Origin: Acidobacteriota bacterium
GTDB taxonomy: Bacteria > Acidobacteriota > Blastocatellia > Chloracidobacteriales > Chloracidobacteriaceae
Length of the DNA: 49,122 bases
NCBI GenBank assembly: GCA_016208495.1
Contig: JACQXX010000015.1
Span: 1-49,122 of the forward strand
Direction: 5' to 3'
Positions 1 through 49,122 of this stretch are shown piece after piece. Positions within the stretch are counted from its first letter, which is position 1, and every line of letters starts with the position of its first letter. Below the pieces are notes generated by a model that saw only the letters and a list, made by a program, of their open reading frames with translations, searched no databases and had not been told where the DNA came from. Position numbers and translations under genes: made by a program.

Positions 1-118
1 CTGACTACTGACTACTGACTACTGACTACTGACTACTGACTACTGACTACTGACTACTGACTACTGACTACTGACTACTGACTACTGACTACTGACTACT
101 GACTACTGACTACTGACT
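1..118. repeat. Heptamer tandem array CTGACTA, about 17 copies
   Basis: The unit CTGACTA repeats without interruption for almost 17 copies; the first departure is at 119. The array begins at the window edge, so its true length is unknown. Neither strand is open: the plus strand contains TGA and the minus strand (TAGTCAG) contains TAG, and because the period is 7 every frame meets a stop within three units. The minus-strand glycyl-tRNA synthetase gene stops 3 bases before the array. The same unit recurs near 20.6-20.8 kb and 26.8-27.0 kb. Confidence 0.97.
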
Positions 119-121
119 CTT

Positions 122-1552
122 CTAAACATCCAACCGTTCTTTAAAGTAAGCCTTCAGACCGTTGATTGGCAGTCGGATTTGCTCCCACGTGTCGCGGTCG
201 CGAATCGTGACTGTGTCTTTGTCAGCGGTACTGCCGTCCTTGCCCTGGCCCAGCGTGTCAAAGTCCACCGTGACACAAAACGGAGTTCCGATTTCATCCT
301 GGCGGGCATAGAGCTTGCCGATGGCGCCGGTATCGTCATACACGGTGCGAATGCCGCTCTTTTGCAGGTCTTCTTTGATCTTTCGAGCGACTTCGACAAT
401 GGCTGAGTTGTTGCGCGCCAGCGGAAGCACCGCCACTTTGATTGGTGCCAGGTGCGGATGGAGTCTCAGCACCACGCGCATATCGGCATCTTTGCCTTCC
501 TGGGCTTTGCCAGCTTTTTCACTGTAGGCATCCATTAGAAATGCCAGGGTGGCCCGGTCGGCACCGGCTGAAGGTTCGATTACATAGGGCACGTAGCGTT
601 CTTTGGCTTCCTGGTCAAAGTATTGCAGCCGTTCGGTTGAATGTTCGTTGACCGTACCCCACTTCTCGCTCTTACCTTTGGAGTGGATGCTCAGGTCATA
701 GTCGGTCCGGTTGGCAATACCTTCCAGCTCATCCCATTGTTTTTCCTGGTCTTCGCGTTCGGGGAAGAAGCGGTACTGCAAATCGGTGCAGGCTCGGGCA
801 TAGTGGGCTAACTCGTCTGATTGCTGCACATAGCGGCGGATGTTTTCCGGACGAATGCCCAGTTTGAGATACCACTGATGGCGATCTTCGATCCAACGCT
901 GGTGCCAGTCCTGGTCGGTACCGGGCTTGCAGAAGAATTCAATTTCCATCTGCTCAAATTCACGGGTTCGGAAGGTGAAGTTTCCAGGCACGATTTCATT
1001 TCGGAAGGCTTTTCCAATCTGAGCAATCCCAAACGGCACTTTGCGCCAGCGGGTGTTGACCACATTGAGAAAGTTCACAAACATACTCTGGGCCGTTTCC
1101 GGGCGGAGGTAGGCCAGGGTGGCGGCGTCTTCAACCGGGCCGACGTTGGTTTTAAACATCAGGTTGAAGGCACGCGGTTCGGTCAGATTGGCACTGCACC
1201 CTGAAACCTTGCGTTGTTTGTGTTTTGGACAATCCAGTTCAGCGAGTTTGTCGGCTCGAAACCGTCCTTTGCATTCGCGGCAATCAACCAGTGGATCAGA
1301 AAACGTGGCTTCGTGGCCGGAATACTGCCACACCAGGCGATTCATCAAAATCGCTCCGTCAAGACCTTCCATGTCGTCGCGTTCATAGACGTTGGCCCGC
1401 CACCAGGCCCGCTTGACGTTATTTTTCAATTCGACACCCAGCGGGCCGTAGTCCCAGGTCGAGCCCAGTCCGCCGTACACTTCGCTGGATGGAAACACAA
1501 ATCCCCGTCTCTTACACAAAGAGACGATTTTCGCCATATCAACCGTCGTCAT
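122..1552 (-). CDS. glyS: Glycyl-tRNA synthetase, single-chain alpha2 type
   Basis: Charges tRNA-Gly with glycine in the cytoplasm. The 476-residue length fits the dimeric class II enzyme rather than the alpha/beta GlyQ-GlyS form. The N-terminus carries the GFVFPSSEVYGG and YGPLGVELKNN motifs typical of this type. Cysteines C91, C94, C108 and C119 form a possible zinc-binding insertion. Motif 2 (GKAFRNE and FRTREFEQMEIE) lies around residues 174-205 and motif 3 (SAGADRATLAFL) around 328-339. The C-terminal part from about 365 is the anticodon-binding domain. The start is supported by AGAGGAA three bases upstream of the ATG. The gene appears to be single; its stop lies directly next to the heptamer array at the window start. 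Confidence 0.97.
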   Translation of the reverse strand: MTTVDMAKIVSLCKRRGFVFPSSEVYGGLGSTWDYGPLGVELKNNVKRAWWRANVYERDDMEGLDGAILMNRLVWQYSGHEATFSDPLVDCRECKGRFRADKLAELDCPKHKQRKVSGCSANLTEPRAFNLMFKTNVGPVEDAATLAYLRPETAQSMFVNFLNVVNTRWRKVPFGIAQIGKAFRNEIVPGNFTFRTREFEQMEIEFFCKPGTDQDWHQRWIEDRHQWYLKLGIRPENIRRYVQQSDELAHYARACTDLQYRFFPEREDQEKQWDELEGIANRTDYDLSIHSKGKSEKWGTVNEHSTERLQYFDQEAKERYVPYVIEPSAGADRATLAFLMDAYSEKAGKAQEGKDADMRVVLRLHPHLAPIKVAVLPLARNNSAIVEVARKIKEDLQKSGIRTVYDDTGAIGKLYARQDEIGTPFCVTVDFDTLGQGKDGSTADKDTVTIRDRDTWEQIRLPINGLKAYFKERLDV

Positions 1553-1685
1553 AAATTCCTCTGTTCAGAATTGCTTGGTCTGTGTGTTGTTGCAGGAAGT
1601 GGGTCCAGGTCAGGGAAGCACACAGCAGCATAAGATAAGAAACCGCGCATTATACACAAATATCTGTTTGAATGAAGAACCCATC

Positions 1686-1885
1686 AGTGGTTAGTGGCTA
1701 GTGATTAGTGATTAGTGGTTAGCGGTGCCAGTTAAGGGTTGAAAAATCGTTCGTTGAAAACAAAGGGATTATCCAAATTACAAATTTTAGCCGGTTAAAG
1801 TGCTACCTGTAAGCTATTGATTTTGAAGACTCAATTTCAACCCTTAATTCTCATCACTAACCACTAACCACTAACCACTAACCAC
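1686..1885. repeat. Inverted heptamer-array element (AGTGGTT family)
   Basis: The gene-free stretch between glyS and the TPR gene holds a composite element. At 1686-1722 are about five copies of AGTGGTT, slightly degenerate. At 1853-1885 the same unit appears inverted (AACCACT). Inside, TTAAGGGTTGAAA at 1732-1744 pairs perfectly with TTTCAACCCTTAA at 1835-1847, so the element has nested terminal inverted repeats around an AT-rich core of about 90 bases. Both arrays read inward with TAG stops. The CCAGTTAAG-type inner repeat is shared with the element at 4224-4474. Confidence 0.9.
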
Positions 1886-1896
1886 ATTCTTCACTC

Positions 1897-4029
1897 TCAC
1901 TTGAGGTCCAGCCCATCGAGCGAGCCGTTGATTTTCTGATAAACCGACTCAATGATGGCGCGATTGATGGAGGCCGTGGAGCTATTGCTGTCATACCCGA
2001 TGCGATAGGCCGCCAGAGCATCATTTAACTGCCCGGTTGCTTCAAGCACGACCCCCAGTTTCCACGAAGCGTCTTTTTTCTCAGCGCCATCTGGAAATCC
2101 TTCGGCTGCTGTTCGCAGGGCTGTAATCGCTTCATCACGTTTGCCTTCGCGGAAAAGAATCCAGCCCAAAATCGCTTGAGCGCGGAGTTTGAAATGCTGT
2201 GCCCGGCCTTCTGGGGAAAGTCCCGGTGGCAGGTCAGCCACGGCATCTTCGCGAGTGGTCGCCTGGCTGGCAAACAGGGCGGCACCTCGGGCAAGTGCTT
2301 CAGCTTGCGGGAGTTCGGCATTGGCGTCAACCAGTTTGCGGGCGGCAAACAGGTATCTGAGACCTCGGGCATCGTCTTTCGGAGACACAAAATTCCCAAG
2401 TGCCCGGCCCAATGGTGTATCGCCTGGTTTGGGGAGTTCCCAGGATGCCGCCGTTGTGTTGTCACCGGCAGTTGGTTTAACCACACGGCGAGGGCGGCGG
2501 ACCGATGGTGTTTGGTCGCCTTCGGTACTTGTTGATGCTGGTGGCGAGGTGGCATCAGCCGCCTGATTCTTTTCGGCATTGGCCTGAGCTTCACGTTTGG
2601 CGAGATAGGCAAACCGAACAAAATCTTCAACTTGTCGGAACTGCACTTCACTGGTCAGTGGGTCGTTCATCAGAATCGCCGCCTGACGTTCGGTTTCAAG
2701 CAAGGTGGCCAGACTTGAGGCGCGGACTTCAAGCACCCCACCCAGAGTTGCCTCAAATTCACCATCCGGAGACAGGCGCAGGAAAGCTTCAAACGGTTCA
2801 ATCGCCCGGTCATAGTCGTTGGCCTGGACGAGTGTTTTCCCAAGTTCAAAATACAGGGTTGGAAAGCGTGCCGTATCGGTGGCTTCACCGAGCAGGTTTT
2901 CAGCGTCGGCAAAATCACCTTCCACCCGTTTCAAATGGGCCTCGACCATGCGTGACCAGGGATAGCGCGGATTGATTTCACGCACTTTTTCCAGGAGTTT
3001 CACGGCGTTGGCATATTCACCTTGTGCCGCATAGACATAAGCCATCTGGGTCAAAAAGCGCACATCGCGTGGGGTGTAGGCCAGCATTTTTCCAAGGGTT
3101 TCAGCCGCGTCGCCGTATCGGCGCTGTTCCATCAAGGCCAGGGTCAATCCTCCCCAGGCGGAAGGATGATCCGGAATTATGGCAACTTGTTGGCGATAGA
3201 GGGCTTCGGCATCTCCGAGTAATCCACTGGCCCGATATAAATCAGCCAGTGCCGCCGGTGCGGTCCGGCTTTTGGGGTCAAGCTCCATTGCCTTTTGAAA
3301 GGCGGTGCGGGCATCGGTGAGGCGCAATCCCATTTGGAGGGCCACACCACGATCATAATGAAGATTGGCCTGGGTTGGGCTCAGTTCAATTGCCCGGTCA
3401 AAGACCTGCAAAGCGTCGGTTGGATTTTCCACGCTCAAATAAAACAATCCGATTTGTTCGAGCAATTCAACTTCGGTCCCGGCCCGTTCCTGGAGCTGGC
3501 GCATAAACAGAATCGCTTCGGTTCGATTGCCGAATCCAGCCATCAACACTGGCATCGAGAGCAGAAAAGATCGAAACGTCCCGGTGGAAATCGGTGTGGG
3601 AAGGGAATCAACCGCCAGTTGAAAGGCTTCCTGAGCCTGGGCCACCTGCGCACTGCGCAGGGCCTGTTCACCTCGTTCGGCATAGGCACGGGCCAGCATG
3701 GTTTTGCACCCCGTGATGAGCGGAGAGGTCGGATGTTGCTTCTGAAATTCAGTAAGTTGCTGAATCCGATCATCTACGGTCGCTCCTTGAATTCGGGCCA
3801 GTTCGGCTTGTTCCTCAAAAACCATCATCGGCGTCAGGGTTTGAACCGGAGGCGTCTGAGGCGTGGTTGCGGGCGGTTCTTCCTGGGTTGGCGCTGGCTT
3901 TGAAGTCTCTATCGGCAGGCGTTGTTTAATCGGGAGTGCCGTGACGGGTGTGACCGAGACAAGCACACCGCACAACACCGTGCAGGCAAGTCCCTTCTGA
4001 AAAAGCGGTTTGAAAACTGTGGGTGACAT
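1897..4029 (-). CDS. Secreted or envelope TPR-repeat protein
   Basis: A 710-residue protein with a hydrophobic N-terminus (residues about 12-32, ending VTALP) that looks like a signal peptide, so an envelope location is likely. A proline/threonine-rich stretch follows. From about residue 85 to 470 helical hairpins of the TPR type repeat, with typical A-x-x-x-[FY]-x-x-A-[IL] and NP/DP signatures such as LHYDRGVALQMG and AFQKAMELDPKS. Around residues 490-540 there is a low-complexity Ala/Thr/Pro/Arg linker. The C-terminal part has further TPR-like helices (LGWILFREGKRDEAITALR). TPR arrays are protein-binding scaffolds; no enzymatic domain is seen, so the partner is unknown. The stop is 11 bases from the AGTGGTT-family array. 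Confidence 0.88.
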   Translation of the reverse strand: MSPTVFKPLFQKGLACTVLCGVLVSVTPVTALPIKQRLPIETSKPAPTQEEPPATTPQTPPVQTLTPMMVFEEQAELARIQGATVDDRIQQLTEFQKQHPTSPLITGCKTMLARAYAERGEQALRSAQVAQAQEAFQLAVDSLPTPISTGTFRSFLLSMPVLMAGFGNRTEAILFMRQLQERAGTEVELLEQIGLFYLSVENPTDALQVFDRAIELSPTQANLHYDRGVALQMGLRLTDARTAFQKAMELDPKSRTAPAALADLYRASGLLGDAEALYRQQVAIIPDHPSAWGGLTLALMEQRRYGDAAETLGKMLAYTPRDVRFLTQMAYVYAAQGEYANAVKLLEKVREINPRYPWSRMVEAHLKRVEGDFADAENLLGEATDTARFPTLYFELGKTLVQANDYDRAIEPFEAFLRLSPDGEFEATLGGVLEVRASSLATLLETERQAAILMNDPLTSEVQFRQVEDFVRFAYLAKREAQANAEKNQAADATSPPASTSTEGDQTPSVRRPRRVVKPTAGDNTTAASWELPKPGDTPLGRALGNFVSPKDDARGLRYLFAARKLVDANAELPQAEALARGAALFASQATTREDAVADLPPGLSPEGRAQHFKLRAQAILGWILFREGKRDEAITALRTAAEGFPDGAEKKDASWKLGVVLEATGQLNDALAAYRIGYDSNSSTASINRAIIESVYQKINGSLDGLDLK

Positions 4030-4147
4030 AGATTTGGGTACCGGCTATGGAAACAGATGTATGAGTTACAGGCGTGAAAAGCTTGGGATTTGTACCGTTT
4101 GCGGGGTGACTTGGCAAGATGCGCCGGGAAAATGGCGGATGAAGATG

Positions 4148-4173
4148 TCAGTATCACCTGCGTGAGCGGGTGG
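4148..4173. repeat. REP-like half-site, TCAGTACCACC family
   Basis: A single copy of a 26-base motif beginning TCAGTATCACCTGCGTGAG and ending GCGGGTGG, followed by a T-rich stretch. The same motif occurs as complete inverted pairs at 6576-6643 and 30879-30947 and as another single copy at 37037-37062. Function unknown; it resembles REP/BIME-type intergenic repeats. Confidence 0.8.
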
Positions 4174-4223
4174 TTTTTGTTTTTGATTCCCTGATTGCCA
4201 GCAATAATCACATATCACTAATG

Positions 4224-4474
4224 CCAGTTAAGAGTTGAAAAAATGAGCGGATTTGAACCCACGAAGCGGGTGGCATTCTTAAAGCCTCGGGTGGAATGAG
4301 CGTCAGCGAATGAAATCCCTGGCGTCCATCACCAGTCAGCGTGGCCTGGGCAACCGCGGAATTCATTGCCACCGATTTTGTTTTCCACGGATTCCGCTGT
4401 GCTCCACCCGAGGCTTTCATTCTTCCGCCCAGTTCCTGGGCTCAACCCCCAAAACCGCTTCAACTCTTAACTGG
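4224..4474. repeat. Nested inverted-repeat element, copy 1
   Basis: Bounded by a perfect 16-base inverted repeat: CCAGTTAAGAGTTGAA at 4224-4239 and its complement at 4459-4474. Inside, AAAGCCTCGGGTGGA at 4281-4295 pairs perfectly with 4403-4417. The inner part is homologous, in the opposite orientation, to 24803-24998 (shared ends GAGCCCAGGAACTGGGCGG and the AAAGCCTCGGGTGGA block). Reading frames through it are interrupted and I see no protein-coding signal, so it looks like a non-coding dispersed element. Confidence 0.85.
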
Positions 4475-4476
4475 CA

Positions 4477-4745
4477 CCACGAACCACGAACCACTAAGGG
4501 ACTGTAAAAATACAACTTCCCGTTTTTATCGAAAGTCACCCGGAGAGATCGAATTTCAGAACAGGAAACCACGAAAAACACGAAAAACACGAAAAAGAAA
4601 TCCAAAGACTTCAATGGGGTCTGAGCTTGTGTCAGGGAAAGTGCCACCGAACTCAAAAGAAAATGGCTTCGACCCAAATGAAAATCGGGAAGTTGTTTTT
4701 TAACGCTCCCTAACCACGAACCACGAACCACGAACCACTAATCAC
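4477..4745. repeat. CCACGAA heptamer arrays around an inverted-repeat core
   Basis: Two short arrays of CCACGAA (about 4477-4495 and 4711-4739), in the same orientation, flank a core. The core holds a third, 9-base array (ACGAAAAAC, about 4573-4600) and an inverted repeat: ACAACTTCCCG near 4511 against CGGGAAGTTGT near 4686. Together with the element at 4224-4474 it fills most of the 860-base gene-free stretch between the TPR gene and plsC. I see no gene in it. Unlike the other array families, CCACGAA has no stop codon in either strand. Confidence 0.75.
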
Positions 4746-4889
4746 TAATTGGTTTCTTCATTCTCTGGAATTCACATTGACTGAAAATTCCTCTATCCAT
4801 CATAGTGCCCTGCAATTGTAAAATGTGCTGAGACACCTCACACTCTCTCTACCAGACTTTAATCCAAATCGCGTACCTGTGCTGTTCCT

Positions 4890-5660
4890 ATGTTGCCCTA
4901 CTTGCATTCGTTGATTGCAATTCCGTTGATTTATCTCTACACGATGGTCATGGCGACCATTTCACTGACACTATCGCTGCACGATCCAACTGGAATTCGC
5001 CAGCACTGGTGTGCCCAAACCTGGTGCAAATTGATTGCCTGGACGGTGGGGATGAACGTGATTATCCATGGGCGGGAAAACCTCGACTTATCACGTCCAG
5101 CCGTCTATATGTCCAATCACCAGAGTTATATGGACATCCCGACGCTGTTTGCCTTTCTTCCATTCCAGTTCCGGATTTTCGCCAAGAAAGTGCTGTTTTA
5201 CATTCCTTTTATGGGCTGGCATTTGTGGCGTGCCGGGAATATCCCCGTTGATCGTGGCAATCACTCCGCCACCTCGAAAGTGTTGAACCTGGGAGTTGAA
5301 AAGCTTCACTCGGGTGTTCCGATTGTGGTTTTTCCCGAAGGAACGCGTGGTACTGAACTGCGACGGGTCAAACGGTTCAAAGCCGGAGCGTTTAAAATCG
5401 CTCAAATGGCCAAAGTTCCAGTAGTTCCAATCACTATCGTCGGAACTGCCCACATTTTGCAGAAAGATTCACTTCTGTTTCGTCCCGGAACGGTTCACCT
5501 CTTTATTGATCCGCCAATTGAAACGGCTGACACCGATGATCAACGCCTTTCGGATGTGGTGACACAGGTTCAGCAGGTCATGAATACAAATTTGGAGCGC
5601 GTTTATGGTCAATCTTCAGCCGGTACCGCCGGATCCGTACCCGTTTCCATACTCCGCTGA
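4890..5660 (+). CDS. plsC: 1-acyl-sn-glycerol-3-phosphate acyltransferase (PlsC family)
   Basis: Transfers an acyl chain to lysophosphatidic acid to make phosphatidic acid at the inner membrane, the second acylation of phospholipid synthesis. The 256-residue protein has an N-terminal membrane segment (about 5-30) and the acyltransferase signatures: NHQSYMD at 76-82 (the H-x4-D catalytic pair), GNIPVDR at 116-122, FPEGTR at 148-153 and VPVVPITI near 174-181. The last 17 residues are a low-complexity tail that runs into the next gene, which starts 56 bases before this stop in another frame. PlsC-family proteins include relatives with other acceptors, so the exact substrate is inferred. Confidence 0.93.
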   Translation: MLPYLHSLIAIPLIYLYTMVMATISLTLSLHDPTGIRQHWCAQTWCKLIAWTVGMNVIIHGRENLDLSRPAVYMSNHQSYMDIPTLFAFLPFQFRIFAKKVLFYIPFMGWHLWRAGNIPVDRGNHSATSKVLNLGVEKLHSGVPIVVFPEGTRGTELRRVKRFKAGAFKIAQMAKVPVVPITIVGTAHILQKDSLLFRPGTVHLFIDPPIETADTDDQRLSDVVTQVQQVMNTNLERVYGQSSAGTAGSVPVSILR

Positions 5661-6417
5661 CGGTGTCTGGACCCTACCGATTGATCCTGACAAGCCAGCC
5701 TGGGGACCTGGTTCGGGCTTGCTCATGTGGGGGATCAGCATTTTGGCGATTGTGATTATGCAATTGCCGGCGGCGATGCTGTGGGCGGGTGAAATCTATC
5801 TGCGAACCGGAAAAATGCCGGTTCTTTCACCCAATGTGCAGGATCCACGGCTTGTCCTCTACAGCGTGTTATCAACCATTGTGGCGCACCTGCTTACGTT
5901 TGCCGCATGCTGGATGCTGGTGCGAACCAGTGCGCCGAACGTCAAATTTTGGAATGCGCTCGGTTGGGGCTGGAGCCAGAACTTCCGGTGGTATCACTGC
6001 TGGGGAATCATCCTGAGCTTTCTCGCGCTTGGCGTGGCTGTTTCACAATTGATTCCGCACAAGGAAACCGACTTTGACCGCATTCTCAAGATTGGGCCCA
6101 GTATCCGAATTGCCGTTTCGATTGTGGCGCTGGCCACAGCGCCGCTGGTTGAAGAAGTTGTCTATCGTGGGATGCTTTACAGCGGGTTTCGCAAGATGGT
6201 CGAGCCCTGGGCGGCGATTACTCTGGTCTCATTTCTCTTCTTACTGGTTCACATTCCACAGTACTGGGGCGGATGGGACGGCTTGACGGTACTGGCGTTG
6301 CTCAGCATTACCTTGACGATTGTGCGTGCCAAAACCCGCTCATTGTTGCCCTGCATTTACATTCACACCATTTTCAATGGGATTGGGGTGGCGTCAATCT
6401 TGATGGGCGGGCGGTGA
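5605..6417 (+). CDS. CPBP family intramembrane protein (Abi/CAAX protease-like)
   Basis: A 270-residue multi-pass membrane protein with about six hydrophobic segments from residue 38 on. The CPBP (ABI) signature is intact: EEVVYRG at 183-189 gives the EExxxR motif, H216 (LLVHIP) and the HTIFNG motif at 254-259 supply the further conserved His and Asn. In the family these residues form a glutamate/histidine intramembrane protease site. The start overlaps plsC by 56 bases; GGAG seven bases upstream of the ATG supports it, and the Pro-rich N-terminal 35 residues look genuine. Translational coupling with plsC is likely. The substrate is unknown. Confidence 0.9.
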   Translation: MVNLQPVPPDPYPFPYSADGVWTLPIDPDKPAWGPGSGLLMWGISILAIVIMQLPAAMLWAGEIYLRTGKMPVLSPNVQDPRLVLYSVLSTIVAHLLTFAACWMLVRTSAPNVKFWNALGWGWSQNFRWYHCWGIILSFLALGVAVSQLIPHKETDFDRILKIGPSIRIAVSIVALATAPLVEEVVYRGMLYSGFRKMVEPWAAITLVSFLFLLVHIPQYWGGWDGLTVLALLSITLTIVRAKTRSLLPCIYIHTIFNGIGVASILMGGR

Positions 6418-6570
6418 CCAGACCAGGGCGGAAGAAAGCGGGCTAAGGGCTGAAGACATCGGGCTGAAGAAGGCGGGTTGAAGAATTGGTTTTATCCGAG
6501 GTCATCAGCCCCAAGCCCTAAGCCCTGGTTTTTTCAGCCCCAAGCCCTGAGCCCTAAACCAGGGCTGAAA
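6418..6570. repeat. GGGCTGAAGA-family intergenic element
   Basis: The left part repeats GGGCTGAAGA-like units (6430-6480) and the right part carries the inverted form (TTCAGCCC, with CCAAGCCCTGAGCCC). The last piece, AGGGCTGAAAAC, returns to the left orientation. Relatives occur at 25738-25825, 38882-39040, 39836-39962 and 46603-46765. No gene is seen in it. Confidence 0.8.
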
Positions 6571-6575
6571 ACTTG

Positions 6576-6643
6576 TCAGTGCCACCTGTGTCAGCAGGTG
6601 GTTTTCATTTTTAAATCCCACCCGCTGACGCAGGTGGTACTGA
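6576..6643. repeat. REP-like inverted pair, TCAGTACCACC family
   Basis: A left arm at 6576-6601 and an imperfectly complementary right arm at 6617-6643 are separated by a T-rich loop of 15 bases. The transcript would fold into a strong hairpin ending 22 bases before the fabG start, so it could attenuate or insulate fabG. The same arms form the inverted pair at 30879-30947. Confidence 0.85.
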
Positions 6644-6665
6644 CTTCAATAAGGAATTTGGTGTC

Positions 6666-7412
6666 ATGTCATTTCAAGGAAAAACAGCAATCGTAACTGG
6701 TGGTTCACGTGGTATTGGTCGTGGAATCGTCATCGAACTGGCCCGCCAGGGATGTCAGGTGGCGTTTACCTATGCCTCAAATGCCGAAGCTGCCCAGCAG
6801 GTCGTCAATGAATGCGAAGCCTTTGGTGTGCAAGTCAAAGCCTATCAGGTTGATGCCGCCAATTTTGAAGCGGCTCAGAGCTTTGTCAAAGACGTCAAAG
6901 CCCAGTTTGGCGGCGTTCATTTTCTGATCAACAACGCGGGCATTACCCGAGATAAATTGATTTTGATGATGAAGGAAGATGACTGGGACGCCGTGATTGA
7001 TACCAACCTCAAAAGCGTCTTTAATCTCAGTAAAGCTGTTGCGGCGCTTCTGGTTCGGCAGAAACAGGGTGGCAGTATCCTAAACATCAGTTCAATCAGC
7101 GGCGTTATCGGGATGCCTGGTCAAACCAACTATTCAGCTTCCAAAGCCGGAATGATTGGGTTTACCAAAGCGCTGGCCAAAGAACTCGCCAGTCGTGAGA
7201 TAACGGTCAATGCCCTGGCTTTGGGTATGATCGAAACCGACATGACTGGTGCCCTCGACACTGGGTATCGCGAAAAAGTCACTGAGCAAATTCCCCTCAA
7301 ACGCTTCGGAACCGTCGCCGAAGTCGCCCGAGCTACGGCCTTTTTGCTTTCTGACGATGGGCGATACATTACGGGCCAGGTGATTCAAATTGATGGCGGA
7401 TTGGCCATGTAG
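6666..7412 (+). CDS. fabG: 3-oxoacyl-[ACP] reductase (SDR family)
   Basis: Reduces 3-oxoacyl-ACP with NADPH in each elongation cycle of fatty acid synthesis, in the cytoplasm. The 248-residue length is typical of FabG. The sequence shows the Rossmann motif TGGSRGIG at 11-18, NNAG at 89-92, and the catalytic set S143, Y156 and K160 (YSASK), plus the closing ITGQVIQIDGG characteristic of FabG. The nearby acyltransferase fits a lipid-synthesis context, but a repeat hairpin separates it from the upstream pair. Short-chain dehydrogenases with other substrates share these motifs, but overall similarity favours FabG. Confidence 0.93.
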   Translation: MSFQGKTAIVTGGSRGIGRGIVIELARQGCQVAFTYASNAEAAQQVVNECEAFGVQVKAYQVDAANFEAAQSFVKDVKAQFGGVHFLINNAGITRDKLILMMKEDDWDAVIDTNLKSVFNLSKAVAALLVRQKQGGSILNISSISGVIGMPGQTNYSASKAGMIGFTKALAKELASREITVNALALGMIETDMTGALDTGYREKVTEQIPLKRFGTVAEVARATAFLLSDDGRYITGQVIQIDGGLAM

Positions 7413-7564
7413 CGGGTTCAGGGTTCAGGGTTTTTAAGCAAAAATTGGTTGATCCTGTTTGTCTCCTGGCCCTTTCCTGCAACCCAGCTTTTAAATTCGG
7501 GTGTATATTGGCAGCGACACCAAACATTTAACCCCAATATTTAGTGAGGAATGAGGTTATTCAA

Positions 7565-8347
7565 ATGCTTCGAAAAGGATTGATGGTGTGTTTTGTATTT
7601 CTGCTGACAGCTTGCCTGCAAGTGTCAGCCCAAACCAGTGCTCCAGCCAAAGCGGAAGGTCCTTCCGTGGATGAATTATTGGCCAAATCAATTGATGCCA
7701 TGGGTGGTGCAGAAAAGTTTAAAGCATTGAAAACATTGAAAATGACCGGAAAAATGGTCGTTCAGAACGGCGCAATGGAAATGCCGATGGTCATCCAGGT
7801 CAAGCAACCAGGGGCCTTCCGGGCCGATACCACCGTAATGGGCAAAACCATTACCCAGGCGTTTGATGGTACTTCGGGATGGCAGATTTCGCCGATGACC
7901 GGCAAACTTGAAGCTGAAAAAATGTCAGAGGAAGACGTGCGCCGGACTCGCAGCGGTTTTGAAACCATGGTCAGTGGACCATTTGCCAACTACAAGGAAA
8001 AAGGAACGACGATTGAACTGGTTGGCAAGGAAGATGTCGAAGGCACCGCTGCCTACAACCTGAAGGTCACCACCAAAGATGGTGAATCCAGCAATGTCTT
8101 TCTCGATTCGGAAAGCTATTTGCCGATCAAAATCCTGGCCAAATCAAAACAAGGGGCCACGGCTTTTGAGGTGGAAATGTACCCAAGTGATTACAAACCT
8201 GTGAACGGGATTCTGTTTTCATATTCGATGGAAGGCAAAATCAAAGGCGGCCCTGCCGGCGCCGGTTTCCAGATGGTGATGGAAAAAATCGAAGTTGATG
8301 TGCCGATTGATGATGCGGTCTTCAAAATGCCAGCCGCCACCAAGTAG
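7565..8347 (+). CDS. LolA-like outer-membrane lipoprotein-sorting family protein
   Basis: A 260-residue exported protein. The N-terminus has a hydrophobic core ending in LTAC (C17), a plausible lipobox; VSA-Q a few residues later could instead be a signal peptidase I site. The mature part begins with a motif AMGGAEKFKALKTLKMTGK and continues as beta-strand-rich sequence (DGTSGWQISPMTGK, FLDSESYLPIKI), resembling the LolA/LolB-type fold of proteins often called outer-membrane lipoprotein-sorting proteins. I chose the ATG at 7565 over the GTG at 7544 because GAGG lies eight bases upstream and the signal peptide then starts with a normal MLRKG. The stop TAG is the first unit of the repeat element that follows. 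Confidence 0.8.
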   Translation: MLRKGLMVCFVFLLTACLQVSAQTSAPAKAEGPSVDELLAKSIDAMGGAEKFKALKTLKMTGKMVVQNGAMEMPMVIQVKQPGAFRADTTVMGKTITQAFDGTSGWQISPMTGKLEAEKMSEEDVRRTRSGFETMVSGPFANYKEKGTTIELVGKEDVEGTAAYNLKVTTKDGESSNVFLDSESYLPIKILAKSKQGATAFEVEMYPSDYKPVNGILFSYSMEGKIKGGPAGAGFQMVMEKIEVDVPIDDAVFKMPAATK

Positions 8348-8513
8348 CGCATAGCGAGTAGTGAAATAGCGAATAGCGAAATAGTAAAAGACACTGAATA
8401 TCAGAGATTGACAGCACCATTCTGGGAAACAACACGTCACTTCACTATTTCGCTACTTCACGACTTCGCTACTTCACGACTTCACTATTTCGCTACTTCA
8501 CTATTTCGCTCAA
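8346..8513. repeat. Inverted octamer-array element (TAGCGAAG family), copy 1
   Basis: The left array (8346-8390) is built of TAGCGAAG/TAGCGAAA-like units and the right array (8438-8513) of the inverted units CTTCGCTA and CTATTTCG. The core is about 50 bases. Inward reading meets TAG in the left array, which supplies the stop of the upstream lipoprotein gene. Other copies lie at 32211-32340 and 45066-45237. Confidence 0.9.
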
Positions 8514-8598
8514 GTCCAAACATTTCCCCCTGCAGTCAGTTGCCAAAACCGATTTTCAATAATAACTGTCGATCCAAACTTCATTTGGGAGGGCATCC

Positions 8599-11500
8599 GT
8601 GCGTAAGCCTAAGGTATGTATCTCTGCTGCACGCTTCATGTGTGTTCTTTTGGTGTGTTTAACCCAGGTCGTGCTGGTTTCAGGCCAGCAATCCACCCCC
8701 ATCAAGCTTGATTCGGGGAGCTTTGGTGCCGTCGAAGCTCGCTCCATCGGACCCGCCACCATGAGTGGTCGAATTTCCTATATTGACGGCGTGAATTCGA
8801 ATCCTTTGACCCTCTATGTTGGCACCGCGAGCGGTGGTGTCTGGAAAACCAGCAATGGTGGGACCACCTTCCAACCCATTTTTGACAAGCATGCGTTTTC
8901 AATCGGCGCCATTGCCGTTGACCAGTCCAAACCCGATACGGTCTGGGTTGGCACGGGTGAATCGTGGGTTCGCAATAGCGTTTCGGTTGGTACCGGACTC
9001 TATAAATCCACCGATGCTGGTGAAACCTGGCAAATGGTGGGCCTTGAAAAAACCGAACGGATTGGGAAAATTGTCATTGATCCCAAAAATTCAGACGTGG
9101 TGTACGTTGCTGCGCTCGGACATTTGTGGGATGGCAACGAAGACCGAGGACTCTATAAAACCACGGATGGCGGAAAGACCTGGAATAAGGTCCTTTCTGT
9201 CAATGCCGATACCGGATGCTCGGATGTCGCGATTGATCCGCAAGAGCCCAATATCGTCTATGCCGGGATGTGGCAATTTCGCCGCTATCCCTGGAGTTTT
9301 CACTCCGGCGGACCAGGGAGCGGATTGCACAAGAGCACCGATGGCGGCAAAACCTGGACGAAATTAACCAAAGGGTTGCCCGAAGGCGACCTGGGGCGGA
9401 TTGCCCTGGCCGTCGCCAAAAATCGCCCCAACCTGGTCTATGCCTGTGTCGAAGCCAAAAAGACGGGGCTGTATCGCTCAGATAACCTGGGTGAAAGCTG
9501 GGAGTTGATGAATTCTTCATTTACCACCTCGGTTCGCCCGTTTTACTTCTCACATCTGGTGGCTGATCCAAAAGACTATAAAGTGGTCTACAAAGCCGGG
9601 CTCTTTATGGCGGTGAGCAAGGACAGCGGCAAATCATTTACCAATTTGGGGGGCAGCTCCCACGGTGATCAGCACACGATCTGGGTTGACCCAACCAATA
9701 CTTCGCACCTGTATGTTGGAACGGACGGCGGCGTCTATGAATCACGTGATGGGGGGCGAAGCTATAATTTCCTGCGCAACTTGCCCGTGTCACAGTTTTA
9801 CCACGTGACCTATGACCTGGAAGCGCCATACAACGTCTATGGCGGGTTACAGGACAACGGGACCTGGGTTGGCCCTTCGCGCAGCCCCGGCGGTATTCAA
9901 ATCAAAGACTGGGACAGCATCGGGTTTGGGGATGGATTTTGGGTGTTTCCGGATCCGGCAGATGCCTCACTGGTCTATGTTGAATCACAAGGCGGCGGCC
10001 TGCAGCGGCTCTATCGGAAAACAGGCGAATTCAAAGATATTAAACCGCGCCCGGACGCTGGTGACCCCGAACTGCGCTTTAACTGGAATACCCCGATTGA
10101 AGTCGGCGCCAAAAATCAGAAACAGCTCTTCATCGGATCTCAGTTCCTGTTCCAGTCAACGGATCGTGGCGAGTCCTGGCAGAAAATTTCACCTGACCTG
10201 ACCACCAACAACCCGGAAAAGCTCAAACAGGATCAATCCGGCGGGTTGACCATTGATAATTCAACGGCTGAAAACCACTGTACCATCTATAGCATTAGTT
10301 CTTCGCCGGTGGATGAAAATGTAATCTGGGTTGGCACCGATGACGGCAATGTTCAGGTCACTCGCGATGATGGGAAGACCTGGGCAAATGTGACCCAAAA
10401 CATTCCCAACCTTCCCAAAAACACCTGGGTGAGTTGTGTTGAGGCCAGTCATCACGCGGCTGGTACGGCCTACGCCACCTTTGACGGGCACAACACTGGC
10501 GATATGAAGCCCTGGGTCTTTCAAACAACTGATTTTGGCCAGACCTGGAAACCGTTGATGACTGATGATATCAAGGGTTATGCCCACGTGGTTCGGGAAG
10601 ACCTGGTCAATCCGAGTCTGTTGTTTGTGGGGACGGAATTCGGCCTGTTTATCAGTGTGACGGGCGGTACCCAGTGGGCGCCATTGACCGGGAAGTTCCC
10701 AGCCGTGGCGGTGCGCGATCTTGATATTCATCCACGTGAATCCGACCTGTTGATTGCCACCCACGGACGCGGAATCTACATCGTGGATGACATTACACCG
10801 CTCCGCAAATTGACCAATGATTTACTGAATTCGGAAGTCGTTGTTCTGGATGGTCGGCCTTCGGTGATGCGGTTTGGCGGCGGCGTTCAGGAATTTCCCG
10901 GTGATGATGAGTTTGCCGGACCCAACGCAACCGATTCGGCGATTATTACCTATTATCTGCGGGAACGACACGTGGTCGGAGATTTCAAGGTCGAAATTTT
11001 TGATCCACAAGGAAAACTGGTTTCGACGCTTCCGGGCTCAAAACGGCGGGGAATCAACCGGGTCGAATGGCCGATGCGGCTCAAGCCCCCGAAGGCAATC
11101 CCAAGTTCAGCGGCGTTAGGCGGGACACCACCGGGTGCGTTTGTGGGACCGATTGCACCCGAAGGCACCTACACGGTCAAAATCACCAAGGGGCAGAAAA
11201 CGTTTGATGGGAAATTTCAGTTAATTCCTGATCCCCGGTCGCCGCATTCCGCCGAAGACCGTAAGCTCCAGAACGAAACGGCCAGAAAACTCTATACTTT
11301 ACAGGAAGACTTAGGCTACCTGGTGACCACGATTGCTGATGCCCGCAAACAGGCTCAGGACCGGGCGACAAAAGCGCGTGAACCCAAAACCAAAGATGGT
11401 GAGGCGCTGGCCAAATCGCTGGACGCACTGGCGGAAAAGCTCCAGACGCAATACAAAAAACTGGTCGCCACCCGTGATGATCTTGGCTATATCGGTGGGG

Positions 11501-11748
11501 AAGAGCAACTGCGTGAGCGGTTGATTGGTCTCTATGGCAGCATCAATGGGTATAGCGGACGTCCAACCAAATCACAGCTTGATTATGCCGGAGTGCTGGA
11601 TAAGGAATTTGCCAAAGCGAGCCAGGACTTTGAGGCGCTTGTGACGACGGAGGTAAATGCAATAAACTCAAAGCTCCAAGTCAAAAAACTCGATCCCCTC
11701 AAGGTTCAGTCCCGCGAAGAATACGATAAAGCTCAATCAGGAAGGTAA
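8599..11748 (+). CDS. Secreted sortilin/VPS10-like beta-propeller protein
   Basis: A 1049-residue protein with a signal peptide (hydrophobic 10-28, ending VSGQ). The first 740 residues carry about ten Asp-box motifs (S/T-x-D-x-G-x-[TS]-[WF]) such as TSNGGTTF, STDAGETW, TTDGGKTW, SRDGGRSY, TRDDGKTW and TTDFGQTW, which mark the blades of sortilin/VPS10 or glycosidase-type beta-propellers. The C-terminal 300 residues hold a beta-sandwich-like part and a Lys/Gln-rich helical region. No catalytic glycosidase motif is seen, so a binding or scaffolding role outside the cell or in the periplasm is inferred. The GTG start is backed by GGGAGG five bases upstream. A CxxCH/beta-barrel gene follows after only 5 bases. 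Confidence 0.88.
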   Translation: MRKPKVCISAARFMCVLLVCLTQVVLVSGQQSTPIKLDSGSFGAVEARSIGPATMSGRISYIDGVNSNPLTLYVGTASGGVWKTSNGGTTFQPIFDKHAFSIGAIAVDQSKPDTVWVGTGESWVRNSVSVGTGLYKSTDAGETWQMVGLEKTERIGKIVIDPKNSDVVYVAALGHLWDGNEDRGLYKTTDGGKTWNKVLSVNADTGCSDVAIDPQEPNIVYAGMWQFRRYPWSFHSGGPGSGLHKSTDGGKTWTKLTKGLPEGDLGRIALAVAKNRPNLVYACVEAKKTGLYRSDNLGESWELMNSSFTTSVRPFYFSHLVADPKDYKVVYKAGLFMAVSKDSGKSFTNLGGSSHGDQHTIWVDPTNTSHLYVGTDGGVYESRDGGRSYNFLRNLPVSQFYHVTYDLEAPYNVYGGLQDNGTWVGPSRSPGGIQIKDWDSIGFGDGFWVFPDPADASLVYVESQGGGLQRLYRKTGEFKDIKPRPDAGDPELRFNWNTPIEVGAKNQKQLFIGSQFLFQSTDRGESWQKISPDLTTNNPEKLKQDQSGGLTIDNSTAENHCTIYSISSSPVDENVIWVGTDDGNVQVTRDDGKTWANVTQNIPNLPKNTWVSCVEASHHAAGTAYATFDGHNTGDMKPWVFQTTDFGQTWKPLMTDDIKGYAHVVREDLVNPSLLFVGTEFGLFISVTGGTQWAPLTGKFPAVAVRDLDIHPRESDLLIATHGRGIYIVDDITPLRKLTNDLLNSEVVVLDGRPSVMRFGGGVQEFPGDDEFAGPNATDSAIITYYLRERHVVGDFKVEIFDPQGKLVSTLPGSKRRGINRVEWPMRLKPPKAIPSSAALGGTPPGAFVGPIAPEGTYTVKITKGQKTFDGKFQLIPDPRSPHSAEDRKLQNETARKLYTLQEDLGYLVTTIADARKQAQDRATKAREPKTKDGEALAKSLDALAEKLQTQYKKLVATRDDLGYIGGEEQLRERLIGLYGSINGYSGRPTKSQLDYAGVLDKEFAKASQDFEALVTTEVNAINSKLQVKKLDPLKVQSREEYDKAQSGR

Positions 11749-11753
11749 TTTCC

Positions 11754-12980
11754 ATGATCCCTGCACGAACCTCCTTGAAGGTATTCGTTTTGTGTCTGGC
11801 CGTTGGAGGCATTGCTCTGACAGCGTCGGTGCGCACACAGGCGCTGCCAGACTATCTTAAAATTTTTGCTTCAGACCCGCTGGCCAGACCGGAATGGAAG
11901 ATCACCTGTGCCACCTGCCATGAAAGCGCCAAAGGCGGCGGTGTCCGCAACGCGTTTGGCAAAGCGTTTCAGGCAGGTGGGTACAAAATCACACCGGAAC
12001 TGCGCCAGCAATTTCCGGATCGTTTTTTGCAAGCTCCTGAACCACCGAAAGTGGCCTTTTCCGATGGTCAATCCCAGGTGGTGATTGAAATGAATGGCCG
12101 GAAGTGGCGAATTGACCCAACGACCAAAACCGTGACCGATGAAGGTCCGGTTGAAACAACCCCACCTCCAGCCGTGGCTGAGGTCAAAACGCCAGTTACA
12201 CCTGACGGCATTCACCGTCCAGGAGATGACAAAATCATCAGTCTGCCCACGGGACGGGCGGTTCCCAAAAACGGACTGATCGTCAATTTCAGCCACCGGT
12301 TTTCGCTCAATGAAGACCGTACCTTTGGTGGTTTTTTTGGTCTCGATGGCTTTTCAAATTCATCCTTTGGTTTTTTGTATGGCATCACCAATCGAATCCA
12401 CGTTGGGTTTAACCGGTCGCCATCGTTTATTGGCCGACCGATTGAATTTTTCGGTGGATTCCAGATCAGTGATGAAATGAAAGGCGACCCGATTACCTCG
12501 CAGGTTCGGGTCGGCGTCGAAGCCAGCAACAACTTTACCCGCAACTATGTGACGAGCATTTCCGGGACGGTGGCGCGCAGCCTCACCCGCCACGCCCAAA
12601 TTGCGGTTACTCCCACGATTTCATTCAACAATCGGCCCTTGCTGGCCATTACCCCGGTGCCAGAACTCCCAGGCAAGACCACATTTGCCCTGGGTGCCGG
12701 ATTGACGGTGAAATTCAGGCCCACGTTGAATTTCATCATTGAAGGCAACCAGCGATTGGAAGGAAAGCTCGGCACGCCGCGCCCATCCTTTGGGTTTGGA
12801 ATCCAGAAGGTAACCGGTGATGGCCGCCATGCGTTTGCCTTAACCTTTAGCAACAGCCCCGGCTTTACCACGGCGCAGCGCTCCGGCACTCGGGCAACGC
12901 TCTTTGGTGAAGGCACGATGCTTGACGATACCTTCAGCGGTCTGTCCATTGGGTTTAACATCACCCGACGGATGTTTTAG
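11754..12980 (+). CDS. Exported CxxCH-motif protein with predicted beta-barrel (DUF5777-like)
   Basis: A 408-residue protein with a signal peptide (hydrophobic 8-26). Residues 52-56 read CATCH, a single covalent haem-c site (CxxCH), inside a short domain of about 50 residues. A Pro/Thr-rich linker (about 130-160) leads to a C-terminal part of alternating hydrophobic strands ending in RMF, with the aromatic terminal residue typical of outer-membrane barrels. This part resembles the DUF5777 family often found with cytochrome-like domains in Acidobacteriota and Bacteroidota. It starts 5 bases after the beta-propeller gene, so the two probably form an operon. Function is unknown; electron transfer at the outer membrane is only a possibility. 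Confidence 0.8.
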   Translation: MIPARTSLKVFVLCLAVGGIALTASVRTQALPDYLKIFASDPLARPEWKITCATCHESAKGGGVRNAFGKAFQAGGYKITPELRQQFPDRFLQAPEPPKVAFSDGQSQVVIEMNGRKWRIDPTTKTVTDEGPVETTPPPAVAEVKTPVTPDGIHRPGDDKIISLPTGRAVPKNGLIVNFSHRFSLNEDRTFGGFFGLDGFSNSSFGFLYGITNRIHVGFNRSPSFIGRPIEFFGGFQISDEMKGDPITSQVRVGVEASNNFTRNYVTSISGTVARSLTRHAQIAVTPTISFNNRPLLAITPVPELPGKTTFALGAGLTVKFRPTLNFIIEGNQRLEGKLGTPRPSFGFGIQKVTGDGRHAFALTFSNSPGFTTAQRSGTRATLFGEGTMLDDTFSGLSIGFNITRRMF

Positions 12981-13008
12981 CTCAGGGCAGAAAAAATTTC
13001 TTTGGAGT

Positions 13009-13051
13009 GCTGCAACTTGTTGCAGCTTTGTTACTTAGCGACTTGTCGCTA
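13009..13051. repeat. Two small perfect hairpins
   Basis: GCTGCAAC-TT-GTTGCAGC (13009-13026) and TAGCGAC-TT-GTCGCTA (13036-13051) are two perfect hairpins with the same ACTTGT centre. They are preceded by TTTGGAGTGC, the same opening as in the terminator next to them and in the long hairpin at 36707-36767, which suggests one REP-like family. Confidence 0.8.
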
Positions 13052-13053
13052 TA

Positions 13054-13104
13054 AAAAATTCTTTGGAGTGCGGTGACAGGTCATCGCACCCCAAAGAATT
13101 TTTT
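13054..13104. terminator. Bidirectional intrinsic terminator between convergent genes
   Basis: A stem of about 22 pairs, with two or three mismatches, has a 4-base loop (CAGG) near 13077-13080. It is flanked by A-runs on the left and T-runs on the right, so it has a U-tract on both strands. It sits between the plus-strand CxxCH gene and the minus-strand S41 peptidase gene and can serve both. Confidence 0.88.
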
Positions 13105-13165
13105 TTTCTGTCAACGAGACTATTTGTTTTTCAACGTGCTTGATCCGTTTTTTCGGCGTCTGGCT

Positions 13166-14557
13166 CTATTTCGCAATGACCTTGCGGGCTAAACTCAAAG
13201 CCGTATCCAGGGCTTCCGCCGATTTGGCTTCGACGTGCGGTTTTACGCCCACACCCTCAATTCTTCCGTTCGTACGTGAGTAATAGTCAGCCACGGGCAC
13301 AAACGTTTGAAACCCACCGCTCACATCAAAGGGGCTTTGTGAGAGCATCTTCCCGCCTGTCTGTTCTCCAACCAGTGTAACCACTCCTGAAGTACTCAAC
13401 ACATCCGCCGCCAGTTCAGTTGCGCTTGCCGACTTTGAATCAATCAGGAGGTACACTGGACCATTAAAGTTTGGTTGCTGAGGTTCAAATCGAATTCGAA
13501 TCACGCTTTCCGTTTGAATATTTTCCCACCAGGATTTGAGCGAAAAACCCTTCCACGGAGTGACCGCCTGAAGCTCTGATTGTGTCGGCATTCGATGATG
13601 GTCGAGGTTCCAGTTGTGTGTCAGGAAATAGCCTGCGTCAATAGGTTTGTCAATAATATGTTCAATCAACGGTTTGATGGCAAAGGCGCCGCCGCCATTT
13701 CCACGCACATCCACGATGAGTGCTTTGCTTGATGTTTCGGAAATTTTCTTGAACGCGGCGATAATCTGCTCTTCGGTATCAATGCCGATCATGGTCTCAA
13801 CTCGAAGAATGGCGATGTCCTCAACAAACTTGACCGAAGCAGGCGTGCCGCCAACCCGATGCTGATCCAGACTGGCAATCAATTCTTTGGCTGGGCCACG
13901 GGCTCGACTCAACGTTAAGTGTGAAAAAGGTTTGTTGTCATAAGCAAAATAAAAGCCAAGAAAGAGGTCAAGGTCATCTCGTGCGATAGTGGCAACCGCG
14001 TTCAGATCAGCCATGAGCTGTACCCAGGCGGGATCTTTGAGGGCTTTAGGGTCATAAACCTTTTGCCCAACGACTTTACCGAAGGATTCAATAATTGCCC
14101 GATAATCACGCAGCGGCTTCTCAGATGAATCAGTCGGAACGGCTGAGAACTTGCCGCTCAAGACACCGCCTTCGATTTTTCCGACGAGCCCTGTATTCGT
14201 GACCTGTAAAGAAACAGCTCCAGCAGTTGAGGGCGACATCATCTCACCCTGATACGCTTCACCTGATTGTGTAACACGAAACGCGAGCAAGTGATCCCCA
14301 ATCGTGATTTTAGGGTTTTTTGCCCGGGGAAATTTCTTGATCAGAGCTGATGAGCCCGACAGGCTGTGGGCATACAGTGCGCTGTCGCGTTTTTCAAATG
14401 AAAGAACCGATTCAACTGGTCCAAATCGGGAAGTCTGGAATGTAATTCTCCAGTTTGTTTCAGTGAGTGATTGGGCCGACACCTGAGTTGACAACCCAGA
14501 CAGAAAAATGGCCAAACCGGCAATACCCAGGATTGTGCGAATACGTTGAAGTTTCAT
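13166..14557 (-). CDS. S41 family (tail-specific/CtpA-like) peptidase, exported
   Basis: A 463-residue protein with a signal peptide (hydrophobic 10-27, STQVSAQS). The C-terminal half is an S41 peptidase core: IVDVRGNGGGAF, the catalytic-serine region DSKSASATELAADVL with the serine at about 376-378, VGEQTGGK, and the closing GVGVKPHVEAK. In the family a Ser/Lys dyad cleaves C-terminal tails or processed peptides. I see no clear PDZ domain; the N-terminal 150 residues form a beta-rich region instead. This resembles interphotoreceptor-retinoid-binding-type S41 members. Periplasmic location is inferred. It ends toward the shared terminator at 13054-13104. Confidence 0.88.
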   Translation of the reverse strand: MKLQRIRTILGIAGLAIFLSGLSTQVSAQSLTETNWRITFQTSRFGPVESVLSFEKRDSALYAHSLSGSSALIKKFPRAKNPKITIGDHLLAFRVTQSGEAYQGEMMSPSTAGAVSLQVTNTGLVGKIEGGVLSGKFSAVPTDSSEKPLRDYRAIIESFGKVVGQKVYDPKALKDPAWVQLMADLNAVATIARDDLDLFLGFYFAYDNKPFSHLTLSRARGPAKELIASLDQHRVGGTPASVKFVEDIAILRVETMIGIDTEEQIIAAFKKISETSSKALIVDVRGNGGGAFAIKPLIEHIIDKPIDAGYFLTHNWNLDHHRMPTQSELQAVTPWKGFSLKSWWENIQTESVIRIRFEPQQPNFNGPVYLLIDSKSASATELAADVLSTSGVVTLVGEQTGGKMLSQSPFDVSGGFQTFVPVADYYSRTNGRIEGVGVKPHVEAKSAEALDTALSLARKVIAK

Positions 14558-14811
14558 GAGATGGAACCAAAGAGAGTTTTTGTCCCGAAATTCGGAAAGT
14601 CAGAAGATGTGAATGATACCAGTTTGTCGTCAGTAGTTCGTAGCCAGTAGTTCACTAACTTCAATTGACTGAATTACTTGACTGTTTTCTAGGACGATCA
14701 CTTCATTCCAAAATGGTATAAGATGGTTTTTTTCGAAGGTGGAATGGCCTGTGCGATCAAAACCAGAAATTTGTTCCTTGCGAGTTCAACAAAACAAAAC
14801 ATGAGGAGCAC

Positions 14812-15735
14812 TTACTTCAGGACGATGACTTCCGTCGTCGGACTGGCATTGATCTGGATAAATTTCTTCTGGTTATTGACATAGAGTGATTGAAAAAGGT
14901 TTGTGGGGAGCAACCCATTGGCCGCAAATCCCTGGGCAATCGAGTCACCCCGCACAAACGTCACTGGGAGATTTTCAAAGAACTCTTCACCCACCCTCAC
15001 CCGCGCCAGCCTGCCGGTTTGCGTCGGCCTGACACCGGTGGTGGCTGCCGCCATCATGATAAACCCTCCGTTGCGCTCCACTGGCACCGTGCGCGCCTGC
15101 AAGGTTGGTTCAAACAGCATCAGTCCCGGCGTTCCTGAATCCAAAATCAACCGCAACTCACCCGCTGGATGATTTGAAGTCTGGGCGGAAATCAGGATTT
15201 TGCCGGATTCGAGCACAAAGGGCAGCCGGGTTCCGGTGGCCTGATGCTCAAATTCCTGCTGCTCTTCAAACACGATGTGCTGATTTCTGTAGTCAATCAG
15301 ATAGTTGAACCGACTCAGGAAGTTTTGCCCAAGCAGCCCGCGAATCTGCGGACGAACCCGGCGCAATTCCGTCAAATCAACCGTGAGTGCCTCCAGGTGC
15401 TCCAGCGAAGCCGTGCCCACCTGTACCGATTTTAAAACTGAGCGTGGTACACTTTGCTTCCCGGAAATCGTCATCAGCGAAACCTGAGTGCCGGATTTCA
15501 ACTGCAATTCCTCAACCAGCAACGGGTCAACCAGTGTCAAATGAGTGCCCGTGTCAATGAGGAATTCAAACGGTCCCTGACCATTCACCAAAACCAGTGC
15601 CACGATCAGGTGCTTTTGAACCAGTTTAAAGCGAACGGATGGGCCGGCCTGTGCGTTTGGGGCAGTGCATATCCCAATCATCAAGAGCCAGAGCACATAC
15701 AAAACAGCAGTCTTGAGCAGGCGAGCGTGGGTCAT
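14812..15735 (-). CDS. Exported retropepsin-like aspartyl protease family protein
   Basis: A 307-residue protein with a signal peptide (hydrophobic 10-27). Two retropepsin-type lobes are visible: FLIDTGTHLTLV with D61-T-G and LILDSGTPGLMLF with D199-S-G, followed by the hydrophobic GLLGQNFL (about 133-140) that marks the Ile/Leu-Leu-Gly motif of the fold. Pepsin-like activity needs one aspartate from each lobe and both are present. The substrate is unknown. The gene is divergent from the winged-helix/PD40 gene across about 100 bases. The 254-base gap upstream of the S41 peptidase start holds only a degenerate array (about 14629-14665) and no gene that I can see. Confidence 0.82.
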   Translation of the reverse strand: MTHARLLKTAVLYVLWLLMIGICTAPNAQAGPSVRFKLVQKHLIVALVLVNGQGPFEFLIDTGTHLTLVDPLLVEELQLKSGTQVSLMTISGKQSVPRSVLKSVQVGTASLEHLEALTVDLTELRRVRPQIRGLLGQNFLSRFNYLIDYRNQHIVFEEQQEFEHQATGTRLPFVLESGKILISAQTSNHPAGELRLILDSGTPGLMLFEPTLQARTVPVERNGGFIMMAAATTGVRPTQTGRLARVRVGEEFFENLPVTFVRGDSIAQGFAANGLLPTNLFQSLYVNNQKKFIQINASPTTEVIVLK

Positions 15736-15836
15736 AGAGTCCTCCGAAATTGCGAAGTTGAGGTGACTCTAAACCCAGGCCAGACGGCGTGTCTTGATGC
15801 CGTTATGACGTTTCAACGTGTTTCGGTGATGAAGTT

Positions 15837-18137
15837 ATGATGAAAGCAAAACTCCTTATGTATCAATTTGATGACGTTCAGGTACAGGTCGAGAAATTCC
15901 GGGTTTATAAAGCTGGACAGGTGGTTTCGCTCGAACCTAAAGCGTTTGAAGTCTTGCTGTTTTTGTTGGAAAACCAGGGACGGTTGATCGAAAAAAACGA
16001 ATTGCTGGATGCGGTGTGGAAAGATTCGTTCGTGACCCAAAATGCCATGACCCGAGTGATCGCCCAGCTCCGAAAAGCCCTGGGCGATGACCCGAAAGAG
16101 GCAAAATACATTGAGACCGTTCCAACTCGCGGCTACCGGTTCGTTGCTTCAGTTGAAATTCTGGAAGCTGAATCCTCAGCTCCTGTTCTGGAACCCCCAA
16201 CCCCCAACCCCCAACCCCCAACCCCAGTTTCTGCCCCAACTCCCAACCCCCAACCCCTAACCCCTGTTCTGTCGCCCCCAACCCCAGTTTCTATCCCCGA
16301 ACCCCGACCCCTGACCCCTGACCCCTTTCCTTCACGCCTTCACGTCCCATTGTATTTTCTCTTTGCTGGGATTGGGGTGTTGCTGCTGGTTGCCGTGATT
16401 GGATGGGTCACCCAGAAACCTGCCCATAGCGAGTGGTCAGAAAGACCACAGGATCGGCGTGATTTGGCCCAACTGACGACATCGACTGGGCTTGATATTT
16501 ATCCGGCGGTTTCTCCAGATGGAAATTCAATTGCCTATAGTTCGGACCGAAGCGGGAAGTTTGAAATCTATGTTCGGCCATTAACGCCAGGTGGTCGCGA
16601 AATCCAGGTGACCAACGATGGTGAACAAAATTTGCAGCCGACATGGTCGCCTGATGGAAAGATGATTGCCTACTTCTCACAAAATCGTCACGGGATTTAT
16701 GTGGTCCCAGCGTTGGGCGGTGTTGCCAAACAACTGACGGAGTTTGGGTCACAACCAGCCTGGTCACCTGACGGAAAAACCATTGCCTTTCAAGAAGATG
16801 AACTCTCAGATCTCGGCCCCGTTGCACTCAGTTCCTTGCCGCCTTCAACGCTCTGGACGATTCCCGTGCACGGTGGTACGCCACGCCAGATCACACAGGT
16901 TGGTCAGCCCTCAGGTGGACACGGCTCCCCTTGCTGGTCCCCAGACGGAAAATGGATTGCGTTTATTTCCTATGAGTTTGTCTATAACCTGGGTGATGCC
17001 GGGATTTGGGTTGTTTCACCTGAAACGGGTATGCTGAACCGGCTTTCCTGGAATCCACACCTGACGTTTAATCCCATTTTCTCACCTGACGGCAAAGCGC
17101 TCTATTACGTCGGGATGTCCTCGACCAAAAATTTGTACCTGTGGAAAATTGAGTTCAACCCGGAGACCGGAAAACCAAATGGAAAGCCCTTTGAGGTAAC
17201 CAATACGGGCTATTCATTGATCAAATACCTGTCAATTTCTCCGGATGGCAAGCGGATTTATTACACGTCTTTGAACATGACCAACAACCTCTGGTCAGTA
17301 CCGATTTCTCCCTCCACCGGAGAAGCCACAGGTGAACCGGTGGCTTTAACCAACGATACCAGTTTCCGCAAAACCCTTCCGGCTTTTTCTCCCGACGGGA
17401 AAAAGATTGCCTATGATGTTCGGGTGGCTGGAGCCAAACCTGACGTCTGGATTATGGATGCGGATGGGAAAAACCAGACACAAGTGACCACTGACGAGCG
17501 CAATGATTCATTGCTCGGATGGCTTCCAGACAATGACCAGGTCGTTTTTATCTCTGATCGAGAACGGGAAATATTCTTCTGGGTCGCCTCAACCAGTCGG
17601 GGGTTGGAAAAGCCAATCGTACAATTTCGTCATCCAGGTGGACATGGACGACTTTCGCCGGATGGAAAATCCATTGCCTATGATGTGCCGGTTGACAATG
17701 CCATCAACATTTGGGTTACTTCAATTGGAAGTGGAGGGGAACGACAAATCACGACAGGTACTGGATTTATGGGTTTTCCAGCCTGGTCGTCGGATGGCAA
17801 ATGGCTGGCCTTTGAAATCAAGGATCGGGGCTTTTGCAACATTGCAATTGTCCCAAGCGAAGGCGGTCCAGTCACCCAGTTGACCTTTGAACAGGGCCAA
17901 AACTGGCCGTACACCTGGTCTCCAGACAGTTCAAAAATTGCATTGGCCAAGTACAAAGACGGCTTCTGGAATGTGTGGTGGATTTCACCAACCACGCGCG
18001 AACAAAAACAAATTACAAACTTCACCAAACCAAATTGTTATATTCGCTATCCGGCCTGGTCTCCCAAAGGCGATCAAATTGTGTTTGAACACGCCGAAAT
18101 CACCGGCAATATCTGGTCAATGACGGTGGGGGAATGA
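15837..18137 (+). CDS. Membrane-bound winged-helix regulator with TolB-like PD40 propeller
   Basis: A 766-residue protein with three parts. Residues about 20-104 are an OmpR/CadC-type winged helix (LEPKAFEVLLFLLENQGRLI, ALGDDPKEAKYIETVPTRGYRF). A Pro-rich linker spans 118-165. A transmembrane segment lies at about 168-192. The rest is a series of PD40/WD40-like blades (SPDGNSIAYSSDRSG, SPDGKMIAYFSQ, SPDGKWIAF), a TolB-type propeller predicted to be periplasmic. By analogy with CadC/ToxR, the cytoplasmic domain would bind DNA while the propeller senses an envelope signal. The linker is encoded by short repeats of the CCCCAAC type, like intergenic arrays elsewhere in the window. The stop TGA lies in the following AATGAAG array. 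Confidence 0.9.
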   Translation: MMKAKLLMYQFDDVQVQVEKFRVYKAGQVVSLEPKAFEVLLFLLENQGRLIEKNELLDAVWKDSFVTQNAMTRVIAQLRKALGDDPKEAKYIETVPTRGYRFVASVEILEAESSAPVLEPPTPNPQPPTPVSAPTPNPQPLTPVLSPPTPVSIPEPRPLTPDPFPSRLHVPLYFLFAGIGVLLLVAVIGWVTQKPAHSEWSERPQDRRDLAQLTTSTGLDIYPAVSPDGNSIAYSSDRSGKFEIYVRPLTPGGREIQVTNDGEQNLQPTWSPDGKMIAYFSQNRHGIYVVPALGGVAKQLTEFGSQPAWSPDGKTIAFQEDELSDLGPVALSSLPPSTLWTIPVHGGTPRQITQVGQPSGGHGSPCWSPDGKWIAFISYEFVYNLGDAGIWVVSPETGMLNRLSWNPHLTFNPIFSPDGKALYYVGMSSTKNLYLWKIEFNPETGKPNGKPFEVTNTGYSLIKYLSISPDGKRIYYTSLNMTNNLWSVPISPSTGEATGEPVALTNDTSFRKTLPAFSPDGKKIAYDVRVAGAKPDVWIMDADGKNQTQVTTDERNDSLLGWLPDNDQVVFISDREREIFFWVASTSRGLEKPIVQFRHPGGHGRLSPDGKSIAYDVPVDNAINIWVTSIGSGGERQITTGTGFMGFPAWSSDGKWLAFEIKDRGFCNIAIVPSEGGPVTQLTFEQGQNWPYTWSPDSSKIALAKYKDGFWNVWWISPTTREQKQITNFTKPNCYIRYPAWSPKGDQIVFEHAEITGNIWSMTVGE
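16193..16330 (+). repeat. Repeat-derived coding segment for the Pro-rich linker
   Basis: Within the regulator gene, CCCCCAA repeats four times near 16193-16220, then similar heptamers (CCCCAAC, CCCTGAC) recur to 16330. They encode alternating P-T-P-N-P-Q runs. The plus strand of these units has no stop in the frame used. The composition differs sharply from the flanking coding sequence. Confidence 0.85.
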
Positions 18138-18261
18138 AGAATGAAGAATGAAGAAACAATCCTGGTGTTTTGTACCTGGTACCTGGTATCTGGTGCTTTG
18201 GAACCAATACCTTCCAAGAACCAAGAACCAAATTCTTCATTCTCAATTCTTCATTCTTCAG
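18132..18261. repeat. Inverted heptamer-array element (AATGAAG family)
   Basis: Left array: about three copies of AATGAAG at 18132-18157. Right array: the inverted form (CTTCATT) at 18232-18261. Between them is a short CCTGGTA heptamer array (18172-18198) and an AAGAACC duplication. It separates two convergent genes and supplies both stop codons: TGA at 18135-18137 for the PD40 regulator and TGA (plus-strand TCA at 18258-18260) for ribD. Confidence 0.9.
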
Positions 18262-19382
18262 ATTGCGTGCAGCGGGTAGCCAGTAATCATCACATCGTTC
18301 CCAACATGTTTGACCACGACATCCACCAATCGGAGTGATTCATCCAGACGGGCAAAGCCGTCTCCGGCCACGGCACTGGTGGCCAAACGTCCGCCAATCA
18401 GCAGCGGTGCAATAAAAAAAGTCACTTTATCAATCAACATTGAGGTCAGAAACGAGCCGGCGACTTCGGCGCCGCCTTCAACCAGCACACTGGTCACGTG
18501 GTGGTCAGCCAGACTTTGAAGGACCGCAGGCAAATCCAATCGTGGGCGCTGGGTTTCCGGGTCGAAAAATGACGGGACGTGAAAGACTCGTACGCCGTGG
18601 GCTTCAAGCTGTCGCTGTCGCTCCCGTTTTTCTCCTTCTTCGTCGGTAAAGACCCACACCGGCGCTTCAAACGCGGTTTGGACCAGGGAAGAGGTGAGCG
18701 GCAGTCGCAGTTCAGAATCCAGAATAAGGCGTTTGACCGGTTGATGGCGCGGTAGGTTTCCGCGATAGGTGAGCGCCGGGTTATCCGCAATGGCCGTCAC
18801 AATGCCAACCATAACGGCATCATATCCATAGCGGAGTTTTTGAACTTCGATGCGGGCAGCTTCGCCCGTAATCCACTGTGCATCTCCGGTTCGGGTAGCG
18901 GTGCGGCCATCCAGGCTCATCGCTGTTTTCAAATGGATGAAAGGCCGACCTTGGGTGTGATAAGTCACAAATATTTCGTTGAGATGTCGGCTTTCGCGTT
19001 CGCCAATACCGACGAGGACTTCAATACCAGCGGCTTCGAGTTGTTCAAATCCTTTGCCAAATACCTGTGGGTTTGGGTCGCGCATCGCGGAAACGACTCG
19101 GGTAATTCCCGCCTGGATAATGGCCTGGGTACAGGGTGGCGTGCGGCCAAAGTGGGCACAGGGCTCAAGGTTGGTGTACATCGTGGCCCCGCGCGCCAGT
19201 TCACCGGCTTCTTCGAGGGCGTTGACTTCAGCGTGGCGGCGTTCTTCAAAGCGATGACATCCCCGCCCGATGATCTGACCATCTTTGACCACAATCGCGC
19301 CAACCATTGGGTTGGGGCTCACCAGGCCACGACCTTGTTCGGCCAGTTTGAGGGTTTCTCGAATAAATACCAGATCGTCCAT
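18258..19382 (-). CDS. ribD: Bifunctional riboflavin biosynthesis deaminase/reductase RibD
   Basis: Catalyses two successive steps of riboflavin synthesis: deamination of the diaminohydroxy-pyrimidine ribosylamino phosphate, then NADPH-dependent reduction of the ribosyl chain. The 374-residue length is normal. The N-terminal cytidine-deaminase-type zinc site is intact: HAEVNAL (H50, E52) and PCAHFGRTPPC (C75, C84). SPNPMVGAIVV at 22-32 is typical. From about residue 148 the reductase domain follows (HLKTAMSLDGRTAT, GDAQWITG, VLVEGGAEV). No other rib gene is in the window. It lies 65 bases downstream of the HicB-like gene in the same direction. The stop falls in the following repeat element. 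Confidence 0.96.
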   Translation of the reverse strand: MDDLVFIRETLKLAEQGRGLVSPNPMVGAIVVKDGQIIGRGCHRFEERRHAEVNALEEAGELARGATMYTNLEPCAHFGRTPPCTQAIIQAGITRVVSAMRDPNPQVFGKGFEQLEAAGIEVLVGIGERESRHLNEIFVTYHTQGRPFIHLKTAMSLDGRTATRTGDAQWITGEAARIEVQKLRYGYDAVMVGIVTAIADNPALTYRGNLPRHQPVKRLILDSELRLPLTSSLVQTAFEAPVWVFTDEEGEKRERQRQLEAHGVRVFHVPSFFDPETQRPRLDLPAVLQSLADHHVTSVLVEGGAEVAGSFLTSMLIDKVTFFIAPLLIGGRLATSAVAGDGFARLDESLRLVDVVVKHVGNDVMITGYPLHAI

Positions 19383-19390
19383 ATGTTTTA

Positions 19391-19422
19391 GGGTTCAGGG
19401 TTCAGGGTTCAGGGTTCAGGGT
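19391..19422. repeat. Heptamer tandem array GGGTTCA, about 4.5 copies
   Basis: GGGTTCA repeats from 19391 to 19422 in the 65-base gap between the HicB-like gene and ribD. A two-copy version occurs at 7413-7430 just after fabG. The minus strand (TGAACCC) contains TGA and would stop any read-through from the HicB-like gene. Confidence 0.9.
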
Positions 19423-19447
19423 AAATGATTGGAAAGATTTGATTCTC

Positions 19448-19762
19448 TTAAACCCCAAGCCCGATGCCCTGAGCCCGAAATGGTGTGACTACTTTAGGAA
19501 TGATCTCAACCTGATTTGCAGCCGTGAGTAGGAGATGAATTGGTTCTTCTAAATCAGATTCTGAGTCAGAACAAGTTGGGTCGGGAGATGGCAAACTCTC
19601 ACCCTGGAAAATGCAGGCTTCTGCCATATCAACCAGAGCCCCTGCCAGCAGTCGCCGAGTTTCCTCCAGCGAAGGGCCGAATGTAATGACTCCTGGAAAA
19701 TCAAGCACTTCGCCATGAACCCCGTTCTCAATGAATTTATACATCGCACGATAAGTAATCAT
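19448..19762 (-). CDS. HicB-like protein, orphan
   Basis: A 104-residue protein whose first 60 residues match the HicB antitoxin fold: MITYRAMYKFIENGVHGEV, then DFPGVITFGPSLEETRRLLAGAL and a helix with Met/Ala/Glu. In toxin-antitoxin pairs HicB neutralises the HicA mRNA interferase. No hicA-like gene lies on either side: the radical SAM gene ends 19 bases upstream and ribD begins 65 bases downstream. No C-terminal DNA-binding helix is seen. The final residues (RAQGIGLGV) are encoded by a sequence of the GGGCTCAGGGC/GGGCTTGGGG type found in intergenic elements. GAGGGA about five bases upstream supports the start. Stand-alone HicB-like proteins are common and many have no toxin. Confidence 0.75.
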   Translation of the reverse strand: MITYRAMYKFIENGVHGEVLDFPGVITFGPSLEETRRLLAGALVDMAEACIFQGESLPSPDPTCSDSESDLEEPIHLLLTAANQVEIIPKVVTPFRAQGIGLGV

Positions 19763-19781
19763 TATTCCCTCTTCTCAATCC

Positions 19782-20570
19782 TCAAAACGTTTCGGCTGGA
19801 ATCCCCAATGTTCGCACCTGGGCTGCAATGTTTTCCAGTTCTTCACGCGAGACGCGGTGTAAATTTTTGGCTGCCGTCGGGCGATCCAGGCTGTAGAGAT
19901 GCACCGCCGTCGGCTTGATCCGTTTGAGATGTTCAAGCCACTGGCTCACTTCCTCGGGTCTGGAGTTGTCAATCACTTCGCCGTCAACTTCACCCCGAAA
20001 AAACATGCTCTGAATCATCACTGGCGCTTCAAAGTCGCAGATGTCATCCACGATTTTTCCAAGTGTCAGTTTGCCATAGGGCCGATCTACCTGACGAAAG
20101 GTAGCTTCGGTGCCAGCATCAAGTTTCATCTGGCGCACATCAGCTTTGAGCAATCCGCGCCGGGCTGGGGCAAATTTGAGTCGTGTGGCATTGGTTAAGA
20201 CGGTCACTTTGGCGTTTGGGGCATAACGGTCGCGAAGTTCGCAGGTTTTGTCAATCAGGAGTTCAAATTTCGGGTGCAGCGTCGGCTCACCATTCCCCGC
20301 AAACGTGATGGCTGCCAGTTCGATTCCGTGGTTCTGGCACTCCTTGAGTTTGAGTTCAAGTTCCGTGACCAGTTGCTCGACGGTGGGCATTTTCCCGGCT
20401 GGCCGGTCAGAATCAGTCCAGCCGCATTCGCAATAGGGACAATCAAAATTGCAGACCTTGGTTTCCACTGGCAACGGATTGATGCCCAGGCTCGTCCCCA
20501 GCCGACGTGATGGTACCGGACCATAGACATAGGTCAAATGAAGCATCTTTTCCGGATCAATGTCGTGCAT
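19782..20570 (-). CDS. Radical SAM protein (COG0731/wyosine-synthase-like family)
   Basis: A 262-residue enzyme with the radical SAM cluster motif CNFDCPYC (C40, C44, C47) near the N-terminus, preceded by YGPVPSRRLGTSLGINPLP, the signature of the group annotated as wyosine [tRNA(Phe)-imidazoG37] synthase-like proteins. FAGNGEPTLHP at 90-100 is the SAM-binding glycine-rich stretch. In bacteria this family is not known to make wyosine, so the true substrate is open. AAGGA about five bases upstream supports the ATG at 20570. It probably heads a transcription unit with the HicB-like gene (19 bases on) and ribD. The 245 bases upstream are occupied by the CTGACTA element. Confidence 0.88.
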   Translation of the reverse strand: MHDIDPEKMLHLTYVYGPVPSRRLGTSLGINPLPVETKVCNFDCPYCECGWTDSDRPAGKMPTVEQLVTELELKLKECQNHGIELAAITFAGNGEPTLHPKFELLIDKTCELRDRYAPNAKVTVLTNATRLKFAPARRGLLKADVRQMKLDAGTEATFRQVDRPYGKLTLGKIVDDICDFEAPVMIQSMFFRGEVDGEVIDNSRPEEVSQWLEHLKRIKPTAVHLYSLDRPTAAKNLHRVSREELENIAAQVRTLGIPAETF

Positions 20571-20583
20571 AGGTTCCTTAGCT

Positions 20584-20830
20584 GATAAGTCAGTAGTCAG
20601 TAGACAAAACCCGGATCGTTGAATCCGTCGAATTCTTGAAAAGAATTGTTCCTAAATGATTCAAATAGAACAAAATCCACTTGACACGAATTCCAAAATC
20701 CCAACACTCGACTACTGACTACTGACTACTGACTACTGACTACTGCCTACTGACTACTGACTACTGATTACTGACTACTGACTACTGCCTACTGACTACT
20801 GACTACTGACACTGACTACTGACTACTGAC
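20584..20830. repeat. CTGACTA-family dispersed element, copy 1
   Basis: Starts with an inward TAGTCAG pair (20589-20603), continues with a core of about 100 bases and ends in a long CTGACTA array (20708-20830, with scattered single-base variants). The 144 bases 20584-20727 match 26847-26990 without gaps at about 90% identity (15 differences counted by eye). The core has a small hairpin GAATTCTT-GAA-AAGAATTG. The array supplies the stop codon and last residues (VSSQ) of the AddB-like gene. Confidence 0.93.
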
Positions 20831-23800
20831 TTTCTTCTTCTTCTGAATCCGATACCGGTCAAATCGGCAGACAGCCTTGTAATCGCAATACTGGCAGGTG
20901 AGTTCGTTTTGGGCCGGGCGAACCCGAAAATCGCCGTCGCGCAGGTGATGCCAGTATCGCCAGACATAATTGATGAGTTGTTTGCGGGTGGCCTGCCAGT
21001 CGTCATCGCTCAGGTTTGAGGTTGTACGACCCATGCCGGTGTAGGCTGAAAAATCAGCGCGGTAGAGCCCATTGTTGCGGCGATCCGAACCTGGACGCAA
21101 CGAATAATACCCGCCGCCGATGACTTCTTGTTCTTCGCGGCAGAAAAGCCGTTCCAGGGCTTCAAGGTAGATCGCCATCTGCACATCGCGGCCAGCCCGC
21201 ATGTCGTTGATTGACGCTCCGCGTGAGGTTTTGTAGTCATAGGCGACCAGTTTGCCGTCTTCTGAAACATCCACCCGGTCAATCTGCCCACGCAGACGCA
21301 TGATTTCACCGTTTGGGCTCGTCAGCAAAAGCGGTTCCCGGAGCGATGCCGGGTCACGATGCCGGGGCGACATTCCAAAGGCCAGTTCACCAAATCGGGG
21401 CCGAACCGGGCGCTGGGCTGTTTCTTCAAACTCAACTTCGTAATCAATCACCTGCTCAAGTTGGAGAATAAGCACTGACCGTTCGATTTCCCAAAGCTTT
21501 GGGTTGAGCGGCGGCAGACGGGTTTCAAAGTTATTAAAGACATCTTCAGCGGCTTTTTTAAGTTGGGCAAGCAGTTTATCGCGACCAATTTCCGAGAGGG
21601 TTTTCCCACGCAGCCGGCTGAAAAACTCGCGCAAAATTTCGTGGAGCAGCAGCCCTCGATCCTGGTTTTGGAGGTCGAGCGCCGCTTCAACCCGAGGTCT
21701 CAGGTCCAGCACCCGATGCGCAAAGAAGCGAAATGGACACTGGCCATATTCATTGAACTCGGTGGCGCTGTATACCCGGTCTTCGCCAAACTGGTTGGCC
21801 ACCGCACTGCGCACAATGTCGCTTTCCATCCTCCCGTCAAAGGTTCCAAATCGCGAGCCATATCGTTCAGCTTCGATTTCAAGCCGTCGTTGCGCCAGTT
21901 TCGACACATACCCGCGATCAAATATGTATTGCTCCAGCACCGTGACCACTTCGGATGAAGCGAGCGGTCCAAAAGAGATCGCAAAATCATCAGGTGATTC
22001 GCCCAGTTTTTGTCGCCGTCTGAGTGCTGTGCTGGCCCGCGCCAGTTCGCGAACCGTGGTGGATTCCAGAATCTGGCTGCCGTCATAGCCTTTCGGAACA
22101 GATCGGGCGAGGGAAATGGTGTCTGGCGGCGGTTCAAGCTCAAACAGTCCCGCCGGGTACACCCGCTCTAATTCGGTCAAAAAGTAGGACTTTACGGCTT
22201 CGGTGTCATCTTCCTGGTTTTTCGGGAATGATACATAGAGCCGTTCGGTCGCACGGTTGACGATTTGATAAAAATAGTGTTCTTCCTTGCGCATCACGGC
22301 GGGCGAAATGTCTTCGAGCGTGAGGCCGTACTCTTTCAACTGTTCGCGTTCTGCTGGAGGGTAAATCCAGTCGGCGCGGCCACGAATCGGAAACCCGCCT
22401 TCAACCAGCCCCAGCACAAACACGGCCCGAAAGGTGAGTCCGCGGACGTCAGTGGCTTCGAGAATCCGCACCGCCCCAAAGGTTTCAGGCTGAACCCGAA
22501 GCGGCAGATTTTCGAGTGACCGGCCCAGTTCATCGCGGAACGTCGTGATCCGCAAACGCGGAAGTCGTCTGGTGGCTTCGTTTGGGTCGGAAGAATGGGG
22601 TTTAAGCGGCGCCGAACCGCCACCGCAAATCATCCGGATTCCTTCAGCCGCGTGGGAAACGGCATCCTGTACCGCCGCCATGGCCCGGTTGATGGCTTCT
22701 GACCCGCGCAGGTCGAGCGTGGCCCGGAGCATTTTCTCCGGATCACCTTGCGCTTCTTTGAGCGCCTGTTCCAGATGGGCTTTAAATTGCAGGTCGGTGA
22801 GGACTTCGTTGAGTCGGATGACCAGGTCCTGGGCCAGCGATTCATACGGAATTTTGAGCAGAATACGTCCCAGAACGGCCAGAACTCGTGCAGTTGCAAA
22901 GATTTGCCAGGGGATGACCGCATCGGCGCGAACCTGATGGCGTGGCTGTGGATCAGTCGAAAGTAGGGTTTCTTCGAAATCTTCAAAGAATTCTTGAAAC
23001 AGATTGAGTTCTTCAAACGGCAGGCCCGGCTGGTCAGTCCCAATCAGTTTTCCGGTCACCGGAATATCAAATTTTCCAAGCAGTTTTGCGGAACGTGACA
23101 ACCAGTCATCCAGGTGGAGTTGTTGCCCGACAAAGGCCACGATGTTTTCAATATCGTCAACGGTCAGATCAGTCGGCGACGTGATCGAATACACGCTATC
23201 GGGCGTGATGCTCGTGATGCCCTGAAGATGGAAATAATCGCTTTTGAGCAGGCCGACAAGTTTGCCAACCGGGATGCGAGGTGGACGTTCCGCTACGTCA
23301 TCCGGATGGCGCGATGCAGCCGCATCCAGCAATTTACGAACGGCCCGAACGGCTGGAATATCAGAGACTTTCAGTCGTTCATCCAGTGCATAGGCAATAC
23401 CTTCTTCACTGAAAACGCGGCGCAGGTCCTGGCCATAGGCTTCCTTGTTGCGCACCACGACGGCAATTTCAAACGGCTGGAAGCTTTCCACTCTCACCAG
23501 TGATTTGATTTCCTTGGCGACGGCACGGACTTCGCGTTCCCGGTCCGGTGCTTCAAAAACGGTGATGGGCAGACCTTCTTCCAGGAGGTTTGTCATCGCT
23601 TCGGCGGGTGGGGCTTCCCATTTGGTGTTAAACAGCGCCTGCCGGATTGGGTCCAACCCCGGAAGCACTCCTTCAACTGAAATCGGCTGTGCCGTCGGGT
23701 CAATGTGGTGAAAATAGCGGCGCTCAAAGTGATCCGCCATTTTTTCAACGTGTTCGAGTGTGTCGTCAATTGGGCGGAACACGTCGCGGTTGTTCACATC

Positions 23801-24658
23801 ATAATCAAAGTTGAAAAAGACTTCGGGGGTGTGGGCAATCAGCCGCTTGAGGATTTCACCCTGGGCAGGCGTAAAGTCGAAAAAGCCATCCACGACCATC
23901 AACCTGACTGGCTTGAGATACGGAACGTGGCACAGGTAGCCTTCATATTCGCCGTCAAGTACCTGTAACACACGCAGGTGATCTTCGTTGATGTCGGTCA
24001 ATCCGTTGGTGTAAAGCGCCGATTGATAACATTCGTAAATCAATGCCACATCACGCTCATAGCCAAGCATGGCGTCAACTTCGGGTGGCAGGCCATTGAT
24101 CAGGTCGTCTTCATCTTCTGGTTTGGGGAAACTTTCCATCGCCCGGCGAATGCGGTCTTCGACAATCAACCGAAACGCGCCGGACGCTTTCCCGGCCCGT
24201 TGGATTTCGCCAATCAGGTCGGCCACTGATTCAACACAGCCGTCCGACTTGGCCAGCGCGCCAAAGTGGGGAATCCGCCCGGAACTTGCAAGTTGGGCCA
24301 TGACCTGTGACAGGAGCGGGCGCTGAAGTGGGCGCTGATCAATGTCAATCCGGTCACGGCGGGGAAGTGGTTCGTCCGTGCCTCCGGGAAGGGAAATGCG
24401 GGCGCTTTTTAAAATCTGCTGCATCAACCCGGTAAAGAGGTGGATCGGAAGCGAGCCGATATTGCCCCGGATTTCAAGGCCATCCACCATCTGGTCATAG
24501 ACTTCGAGCATCAGTGGTCGCGACGCGGCGATGTAGAGGATTTCCGAGCCTCGACCCTGGCGGAGCCGTTCACGGCAGCGTTCAATGAGCAGCGCACGCT
24601 GTTTTCCAAGCAATGGACCAAGCCAGATTTCACGAAGCGGAGGAGTGGTTGAAGACAT
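20816..24658 (-). CDS. AddB-like PD-(D/E)XK nuclease/inactive-helicase protein
   Basis: A 1280-residue protein of the AddB/RexB group, which with AddA processes DNA double-strand breaks for recombination. The C-terminal nuclease domain shows GQIDRVDV with D1127 and AYDYKTSRG with D1141 and K1143. Four cysteines match the AddB iron-sulfur arrangement: C974 (YGQCPFRFF) and C1255, C1258 and C1264 (CQYCDYKAVC). The N-terminal region has no intact Walker A (GPLLGKQRALL), consistent with a helicase fold that lost ATPase activity. Helicase-like blocks follow, for example TDVRGLTFRAVFVLGLVEGGFP. No addA partner is in the window. The last four residues (VSSQ) are encoded in the repeat array. Confidence 0.88.
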   Translation of the reverse strand: MSSTTPPLREIWLGPLLGKQRALLIERCRERLRQGRGSEILYIAASRPLMLEVYDQMVDGLEIRGNIGSLPIHLFTGLMQQILKSARISLPGGTDEPLPRRDRIDIDQRPLQRPLLSQVMAQLASSGRIPHFGALAKSDGCVESVADLIGEIQRAGKASGAFRLIVEDRIRRAMESFPKPEDEDDLINGLPPEVDAMLGYERDVALIYECYQSALYTNGLTDINEDHLRVLQVLDGEYEGYLCHVPYLKPVRLMVVDGFFDFTPAQGEILKRLIAHTPEVFFNFDYDVNNRDVFRPIDDTLEHVEKMADHFERRYFHHIDPTAQPISVEGVLPGLDPIRQALFNTKWEAPPAEAMTNLLEEGLPITVFEAPDREREVRAVAKEIKSLVRVESFQPFEIAVVVRNKEAYGQDLRRVFSEEGIAYALDERLKVSDIPAVRAVRKLLDAAASRHPDDVAERPPRIPVGKLVGLLKSDYFHLQGITSITPDSVYSITSPTDLTVDDIENIVAFVGQQLHLDDWLSRSAKLLGKFDIPVTGKLIGTDQPGLPFEELNLFQEFFEDFEETLLSTDPQPRHQVRADAVIPWQIFATARVLAVLGRILLKIPYESLAQDLVIRLNEVLTDLQFKAHLEQALKEAQGDPEKMLRATLDLRGSEAINRAMAAVQDAVSHAAEGIRMICGGGSAPLKPHSSDPNEATRRLPRLRITTFRDELGRSLENLPLRVQPETFGAVRILEATDVRGLTFRAVFVLGLVEGGFPIRGRADWIYPPAEREQLKEYGLTLEDISPAVMRKEEHYFYQIVNRATERLYVSFPKNQEDDTEAVKSYFLTELERVYPAGLFELEPPPDTISLARSVPKGYDGSQILESTTVRELARASTALRRRQKLGESPDDFAISFGPLASSEVVTVLEQYIFDRGYVSKLAQRRLEIEAERYGSRFGTFDGRMESDIVRSAVANQFGEDRVYSATEFNEYGQCPFRFFAHRVLDLRPRVEAALDLQNQDRGLLLHEILREFFSRLRGKTLSEIGRDKLLAQLKKAAEDVFNNFETRLPPLNPKLWEIERSVLILQLEQVIDYEVEFEETAQRPVRPRFGELAFGMSPRHRDPASLREPLLLTSPNGEIMRLRGQIDRVDVSEDGKLVAYDYKTSRGASINDMRAGRDVQMAIYLEALERLFCREEQEVIGGGYYSLRPGSDRRNNGLYRADFSAYTGMGRTTSNLSDDDWQATRKQLINYVWRYWHHLRDGDFRVRPAQNELTCQYCDYKAVCRFDRYRIQKKKKVSSQ

Positions 24659-24802
24659 GTGGCACCTGGATTAACAGAAAGTGGAAAAAGTTCAGAGTCC
24701 CGCCTTTAGGCGGTAAAAGTTTGGAATGTATTGAAAAAGAAGTGTTTCAGTACGTAGGGCTGCCGAAGACGTATTCCAAAACTCACGTGATCAACTGGTT
24801 CT

Positions 24803-24998
24803 GAGCCCAGGAACTGGGCGGCATTTATTAAAGCCTCGGGTGGAGCGGAGCGGAATCCGTGGAATCTGGGGTTCGTTGCAATCACCCTGCCTGATGGGGT
24901 GTGCCGTCCGGGTTGATTTTTTCCCACGGACTCCACTCGCTGACGCTCGTTCCGCCCGAGGCTTTAACAAATGTCGCCCACTTCGTGGACTGAAAATC
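24803..24998. repeat. Nested inverted-repeat element, copy 2
   Basis: Begins GAGCCCAGGAACTGGGCGG (itself a small hairpin) and contains AAAGCCTCGGGTGGA at 24830-24844, paired with 24951-24965 (one mismatch). It is homologous in reverse orientation to 4224-4474, sharing both ends, CGGAATCCGTGGAA, CGCTGACGCTC and the paired block, while the middle is diverged. It occupies most of the 385-base gene-free stretch upstream of the AddB-like gene. No gene is seen in it. Confidence 0.85.
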
Positions 24999-25043
24999 AG
25001 TTTGGATTCTGAGTTTGGGGTAAATTGTAAAGAACTCAGGGCT

Positions 25044-25364
25044 TTAACTAAATGCTGTTTCGTCGTGAATGGAAAAAACACGAGACTTTGAAAAATCCCA
25101 TCCTTCAGCAACCGCCAGTCGAATACATTTTGCCACGTCTGAAGGCAAGACCGGCTGTGGTGACTGGCAGAAATAACTGCCTGGATGTGGTTGCGGAAAA
25201 TGCACAATCAAAACCGAACCAGGAACTTCCGCTGGTGAGATGGCAACTGTCAGCGGGACATTGGGGTAAAATGCCTGCCCGTAGGTGGGTTTCTGTCTGA
25301 TGCGCCAGCGAAAAGATTGACCATCAACCACGATTGTCCGTGCGCCTTTGCCTGGGATGGCCAT
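25044..25364 (-). CDS. Conserved-looking hypothetical protein, 106 aa
   Basis: I do not recognise a named family. The sequence is well composed: it opens with a basic stretch and RTIVVDGQSFRWRIRQ, followed by hydrophobic strands (NVPLTVAIS, GSVLIVHFPQ) and a helical C-terminal part (LPSDVAKCIRLAVAEGWDF). I chose the ATG at 25364 because AAGAGG lies seven bases upstream; an upstream ATG at 25391 lacks a site and would overlap the divergent neighbour. It forms a divergent pair with the gene at 25394 and may share its promoter region. Confidence 0.72.
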   Translation of the reverse strand: MAIPGKGARTIVVDGQSFRWRIRQKPTYGQAFYPNVPLTVAISPAEVPGSVLIVHFPQPHPGSYFCQSPQPVLPSDVAKCIRLAVAEGWDFSKSRVFSIHDETAFS

Positions 25365-25393
25365 GGAAAAACCTCTTGAATCTGGTGACACGA

Positions 25394-25663
25394 GTGAGCA
25401 TTTTCAACTATAAAGCAGAGAAATTGGAACAGTCAGGAACGTCAGCAGTGTATCGCTTCTGGTCCGACTATGTCAGCGATGAAACTGTTTATGGTGTGTT
25501 TCAAGTTGATTCGAATGGTTGGAATTTCACGATTATCGAGTCACCAACTGATCTACCGCCGACCGCACTCGACGTACGCGCTGTGCGGGCACTGATTCAC
25601 AAAATGAAAAAACACCATCTGGTTGCAAACAGTTTGCCTGAAACTGTTTATTTTGTGGCGTAA
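25394..25663 (+). CDS. Hypothetical protein, 89 aa
   Basis: No family recognised. The protein is acidic-to-neutral, with a strand-rich first half (AVYRFWSDYVSDETVYGVFQV, GWNFTIIES) and a helical C-terminal part (ALDVRAVRALIHKMKKHHL) and ends in YFVA. I placed the start at the GTG at 25394; a TTG at 25334 would extend the frame 20 residues into the divergent gene. The ribosome site is weak. The composition is like real coding sequence and the frame is open over its whole length. Confidence 0.68.
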   Translation: MSIFNYKAEKLEQSGTSAVYRFWSDYVSDETVYGVFQVDSNGWNFTIIESPTDLPPTALDVRAVRALIHKMKKHHLVANSLPETVYFVA

Positions 25664-25682
25664 CGGATTGGGGGATAAGTAA

Positions 25683-25704
25683 CCGTGGGCTTCGCACCAC
25701 GGCT
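25683..25704. other. Short perfect hairpin after the 89-aa gene
   Basis: CCGTGG pairs with CCACGG across an 8-base loop. There is no U-tract after it, so terminator activity is uncertain. Confidence 0.5.
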
Positions 25705-25737
25705 ATTACACAACGCCCATGCCGGGCTAAAATCCTT

Positions 25738-25825
25738 ATCCTTGTGCTTATGTTCTTCAGCCCCGAGCTTGCGAGTCTTCAGCCCCAAGCCCGATGTTTT
25801 CAGCCCGACGTCTTCAGCCCTAAAT
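25738..25825. repeat. GGGCTGAAGA-family element, one-sided
   Basis: Several inverted units (CTTCAGCCC, TTTTCAGCCC) with CCGAGCTTGCGAGTCTTCAG, which is shared with the elements at 38882-39040 and 39836-39962. It ends a few bases before the gatC stop (minus strand). No gene is seen in it. Confidence 0.8.
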
Positions 25826-26118
25826 CACAGCACTCGCGGCACTTTAAAGTGCCCGGCACCGGCCTGTGGTGCATTGCCAAGAGCTTCTTCCTGAGCAAGC
25901 GAAGGCAGGGTTATGTCTTCGCGCCAGGTGCTGGCCGGGTCACCGCTCAACGTGCTGTGCGACATCGGCTCGACATTCGACGTGTCCAGTTTATTGAGTT
26001 CATCAAAGTAGTTCACAATCGCGCCCATCTGGACTGTCAGTCGGTCTTTTTCTTCTTCAGTCAGTTCCAGGCTGGCCAGAACGGCGATTTTTGTCACATC
26101 ATCTTTAGTAATTGACAT
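25825..26118 (-). CDS. gatC: Asp-tRNA(Asn)/Glu-tRNA(Gln) amidotransferase subunit C
   Basis: Small subunit of the GatCAB amidotransferase, which converts mischarged Glu-tRNA(Gln) or Asp-tRNA(Asn); GatC wraps around and stabilises GatA. The 97-residue protein fits the family: DDVTKIAVLASLELTEEEKDRL at the N-terminus, the helix IVNYFDELNKLDT, VEPMSHS, and the closing GHFKVPRVL. Its C-terminal codons contain a 16-base palindrome GGCACTTTAAAGTGCC. GGAAG eight bases upstream supports the start. No gatA or gatB is present in the window, so the subunits are encoded apart. It is divergent from the ACT-domain gene. Confidence 0.93.
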   Translation of the reverse strand: MSITKDDVTKIAVLASLELTEEEKDRLTVQMGAIVNYFDELNKLDTSNVEPMSHSTLSGDPASTWREDITLPSLAQEEALGNAPQAGAGHFKVPRVL

Positions 26119-26282
26119 TGTTGTTGCTTCCTTTGGCTTCCATCGAAATGAATTTTGAGTTAAGAATTTGCCAGCGTAATCAGAACGGCACGTTCATTCA
26201 AGTTTGATTGGTTGCTTTCACCACGCTGCACCTCCCACAACCCACATCACGTCTGTCGAAAAAAGGAATCCACGAAAAGCCT

Positions 26283-26816
26283 ATGTCGAGCAAACTTGTC
26301 ATCAGCGCCATCGGTCCGGATCGGGTCGGACTTGTTAAAAGCATTTCGGCCTTCATTGTCGAACGCAACGCCAATATTGAAGACAGCAAAATGGCGGTCT
26401 TTTGCGGCGAATTTGCTATCATCATGCTCGTTGGCGGCCAAGAAGCCGACCTGACGGCCATCGAACACAGTCAGTCGCAACTGGCCGAACAAACCGGCCT
26501 GAACATCTTTATGCGGCGTCCGTCTGAGGTGAAACCAGCGGAATCGGGTGTGCCCTACACGCTGGTGGCGTCGTCAATTGACCATCCTGGGATTGTGCAC
26601 CGCCTGACGAGTGAGCTTTCCGCTTCCGGAATCAACATCGAGTCCATGGAAACCAAAACCTATAGCGCTCCCTGGAGCGGAACGCCGATGTTTCGATTTG
26701 AAGCCAAACTCTCCATTCCACAACAGGTGAATGTTCCGCGCCTGCGCTCCCATTTCCTGTCGCTTGGCGAAGAAGAAAATTTTGATATTGATTTGACGGT
26801 AGTTAGTAGTCAGTAG
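26283..26816 (+). CDS. Double ACT-domain protein (GcvR-like)
   Basis: A 177-residue protein made of two ACT domains: residues 3-78 (LVISAIGPDRVGLVKSISAFI) and 91-170 (YTLVASSIDHPGIVHRLTSEL). This layout matches GcvR, the regulator of the glycine cleavage system, and similar ACT-ACT proteins that sense amino acids. I placed the start at the ATG at 26283, where the ACT domain begins; the upstream extension in frame has no ribosome site. The stop and the last residues (VVSSQ) come from the following TAGTCAG array. Regulatory target not shown. Confidence 0.85.
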   Translation: MSSKLVISAIGPDRVGLVKSISAFIVERNANIEDSKMAVFCGEFAIIMLVGGQEADLTAIEHSQSQLAEQTGLNIFMRRPSEVKPAESGVPYTLVASSIDHPGIVHRLTSELSASGINIESMETKTYSAPWSGTPMFRFEAKLSIPQQVNVPRLRSHFLSLGEEENFDIDLTVVSSQ

Positions 26817-26991
26817 TCAGTAGTCAGTAGTCAGTAGTCAGTAGTGGATAAGTCAGTAGTCAGTAGATAAAACCCGAACCGTTGAATTCGTCGAATTCTT
26901 GAAAAGAATTGTTTCTAAATGATTCAAATAGAACCAAATACCCTTGACAGGCAACTCGAAATCCTAACACTCGACTACTGACTACTGACTT
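26803..26991. repeat. CTGACTA-family dispersed element, copy 2
   Basis: The left arm is a TAGTCAG array (26803-26844 plus 26851-26866) and the right arm is CTGACTA (26973-26991). The core matches copy 1 at 20584-20727 without gaps. It lies between two convergent genes; the left arm gives the stop of the ACT gene (26814-26816) and the right arm the stop of the kinase gene (26982-26984). Confidence 0.93.
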
Positions 26992-29456
26992 TTCGGCCAG
27001 AGCCCAACTTTCCGCAATAGCTGGGAAAAGCGTGGATCCTGACGAATTGGATCAAAACGTGGATCAATGTTGAGAAACACCATCTCGCGGTAGCGTTCCT
27101 CCAGACTTTTTTCGAGATATTTGAAGGCGGCTTCCTCATCTCCCAACCCAATTGAAATCACCGCCAGGTTGTAAGACGACACATATTCGGTTTTGGCCCG
27201 TTTCTGCAGGGTTGTCAGGAGTCGCATGGCTTCGTCGCGATTGCCTGAAGCTGCCTGACAGTGGCCGATCATGGTCACGACCGCCGGGTTGTTGTTTGAG
27301 AGCGCCATGGCTTTTTGGAATTCGGCCAGGGCTTCTGGGAAAAGCCCTTTTTGTTCATATGAAAGACCCAAAAAGGCGTGGGTGTTGACAAAGCGGTCAA
27401 TTGCCAGCACCCGGCGACATTCCAGGATGGCCCAGTCATATTGGCGTGAGTAGTAGTACAAATGCGCCACCGTCGTGTTGACTGGCAGCGAGAGCGGGTC
27501 AAGTTGTTGGGCACGTTGGGCTGATTGGATCGCTTCATCAGTCCGTCCAAGCAATTCCAGGCAAATCGCCAGCCACTGGTGAGCTGTGGCATAGCCTGGG
27601 TTGAGATCAATTGCCCGCCGGAATTCACGCTCGGCACCGGCCCAATCCCAGTCATAGTACATTTTGATATCCGCCAGCGAAGCGTGCGCTTCGGCAATAT
27701 TTGGATCGAGTTCCAGGGCTTTCAGGACAGCTTCCTTGGCTTCCGGATAGGCTTCCCGAGGTCGGCGCAGGCCATAATACCCCATCAATCCATAGGTATC
27801 AGCCAGCCCGGTGTAGGCCAGTGCATATTTGGGATCAATCCGAATCGCCTCTTTGAAGTGTTCGACGGCGGATTCGAGCGATTCCCTGGTGCGTTTGTTC
27901 CAGGCATAGCGTCCGCGCAGATATGCCTGATGGGCTTCTGAGTTTTCAGTAAAGTGCTTGATGACTTTCTGGCGCTGCTCGCCGGTTAGCCGAAATTGAA
28001 GGTTGGTAGAGATATCTTCCGCGATTTCATCCTGGGTGAACAGAATGTCGGAGGTGGTGCTGTTGTATTGCTCGCCCCAGAGCCGTGAACCATCTTTCAC
28101 ATCCACCAGTTCGGTTGAAATGATCAGCATTTTATTGCGTTGGGTGACACGTCCGGTCAAAACGGATCGGACTTTTAATTCCTGACCAACTTTCTGGGGA
28201 TCAGGCTGGCGGCCCTTGTAACGAAAAACAGTGCTGCTTGCCATCACTCTCAGGCCCGGTACATGCGACAGGCTGTTGATGATGTTTTCGGTGATGCCGT
28301 CACTCAGGTAATCGGTTGAAGGATCAGACGTGGTGTTGACAAATGGCAGTACCGCAATCGAATCAATGGCTGAATTTTCAACGACATTGCGCGCTTTGGC
28401 CCGTTCCCGAAAATACTGTGCCACCGGAAAAACCAGCGCCGTCAGGAGCAAGGTCACAATGAGCCCAAATAAAGCGGTCCGCAGATGACGAATCGGGATG
28501 CCCCAGGTGTGTTTGGTGATTGGTGGCGTTGAGTCCCAGAGGCGCAACGTAATGGCGCTTTCCCCAGAGCACAGGCTGTAGATGCCTTGCAATTCACCCA
28601 ATAAATCACGAGTGGTCGGGTAGCGTTTTTCCGGGATTTTGGCCAGGCACCGGGCAATCAACTGGCAGAATTCTTCCGGCATGCGCTGATCGGATCCCTG
28701 CACTGGTGGGGTTGGGTCGGTAATAATCGCCGCCAGGGTCTGAATGGTGTTGGCCCGATCAAAGGGGCGTTTCCCGGTGACCATTTCATACAAAATGACC
28801 CCAAACGAAAACTGATCGGAATGAAATCCGATTGGGTCGCTTGATGCCTGCTCGGGGCTCATATAGCTGACCGTTCCAAGAATGACTCCGGGCGTGGTCC
28901 GGATCGGCGGCGGCTGTGAATCATCAATAATCTGGGTATTAATTTGTGAGTTTTGGGACTGCGGAATGGCTGGAATCAACTTTGCCAGCCCAAAGTCCAG
29001 AATTTTGGCCCGTCCATCACGGCTGACCATGATGTTTTCGGGCTTGAGATCGCGGTGAACAATCCCGGCTTCGTGGGCAGCGGCCAGTCCCTCAGCGACT
29101 TGAATCACCAGATGGAGCATCTGGCTGAGCGTCAACGACCCGTCCTGCATCAGCCCACGCAGGGAGCGGCCTTCGACCAGTTCTGAGACAATGTAGCTCT
29201 GGTCATGTTCAAACCCGACATCATAAATGGCGACAATATTTGGATGATTCAGTGCACTGGCTGCACGGGCTTCATTTTCAAAACGGCGTTTCATTTCCGG
29301 ATTGGTGGCGGCCTCGGGTGACAAAATCTTGAGGGCGACATCACGTCCAAGCCGGCTGTCACGCGCCCGATACACCGCCCCCATACCACCGGCGCCAAGT
29401 TTGCCGATGATTTCATAAGGACCGAACCGGGTTTGTGTTGGAAGGTGGGCTGCCAT
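26982..29456 (-). CDS. Ser/Thr protein kinase with TolB/FlgO-like and TPR domains
   Basis: An 824-residue membrane kinase. Residues 14-280 form a Hanks-type kinase domain: glycine loop LGAGGMGAVY at 20-29, K43, HRDLKPEN at 134-141, DFG at 154-156 and GTVSYMSPEQ. All catalytic residues are present. A transmembrane segment lies at about 330-350. Residues about 367-505 (IAVLPFVNTTSDPSTDYLSDGI, LTGRVTQRNKMLIISTELV) match the TolB-N/FlgO-like domain common beside TPRs in CadC-type regulators. From about 520 to 800 TPRs follow. The outer part is probably periplasmic and senses or scaffolds. Its last residues (KSQ) and stop come from the repeat array. Confidence 0.93.
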   Translation of the reverse strand: MAAHLPTQTRFGPYEIIGKLGAGGMGAVYRARDSRLGRDVALKILSPEAATNPEMKRRFENEARAASALNHPNIVAIYDVGFEHDQSYIVSELVEGRSLRGLMQDGSLTLSQMLHLVIQVAEGLAAAHEAGIVHRDLKPENIMVSRDGRAKILDFGLAKLIPAIPQSQNSQINTQIIDDSQPPPIRTTPGVILGTVSYMSPEQASSDPIGFHSDQFSFGVILYEMVTGKRPFDRANTIQTLAAIITDPTPPVQGSDQRMPEEFCQLIARCLAKIPEKRYPTTRDLLGELQGIYSLCSGESAITLRLWDSTPPITKHTWGIPIRHLRTALFGLIVTLLLTALVFPVAQYFRERAKARNVVENSAIDSIAVLPFVNTTSDPSTDYLSDGITENIINSLSHVPGLRVMASSTVFRYKGRQPDPQKVGQELKVRSVLTGRVTQRNKMLIISTELVDVKDGSRLWGEQYNSTTSDILFTQDEIAEDISTNLQFRLTGEQRQKVIKHFTENSEAHQAYLRGRYAWNKRTRESLESAVEHFKEAIRIDPKYALAYTGLADTYGLMGYYGLRRPREAYPEAKEAVLKALELDPNIAEAHASLADIKMYYDWDWAGAEREFRRAIDLNPGYATAHQWLAICLELLGRTDEAIQSAQRAQQLDPLSLPVNTTVAHLYYYSRQYDWAILECRRVLAIDRFVNTHAFLGLSYEQKGLFPEALAEFQKAMALSNNNPAVVTMIGHCQAASGNRDEAMRLLTTLQKRAKTEYVSSYNLAVISIGLGDEEAAFKYLEKSLEERYREMVFLNIDPRFDPIRQDPRFSQLLRKVGLWPKSQ

Positions 29457-29462
29457 TGTGTT

Positions 29463-29535
29463 CAGGAGTCAGGGGTTAGGGTTTCGGGGGAAAATAAAGG
29501 GACAAAAGGACAAAAAGGACAAAAAGGACAAAAGT
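29463..29535. repeat. Short tandem array AAGGACAAA
   Basis: About four copies of a 9-base AAGGACAAA unit at 29500-29534, preceded by a G-rich CAGGGGTTAGGG stretch. It fills the space between the divergent kinase gene and the gapA promoter. Confidence 0.75.
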
Positions 29536-29569
29536 TCAAAAACCCGGAACCCCAAGTGCCAAATGGTTC

Positions 29570-29597
29570 TTGACTTCATTGGGGTCACTGGGATAAT
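29570..29597 (+). promoter_or_regulatory. Candidate sigma-70-type promoter for gapA
   Basis: TTGACT at 29570-29575 and GATAAT at 29592-29597 are 16 bases apart, about 108 bases before the gapA start. No other gene lies between. The gene itself has a strong AGGAGGG ribosome site. Predicted by eye only. Confidence 0.5.
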
Positions 29598-29704
29598 CCT
29601 AGCCTTTCTCGACAACCCAGAAAAGCGAATGTTTCACGCCCCATCCATCGCTTTGTCGCAATCCACACACTCTATCATTCAACTGAATTGTTCAGGAGGG
29701 TTTC

Positions 29705-30715
29705 ATGGCCATCAAAGTAGGCATTAACGGATTCGGTCGTATCGGACGCAACGTGCTGCGTACGGTTCTCGGCGACTCAGAGATTGAAATCGTTGCCGTA
29801 AACGATTTGACCGACGCAAAAACGCTGGCGCACTTGCTCAAATACGACTCGATTTTGGGAAATTTGGAAGCCACGGTCACGGCTCCGGCTGAAGACTGTA
29901 TCGAAGTCAACGGACATCCAATCAAAGTCTTCAAAGTGCGCAGTCCGGAAGAACTCGATTGGGAATCGGTCGGTGCGGAAGTTGTGGTCGAATCCACTGG
30001 TTTGTTCACCAAGGGTGAAAAGGCCGCTGGCCACCTGCGTGGACCAGTCAAAAAGGTCATTATCTCGGCACCCGCCAAGGGTGAAGACCTGACCATCGTG
30101 CTCGGCGTGAACGACCATATGTATGATCCGGAAAAACACCGGATTCTGTCCAACGCATCCTGCACTACAAACTGTCTGGCGCCGGTTGCCAAAGTCATTC
30201 ACGAAAATTTTGGGATCGTCAAAGCCTTGATGACGACCATTCACGCCTACACCAACGACCAGCGCATTCTGGATCTGCCACACAGCGACCTGCGCCGCGC
30301 CCGCGCTGCCGCGCTGTCAATGATTCCGACCAAAACCGGTGCGGCCCAGGCCGTGGAACTGGTGATGCCAGAACTCAAAGGCAAATTCGACGGTCTGGCC
30401 GTGCGTGTCCCAACGCCGAACGTGTCAGTGGTTGACGTGACATTTGAAGTTGAGAAATCAACCGATAAGGAAGGCGTCATGAATGCTCTGAAGGCAGCGG
30501 CGGAAGGCCCATTGAAAGGGATTTTGGCCTACACCGAAGAACCGCTGGTTTCCATTGACTTCCGGATGAACCCAAACTCATCCATTGTGGACGGTCCGCT
30601 CACCCGTGTCATCGGCGGCAACATGATCAAAGTGATGTCGTGGTATGACAATGAATGGGGCTATAGCTGCCGTGTCCGTGACCTGATCAAGTTCATGGCC
30701 GCGAAAGGACTGTAG
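29705..30715 (+). CDS. gapA: Glyceraldehyde-3-phosphate dehydrogenase, type I
   Basis: Oxidises and phosphorylates glyceraldehyde-3-phosphate with NAD in glycolysis or the reverse in gluconeogenesis. The 336-residue length is normal. NAD-binding GFGRIGR lies at 9-15 with D34 following the second strand, which suggests NAD rather than NADP preference. The active-site motif [10 protein letters not shown] places the catalytic cysteine at C153. [12 protein letters not shown] near the C-terminus is also typical. AGGAGGG four bases upstream of the ATG is the best ribosome site in the window. Repeats follow directly after the stop. Confidence 0.97.
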
Positions 30716-30719
30716 AAAA

Positions 30720-31177
30720 ACTGACAAGGTGACAAGGTGACAAGGTGATAGGATGACAGGGTGACAGGGTGACAGTGTGACAGGGTGACAAGGTGACAAG
30801 GTGACCCAGTGATCTATGACAAGATGATCCTGCTTCTACCGGATTTTGTGTTGGGGACAAATTAGGAGTGCCAGGAAGTCAGTACCACCCGCGTCAGTGG
30901 GTGGCCAGCCGGCTTCCAATCCCACCTACTCACGCAGGTGGTACTGACAAGTTCTTTATTTTCAACACCGACTTGGCCCAACACAAAATCCGGTAGAAGC
31001 AGAGATGATCTATGACAAGGTGACTAAATATCATCTTGTCACCCTGTCACCCTGTCACCTTGTCACCTTGTCACCCTGTCACCTTGTCACCTTGTCATAG
31101 ATCACTGGGTCACTTTGTCACCTTGTCATAGGTCACTGGGTCACCTTGTCACCTTGTCACCCTGTCATTTGTCACTA
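30720..31177. repeat. Triple-nested inverted element (ACAAGGTG arrays)
   Basis: The 459-base gap between gapA and the TPR gene is one composite. Outermost: octamer arrays of ACAAGGTG (30722-30812) and its inverse (31022-31170). Next: a perfect 26-base inverted repeat at 30830-30855 and 30977-31002. Innermost: a REP-like TCAGTACCACC pair at 30879-30904 and 30921-30947. The arrays read inward with TGA, and the right array edge supplies the TAG stop of the TPR gene (plus-strand CTA at 31175-31177). No gene is seen in it. Confidence 0.92.
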
Positions 31178-32188
31178 TTTCACGCGTTCCAGCGCGGTTT
31201 TGAAATATTCATCCTGCCCGTTCGAAATCTGGTCGCCTTTCTCATACACCGCTCGCGCTTTTTCCGCTTTCCCATCCTTTTCATAAACATAGCCCAATTC
31301 CTTGAGCACATTGGTGTTGTCGGGCAGCAGTTCGCTGGCTCGAATCAGCACCGGTGCGGCTTTGGAAAACTGGTCGCTTCGCGACAAGGCAATGCCGAAG
31401 TTGAATTGAATCAAACCATTATCGGGAGACGCCGTGGCCGCTTTTTCAAGTTCTGGCGCCGCTTTGGCAAATTGTCGGGTGAGCAAATAAAACTGTCCCA
31501 TCAGTGCCGCGCTATCAGCCGAGGCATCCAGCGATTTCAGGCTTTGCAGCGCGGTTTGGGTTTTGGTGAGTTGGGTTTTATCTTCGGGGTTTGCGGCCAG
31601 CCGCTGTAAATGAATACTGGTCAATAGTTTCCAGGAAGCCAGGTCTTTAGGATTAAGTGTTACGGCCTGTGATAGGCTAGCCATGGCTTCAGGCTCGTGT
31701 TTGAGCTGAAAGTGCGTGGCACCGAGCAGGTAATGGCTGGTGGCATCGTTGGGTTTTTGAGAAACGGCGTAGGTCAGTTCCGGAATGGCTTCGTCAAACT
31801 TACCGGCATAAAACAACGCCCGGCTGAGGGCAATCCGGGCGGCGGAATCCTCGCGTTTTTCCTGCTCCAGCGAAAGTTCATTCGCCCGCCGGAGCGAAAC
31901 CACCGCTGGCTCGTACTGCTGTAACTGCAACTGACACAATCCGGCCAGACGATAGGCCGCGCCGTAGTTTGGATATCGTTCGGCGACAAACTGCAATTCG
32001 GTCAGCGCCGCCGCATACTGGTTTTGTTGATACAGGGAAATGCCTTTTTGCATTCGCGCCTGGGCTTCTTCGCTGTTTTGAATGTCCTGGGCCGGAACCG
32101 ACAATGTCGGCAACATCACCGGAACGCTCAGTCCCGCGCTGCCAATCAAGGCCCAGAGAACCGCTGTGTGGATCGTTCGCATGTACAA
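31175..32188 (-). CDS. Exported TPR-repeat protein
   Basis: A 337-residue protein with a signal peptide (hydrophobic 7-30, VMLPTLSVPAQ). From about residue 45 to 330 it consists of TPR units: GISLYQQNQYAAALTELQFVA, AAYRLAGLCQLQLQQYEPAV, SHYLLGATHFQLKHEPEAM and ELGYVYEKDGKAEKARAVY. Likely periplasmic protein-protein contacts; the partner is unknown. GAGGAG about 11 bases upstream supports the start. It follows the kinase/TPR gene at 32316 in the same direction with a repeat element between, so co-transcription is uncertain. Confidence 0.87.
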   Translation of the reverse strand: MYMRTIHTAVLWALIGSAGLSVPVMLPTLSVPAQDIQNSEEAQARMQKGISLYQQNQYAAALTELQFVAERYPNYGAAYRLAGLCQLQLQQYEPAVVSLRRANELSLEQEKREDSAARIALSRALFYAGKFDEAIPELTYAVSQKPNDATSHYLLGATHFQLKHEPEAMASLSQAVTLNPKDLASWKLLTSIHLQRLAANPEDKTQLTKTQTALQSLKSLDASADSAALMGQFYLLTRQFAKAAPELEKAATASPDNGLIQFNFGIALSRSDQFSKAAPVLIRASELLPDNTNVLKELGYVYEKDGKAEKARAVYEKGDQISNGQDEYFKTALERVK

Positions 32189-32210
32189 AATGTCTCCTCA
32201 ACTTATTAAA

Positions 32211-32340
32211 AGCGAAATAGTGAAGTAGCGAAATAGCGAAGTAGTTTAAGATAAAGAGTTTAGGGGTTGACAGAAACCAATCTAATCCGTGACGCTGGGC
32301 TACTTCGCTACTTCGCTACTTCGCTACTTCGCTACTTCGC
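32211..32340. repeat. Inverted octamer-array element (TAGCGAAG family), copy 2
   Basis: The left array is TAGCGAAG-like (32211-32245); the right array is about five exact CTTCGCTA units (32300-32340). The core of about 55 bases shares a TTGACAG-containing stretch with copy 1. The right array encodes the last residues (EVAK) and the stop of the kinase gene to its right. Confidence 0.9.
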
Positions 32341-35300
32341 TGGATTTCCTCCAAATACTCACCATATTCATATTTGAGTAAACTATTGAGCTGAAATGCT
32401 TTTTCAAGATTCTCAATTGCCTGTTTGATTGCTCTGGCGTGGGTTCCGGCTGAACGGGTCGCTTTTGCCTGTAACCAATAGAATACGCCTTTGCGAGCAA
32501 TGGCTTCAGAATTGGTTGGGTTGATCCGGAGTGCTCGATCAAGCTCTGTCAGCCCGGTTTGGATTGCCGGCACTGGGTTTTGGTTGTGCTGCAGTTGCCA
32601 TTCGGCTTTCCAGCGATAGACTTCAGATCTTGAGAAATACAGGTAATCATCTTCGGCATTGAGTTTTTGGGCGACCTGGTAGGCAGCGATGGCTTTTTCA
32701 AAGTGGGATTCCGGCGACTGGTTGTTTTTCAAGGCCCAGCGGGCGGCAAGGGTTTCAGCTTCTGCCTCAAGAATGTATGGCGAAGGATTGGTTGGGTTGA
32801 TTCCGATTGATTTCGCGACGGCTTTGTGGGTTTCAGCCAGGGAATCGGCTGGATCCTGGTTGTGCTTGAGCTGATATTCACTCATCAGATTGTAAGCCCC
32901 ACCCAAATTGGTGTTGTCCGCCCCGGAGTTGGGGTTGATCCGGAGTGCCTCCTGAATTGACTCAAGGCACAGTTTCAACGAACTGGTTGGGTCCAGGCCA
33001 ATCTGCATTTCAAAATCAGCCAGCGTGCTATAGGCATTCGAAAGGTTGGTAAAAGCTGGGGTATACGTTGGATCAATTTGAATCAGTTTACGGTAGGTTT
33101 CAATTCCTTTCCGGATATTCTGGCGGGGATCTTTCCCGTGCTCCATGTCATAATAACTCAAGGAGTTGTAAAGAATTCCAAGCTCATTGTAGGCACCAGT
33201 GTCGTTTGGTGTAACCTGCAGTGCCTGGTTTAGACTGGTAATTGACTGATCAAATGAAGCCTGTGGGTCAAGGCCGTGATACATCTCGTATTCGCCCCGA
33301 ATTGAATAGGCGATGCCTAGATTGCGATACACACTGATCCGGCGGGTGCCCAACTGAATGGCCTTCTGGGCAAATGCAACGGACTGGTCCAATGCCTGAC
33401 GGGGGTCTTCACCCTGGAGAAATTGCTGTTCCCCCATGCGCCAGTAACAGACCGCCTTGCGGTTAAAAATCACACCCGCCTCGGGGTGAATGACCAGCGC
33501 TTTGTCACAGACATCGAGCAGTTTGCGAAATGTTTCATTGGTGAGTGTCCCGCGGGCACCTTCGACCCCGACCACGCCAAACCAGCGCTGAATATCTCCC
33601 TCATAAACCGTGATATCGCTTTGGCCAATCCGACTGGCTGCCTGATATGCCTGACCAGCGCGGGTAAATTCGTCCATGGCACCGGGATAGTCGCCCGTAT
33701 CAGATTTCTCTTCCCCCTGGGCCACGGCCACATCGGCCTCCAGTTTTTTGGCTTCATAGAGCCAGGGCACCTGTTCAAAGGCCGACTGGGCCTTTTGTAT
33801 CGCCAATGGATAATCTTTCGTGTAGAAGGCAATCAGCCCTTTGACATAATCGCCATGTCCGCGCTGGCGGGTGTCTTGCGTTTGGGAGTATTGCTTCAGG
33901 TGATTGAGGGCCGGGATGAGATACTGGTCTTCCAGTTCACGTTTCCGTCGTTCCCGCAGGGCCACGGTTGGGCTCCGTTCAGCTTCCTCCAGGTGCTTGC
34001 GATAGAGTTCGCCCATGACCAGACCCAGGGCGTAGGAAAATTCGCGCGACTCATAGCCGTTTTGCTGAGCCAGTTGGAAGTGTTCCCAGGCTTGATCATA
34101 TTCGTTGAGTGCCAGATAGGCGCGTCCCAGGGCATAGTTTCCCGGGCCCTGGCTCACACTACCGGCTTCCTGCATTCGGTGCTGAAGTTGGGCGATTTGT
34201 TCGCGGACCAGCATCCGTTCGCGCCGTGTATCGTGAATGGGCATGAGATGGGCAAAGCGCAACAGGGCATCAATTTCTTTGGCTGATTCGCCAAATTCCT
34301 GCGATAACTGGGCCTGGACCGAGGCTTTCCAGCGTTCGCGCACCACCACCACCGCCATAAACACAAAAACCAGAAAGGCGAGGAGGGCAAACCCGACGGC
34401 CAGTTTGTTTTTGCGTGCTTTTTTGACGAACCGATACCAGCGTGATGCCTGTTGCGCCTGAATTGGGTCTCCGTCCAGATACGCCTGCAGGTCCTGGGCC
34501 AGGGCATGGGCTGAGTCATAGCGGCGATGAGGCGCTTTTTCAAGGCATTTCAGGGTGATGGTTTCAAGATCCACCGGAATTCCAGGCAGATGTTTGCGCA
34601 ACGGGATGGGTTCGCGAGAGATGACCTGGAGCATCACGCCCATGGCCGTGGTGCCGTCAAATGGCGGTTGCCCTGAAAGCAGGTCATAAAGCGTGGCACC
34701 GAGACTGTAGACATCAGAGCGGCGGTCCACCTGTTTGATTTCACCTCGGGCCTGTTCTGGCGACATGTAAGAAGGTGTCCCCATAATAAACCCGGTTTGG
34801 GTCAGGCCGTCATTGGCGCCCATATCGCGGGCCAGCCCGAAATCCATCACAAAAGGGCGATAGCGGCCATCTTCAAGCTGTTCGACCATGATGTTGGCCG
34901 GTTTGATATCCCGATGAATGATTCCCTGACGATGAGCGGCTTGCAGCGCCTGAGCCACATCCCGAATCACCGTCACTTTCTGTTCAATGGTCATTTCCGC
35001 CTGGGCATCGCGCAGGGAAGGTCCATTGATAAATTGCATGGCGATAAAGGGATTTCCATCCACCTGGCCGACTTCATAGACTTTGCAGATATGTTCGTGG
35101 TCAATTTGAGCCTGGGCGCGGGCTTCCTGGGTAAAGCGCTGTACTTGCCGGGGGTCGCTGCCGCGGATGAATTTGAGTGCCACCACGCGGTTCAATCGTC
35201 GGTCACGGGCTTTGTAGACCACACCCATTCCGCCGTGGCCGAGCAGTTGCAGAAATTCATAATGCTCCAGTTTTTCGACCGGGAACCCGTCGGTGTTGAT

Positions 35301-35600
35301 TGGCAACAACCGATGTGAGCCAGACAGGGGGATAGTTTCGGCATGGGCCAGATGGTTGTCTGCGGAGTTGCCCAGGGTGGGATTATTGGTTTCGGCTTCA
35401 ATGGCCAGTGATTCAACCGTTGCCTGATTGAGGCGTCCTTCACGAACCAGATAATCAATGCGCTCACTCCAAACCGGAAGTCCCTCAAAAGTGATGGCGT
35501 GGCCGATGGAATCTTCCAGTGCGCGCAGATCTCCCTGACTAATCAACCCTTTGGCAACTGCATGTTGTAGAATCCATTCTTCTTGCTCTTTGTGCAGCAT
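32316..35600 (-). CDS. Ser/Thr protein kinase with long-period TPR-like repeats
   Basis: A 1094-residue membrane kinase. About 110 N-terminal residues of unknown helical sequence precede the kinase domain: LLGHGGMGVVY at 119-129, K143, HRDIKPAN at 229-236, DFG at 253-255 and GTPSYMSPEQ. The catalytic residues are complete. A transmembrane segment lies at about 403-425. TPR-type helices follow, and from residue 730 to the end there are eight units with an exact 46-residue period, most beginning [GN]-x-[DSN]-P. The outer part is probably a periplasmic scaffold. The gene is divergent from the V4R island (35819 on) and could be its sensor kinase, but that is inference. The last residues (EVAK) are encoded by a repeat array. 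Confidence 0.93.
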   Translation of the reverse strand: MLHKEQEEWILQHAVAKGLISQGDLRALEDSIGHAITFEGLPVWSERIDYLVREGRLNQATVESLAIEAETNNPTLGNSADNHLAHAETIPLSGSHRLLPINTDGFPVEKLEHYEFLQLLGHGGMGVVYKARDRRLNRVVALKFIRGSDPRQVQRFTQEARAQAQIDHEHICKVYEVGQVDGNPFIAMQFINGPSLRDAQAEMTIEQKVTVIRDVAQALQAAHRQGIIHRDIKPANIMVEQLEDGRYRPFVMDFGLARDMGANDGLTQTGFIMGTPSYMSPEQARGEIKQVDRRSDVYSLGATLYDLLSGQPPFDGTTAMGVMLQVISREPIPLRKHLPGIPVDLETITLKCLEKAPHRRYDSAHALAQDLQAYLDGDPIQAQQASRWYRFVKKARKNKLAVGFALLAFLVFVFMAVVVVRERWKASVQAQLSQEFGESAKEIDALLRFAHLMPIHDTRRERMLVREQIAQLQHRMQEAGSVSQGPGNYALGRAYLALNEYDQAWEHFQLAQQNGYESREFSYALGLVMGELYRKHLEEAERSPTVALRERRKRELEDQYLIPALNHLKQYSQTQDTRQRGHGDYVKGLIAFYTKDYPLAIQKAQSAFEQVPWLYEAKKLEADVAVAQGEEKSDTGDYPGAMDEFTRAGQAYQAASRIGQSDITVYEGDIQRWFGVVGVEGARGTLTNETFRKLLDVCDKALVIHPEAGVIFNRKAVCYWRMGEQQFLQGEDPRQALDQSVAFAQKAIQLGTRRISVYRNLGIAYSIRGEYEMYHGLDPQASFDQSITSLNQALQVTPNDTGAYNELGILYNSLSYYDMEHGKDPRQNIRKGIETYRKLIQIDPTYTPAFTNLSNAYSTLADFEMQIGLDPTSSLKLCLESIQEALRINPNSGADNTNLGGAYNLMSEYQLKHNQDPADSLAETHKAVAKSIGINPTNPSPYILEAEAETLAARWALKNNQSPESHFEKAIAAYQVAQKLNAEDDYLYFSRSEVYRWKAEWQLQHNQNPVPAIQTGLTELDRALRINPTNSEAIARKGVFYWLQAKATRSAGTHARAIKQAIENLEKAFQLNSLLKYEYGEYLEEIQRSSEVAK

Positions 35601-35748
35601 GGCGACCTGCCTGTGTGAGTCGTGGTCAGAGTGTCCCCAGTTCTGGACAAAAGATCATCATTTCTTTAATCTTGCAGGAGTTCCGCAAGAAGTTCCATGA
35701 TTTTTTCATTGACGACAAATATCTTTAAATAAATAACTTAAATCAATA

Positions 35749-35777
35749 TTGATCCTGAGGGCAATGTCTCTTATAAA
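35749..35777 (+). promoter_or_regulatory. Candidate promoter for the V4R/CDC48 island
   Basis: TTGATC at 35749-35754 and TATAAA at 35772-35777 are separated by 17 bases, about 41 bases before the first gene of the island. The 5' region is AT-rich, and GGAAGGAAG precedes the start codon. Predicted by eye only. Confidence 0.55.
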
Positions 35778-35818
35778 GTCGCATTTCAACCAATGATCAA
35801 CGGTGGAAGGAAGTCTCC

Positions 35819-36700
35819 ATGACGCAGAATCACTATTTCCCAGATGTCCAACCGTCAGCTCCAGAACAACGCTTGAGCCGGGATATCCCGTTGACCGAGG
35901 CTGACATCAAGAGTTTTGAGCGATTTTACCAGGATTTTCTGGGGAAGCGGCCAGAAGATCGAATGGCTTTTCTCAAGGCTCTTTCGATCTACCGGCGAGG
36001 TGACTTGCGTGAATATGTCCATGATGCCGTAGTCTTTCATAACCGATTTAAACAATTGATGCCAAGCATTAAACAGCGGGATTTATTGTTGAGCTTCCCG
36101 ACCGTGACCCGCAATGTTCACAATTTGATCTTTGATTTCTCGGAAAGTTACGGAGGGATCACTGGCCAAACCAATGTTTCGATGGCCAAAACCCAGGTAA
36201 CTGAGCATTTGGATGCCACTGAGATGTTCCGATTGGATCTGGATAAGGCGCTGGAGACCATGCCCTCGGTGTTGCCCGATGATCAGGCCCTGATGGCTGG
36301 TTTTATCGGGAAACTCAAACAGGGACTTCCCGCCACCGAAACCTTCCGCTTTTTGATTGTGATTTTAGCTGATCATGCCTTCCTTGGGGTCATTCCAGGG
36401 TATGAACGGGGAAGTACCCTTGTCGTCGGAAAAATTCGTGAGTTTCTTGAACGCACCTTTGGCGCCCGGATGGAAGACCATATTGTTGAGTTCTTTGTGG
36501 TGGGCGGCGGCTACTTACGAGGCGATGGCGATGCGGTGGTGCTTGGCGGCCACAATTCAATTTTTGACCCACAATTTGCCGAGCCCACCAACCCTGTGGT
36601 TCAGGACTTTCATCACCGGTTTCTGGATATGAAGTTCCATCTGGCCCAGCAAATCCTGACCACTGAGTTTCCGGGGCTGAAAGTCCGATTCCAGCTTTAA
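35819..36700 (+). CDS. Unknown protein, first gene of the island
   Basis: A 293-residue soluble-looking protein with no signal peptide or membrane segment. I do not recognise a family. The N-terminal third is helical and charged (DIKSFERFYQDFLGKRPEDRMAF shows a repeated aromatic-charged pattern); the middle has NLIFDFSESYGGITGQTNVS, and the C-terminal part has strands (FRFLIVILADHAFLGVIPGY, DHIVEFFVVGGGYL). A candidate promoter and a strong GGAAGG ribosome site precede it. It ends 6 bases before a perfect 26-pair hairpin, which may terminate or reduce transcription into the downstream genes. Confidence 0.82.
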   Translation: MTQNHYFPDVQPSAPEQRLSRDIPLTEADIKSFERFYQDFLGKRPEDRMAFLKALSIYRRGDLREYVHDAVVFHNRFKQLMPSIKQRDLLLSFPTVTRNVHNLIFDFSESYGGITGQTNVSMAKTQVTEHLDATEMFRLDLDKALETMPSVLPDDQALMAGFIGKLKQGLPATETFRFLIVILADHAFLGVIPGYERGSTLVVGKIREFLERTFGARMEDHIVEFFVVGGGYLRGDGDAVVLGGHNSIFDPQFAEPTNPVVQDFHHRFLDMKFHLAQQILTTEFPGLKVRFQL

Positions 36701-36706
36701 GTCCTT

Positions 36707-36767
36707 GGAGTGCGGTGGCTTGACACCGCTTTCAAATTCCCAAAGCGGTGTCAAGCCACCGCACTCC
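36707..36767. repeat. Perfect 26-pair hairpin (GGAGTGCGG family)
   Basis: Arms 36707-36732 and 36742-36767 are fully complementary, with a 9-base loop (CAAATTCCC). It opens with GGAGTGCGGTG, as does the terminator at 13054-13104. There is no T-run after it, so it is more likely a REP-type element or a processing signal than a classical terminator. Confidence 0.93.
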
Positions 36768-36789
36768 ACAAATTCCACACTCATTTCTT

Positions 36790-37014
36790 GTGACGCCTCG
36801 ATCAATTCAACGCTATCTGCCAGGGTTTTATATTGTGTTTGGCCTGGGGTACATCGGCTACTGGATGATGGTGTACCCAAAATCTCCATTATTGTTTCTG
36901 GTGCTTGCTTTGCTTCTGACCTTGATGGGGGTGTGGCGGTTGCTCCGAACCCGACGTCCGGTGGGTGTCAAACCTGAATCAATCCACGTGGTGGTTGGTG
37001 ACGAGGATGAATGA
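36790..37014 (+). CDS. Small two-segment membrane protein, 74 aa
   Basis: Two hydrophobic segments (GFYIVFGLGYIGYWMMV and SPLLFLVLALLLTLMGVW) are joined by a short turn (YPKS), followed by a basic segment (RLLRTRRP) and an acidic C-terminus (VVVGDEDE), suggesting both ends in the cytoplasm. No named family recognised. I placed the start at the GTG at 36790, because the ATG at 36748 lies inside the right arm of the perfect hairpin. The ribosome site is weak. It lies in the island between the unknown 293-aa gene and the first V4R gene. Confidence 0.7.
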   Translation: MTPRSIQRYLPGFYIVFGLGYIGYWMMVYPKSPLLFLVLALLLTLMGVWRLLRTRRPVGVKPESIHVVVGDEDE

Positions 37015-37036
37015 GCAACAGCAAGTAGCGAATTAG

Positions 37037-37062
37037 TCAGTACCACCTGCGTGAGCGGGTGG
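37037..37062. repeat. REP-like half-site, TCAGTACCACC family
   Basis: A single arm of the motif described at 6576-6643. It stands just upstream of the first V4R gene, between it and the small membrane-protein gene. Confidence 0.8.
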
Positions 37063-37083
37063 GCAGGAAGCACGTAAATCTCT

Positions 37084-37764
37084 ATGTCAATCAATTCTTT
37101 ACCACTCAACCTGGCTGAATGTCTCGATACCCTGGTCACCAATGTTGGTGACGGCAGTCTGGTGGATGCCAGCGGAGAGCAAAAAATTTGGCTTACCCGG
37201 GCGTTCTGGCAGGCGCTCCAGGCGAGTACTATCCAGTCTCTGGCCGGAGATCACGGAAAATCGGTGCTCTATACCATTGGGCGCTACTGGGGGGAGCGCT
37301 CCTTCCCGGCACTGCAGCAGCAATTCATGGGTGAGTCAACCGGCGCGGGGAAAGGCGATCCTAAGGGAAAAAGGGCGTTGATCAAAGCCTGTGATGCGCT
37401 GTGGAGTGAGGGGGGCTGGGGACATTGTGATCTGGTGTACGTGTATGGACTGACACTGGTGACCTTTTATCATTCACCGGTGGCATTAAGTTTGGAACCA
37501 ACACCGGAGCCGGTTGACTGGGTGATTGCCGGAATGCTGGCCGGGGTGTTTTCGGTTTTTGAAGGGATTCGACTGGAGGCAATTGAACTGTATTGCCGGG
37601 CCAGCGGCGCCGAATATTGCCAGTTTGTCATTGGTTCAGAAGAGACCACGGCCAGGGTGCGCAAACTGCTGGTTCCGGGTATTTCCCCATCAAACCTGCT
37701 CCAACGTCTTCGCGAAGATCATCAGCCGTTGTCTGGCCATAATCAGGAGGAGACCAACCTGTGA
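37084..37764 (+). CDS. V4R-domain protein 1
   Basis: A 226-residue soluble protein. The C-terminal half is a V4R (4-vinyl reductase) domain: AGMLAGVFSVFEG at 149-161, then LEAIELYCRASGAEYCQFVIGS with a C-x7-C pair at C171 and C179. The V4R family binds small hydrophobic ligands in some members and shares its fold with Bet3, the TRAPP tethering subunit of eukaryotes. The N-terminal half (residues 36-105, WLTRAFWQALQ) is helical and matches the rest of the domain. The next gene, also V4R, overlaps by 4 bases, so the two are co-translated and may form a heterodimer. The first 80 residues contain no signal peptide. Confidence 0.85.
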   Translation: MSINSLPLNLAECLDTLVTNVGDGSLVDASGEQKIWLTRAFWQALQASTIQSLAGDHGKSVLYTIGRYWGERSFPALQQQFMGESTGAGKGDPKGKRALIKACDALWSEGGWGHCDLVYVYGLTLVTFYHSPVALSLEPTPEPVDWVIAGMLAGVFSVFEGIRLEAIELYCRASGAEYCQFVIGSEETTARVRKLLVPGISPSNLLQRLREDHQPLSGHNQEETNL

Positions 37765-38420
37765 TTGCTGATTTGCCAACCCTTAATTTTGAACCCCGAG
37801 CCTGGCGTGAATGGATAACCCTGGACCCAGAAACCGATGGGATGACTTCAATCAACGGCGACCCGCTCGCAATAGCCGGTTCAGACTTCATGCTGGCCTT
37901 GCTCCAGGCATCTGAAACCCTGGGGGACCAGGTGCCGGGCGGTTGGCTCTATGAAGTCGGGGTTGATTGGGGACAGCGGCACTGCCTTGAGCTTGAACGA
38001 GTGGTACAGGTTGATCGAGGTCATCCCGTCCAGGTTTCAGCCATGGCGCTGCCGATTTTTATCTCAAGGCTGAACCAATCGCTGGCGGAACTTGGGTTGG
38101 GGAAAGTCGAAGTAATTGAAGAGCAAGGACATGCCTTTGTAGTCGTCCAATCTTCTCCAGTGGCGGTGGCGGTCAAAGAGGCGCACCACCCCATCTGCCA
38201 CCTGTATGCTGGATTTCTGGCCGGAGTGTTTGGACAGGCAGCCCAGATAGACCTCGCCTGTATTGAAATTGGTTGCCAGGCCGTCGGGGAAGGTCAATGC
38301 CGGTTTTTCATTGGAAGTCAAATTAAGATTGATCTGGTGGCATCCTGGTTGAAATCAGGGAAGACCATGGTGGAGATTCGCTATCATCTGGGCGAACAAC
38401 TCGGTGCGACAGCTCAATAA
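37761..38420 (+). CDS. V4R-domain protein 2
   Basis: A 219-residue paralogue of the preceding protein. V4R signatures: AGFLAGVFGQAAQ at 150-162, then IDLACIEIGCQAVGEGQC with C172 and C180 in the same C-x7-C spacing, and RFFIGS. Identity to V4R protein 1 is low outside this block, so the duplication is old or the pair has specialised. The GTG start overlaps the preceding stop (GTGA), which supports translational coupling. No signal peptide or membrane segment. The ligand is unknown. Confidence 0.85.
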   Translation: MIADLPTLNFEPRAWREWITLDPETDGMTSINGDPLAIAGSDFMLALLQASETLGDQVPGGWLYEVGVDWGQRHCLELERVVQVDRGHPVQVSAMALPIFISRLNQSLAELGLGKVEVIEEQGHAFVVVQSSPVAVAVKEAHHPICHLYAGFLAGVFGQAAQIDLACIEIGCQAVGEGQCRFFIGSQIKIDLVASWLKSGKTMVEIRYHLGEQLGATAQ

Positions 38421-38484
38421 CCGGCTGCGAGCCTGGCAGGACAGGGGGCTGATTTGATCATTCATTTCGGGAGAATTCACAGAA

Positions 38485-38886
38485 ATGTCCACCAAGATCT
38501 ATCGGGAAACTCAAGAAGCTGCCCAGTTGCTGGAGACATTGCGCGGTCGTCGGACCCCAGCGATCCAACCGGCTACTCGTGAAGAACTGGAACTGGTGAT
38601 TGAACAGTTACGGCGTCCTTCCCGGTCGCCGCGTACCACCATGGTGGTCTCACCTGTGTCACCTGGAACAGGCGAAACTGAAGAGCCAACCGGCCCGGCC
38701 ACCACCACCGTAACCCTTGAACCCCAGTCTGATTGTCTCACTGAATCCGCGACTGATGCTTCCCCAGATACAGGATCCGTTGCCCCGCCATCATTGACCC
38801 CGCCGACAGCAACCGTCATACGCCAGATTGAATCGGTGGCTGATTTCTTTCGTCGGATGGTTCTGAGTTCAAAAGCATCGGGCTGA
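38485..38886 (+). CDS. Unknown Pro/Thr-rich protein, 133 aa
   Basis: Residues 1-45 are helical (IYRETQEAAQLLETLRGRR, REELELVIEQLRR), 46-110 a disordered Pro/Thr/Ser-rich stretch, and 110-128 a second amphipathic helix (TVIRQIESVADFFRRMV). The layout looks like a linker or adaptor with two interaction helices. No family recognised. GGGAGA about ten bases upstream supports the start. The stop TGA and the last codons (KASG) overlap the beginning of a GGGCTGAAGA-family element. Confidence 0.7.
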   Translation: MSTKIYRETQEAAQLLETLRGRRTPAIQPATREELELVIEQLRRPSRSPRTTMVVSPVSPGTGETEEPTGPATTTVTLEPQSDCLTESATDASPDTGSVAPPSLTPPTATVIRQIESVADFFRRMVLSSKASG

Positions 38887-39040
38887 AAAATCCTCGGGCT
38901 CAGGGCTGAAGAAATTGGGCTGAAGAATTGGTTTGGTTTCATCCCTCATCCTTCACCCTCATCCCTTCCTTTGCTCCGAGCTTGCGAGACTTCAGCCCCA
39001 AGCCCTGAGCCCTGGTTTTTTCAGTCCAATATCTTCAGGA
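38882..39040. repeat. GGGCTGAAGA-family element, left of parA-like gene
   Basis: Left units GGGCTGAA-/GGGCTGAAGA- (38882-38928), a core with TTTCATCCCTCATCC and TTGCTCCGAGCTTGCGAG, and right inverted units (CTTCAGCCCC, TTTTTCAG). It shares its core with 39836-39962, so the MinD/ParA-type gene is bracketed by direct copies of the same element. The left edge supplies the stop of the 133-aa gene. Confidence 0.85.
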
Positions 39041-39047
39041 ACGACCT

Positions 39048-39842
39048 ATGCCAAAAACAATTGCCGTGGTGAGTATAAAAGGTGGCGTTGGAAAAACCAC
39101 GACCTGCATCAACTTAGCTGCATACACCGCGGCGATGGGGGTAAAGGTTTTGCTCCTTGATCTGGATCCACAAAATGGCTGTCTGTATGGAATGGGATTG
39201 GAAGTTCGTCCAGGGCACAGTTTGAAGGACGCTATCCTGAATCAGGTTTCTCCGGAAAAAACACTGACGTCCACCAATCGCCCGGAACTCAATGTTCTGT
39301 TGAATGGATTTTTTGAGACGGGCGAGGAACTTGAAGCCTTTCAGGCGGCCTTTGAGAAGGATGCCCACTTGCTGGATACCTTATTGACGACCTTGACCAG
39401 AGAGGGAGACTTTACTCCGGATTTGATTCTAATTGACTGTCCCGCCGGAGTGAGCGCCCTCACCATCAATGCCCTGGTAACATCGGATTCGGTCATTCTC
39501 CCCATGCAATGCGAGCCATTGAGTTTGCGGACATTGCCGCAGATGCTTCGTTCGGTGGCTTCAGTCAAATCCAGGTACAATCCGCGACTGGTGGTCGAGG
39601 GAGTCCTGACCACGATGTTTGATCCACGTCAGGAAGCGAAATTCGGAGTTGCCCAGCAGGTGTGGACTGATTTTCCCGAAGACATGGTTTTTGAAACCGT
39701 CATTCCCCGTCACGATCAACTGGTCGAGTCGTTTGCGATTGGGGCGCCGGCCATTGATATTTCAGCCCGTTCGGTTGGATCACAGGCATATATCCAGCTT
39801 GGGCGGGAATTGATCATGCGCTTGCCGGAAGAACAGGGCTGA
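39048..39842 (+). CDS. ParA/MinD-family ATPase
   Basis: A 264-residue P-loop ATPase with the deviant Walker A KGGVGKTT at 11-18, Walker A' LLLDLDPQNG near 35-44 and Walker B ILIDCPAG near 127-134. Family members position plasmids, chromosomes, division proteins, chemoreceptors or other large complexes by ATP-driven surface cycling. No ParB-like gene or centromere-like repeat of its own is seen, and the neighbours (V4R, Hsp20, CDC48) suggest positioning or assembly of something other than DNA; this is inference. AGGA seven bases upstream supports the start. The stop TGA is inside the following repeat element. Confidence 0.92.
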   Translation: MPKTIAVVSIKGGVGKTTTCINLAAYTAAMGVKVLLLDLDPQNGCLYGMGLEVRPGHSLKDAILNQVSPEKTLTSTNRPELNVLLNGFFETGEELEAFQAAFEKDAHLLDTLLTTLTREGDFTPDLILIDCPAGVSALTINALVTSDSVILPMQCEPLSLRTLPQMLRSVASVKSRYNPRLVVEGVLTTMFDPRQEAKFGVAQQVWTDFPEDMVFETVIPRHDQLVESFAIGAPAIDISARSVGSQAYIQLGRELIMRLPEEQG

Positions 39843-39962
39843 AGAAAGTGGGATGAAGAACTGGTTTTATTTCATCCCTCATCCTTCATCCCTCATCCCT
39901 TCAATTGCTCCGAGCTTGCGAGTCTTTAGCCCGACTTCTTCAGCCCGAAGTCTTCCGCCCCA
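39836..39962. repeat. GGGCTGAAGA-family element, right of parA-like gene
   Basis: A left unit GGGCTGAAGA, a core TTTCATCCCTCATCC followed by TTGCTCCGAGCTTGCGAG, and right units (CTTCAGCCC, GTCTTCCGCCCC). It is the direct-repeat partner of 38882-39040. It provides the stop codon of the MinD/ParA-like gene and separates it from the Hsp20 gene. Confidence 0.85.
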
Positions 39963-39965
39963 ACT

Positions 39966-40145
39966 ATGTCAGAAACTCTTGCCAAGTTTGCCACTCAGGC
40001 CGCAAGATACCAGCTACGTCCAGTTTTCCCCGCACAATTGTTTTATCGCAGTTTTTTGATCCGCAGGGAGCCCGGCATTCGCGAGGAATTTGTGCCAGTC
40101 CAGAATCAACGAGTGCTGAAACGTTCACATCAGATCATGCGATAG
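39966..40145 (+). CDS. Candidate small protein, 59 aa
   Basis: An open frame of 59 codons between the ParA-like gene and the Hsp20 gene, starting MSETLAKFATQAARYQLRP. The composition is basic (many Arg, Gln, Phe) with an FPAQLFYRSFLIRREPG motif. It has no clear ribosome site. The gap it occupies would otherwise be unexplained, and it runs in the direction of the island. No family recognised; it may be a chance frame. Confidence 0.35.
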   Translation: MSETLAKFATQAARYQLRPVFPAQLFYRSFLIRREPGIREEFVPVQNQRVLKRSHQIMR

Positions 40146-40183
40146 GGCCAGGGAAATGCAGCAACACGATAGAAGTAATTGTT

Positions 40184-40675
40184 ATGACAGAAAGTACGAA
40201 ACGACAAAAGCAATCCAGGATGGACGCGCCGACAGGACAGGGTGACCCAGAACCCAGTTCTGAGAGTGGGACCGTTCCAGCGAAAAAAACTGAGGGGGCG
40301 GAAGCTTCATCTGAAGATGTTCCGGCTCCGACAACCAGCGAACTCTGGGGTGACACGACAACTCCAATTCCTCAACTCCCACCCCGCCGCAGAGAAGCCG
40401 CCGGTGACCCACGCCTCGGGGTTGAAGAGGTGTACGAGCCGCTCGTTGATCTTTTTGACGAGGGCGAGTACATCCTCTTGATCGCGGAAATCCCCGGCGT
40501 GAGTTTGGAACAGGTTTCAATTAAACAATTTGAAGATATTTTATTGCTTTCCGCCAAAGCCAGTGATCGCAAATATCGCCAGGAGATTGTTCTTCCGACC
40601 CCGATCAATTTAGCCGAACGCGACATCAGCCTGCACCATGGAGTGTTGCAAGTGAAGCTTCCGAAAAAACGGTAA
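40184..40675 (+). CDS. Hsp20/alpha-crystallin-like small heat-shock protein
   Basis: A 163-residue protein. The N-terminal 80 residues are a charged, disordered Ser/Pro/Glu-rich region (rather than the usual hydrophobic arm). Residues 85-163 are an alpha-crystallin/CS-type domain: YEPLVDLFDEGEYILLIAEIPGV, then ILLLSAKAS and ISLHHGVLQVKLPKKR. It stops right after the last strand and lacks the C-terminal I-x-I tail that small Hsps use for oligomer assembly, as in GvpH-like and p23/CS-type proteins. I placed the start at the ATG at 40184; upstream sequence belongs to repeats. It lies in the island ahead of the CDC48-like ATPase. Confidence 0.8.
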   Translation: MTESTKRQKQSRMDAPTGQGDPEPSSESGTVPAKKTEGAEASSEDVPAPTTSELWGDTTTPIPQLPPRRREAAGDPRLGVEEVYEPLVDLFDEGEYILLIAEIPGVSLEQVSIKQFEDILLLSAKASDRKYRQEIVLPTPINLAERDISLHHGVLQVKLPKKR

Positions 40676-40789
40676 TTCAGGATGACAAGATGACAGACTG
40701 ACACGGTGGCAAGGTGATCTGAGTTCATTTCCTATCTTTCATCCCTCATCCCTTCCGAAACCCCTGAACCTGTTGATTTGACATCCTTT

Positions 40790-40814
40790 CTGGCTGATGA
40801 AGTACATCAGCCAG
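40790..40814. other. Perfect 10-pair hairpin upstream of the CDC48-like gene
   Basis: CTGGCTGATG (40790-40799) pairs with CATCAGCCAG (40805-40814) across the 5-base loop AAGTA. A second, longer-loop pair (CTGAACC near 40847 and GGTTCAG near 40870) follows. The 364-base gap also contains a degenerate ACAAGGTG stretch after the Hsp20 stop. It may hold a terminator or a regulatory leader; no U-tract is present. Confidence 0.6.
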
Positions 40815-41039
40815 TTCCTAAAAACAGCCACACTATCAAAAAACTGAACCTTCTCTTCAAAAACAGATGGTTCAGGCCCAATTCCCAGACCCAATTCCTT
40901 TCCAAATGATGGTATATTGAGCGGCACTTACCATCTGGATCAGTCCATAATCTTGATTGTTACGGTGATTGAAAGCGCAGACTGGCGCGGTCCTGGTTGA
41001 CCAGCTTGCGTCAGTGTGCGGTGCGCGTGGGATGTTTTT

Positions 41040-43244
41040 ATGTCCACTGAACCAAACCTGGAAATCCTGACGCTTGAATTACGTGCCGCCGAAGCTCTTT
41101 CTCGGGATGTAGGTCGAGGAATAGCCCGTTTGGATCCAGCAGATATGGACCTTTTGGGCGCTGTAACCGGCGATATTCTTGAGATTTTCGGGAAACGGCG
41201 AACGGTTGCCAAAGTGATGCCGGCCTTTAAAGAACACCGTGGGCAACAGGTGCTGCAGATTGATGGCATTATCCGTGACAATGCCGGCATTTCGCTCAAT
41301 GATAAAGTGATTGTCCAGGTTACTCATCCACAGTTGGCAACTTTTGTACAGTTGACACCGGTTTCAACGGCGCCCCGCCGACAGGCGTATAACAGCTACA
41401 TTGGAAAATTGATTGATGGCCTGGCCGTGATTGAAGGAGATCGGATCCGGGCCACGATGTTTGGCGCCCGGTTTCAGGAATTTAAAGTGAATCGAACCGA
41501 GCCAAAAGGGGTGGTTTTGATCCATCCGGCAACCGGATTTTCACTGACGGATCCCAAGTTTCAGGTGGCTGGAACCGTCGAAAAACAAGCGAAAATCGCG
41601 TATGAAGACATTGGCGGATTACGTCGTGAAGTCGAGCGGTTGCGGGAACTCATTGAGTTTCCGCTCCGGCATCCAGTGATTTTTGAACGGCTGGGAATTG
41701 AACCACTTCGCGGATTGCTGCTCAGTGGTCCTCCTGGGGTTGGGAAAACACTGATTGCCCGGGTGATTGCCCAGGAAACCAATGCCCATTTTATTTCAAT
41801 CAACGGCCCGGAACTGATTCACAAATTTTATGGCGAATCTGATGTCAGGCTCCGGCAGGTTTTTGAAGAAGCCACCCGGAATCAGCCGGCCATCATTTTT
41901 ATTGATGAAATTGATGCCGTTGCCCCCAAGCGGGAACTCATTTACAGCGAAATTGAAAAACGAGTCATCGGCCAGCTCATGACGTTGATGGATGGGCTTC
42001 GGGATCGAGGGCAGATTATCGTGATTGGGGCCACCAATGTGCCCCATACGATTAACCCGGCTTTGCGCCGACCTGGACGGTTTGACCGCGAAATTCGACT
42101 TGGGATTCCCAATGTTTCGGGTCGCAAGGAAATTCTTGAAATACATTCGCGCGGAATGCCACTGAGTTCAGAGGTCAATCTCAACGAACTGGCCAGTATG
42201 ACCCGTGGGTTTGTCGGCGCCGATTTGCACAGTTTATGTCGCGAAGCGGCCATGTCGGCACTCAGGCGTACCATTCTGGCCGTTCCAGATATGGACCCCG
42301 GACTCATTGAAGAACAACTGGCCCGAATTCGGGTCCTGATGGAAGATTTTCACCAGGCGATGAAACTGGTTGAGCCTTCAGGTTTGCGGGGCATTGTGGT
42401 TGAGGCGCCGGAAGTGAACTGGGCCCAGGTCGGAGGACTCGATCAGGTTCGCTCGGAACTCACGCGGGCGGTTTTGTTTCCACTCCTGCACGCTGAAGCC
42501 TTCAACCGACTTGGCGTGCGTCCAACGCGGGGTGTGTTGCTGACCGGACCTCCAGGGAGTGGGAAAACACTGGTGGCGCGAGCCTTAGCCCATGAAGGTG
42601 GTACCAATTTTATTTCGGTGCGGAGTTCTGAGTTGATTGTGCGGTATACAACCGAATCAGAGCGCGTGATTGAGGATATTTTCCGTCAGGCTCGTCAGGC
42701 TGTCCCATGCATTGTCTTCATTGATGAAATTGATCTCTTGATGCCTGGCCCTAATGGGTATCGTTCGTCCGATACGGCGATTCAGGAACGGATTCTGGCC
42801 CAGCTTTTGACCGAACTGGATGGGATTGAAGAACTGAGCGGAATTATTGTCATTGCCGCAACCAACCGACTTGACCGGATTGATATCGCACTTCGCCGGC
42901 CTGGACGATTTGACGTGGTGCAGCAAATTCCACTCCCTGATGTTGATGGACTCAAAGCAATTCTTGAAGTGTATCTCGAAGGACGTCCACTCAATGTTGA
43001 TGTTGATATCAGTGCACTGGCTCATCAGGCCCAGGGAATGACTGGTGCTGATATCGAAGCCGCCTGCCGGTTGGCCGCCACCCAAACCATTGAACAGGCA
43101 ACTTCCTTTGAAAATTTTCCCAATAGTGTTACCCCACTTTGTTTTACGCACCCAATTCTGAGTGAAGCTATTGAGTCGGTGCGCCGGATGCGGTACAACA
43201 AGCAAACTTTTTTTGATCCTTCATCCGGAACTGGCTCGCCATAA
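41040..43244 (+). CDS. CDC48/p97-like double-AAA+ ATPase
   Basis: A 734-residue protein with the full CDC48/VAT layout: an N-terminal double-psi barrel (residues 1-180, RLDPADMDLLGAVTGDILEI), then two AAA+ domains. D1: Walker A GPPGVGKT at 230-237, Walker B IIFIDEID at 285-292, ATN at 331-333 and RRPGRFDR at 343-350. D2: VNWAQVGGLDQV, GPPGSGKT, IVFIDEID, AATNRLD and RRPGRFDV. Both sites are intact. Such ATPases unfold or extract proteins from complexes or membranes. GGGA eight bases upstream supports the ATG at 41040. The kinase/FGE gene starts 5 bases downstream, so the two are coupled. Confidence 0.94.
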   Translation: MSTEPNLEILTLELRAAEALSRDVGRGIARLDPADMDLLGAVTGDILEIFGKRRTVAKVMPAFKEHRGQQVLQIDGIIRDNAGISLNDKVIVQVTHPQLATFVQLTPVSTAPRRQAYNSYIGKLIDGLAVIEGDRIRATMFGARFQEFKVNRTEPKGVVLIHPATGFSLTDPKFQVAGTVEKQAKIAYEDIGGLRREVERLRELIEFPLRHPVIFERLGIEPLRGLLLSGPPGVGKTLIARVIAQETNAHFISINGPELIHKFYGESDVRLRQVFEEATRNQPAIIFIDEIDAVAPKRELIYSEIEKRVIGQLMTLMDGLRDRGQIIVIGATNVPHTINPALRRPGRFDREIRLGIPNVSGRKEILEIHSRGMPLSSEVNLNELASMTRGFVGADLHSLCREAAMSALRRTILAVPDMDPGLIEEQLARIRVLMEDFHQAMKLVEPSGLRGIVVEAPEVNWAQVGGLDQVRSELTRAVLFPLLHAEAFNRLGVRPTRGVLLTGPPGSGKTLVARALAHEGGTNFISVRSSELIVRYTTESERVIEDIFRQARQAVPCIVFIDEIDLLMPGPNGYRSSDTAIQERILAQLLTELDGIEELSGIIVIAATNRLDRIDIALRRPGRFDVVQQIPLPDVDGLKAILEVYLEGRPLNVDVDISALAHQAQGMTGADIEAACRLAATQTIEQATSFENFPNSVTPLCFTHPILSEAIESVRRMRYNKQTFFDPSSGTGSP

Positions 43245-43249
43245 CTTGA

Positions 43250-45058
43250 ATGATTCCGACACTTCTCAATAATCGCTACCAAGTCGTTCAATCCCTCAGC
43301 GGTGGTGGGTACAGCCACACGTTTTTGGCGGAAGATACCCATTTGCCGTCAAATCGCCGATGTGTCATCAAGCAACTCAAGCCCCTCTCCACTGATCCGG
43401 ATACCTACCGCATTATTCAGGAACGCTTTCAACGGGAAGCGGCTGTCCTGGAGGCATTGGGCAAACAAAACGACCAGATTCCTGAACTGTATGCCTCGTT
43501 TACTGAAAACGGGCAGTTTTATATGGTTGAGGAATGGGTTGAAGGCAAAACCTTGACCCAAATTGTCCGCGAACGGGGCGCCTTTAGCGAAAATGAAGTT
43601 CGCGACCTGCTGGTCCACTTGCTGCCGGTTTTAGATTTCATTCATACCCAGCGGATTATCCACCGCGATATCAAGCCCGATAACATCATCATCCGCAATC
43701 GCGACGGCAAACCAGTCTTGATTGATTTCGGAGTCGTCAAAGAAGTCATTGACGTGGACGCGCTTGGAAACCCAACCAGTACCATCATGATTGGAACAAA
43801 AGGGTTTATGCCGCTCGAACAGGCGGCGGGAAAGCCGGTGTACGCCAGCGATATCTATGGCCTGGGCATGACGTCAATTTGTTTGCTTACCGCCCGAACT
43901 CCACAACATTTGACCGATCCTGAAACCGGCGAAATGGTCTGGTATCGCTACGCACCACATTTGACGCCGACCTTTGCGCATATCCTCAAGCGATCAACCG
44001 AACAACTTCCCCGTGACCGGTTTTCCTCAGCGCGTGAAATGCTCGAAGCCCTGACGCATGGGACAGGTTCTTCTCCGATGCGCACCACGGCGTCGCATGC
44101 GGCATTTGATCCCAAAACCTTGCCCACTACGGTGACCAATTCCAACATGGCCAGCTTTCCGTTCGTGACCGTCACGGTTGATCAGAATGCGGTCATCACC
44201 CGGTTGCCTGAGACGCACGGCAGTGTGTTTCAAGAAGAAATTGTTGATGGACTCGATATTGAACTGGTGGCAATCGCGGGAAACACCTTTTTGATGGGAA
44301 CTGACGACTTCGGCATCGAGCGGGTGACCCAGGAATATGAACGCTATGGCATCAAATCCCCTGGAGTCGTGAAACAGCTTCGGAGCGAAACCCCGCAGCA
44401 TTTTGTAACCGTGGCCCCGTTTATGATGAGCCGATATCAAATTACCCAGGCTCAATGGCGCATGGTGGCCAGTTTCCCACGAGTCAATATTGATTTGAAT
44501 CCCGATCCTTCATTTTTTAAGGGCGATGACCGTCCGGTGGAACAGGTGTCGTGGGAAGACGCCGTCGAATTTTGTGTTCGATTGGGCCGTCGAACTGGAC
44601 GCAGCTACCGGTTACCCAGCGAAGCGGAATGGGAATATGCCTGTCGTGCCGGTACCACCTCGCCCTTTGCCTTTGGAGAAACCATCACCACCGATCTGGT
44701 GAATTATGATGGGAATTTTCCATATGGGAATGCTCCCAAAGGACTGGAGCGCCGCCAGACGATCTTTGTCGGAAGCCTGGGGTTTGCCAATGCTTTTGGG
44801 CTTTCAGATATGCATGGCAATGTGTGGGAGTGGTGTCTGGATGTCTGGCATTTTAACTACATTCGGGCACCTGAGGATGGCGCTGCCTGGACAACCGGCG
44901 GGGATCCACAATATCGAGTGGTCCGGGGTGGTTCGTGGAACAGCTTCGGGTATTTGTGCCGATCTGGTCTGCGGTTCCGCAACAGCCCGGTTAACCGCTA
45001 CAACAACCTCGGCTTTCGGATTGTGCTTGATTTTGGACAGATTCCGACCCGATGGTGA
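43250..45058 (+). CDS. Ser/Thr protein kinase fused to an FGE-sulfatase-like domain
   Basis: A 602-residue protein. Residues 8-275 are a Hanks-type kinase: LSGGGYSHTFLAED at 16-29, K41, HRDIKPDN at 138-145 and DFG at 159-161. No transmembrane segment is seen. Residues about 340-600 are a formylglycine-generating-enzyme (FGE-sulfatase) domain: MVAIAGNTFLMGTD-like opening, VEQVSWEDAVEFC, YRLPSEAEWEYACRAGT, MHGNVWEWCLDVW and RVVRGGSWNSFG. In FGE two cysteines bind copper; here the first is serine (WNSFGYLC keeps only the second), so formylglycine formation is doubtful. Such domains also occur in non-enzymatic binding proteins. It starts 5 bases after the CDC48-like gene. Confidence 0.92.
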   Translation: MIPTLLNNRYQVVQSLSGGGYSHTFLAEDTHLPSNRRCVIKQLKPLSTDPDTYRIIQERFQREAAVLEALGKQNDQIPELYASFTENGQFYMVEEWVEGKTLTQIVRERGAFSENEVRDLLVHLLPVLDFIHTQRIIHRDIKPDNIIIRNRDGKPVLIDFGVVKEVIDVDALGNPTSTIMIGTKGFMPLEQAAGKPVYASDIYGLGMTSICLLTARTPQHLTDPETGEMVWYRYAPHLTPTFAHILKRSTEQLPRDRFSSAREMLEALTHGTGSSPMRTTASHAAFDPKTLPTTVTNSNMASFPFVTVTVDQNAVITRLPETHGSVFQEEIVDGLDIELVAIAGNTFLMGTDDFGIERVTQEYERYGIKSPGVVKQLRSETPQHFVTVAPFMMSRYQITQAQWRMVASFPRVNIDLNPDPSFFKGDDRPVEQVSWEDAVEFCVRLGRRTGRSYRLPSEAEWEYACRAGTTSPFAFGETITTDLVNYDGNFPYGNAPKGLERRQTIFVGSLGFANAFGLSDMHGNVWEWCLDVWHFNYIRAPEDGAAWTTGGDPQYRVVRGGSWNSFGYLCRSGLRFRNSPVNRYNNLGFRIVLDFGQIPTRW

Positions 45059-45065
45059 CTTTTTG

Positions 45066-45237
45066 AGCGAGTAGCGAACAAAAAGCGAGTAGCAAGTAGT
45101 CAAACCTAATACTTCTCATTCGCAAAGTTTCTCTATGTCTTACTTTTTCTAGTGGTAACGAATTTAATGCGTTTCAAAAGAGTTTTGAACACGATGGATT
45201 GACTACTCGCTACTTCGCTACTTCGCTCCTTCGCTCA
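45066..45237. repeat. Inverted octamer-array element (TAGCGAAG family), copy 3
   Basis: Left: GCGAGTAGCGAAC and GCGAGTAGCAAGTAG (45066-45098). Right: TACTCGCTACTTCGCTACTTCGC (about 45203-45236). Core about 100 bases, different from copies 1 and 2. It separates the kinase/FGE gene from the convergent Roadblock gene and provides the Roadblock stop (TGA, plus-strand TCA at 45235-45237). Confidence 0.88.
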
Positions 45238-45597
45238 GTATCCAATCTCAGCATTGAGTTGGTCGGTTACTGAATTGACCAGGTGCATGGTCTGGCCAAT
45301 ATTTCCATCGGCATCAAGCGAGACCATCAGGATATAGCCTTCATTGAGCAATTTCAGCACGCAGGCACCCGCCTCATAATTGAGAATCACCGTTGAGATA
45401 TGACCAATTCCAAAGTCAGACGCAAAGCGCTGACAGGTGGTCATCGTGATGCCCTGGTAGGCAGCCAATAAATCCAGGTTGGTGACCTTGCGTTGAGCGC
45501 ATTGATAGACAATTTCTCCGTCTTGCGCCAGAAAAACAACCCCCCTTGCCCCATGTACCTTGTCCAGAATTCCATCCAGTAGTTTATCAAAAGTCAT
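45235..45597 (-). CDS. Roadblock/LC7-domain protein
   Basis: A 120-residue protein consisting of one Roadblock/LC7 fold: an N-terminal helix (FDKLLDGILDKVHGARGVVFLA), strand DGEIVYQC, a helix with LDLLAAYQGITMTTCQRFAS and a C-terminal strand-helix set (HISTVILNYEAGACVLKLL, GYILMVSLD). Bacterial members such as MglB bind small Ras-like GTPases, others act as scaffolds; no GTPase gene lies nearby. It begins 8 bases after the small membrane-protein gene, whose stop overlaps its GAG ribosome site, so both are co-translated. It converges on the V4R/CDC48 island. Confidence 0.9.
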   Translation of the reverse strand: MTFDKLLDGILDKVHGARGVVFLAQDGEIVYQCAQRKVTNLDLLAAYQGITMTTCQRFASDFGIGHISTVILNYEAGACVLKLLNEGYILMVSLDADGNIGQTMHLVNSVTDQLNAEIGY

Positions 45598-45605
45598 ATG
45601 TGCTC

Positions 45606-45875
45606 TCAGGGTGAAGCAAACGTGTGTTGCGGAATGTGAAGTGTGAGATGAACCGGGGCGATGGAAACCAGCTTGATGAACCGTGAAATGAGAGATGGTC
45701 TAAATAGCATAAGCGCAGTACAGATGCAAAGCATCACGAACGAACCCAGGACGACGAAAAAAAACTCACCGGGTCCTTTTCGTTTTCGAACGCTCGTGCT
45801 ATGTTCTCGCTTTTCCAGCAGTCCTCCCTGTTTTACCTGTGCCTGACAACCTTTCTCTCGGCGTGATTTTTTCAT
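45606..45875 (-). CDS. Small basic membrane protein, 89 aa
   Basis: Residues 1-38 are very basic (MKKSRREKGCQAQVKQ, RKRKG), followed by one hydrophobic segment (FFFVVLGSFVMLCICTALMLF, about 40-60) and a short tail (VSIAPVHLTLHIPQHTF). The positive-inside rule puts the N-terminus in the cytoplasm. I chose the ATG at 45875; longer frames add an atypical Cys-rich stretch. The frame ends 8 bases before the Roadblock gene, which supports a two-gene unit. No family recognised. Confidence 0.6.
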   Translation of the reverse strand: MKKSRREKGCQAQVKQGGLLEKREHSTSVRKRKGPGEFFFVVLGSFVMLCICTALMLFRPSLISRFIKLVSIAPVHLTLHIPQHTFASP

Positions 45876-45969
45876 AAAAACCCCGATGGAACGGGAGATT
45901 TTCTCCTTTTTTGCCGCACTGCAGGTGATGGATTGAGGCTGCGAATCGTGAGTTTTAGCGCAAGAGGGC

Positions 45970-46000
45970 TTGACAATTGAAGGTATTTTTTCAATATAAG
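45970..46000 (+). promoter_or_regulatory. Weak promoter candidate upstream of ferredoxin
   Basis: TTGACA at 45970-45975 and ATATAA at 45994-45999 are 18 bases apart, about 220 bases before the ferredoxin gene. The long leader makes this uncertain. Confidence 0.3.
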
Positions 46001-46217
46001 TGTTGAAAAAAGATCTGGGACAGAAAAGCCCACAATCTTTAACCCTGATGCCCACTTCTGCCCCACACCTTGCATTTTCTTAGCGACGTCACCACGTCGA
46101 AGACGCACAACACAGGACAGAGGCGCCAGTTTGCTCAAGTTGCTTGATAGCGTTGACGGGCAACTTCGGCCAACCCCTCAGGACTGACTCTATTTTTGAC
46201 TTTGAGGTGAAATTTTT

Positions 46218-46454
46218 ATGGCCAGTATTGCAGACAAGTACACCGATAATGCCACTGGAATGTACTATGTTGATAACCAATGCATCGACTGCGACGTGTG
46301 CCGTGACACGGCACCCAGCAATTTTACCCGCAACGACGACGGCGGATATTCCTACGTTTACAAGCAACCTGACACGGATGAAGAATTCGAACAGTGCAAG
46401 GAAGCCATGGAAGCCTGTCCCGTCGAAGCGATTGGCGATGATGGTGAGCAGTAA
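46218..46454 (+). CDS. Single-cluster [4Fe-4S]-type ferredoxin
   Basis: A 78-residue acidic electron carrier. Cluster ligands are C22, C25 and C28 (CIDCDVC) and C67 (ACPVEAIG); an extra C60 matches the cysteine that forms a disulfide in some single-cluster ferredoxins. AGGTG about nine bases upstream supports the start. Redox partner unknown. An intrinsic terminator follows. Confidence 0.93.
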   Translation: MASIADKYTDNATGMYYVDNQCIDCDVCRDTAPSNFTRNDDGGYSYVYKQPDTDEEFEQCKEAMEACPVEAIGDDGEQ

Positions 46455-46538
46455 CTCCCTGCCTGGCAACTGGCGCTGATTTCTCAAGCACCACAGTCCC
46501 AGCACAAGTTCTCAAAAATTGATGGTGAAACGCCCAAG

Positions 46539-46590
46539 ACCCGAACCTCCCTTCAGTTGGATCAGATGGTGGTTCGGGTTTTGTGTTTTG
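46539..46590 (+). terminator. Intrinsic terminator after ferredoxin
   Basis: ACCCGAACC (46539-46547) pairs with GGTTCGGGT (46571-46579), and TTTGTGTTTT follows. The loop is 23 bases, longer than usual, but the U-tract is good. Confidence 0.7.
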
Positions 46591-46602
46591 GGAAAAGCAT
46601 CG

Positions 46603-46765
46603 AGCGGAAGACATCGGGCGGAAGACTCGAAGACTCGGGGCGGAAGACTCGAAGACTCGGGGCGGAAGACAAGGGGTTTAATGCCCTGAGCCCAATTTCT
46701 TCAGTCCGAAGTCTTCAGCCCGAAGTTTTCAGCCCGAAGTCTTCAGCCCGGTGTCTTCAGCCCCA
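46603..46765. repeat. GGGCTGAAGA-family element, variant
   Basis: The left half repeats CGGGCGGAAGACTCGAAGACTCGG-like units (46605-46668); the right half has the inverted CTTCAGCCC units (46705-46765). It fills the gap between the ferredoxin terminator and glmS. Both halves hold stops in the inward direction less regularly than in other families. No gene is seen in it. Confidence 0.8.
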
Positions 46766-46865
46766 AGATTGGCGGAAGCTTCTTCATAATTCACTGCTCA
46801 TCATTCATACTGAGGGGTGAGTGGGTTCCCCCTCTCAATTCTTCGATAAGGATTTCAAGAAAAAA

Positions 46866-48722
46866 ATGTGTGGAATCGTTGGATACGTTGGACAAAAGCA
46901 AGTGATTCCGGTGTTGCTTGACGGGTTGAAGCGGTTGGAATATCGCGGGTACGACTCAGCCGGAATTGCCGTGGTGGATAATGGCCAGCTCAATATTCGG
47001 AGGGCGTCAGGGAAGCTTCGAAATTTGGAAGAAGTCATCCGGCTCAATCCGCTGGATGGCACCTATGGGATCGGTCATACCCGGTGGGCCACCCATGGTC
47101 GGCCAACCGAGGAAAATGCGCATCCGCACTGTGACGCTTCGCGGCGGATTGTCGTCGTCCACAACGGGATTATTGAAAATTACCTGCCGCTCAAGCGGCG
47201 TCTCCAGGCGGAAGGCCACACCTTTGTCACTCAAACCGACACCGAAGTCGTGGCGCATCTGGTCGGCAAGTATCGCCGTGAGACTGAGTCACTGGAAGAA
47301 GCTGTCCGGATGGCGGTTCACGAGTTGACCGGGATTTTTGCGATTACGCTCCTGTCCGCCGATGAACCAGATAAAGTGGTCACCGCCCGGATGGGGCCGC
47401 CAGTTGTGGTTGGCTTAGGGAAAGACGAATATTTTGTCGCTTCGGACATTCCAGCCATTCTGTACCACACACGGGACGTGTTTTTCCTGGGCGATGGCGA
47501 AATGGCGGTTTTGACCAAATCAGGCGTGATGGTGAGCGATTTTGACGGCAACCTGGTGACGCCAACCATCCAGCGGATCACCTGGGATCCGATCATGGCG
47601 GAAAAGGGCGGCTTTAAGCACTTTATGCTCAAGGAAATCTATGAGCAGCCGCGGGCCGTGCGGGAAACACTGGCGGGTCGGACTTCACTGGATGATGGCC
47701 GGATTTATCTGGATGAAATGGATGTGCGGCCTGATGAATGGCGGCGGTTTACCAACATCAAAATTGCGGCCTGCGGTACAAGCTGGCACGCGGGGCTGGT
47801 TGGGAAGTACATCATCGAGGAAATTGCCCGTGTTCCGGTCGAGATTGATTACGCGAGCGAGTTTCGCTATCGCAATCCGATTGTGGATGAAAACACGCTG
47901 GTGATTGTGATTACCCAGTCGGGCGAAACGGCTGACACAATTGCGGCCCTGCGCGAAGTCAAACAGCGTGGCTGCCCGGTGATTGCCATTTGCAACGTAC
48001 AGGGTTCGATGGCGACCCGCGAAGCCGGTGGCACAATTTTGACTCATGCCGGTCCGGAAATCGGTGTGGCTTCGACCAAAGCCTTTACTTCGCAAATCAT
48101 TGCGCTGTATTTATTTGCGCTTTTTCTGGCCCAGCAGCGGCAGACGATTGACACTGAAACGTCGCTTCGTCATGTCGCGCAACTCAACGAACTTCCGGTC
48201 AAGATCGAGTTGTTGCTCAACCAGGACGACACGATTTCCGACCTGACCAAAGAACTCTTCCGTTCGACAGATTTTCTATACCTGGGCCGGGGCGTTCATT
48301 TCCCAATTGCGCTCGAAGGCGCATTGAAGCTCAAGGAAATCAGCTATATCCACGCGGAAGGCTTCCCGGCGGGCGAAATGAAACATGGTCCGAATGCCCT
48401 GATTGATGAGCGGCTGCCGGTGGTGTTTTTAGCCCCGGTCGAGCACGGCAACAAGGTGTCAGAACTGCGCTATGAAAAGACGCTGTCCAATATGGAAGAA
48501 GTCCGCGCCCGTGACGGTCAGGTGATCGCGATTGTGACCGAAGGCGACACCAAAGCCGCCGAAATCGCCGACCACGCGATTTTCATTCCGCCGACAAGCG
48601 ACCTGCTCTCGGCAGTCCTGGCGATTGTGCCGTTGCAATTGCTGGCGTATCACATCGCGATTCGGCGCGGCTGTGACGTAGACCAACCCCGAAACCTCGC
48701 CAAGTCGGTCACGGTCGAATAG
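46866..48722 (+). CDS. glmS: Glutamine-fructose-6-phosphate aminotransferase (isomerizing)
   Basis: Makes glucosamine-6-phosphate from fructose-6-phosphate and glutamine, the entry to cell-wall and LPS amino sugars. The 618-residue protein starts [10 protein letters not shown]2 is the N-terminal nucleophile of the glutaminase domain, which fixes the start at 46866 rather than the in-frame ATG at 46821. HTRWATHG and the glutaminase domain reach about 240; two SIS sugar-isomerase domains follow ([35 protein letters not shown]). The end [13 protein letters not shown] is the family signature. No glmS ribozyme is recognised upstream. An intrinsic terminator follows. Confidence 0.97.
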
Positions 48723-48745
48723 TTTCTGAAGTGGGACAATTTTCG

Positions 48746-48815
48746 AGCGGAAGCAATGAAAAGATTGAATTCAATGAAGTTGAGTTAGACCTTTTCTCTT
48801 GCTTCCGCTTAAGGT
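48746..48815 (+). terminator. Intrinsic terminator after glmS
   Basis: AGCGGAAGCAATGAAAAG at 48746-48763 pairs with 48792-48809 (two mismatches), followed by AAGGTTTTT. The loop is 28 bases. It lies 24 bases after the glmS stop. Confidence 0.75.
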
Positions 48816-48921
48816 TTTTCTTGATAGCTGCTGTACTTCGCTCAACTTTCTTTGTAAATTTTGCTGTTTTGGAGCCTTTAAAGACTTAGATCAACAAAGC
48901 TTCATTTGAGAAGGAATTGTT

Positions 48922-49041
48922 ATGAGTACCACAATTGAGCAAATTGATCGTTGGCGAAGTGTTGCTTCTGAGCATCAACGTCTAAATCGGTCCACATGGG
49001 ATTGGAACAGTCAAAAACCGTTGGTTTATGCCGCTAACTGA
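48922..49041 (+). pseudogene. Truncated 5' end of a Schlafen/AlbA-type (AAA_4) gene
   Basis: A strong ribosome site (GAGAAGGAATTGTT) precedes MSTTIEQIDRWRSVASEHQ, which matches the usual opening of Schlafen-type ATP-binding/DNA-binding proteins (family members continue with EFKEAK). After residue 21 the sequence departs from the family and a stop follows at residue 40. The break is near 48985. I read it as a gene start left after a deletion or insertion. A small genuine protein cannot be excluded. Confidence 0.55.
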
Positions 49042-49122
49042 GCAAGTCGTTTGACTTCGGCATCAACCTCTGGGGTAAAGTAAATTTCCGAGAGCTGGTA
49101 CTTCCAGGGACCATTCACCTGA
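49026..49122 (-). CDS. 3' end of an unknown gene, partial
   Basis: An open frame enters from the right window edge and ends with a TAA at 49026-49028. The 31 visible residues (tail WKYQLSEIYFTPEVDAEVKR followed by LAQLAA) look like a helical C-terminus. No family recognised. It overlaps the truncated Schlafen-type frame by 16 bases, tail to tail. Confidence 0.6.
   Translation of the reverse strand, partial: QVNGPWKYQLSEIYFTPEVDAEVKRLAQLAA

Follow-up and report, generated by a model that had tools for sequence, protein, structure and literature searches.

How did three different inverted repeats come to lie one inside another in a single intergenic gap? In the window analyzed here, a whole contig of 49,122 bp from a genome of 8.38 Mb in 177 contigs, gapA on the plus strand and a gene coding for a TPR-repeat protein on the minus strand converge on a gap that is filled, from the outside in, by octamer arrays, a 26-bp repeat and a REP-like pair. 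An initial annotation had proposed that these layers arose by serial insertion of one element type into another. Our results make it very probable that the middle layer is a 173-bp MITE, in which a captured REP-like pair is framed by terminal repeats and an end cassette from an insertion sequence (IS) of about 1.4 kb, and that this MITE landed in the gapA-side half of the palindromic octamer arrays, duplicating 8 bp of target. The direct evidence for this reading consists of the ends, the duplication, the family of copies, a REP-free sibling and a parent-type element in a relative. Every layer is a known kind of genomic element; the interest lies in a MITE that carries a REP pair and in the strand rule that the arrays obey.

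Architecture of the gapA-TPR intergenic region

The features of the locus, with a REP-like pair found elsewhere in the window, are as follows.

29705-30715, plus strand: gapA (glyceraldehyde-3-phosphate dehydrogenase; Pfam Gp_dh_N and Gp_dh_C), 3′ end towards the structure
~30722-30829, plus strand: left octamer array of TGACAAGG type, beginning 6 bp past the gapA stop
30822-30829: left copy of the 8-bp target duplication AGATGATC
30830-31002, plus strand: 173-bp MITE, of which complete or truncated REP-bearing versions occupy 27 or more loci of the genome
30830-30855, plus strand: left 26-bp terminal inverted repeat
30878-30904, plus strand: REP-like arm 1, GTCAGTACCACC...GGGTGG
30922-30948, minus strand: REP-like arm 2, inverted
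30949-31002, minus strand: 54-bp end cassette, similar to the right end (upstream of the transposase) of the autonomous element
30949-30965: subterminal box AAGTTCTTTATTTTCAA in the end cassette
30977-31002, minus strand: right 26-bp terminal inverted repeat
31003-31010: right copy of the 8-bp target duplication AGATGATC
31011-31028, plus strand: displaced remnant of the left array, TATGACAAGGTGAC...
~31031-31174, minus strand: right octamer array, CCTTGTCA on the plus strand, abutting the stop of the TPR gene
31175-32188, minus strand: TPR-repeat protein gene (Pfam TPR models), 3′ end towards the structure
6575-6644, plus strand: solitary REP-like inverted pair without MITE ends

The triple nesting described by the initial annotation is real. 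The left TGACAAGG-type and right CCTTGTCA-type arrays, which are indeed the outermost inverted repeat, pair at 91% along stretches of up to 67 nt, the 26-base arms are perfect as claimed, with 100% complementarity, and the REP-like arms pair over 27 nt at 89%. The second occurrence of the REP-like pair, said to lie alone at 6576-6643, was recovered with one extra base on either side. Inverted repeats of 26 bp without mismatch are no rarity, falling in 14 of the 50-bp bins of an 800-kb sample of the source genome and in three in the window, so it is the nesting, the family of copies and the target duplication that carry the evidence, and not the arms alone.

Insertion of a 173-bp MITE into the octamer array

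Searching the source genome with positions 30830-31002 returned whole and partial matches at many places, and an alignment was made of 27 loci with the REP pair or part of it; these are minimum copy numbers, as the best 40 of 148 first-look candidates were scored. Bacterial MITEs are short, non-coding elements with terminal inverted repeats, target duplications, many copies and ends shared with an IS, as the cited sections of PMC3733652 and PMC10969869 describe them. The element at the locus resembles them in each respect: its 173 bp are too short for a transposase, its 26-bp terminal repeats are perfect, its 8-bp duplication is exact, its REP-bearing copies are dispersed over the 27 loci, and it has its ends in common with an autonomous element of 1408 bp in a related genome.

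Copies with both ends are 173 to 178 bp long. We compared the flanks of 14 such elements (13 with the REP pair and one without), a set from which a 985-bp pairing of ends from two adjacent elements had been removed before the count and to which one locus (L011) had been added by hand. Flank identity was 0.68 at a length of 8 and 0.24-0.36 at all other lengths from 2 to 14, and the 76 matches observed out of 112 were reached by none of 10000 random left-right re-pairings. The 8-bp duplication is perfect in four of the 14 elements and at least 7/8 bases agree in seven; the other seven fall below that level, which counts against the insertion reading.

Removing the window MITE together with one copy of AGATGATC leaves a tandem TGATCTATGACAAG repeat; the sequence then continues as TGATCTATGACAAGA-TGATCTATGACAAGG, in the tandem pattern of the array. 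The exact duplication and the tandem repeat thus restored indicate that the 26-base-arm element inserted into the octamer array, in agreement with this part of the initial annotation, and we read the duplication as the trace of transposition. Since ends and duplication are intact, the insertion does not seem to be old. Recurrence of the whole 458-bp composite elsewhere would have made it a single element, as the initial annotation pointed out; no second copy was found among the matches scored, the window itself being the only end-to-end match among 130 in the source genome (best 40 of 436 candidates). An orthologous empty site was not found in SSF51, a related genome introduced below, where the gene downstream of gapA differs. 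Just after gapA in that genome (L108, 2515-2625), another long palindrome with GCAGAG-like repeats was noticed by eye.

The REP-like pair as MITE cargo

The initial annotation also implied that the REP-like pair had entered the 26-base-arm element as a further insertion. According to this explanation, three independent elements arrived serially: an array element, the 26-base-arm element, then the REP pair into the latter. REP pairs do stand alone, at 12 or more core-only places of the source genome (one at a contig end) in addition to 6575-6644, and near-identical arms without REP exist there as well. However, both REP arms are present in 25 of the 27 REP-bearing copies, and in 20 of them the second arm leads directly into the box AAGTYCTTTATTTYCAA (at most 5 mismatches of 17), the remaining seven copies being truncated or diverged at this junction. 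The shared arms and junction suggest that the pair most likely arrived with the element, having been captured once, before the MITE spread. Serial insertion therefore holds for the MITE into the array and fails for the REP pair into the MITE at this locus, and three independent arrivals at the locus are highly improbable. The locus needs two steps, not three: the array, then the REP-loaded MITE.

REP-like arms are widespread. The source genome has 207 at no more than 3 mismatches, single and paired, and 43 of 98 sampled genomes of the class contain such arms; the reversed control pattern gave none in either search. This distribution over the class and the 12 core-only places suggest that the REPs are an older, separate family, the search for the MITE end having covered 10 family genomes. 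As in REPs, the arms form a dispersed inverted doublet that makes a hairpin, and the pair lies within the predicted fold. The tag by which REPs are defined in the cited section of PMC3733652 is GTAG or CGTC; here the arms begin with GTCAGTA. Mobilization by a RAYT was considered and set aside: no REP arm (up to 6 mismatches) was found around any of the nine Y1-transposase hits of the source genome, in stretches of up to 1.5 kb on each side. The MITE offers a route in which IS ends would have spread a REP-like pair to many loci with no need for a REP-specific transposase.

Two published arrangements come close to this one. In Anabaena variabilis (GTAG-15) and Halothiobacillus neapolitanus (CGTC-1), REP dimers lie within a conserved larger palindrome present in many copies, and the cited section of PMC3733652 reports no occurrence of that outer palindrome without REP. 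The multicopy REP dimer inside a larger palindrome is alike, whereas here the outer palindrome consists of IS ends, REP-free versions exist and an 8-bp duplication is present. BrickBuilt, as described in the cited section of PMC4596501, also bears a repeat inside a MITE, but its cargo is a minisatellite, in contrast to the REP-like inverted pair and the unnamed parent IS found here.

Two side observations concern the REP-like arms. At two loci (L157, 10009-10253; L158, 2339-2512) they form head-to-tail clusters with a spacing of mostly 41-44 bases. Beside the solitary pair, at 6440-6575 of the window, inspection by eye revealed an inverted run of AGGGCTGAA-like units and their reverse complement.

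A parent-type insertion sequence in a related genome

When the 21-bp end was searched with up to 3 mismatches in 10 genomes of the family, hits outside the source genome came from two of them, four in G009 and two, with 3 mismatches each, in G008. G009 is the MAG Blastocatellia bacterium isolate SSF51, of the same family and another genus. Two perfect 21-bp ends lie 1408 bp apart in SSF51 (contig JAIBAN010000001.1) and bound an element whose ends match those of the MITE without mismatch, which is flanked by the 8-bp duplication CAACAAGC and nearly filled by an ORF coding for a 417-aa transposase. The 54-bp cassette of the MITE is similar to the transposase-upstream end of this autonomous element (0 of 500 shuffles as good). 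Inside the terminal repeat, the left end of the MITE has no similarity to the parent-type left end (317 of 500 shuffles as good).

No match to this transposase type was found in the source genome. Because the same search found end-of-contig fragments of the transposase in other genomes, a fragment in the source genome would probably have shown. Mobility of the MITE is deduced from the traces that it left. We infer that the REP pair joined an IS-end element once, that the loaded MITE would then have been moved in trans by a transposase of the 417-aa type into the gapA-side half of the arrays, generating the 8-bp duplication, and that the parent-type transposase may since have been lost or may be missing from the assembly.

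Matches to the transposase occur in four of 162 genomes of the class, mostly as short pieces at contig ends. Twelve further homologue loci were scanned (L106, L138-L147 and L149, out of 13 besides the autonomous copy, L148 being left out), and each of the 12 has, next to the C-terminus of the transposase homologue, a MITE-like end that differs at 3-7 of 21 positions; given stray 7-mismatch hits elsewhere in the scanned loci, three of these ends (L142, L144 and L146) rest on their position. An exact 21-bp end adjoins a homologue interrupted by a stop in a Chloroflexota MAG. Homologues with 37-52% identity are carried by five cyanobacterial plasmid records and are called hypothetical proteins in the three that have annotated genes under the match. 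On the Leptolyngbya boryana plasmid pLBY (L165), the homologue corresponds to two hypothetical proteins between MITE-like ends, with GTATGATT on both sides by eye.

Against the IS256 profile NCBIfam NF033543, the transposase scored 29.9 bits (E 2.8e-7), far below the family cut-off of 150, and against Pfam MULE 18 bits for a cut-off of 27.6. Target duplications of IS256 elements are 8-9 bp. The weak profile match and the 8-bp duplication are IS256-like, whereas the distance from the cut-off and the annotation of the plasmid homologues as hypothetical proteins are not. We therefore do not call the transposase an IS256 member and treat it as representing an unnamed family with IS256-like features. 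Residue D331 is invariant in the five aligned transposase sequences, four of which are partial or aberrant at one end, while the other candidate D and C..H motifs appear in the longer sequences only. A structure model was discarded (mean pLDDT of 34). These elements link an unnamed IS family to its MITEs in two genera.

Related elements with other fillings

The initial annotation had suggested looking for the 26-base arms around differently filled cores, and such elements exist. The source genome holds a REP-free element of the same total length, 173 bp (L014, 691-863), with near-identical arms (3 and 4 mismatches of 26) and a similar end cassette. In SSF51, variant arms bound two REP-free elements, one of 84 bp (L104, 1438-1521) with GAATATTT duplicated exactly and one of 161 bp (L164, 1886-2046) with a duplication of 7/8. 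Similar cassettes with different fillers suggest that the MITE amounts to two IS ends between which the filling can be exchanged, the REP pair being one such filling.

The source genome also contains a sister MITE family with CTAATCCCCCCGG ends, a length of 162-165 bp, a similar subterminal box and no REP. Its 8-bp duplications are exact in five of six two-ended copies. Short arrays contain or border four of these six (of which two, by eye, have flanking DNA in common and are not independent), the fifth is 34 bp away from one and the sixth has none nearby. By eye, six of seven sister-family loci (L169, L170, L177, L178, L181, L182 and L183) lie in or beside CAGGGTT repeats. For the REP-bearing MITE, a preference for arrays found no support: of the 14 copies with both ends, one is located in an array of 7- or 8-base units, compared with an array content of 7.6% in the non-ORF DNA of the sample.

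Elsewhere in the window, at 1699-1887, inverted AGTGATT/AGTGGTT heptamer arrays surround a core; by eye, this core contains a sequence that resembles the MITE box, GTTGAAAACAAAGGGATTAT, together with a AAGGGTTGAAA/TTTCAACCCTT repeat further inside.

Strand rule of the outer arrays

The arrays were studied in 1.6 Mb of the source genome (80 stretches of 20 kb, taken by position on long contigs that had come up as search hits, and not a random draw) and in about 0.4 Mb of SSF51 (20 stretches, 16 of them from one contig). The former sample contains 87 octamer arrays and 115 CAGGGTT heptamer arrays of at least 24 bp each. Wherever neighboring arrays on opposite strands lie within 250 bp of each other, the array with its G-rich strand on top comes first (15/15 octamer and 25/25 heptamer pairs). 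For arrays no more than 60 bp from a gene 3′ end, counting only genes whose stop is not inside the array, the sense strand is the G-rich one in 20/24 octamer and 29/32 heptamer cases. Near gene starts the G-rich strand is antisense in 33 of 37 heptamer cases and in two of seven octamer cases, which are few and do not follow the rule. For the heptamer, the rule is therefore better phrased with reference to the gap: regardless of gene direction, the G-rich strand runs inwards from the gene border. The octamer rule was first noticed in 800 kb and then tried on a second 800 kb, where it gave 12 sense cases versus 2 and 9/9 pairs; the count below, made regardless of unit, used both halves. ORFs were called mechanically, and the TGA in octamer units favors sense calls at 3′ ends; the heptamer, which bears its stop on the opposite strand, obeys the same rule, so stop placement is not the explanation, and arm-order counts are independent of ORFs.

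A unit-free detector found 49 inverted array pairs with 17 units in the source sample, the G-rich arm being first in 49/49, and 41 pairs with 11 units in SSF51, with the G-rich arm first in 39. Other detector settings yielded 27-69 pairs with 0-1 exceptions and 22-49 pairs with 0-3 exceptions, respectively. Inverted repeats that are not arrays have no such bias (42 G-first, 37 C-first and 5 ties in the source sample; 11, 8 and 2 in SSF51). For the two genera pooled, 88 of 90 inverted array pairs are G-first, whereas the non-array inverted repeats divide into 53 G-first, 45 C-first and 7 ties.

The array pair at the locus obeys the rule, with the G-rich strand in the sense orientation at the 3′ end of each gene. 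The outer layer is a pair of polar arrays starting at gene 3′ ends, and this palindromic pair between convergent genes would have been the site at which the MITE arrived. A foldback-type mobile element, of which the arrays would be the inverted ends, could account for the near-constant arm order in the pairs of both genera. Yet the unit sequence and the arm length vary freely, single arrays are common, and the arms follow gene borders (20:4 on the 3′ side for the octamer and 29:3 for the heptamer), which makes a foldback element unlikely.

Comparable arrays have been reported in Xanthomonas and Nostoc, where, in the cited section of PMC4692102, G-rich heptamer repeats are intergenic, sense near stop codons, antisense upstream of ORFs, under-represented between divergent genes and generally not associated with mobile elements; the GGGAATC repeats of Xanthomonas form convergent inverted pairs, 70 in Xcc and 75 in Xac. 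The arrays described here are likewise short, G-rich, sense at stops and paired in convergent orientation, but here a single genome has many units of 7-9 bases, the octamer included, that follow the rule, and one of the arrays contains a MITE. The unit at the locus, TGACAAGG, has eight bases, and GGG is found in some units only, unlike a seven-base unit with GGG tracts. Our data extend the published Xanthomonas rule to many units within a single genome and to another bacterial group, the phylum Acidobacteriota. As a generalization that we hold only tentatively, one G-first rule might apply to the intergenic palindromes of this bacterial family, with any unit and from the gene borders inwards, and reflect a strand-specific process, for which transcription-linked repeat growth, R-loops and quadruplexes are candidates, that builds hundreds of such structures per genome by extrapolation; some DDE-type MITEs would land there, and a sister family of these would also spread the REP pair without a REP-specific transposase. 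The rule makes the origin of such palindromes testable by strain comparison.

Folding and possible function

Octamer arrays with both neighboring genes called are commoner in convergent gaps (25 of 78, versus 147 of 824 neighboring ORF pairs) and rare in divergent ones (4 of 78, versus 133 of 824). The folding check suggested by the initial annotation gave -272.8 kcal/mol for the RNA of the 475-nt stretch 30716-31190 (z = -22, 0 of 100 shuffles as good), and -103.6 (z = -12) for the MITE with its duplications. If transcribed, the composite would fold as a very stable hairpin. The fold, the position between convergent genes and the frequency of octamer arrays in convergent gaps are what would be expected if the whole palindrome were a single regulatory hairpin, a bidirectional terminator or 3′ stabilizer, grown in place by duplication of its arms. 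The middle 173 bp are nevertheless a dispersed repeat with target duplications of its own, which refutes an in-place origin for this layer, and we found no U-tract site resembling an intrinsic terminator in 30600-31300, which counts against a role in termination. Growth in place is accordingly highly improbable, and insertion of the REP-loaded MITE into a preexisting array pair is the reading that we retain. Guessing from position and fold, the composite could plausibly act as a two-way transcription barrier or 3′-end protector between gapA and the TPR gene.

Comparison with RNA families returned two microRNA hits below the cut-off (E of 2e-4 and 0.41), which we took as chance hits to hairpins. 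At 32207-32340, in the interval that separates the TPR gene from the kinase gene following it, the window has another inverted array, of GCGAAGTA type, which gave a sub-cut-off Rfam match to a microRNA family, probably by chance on a hairpin.
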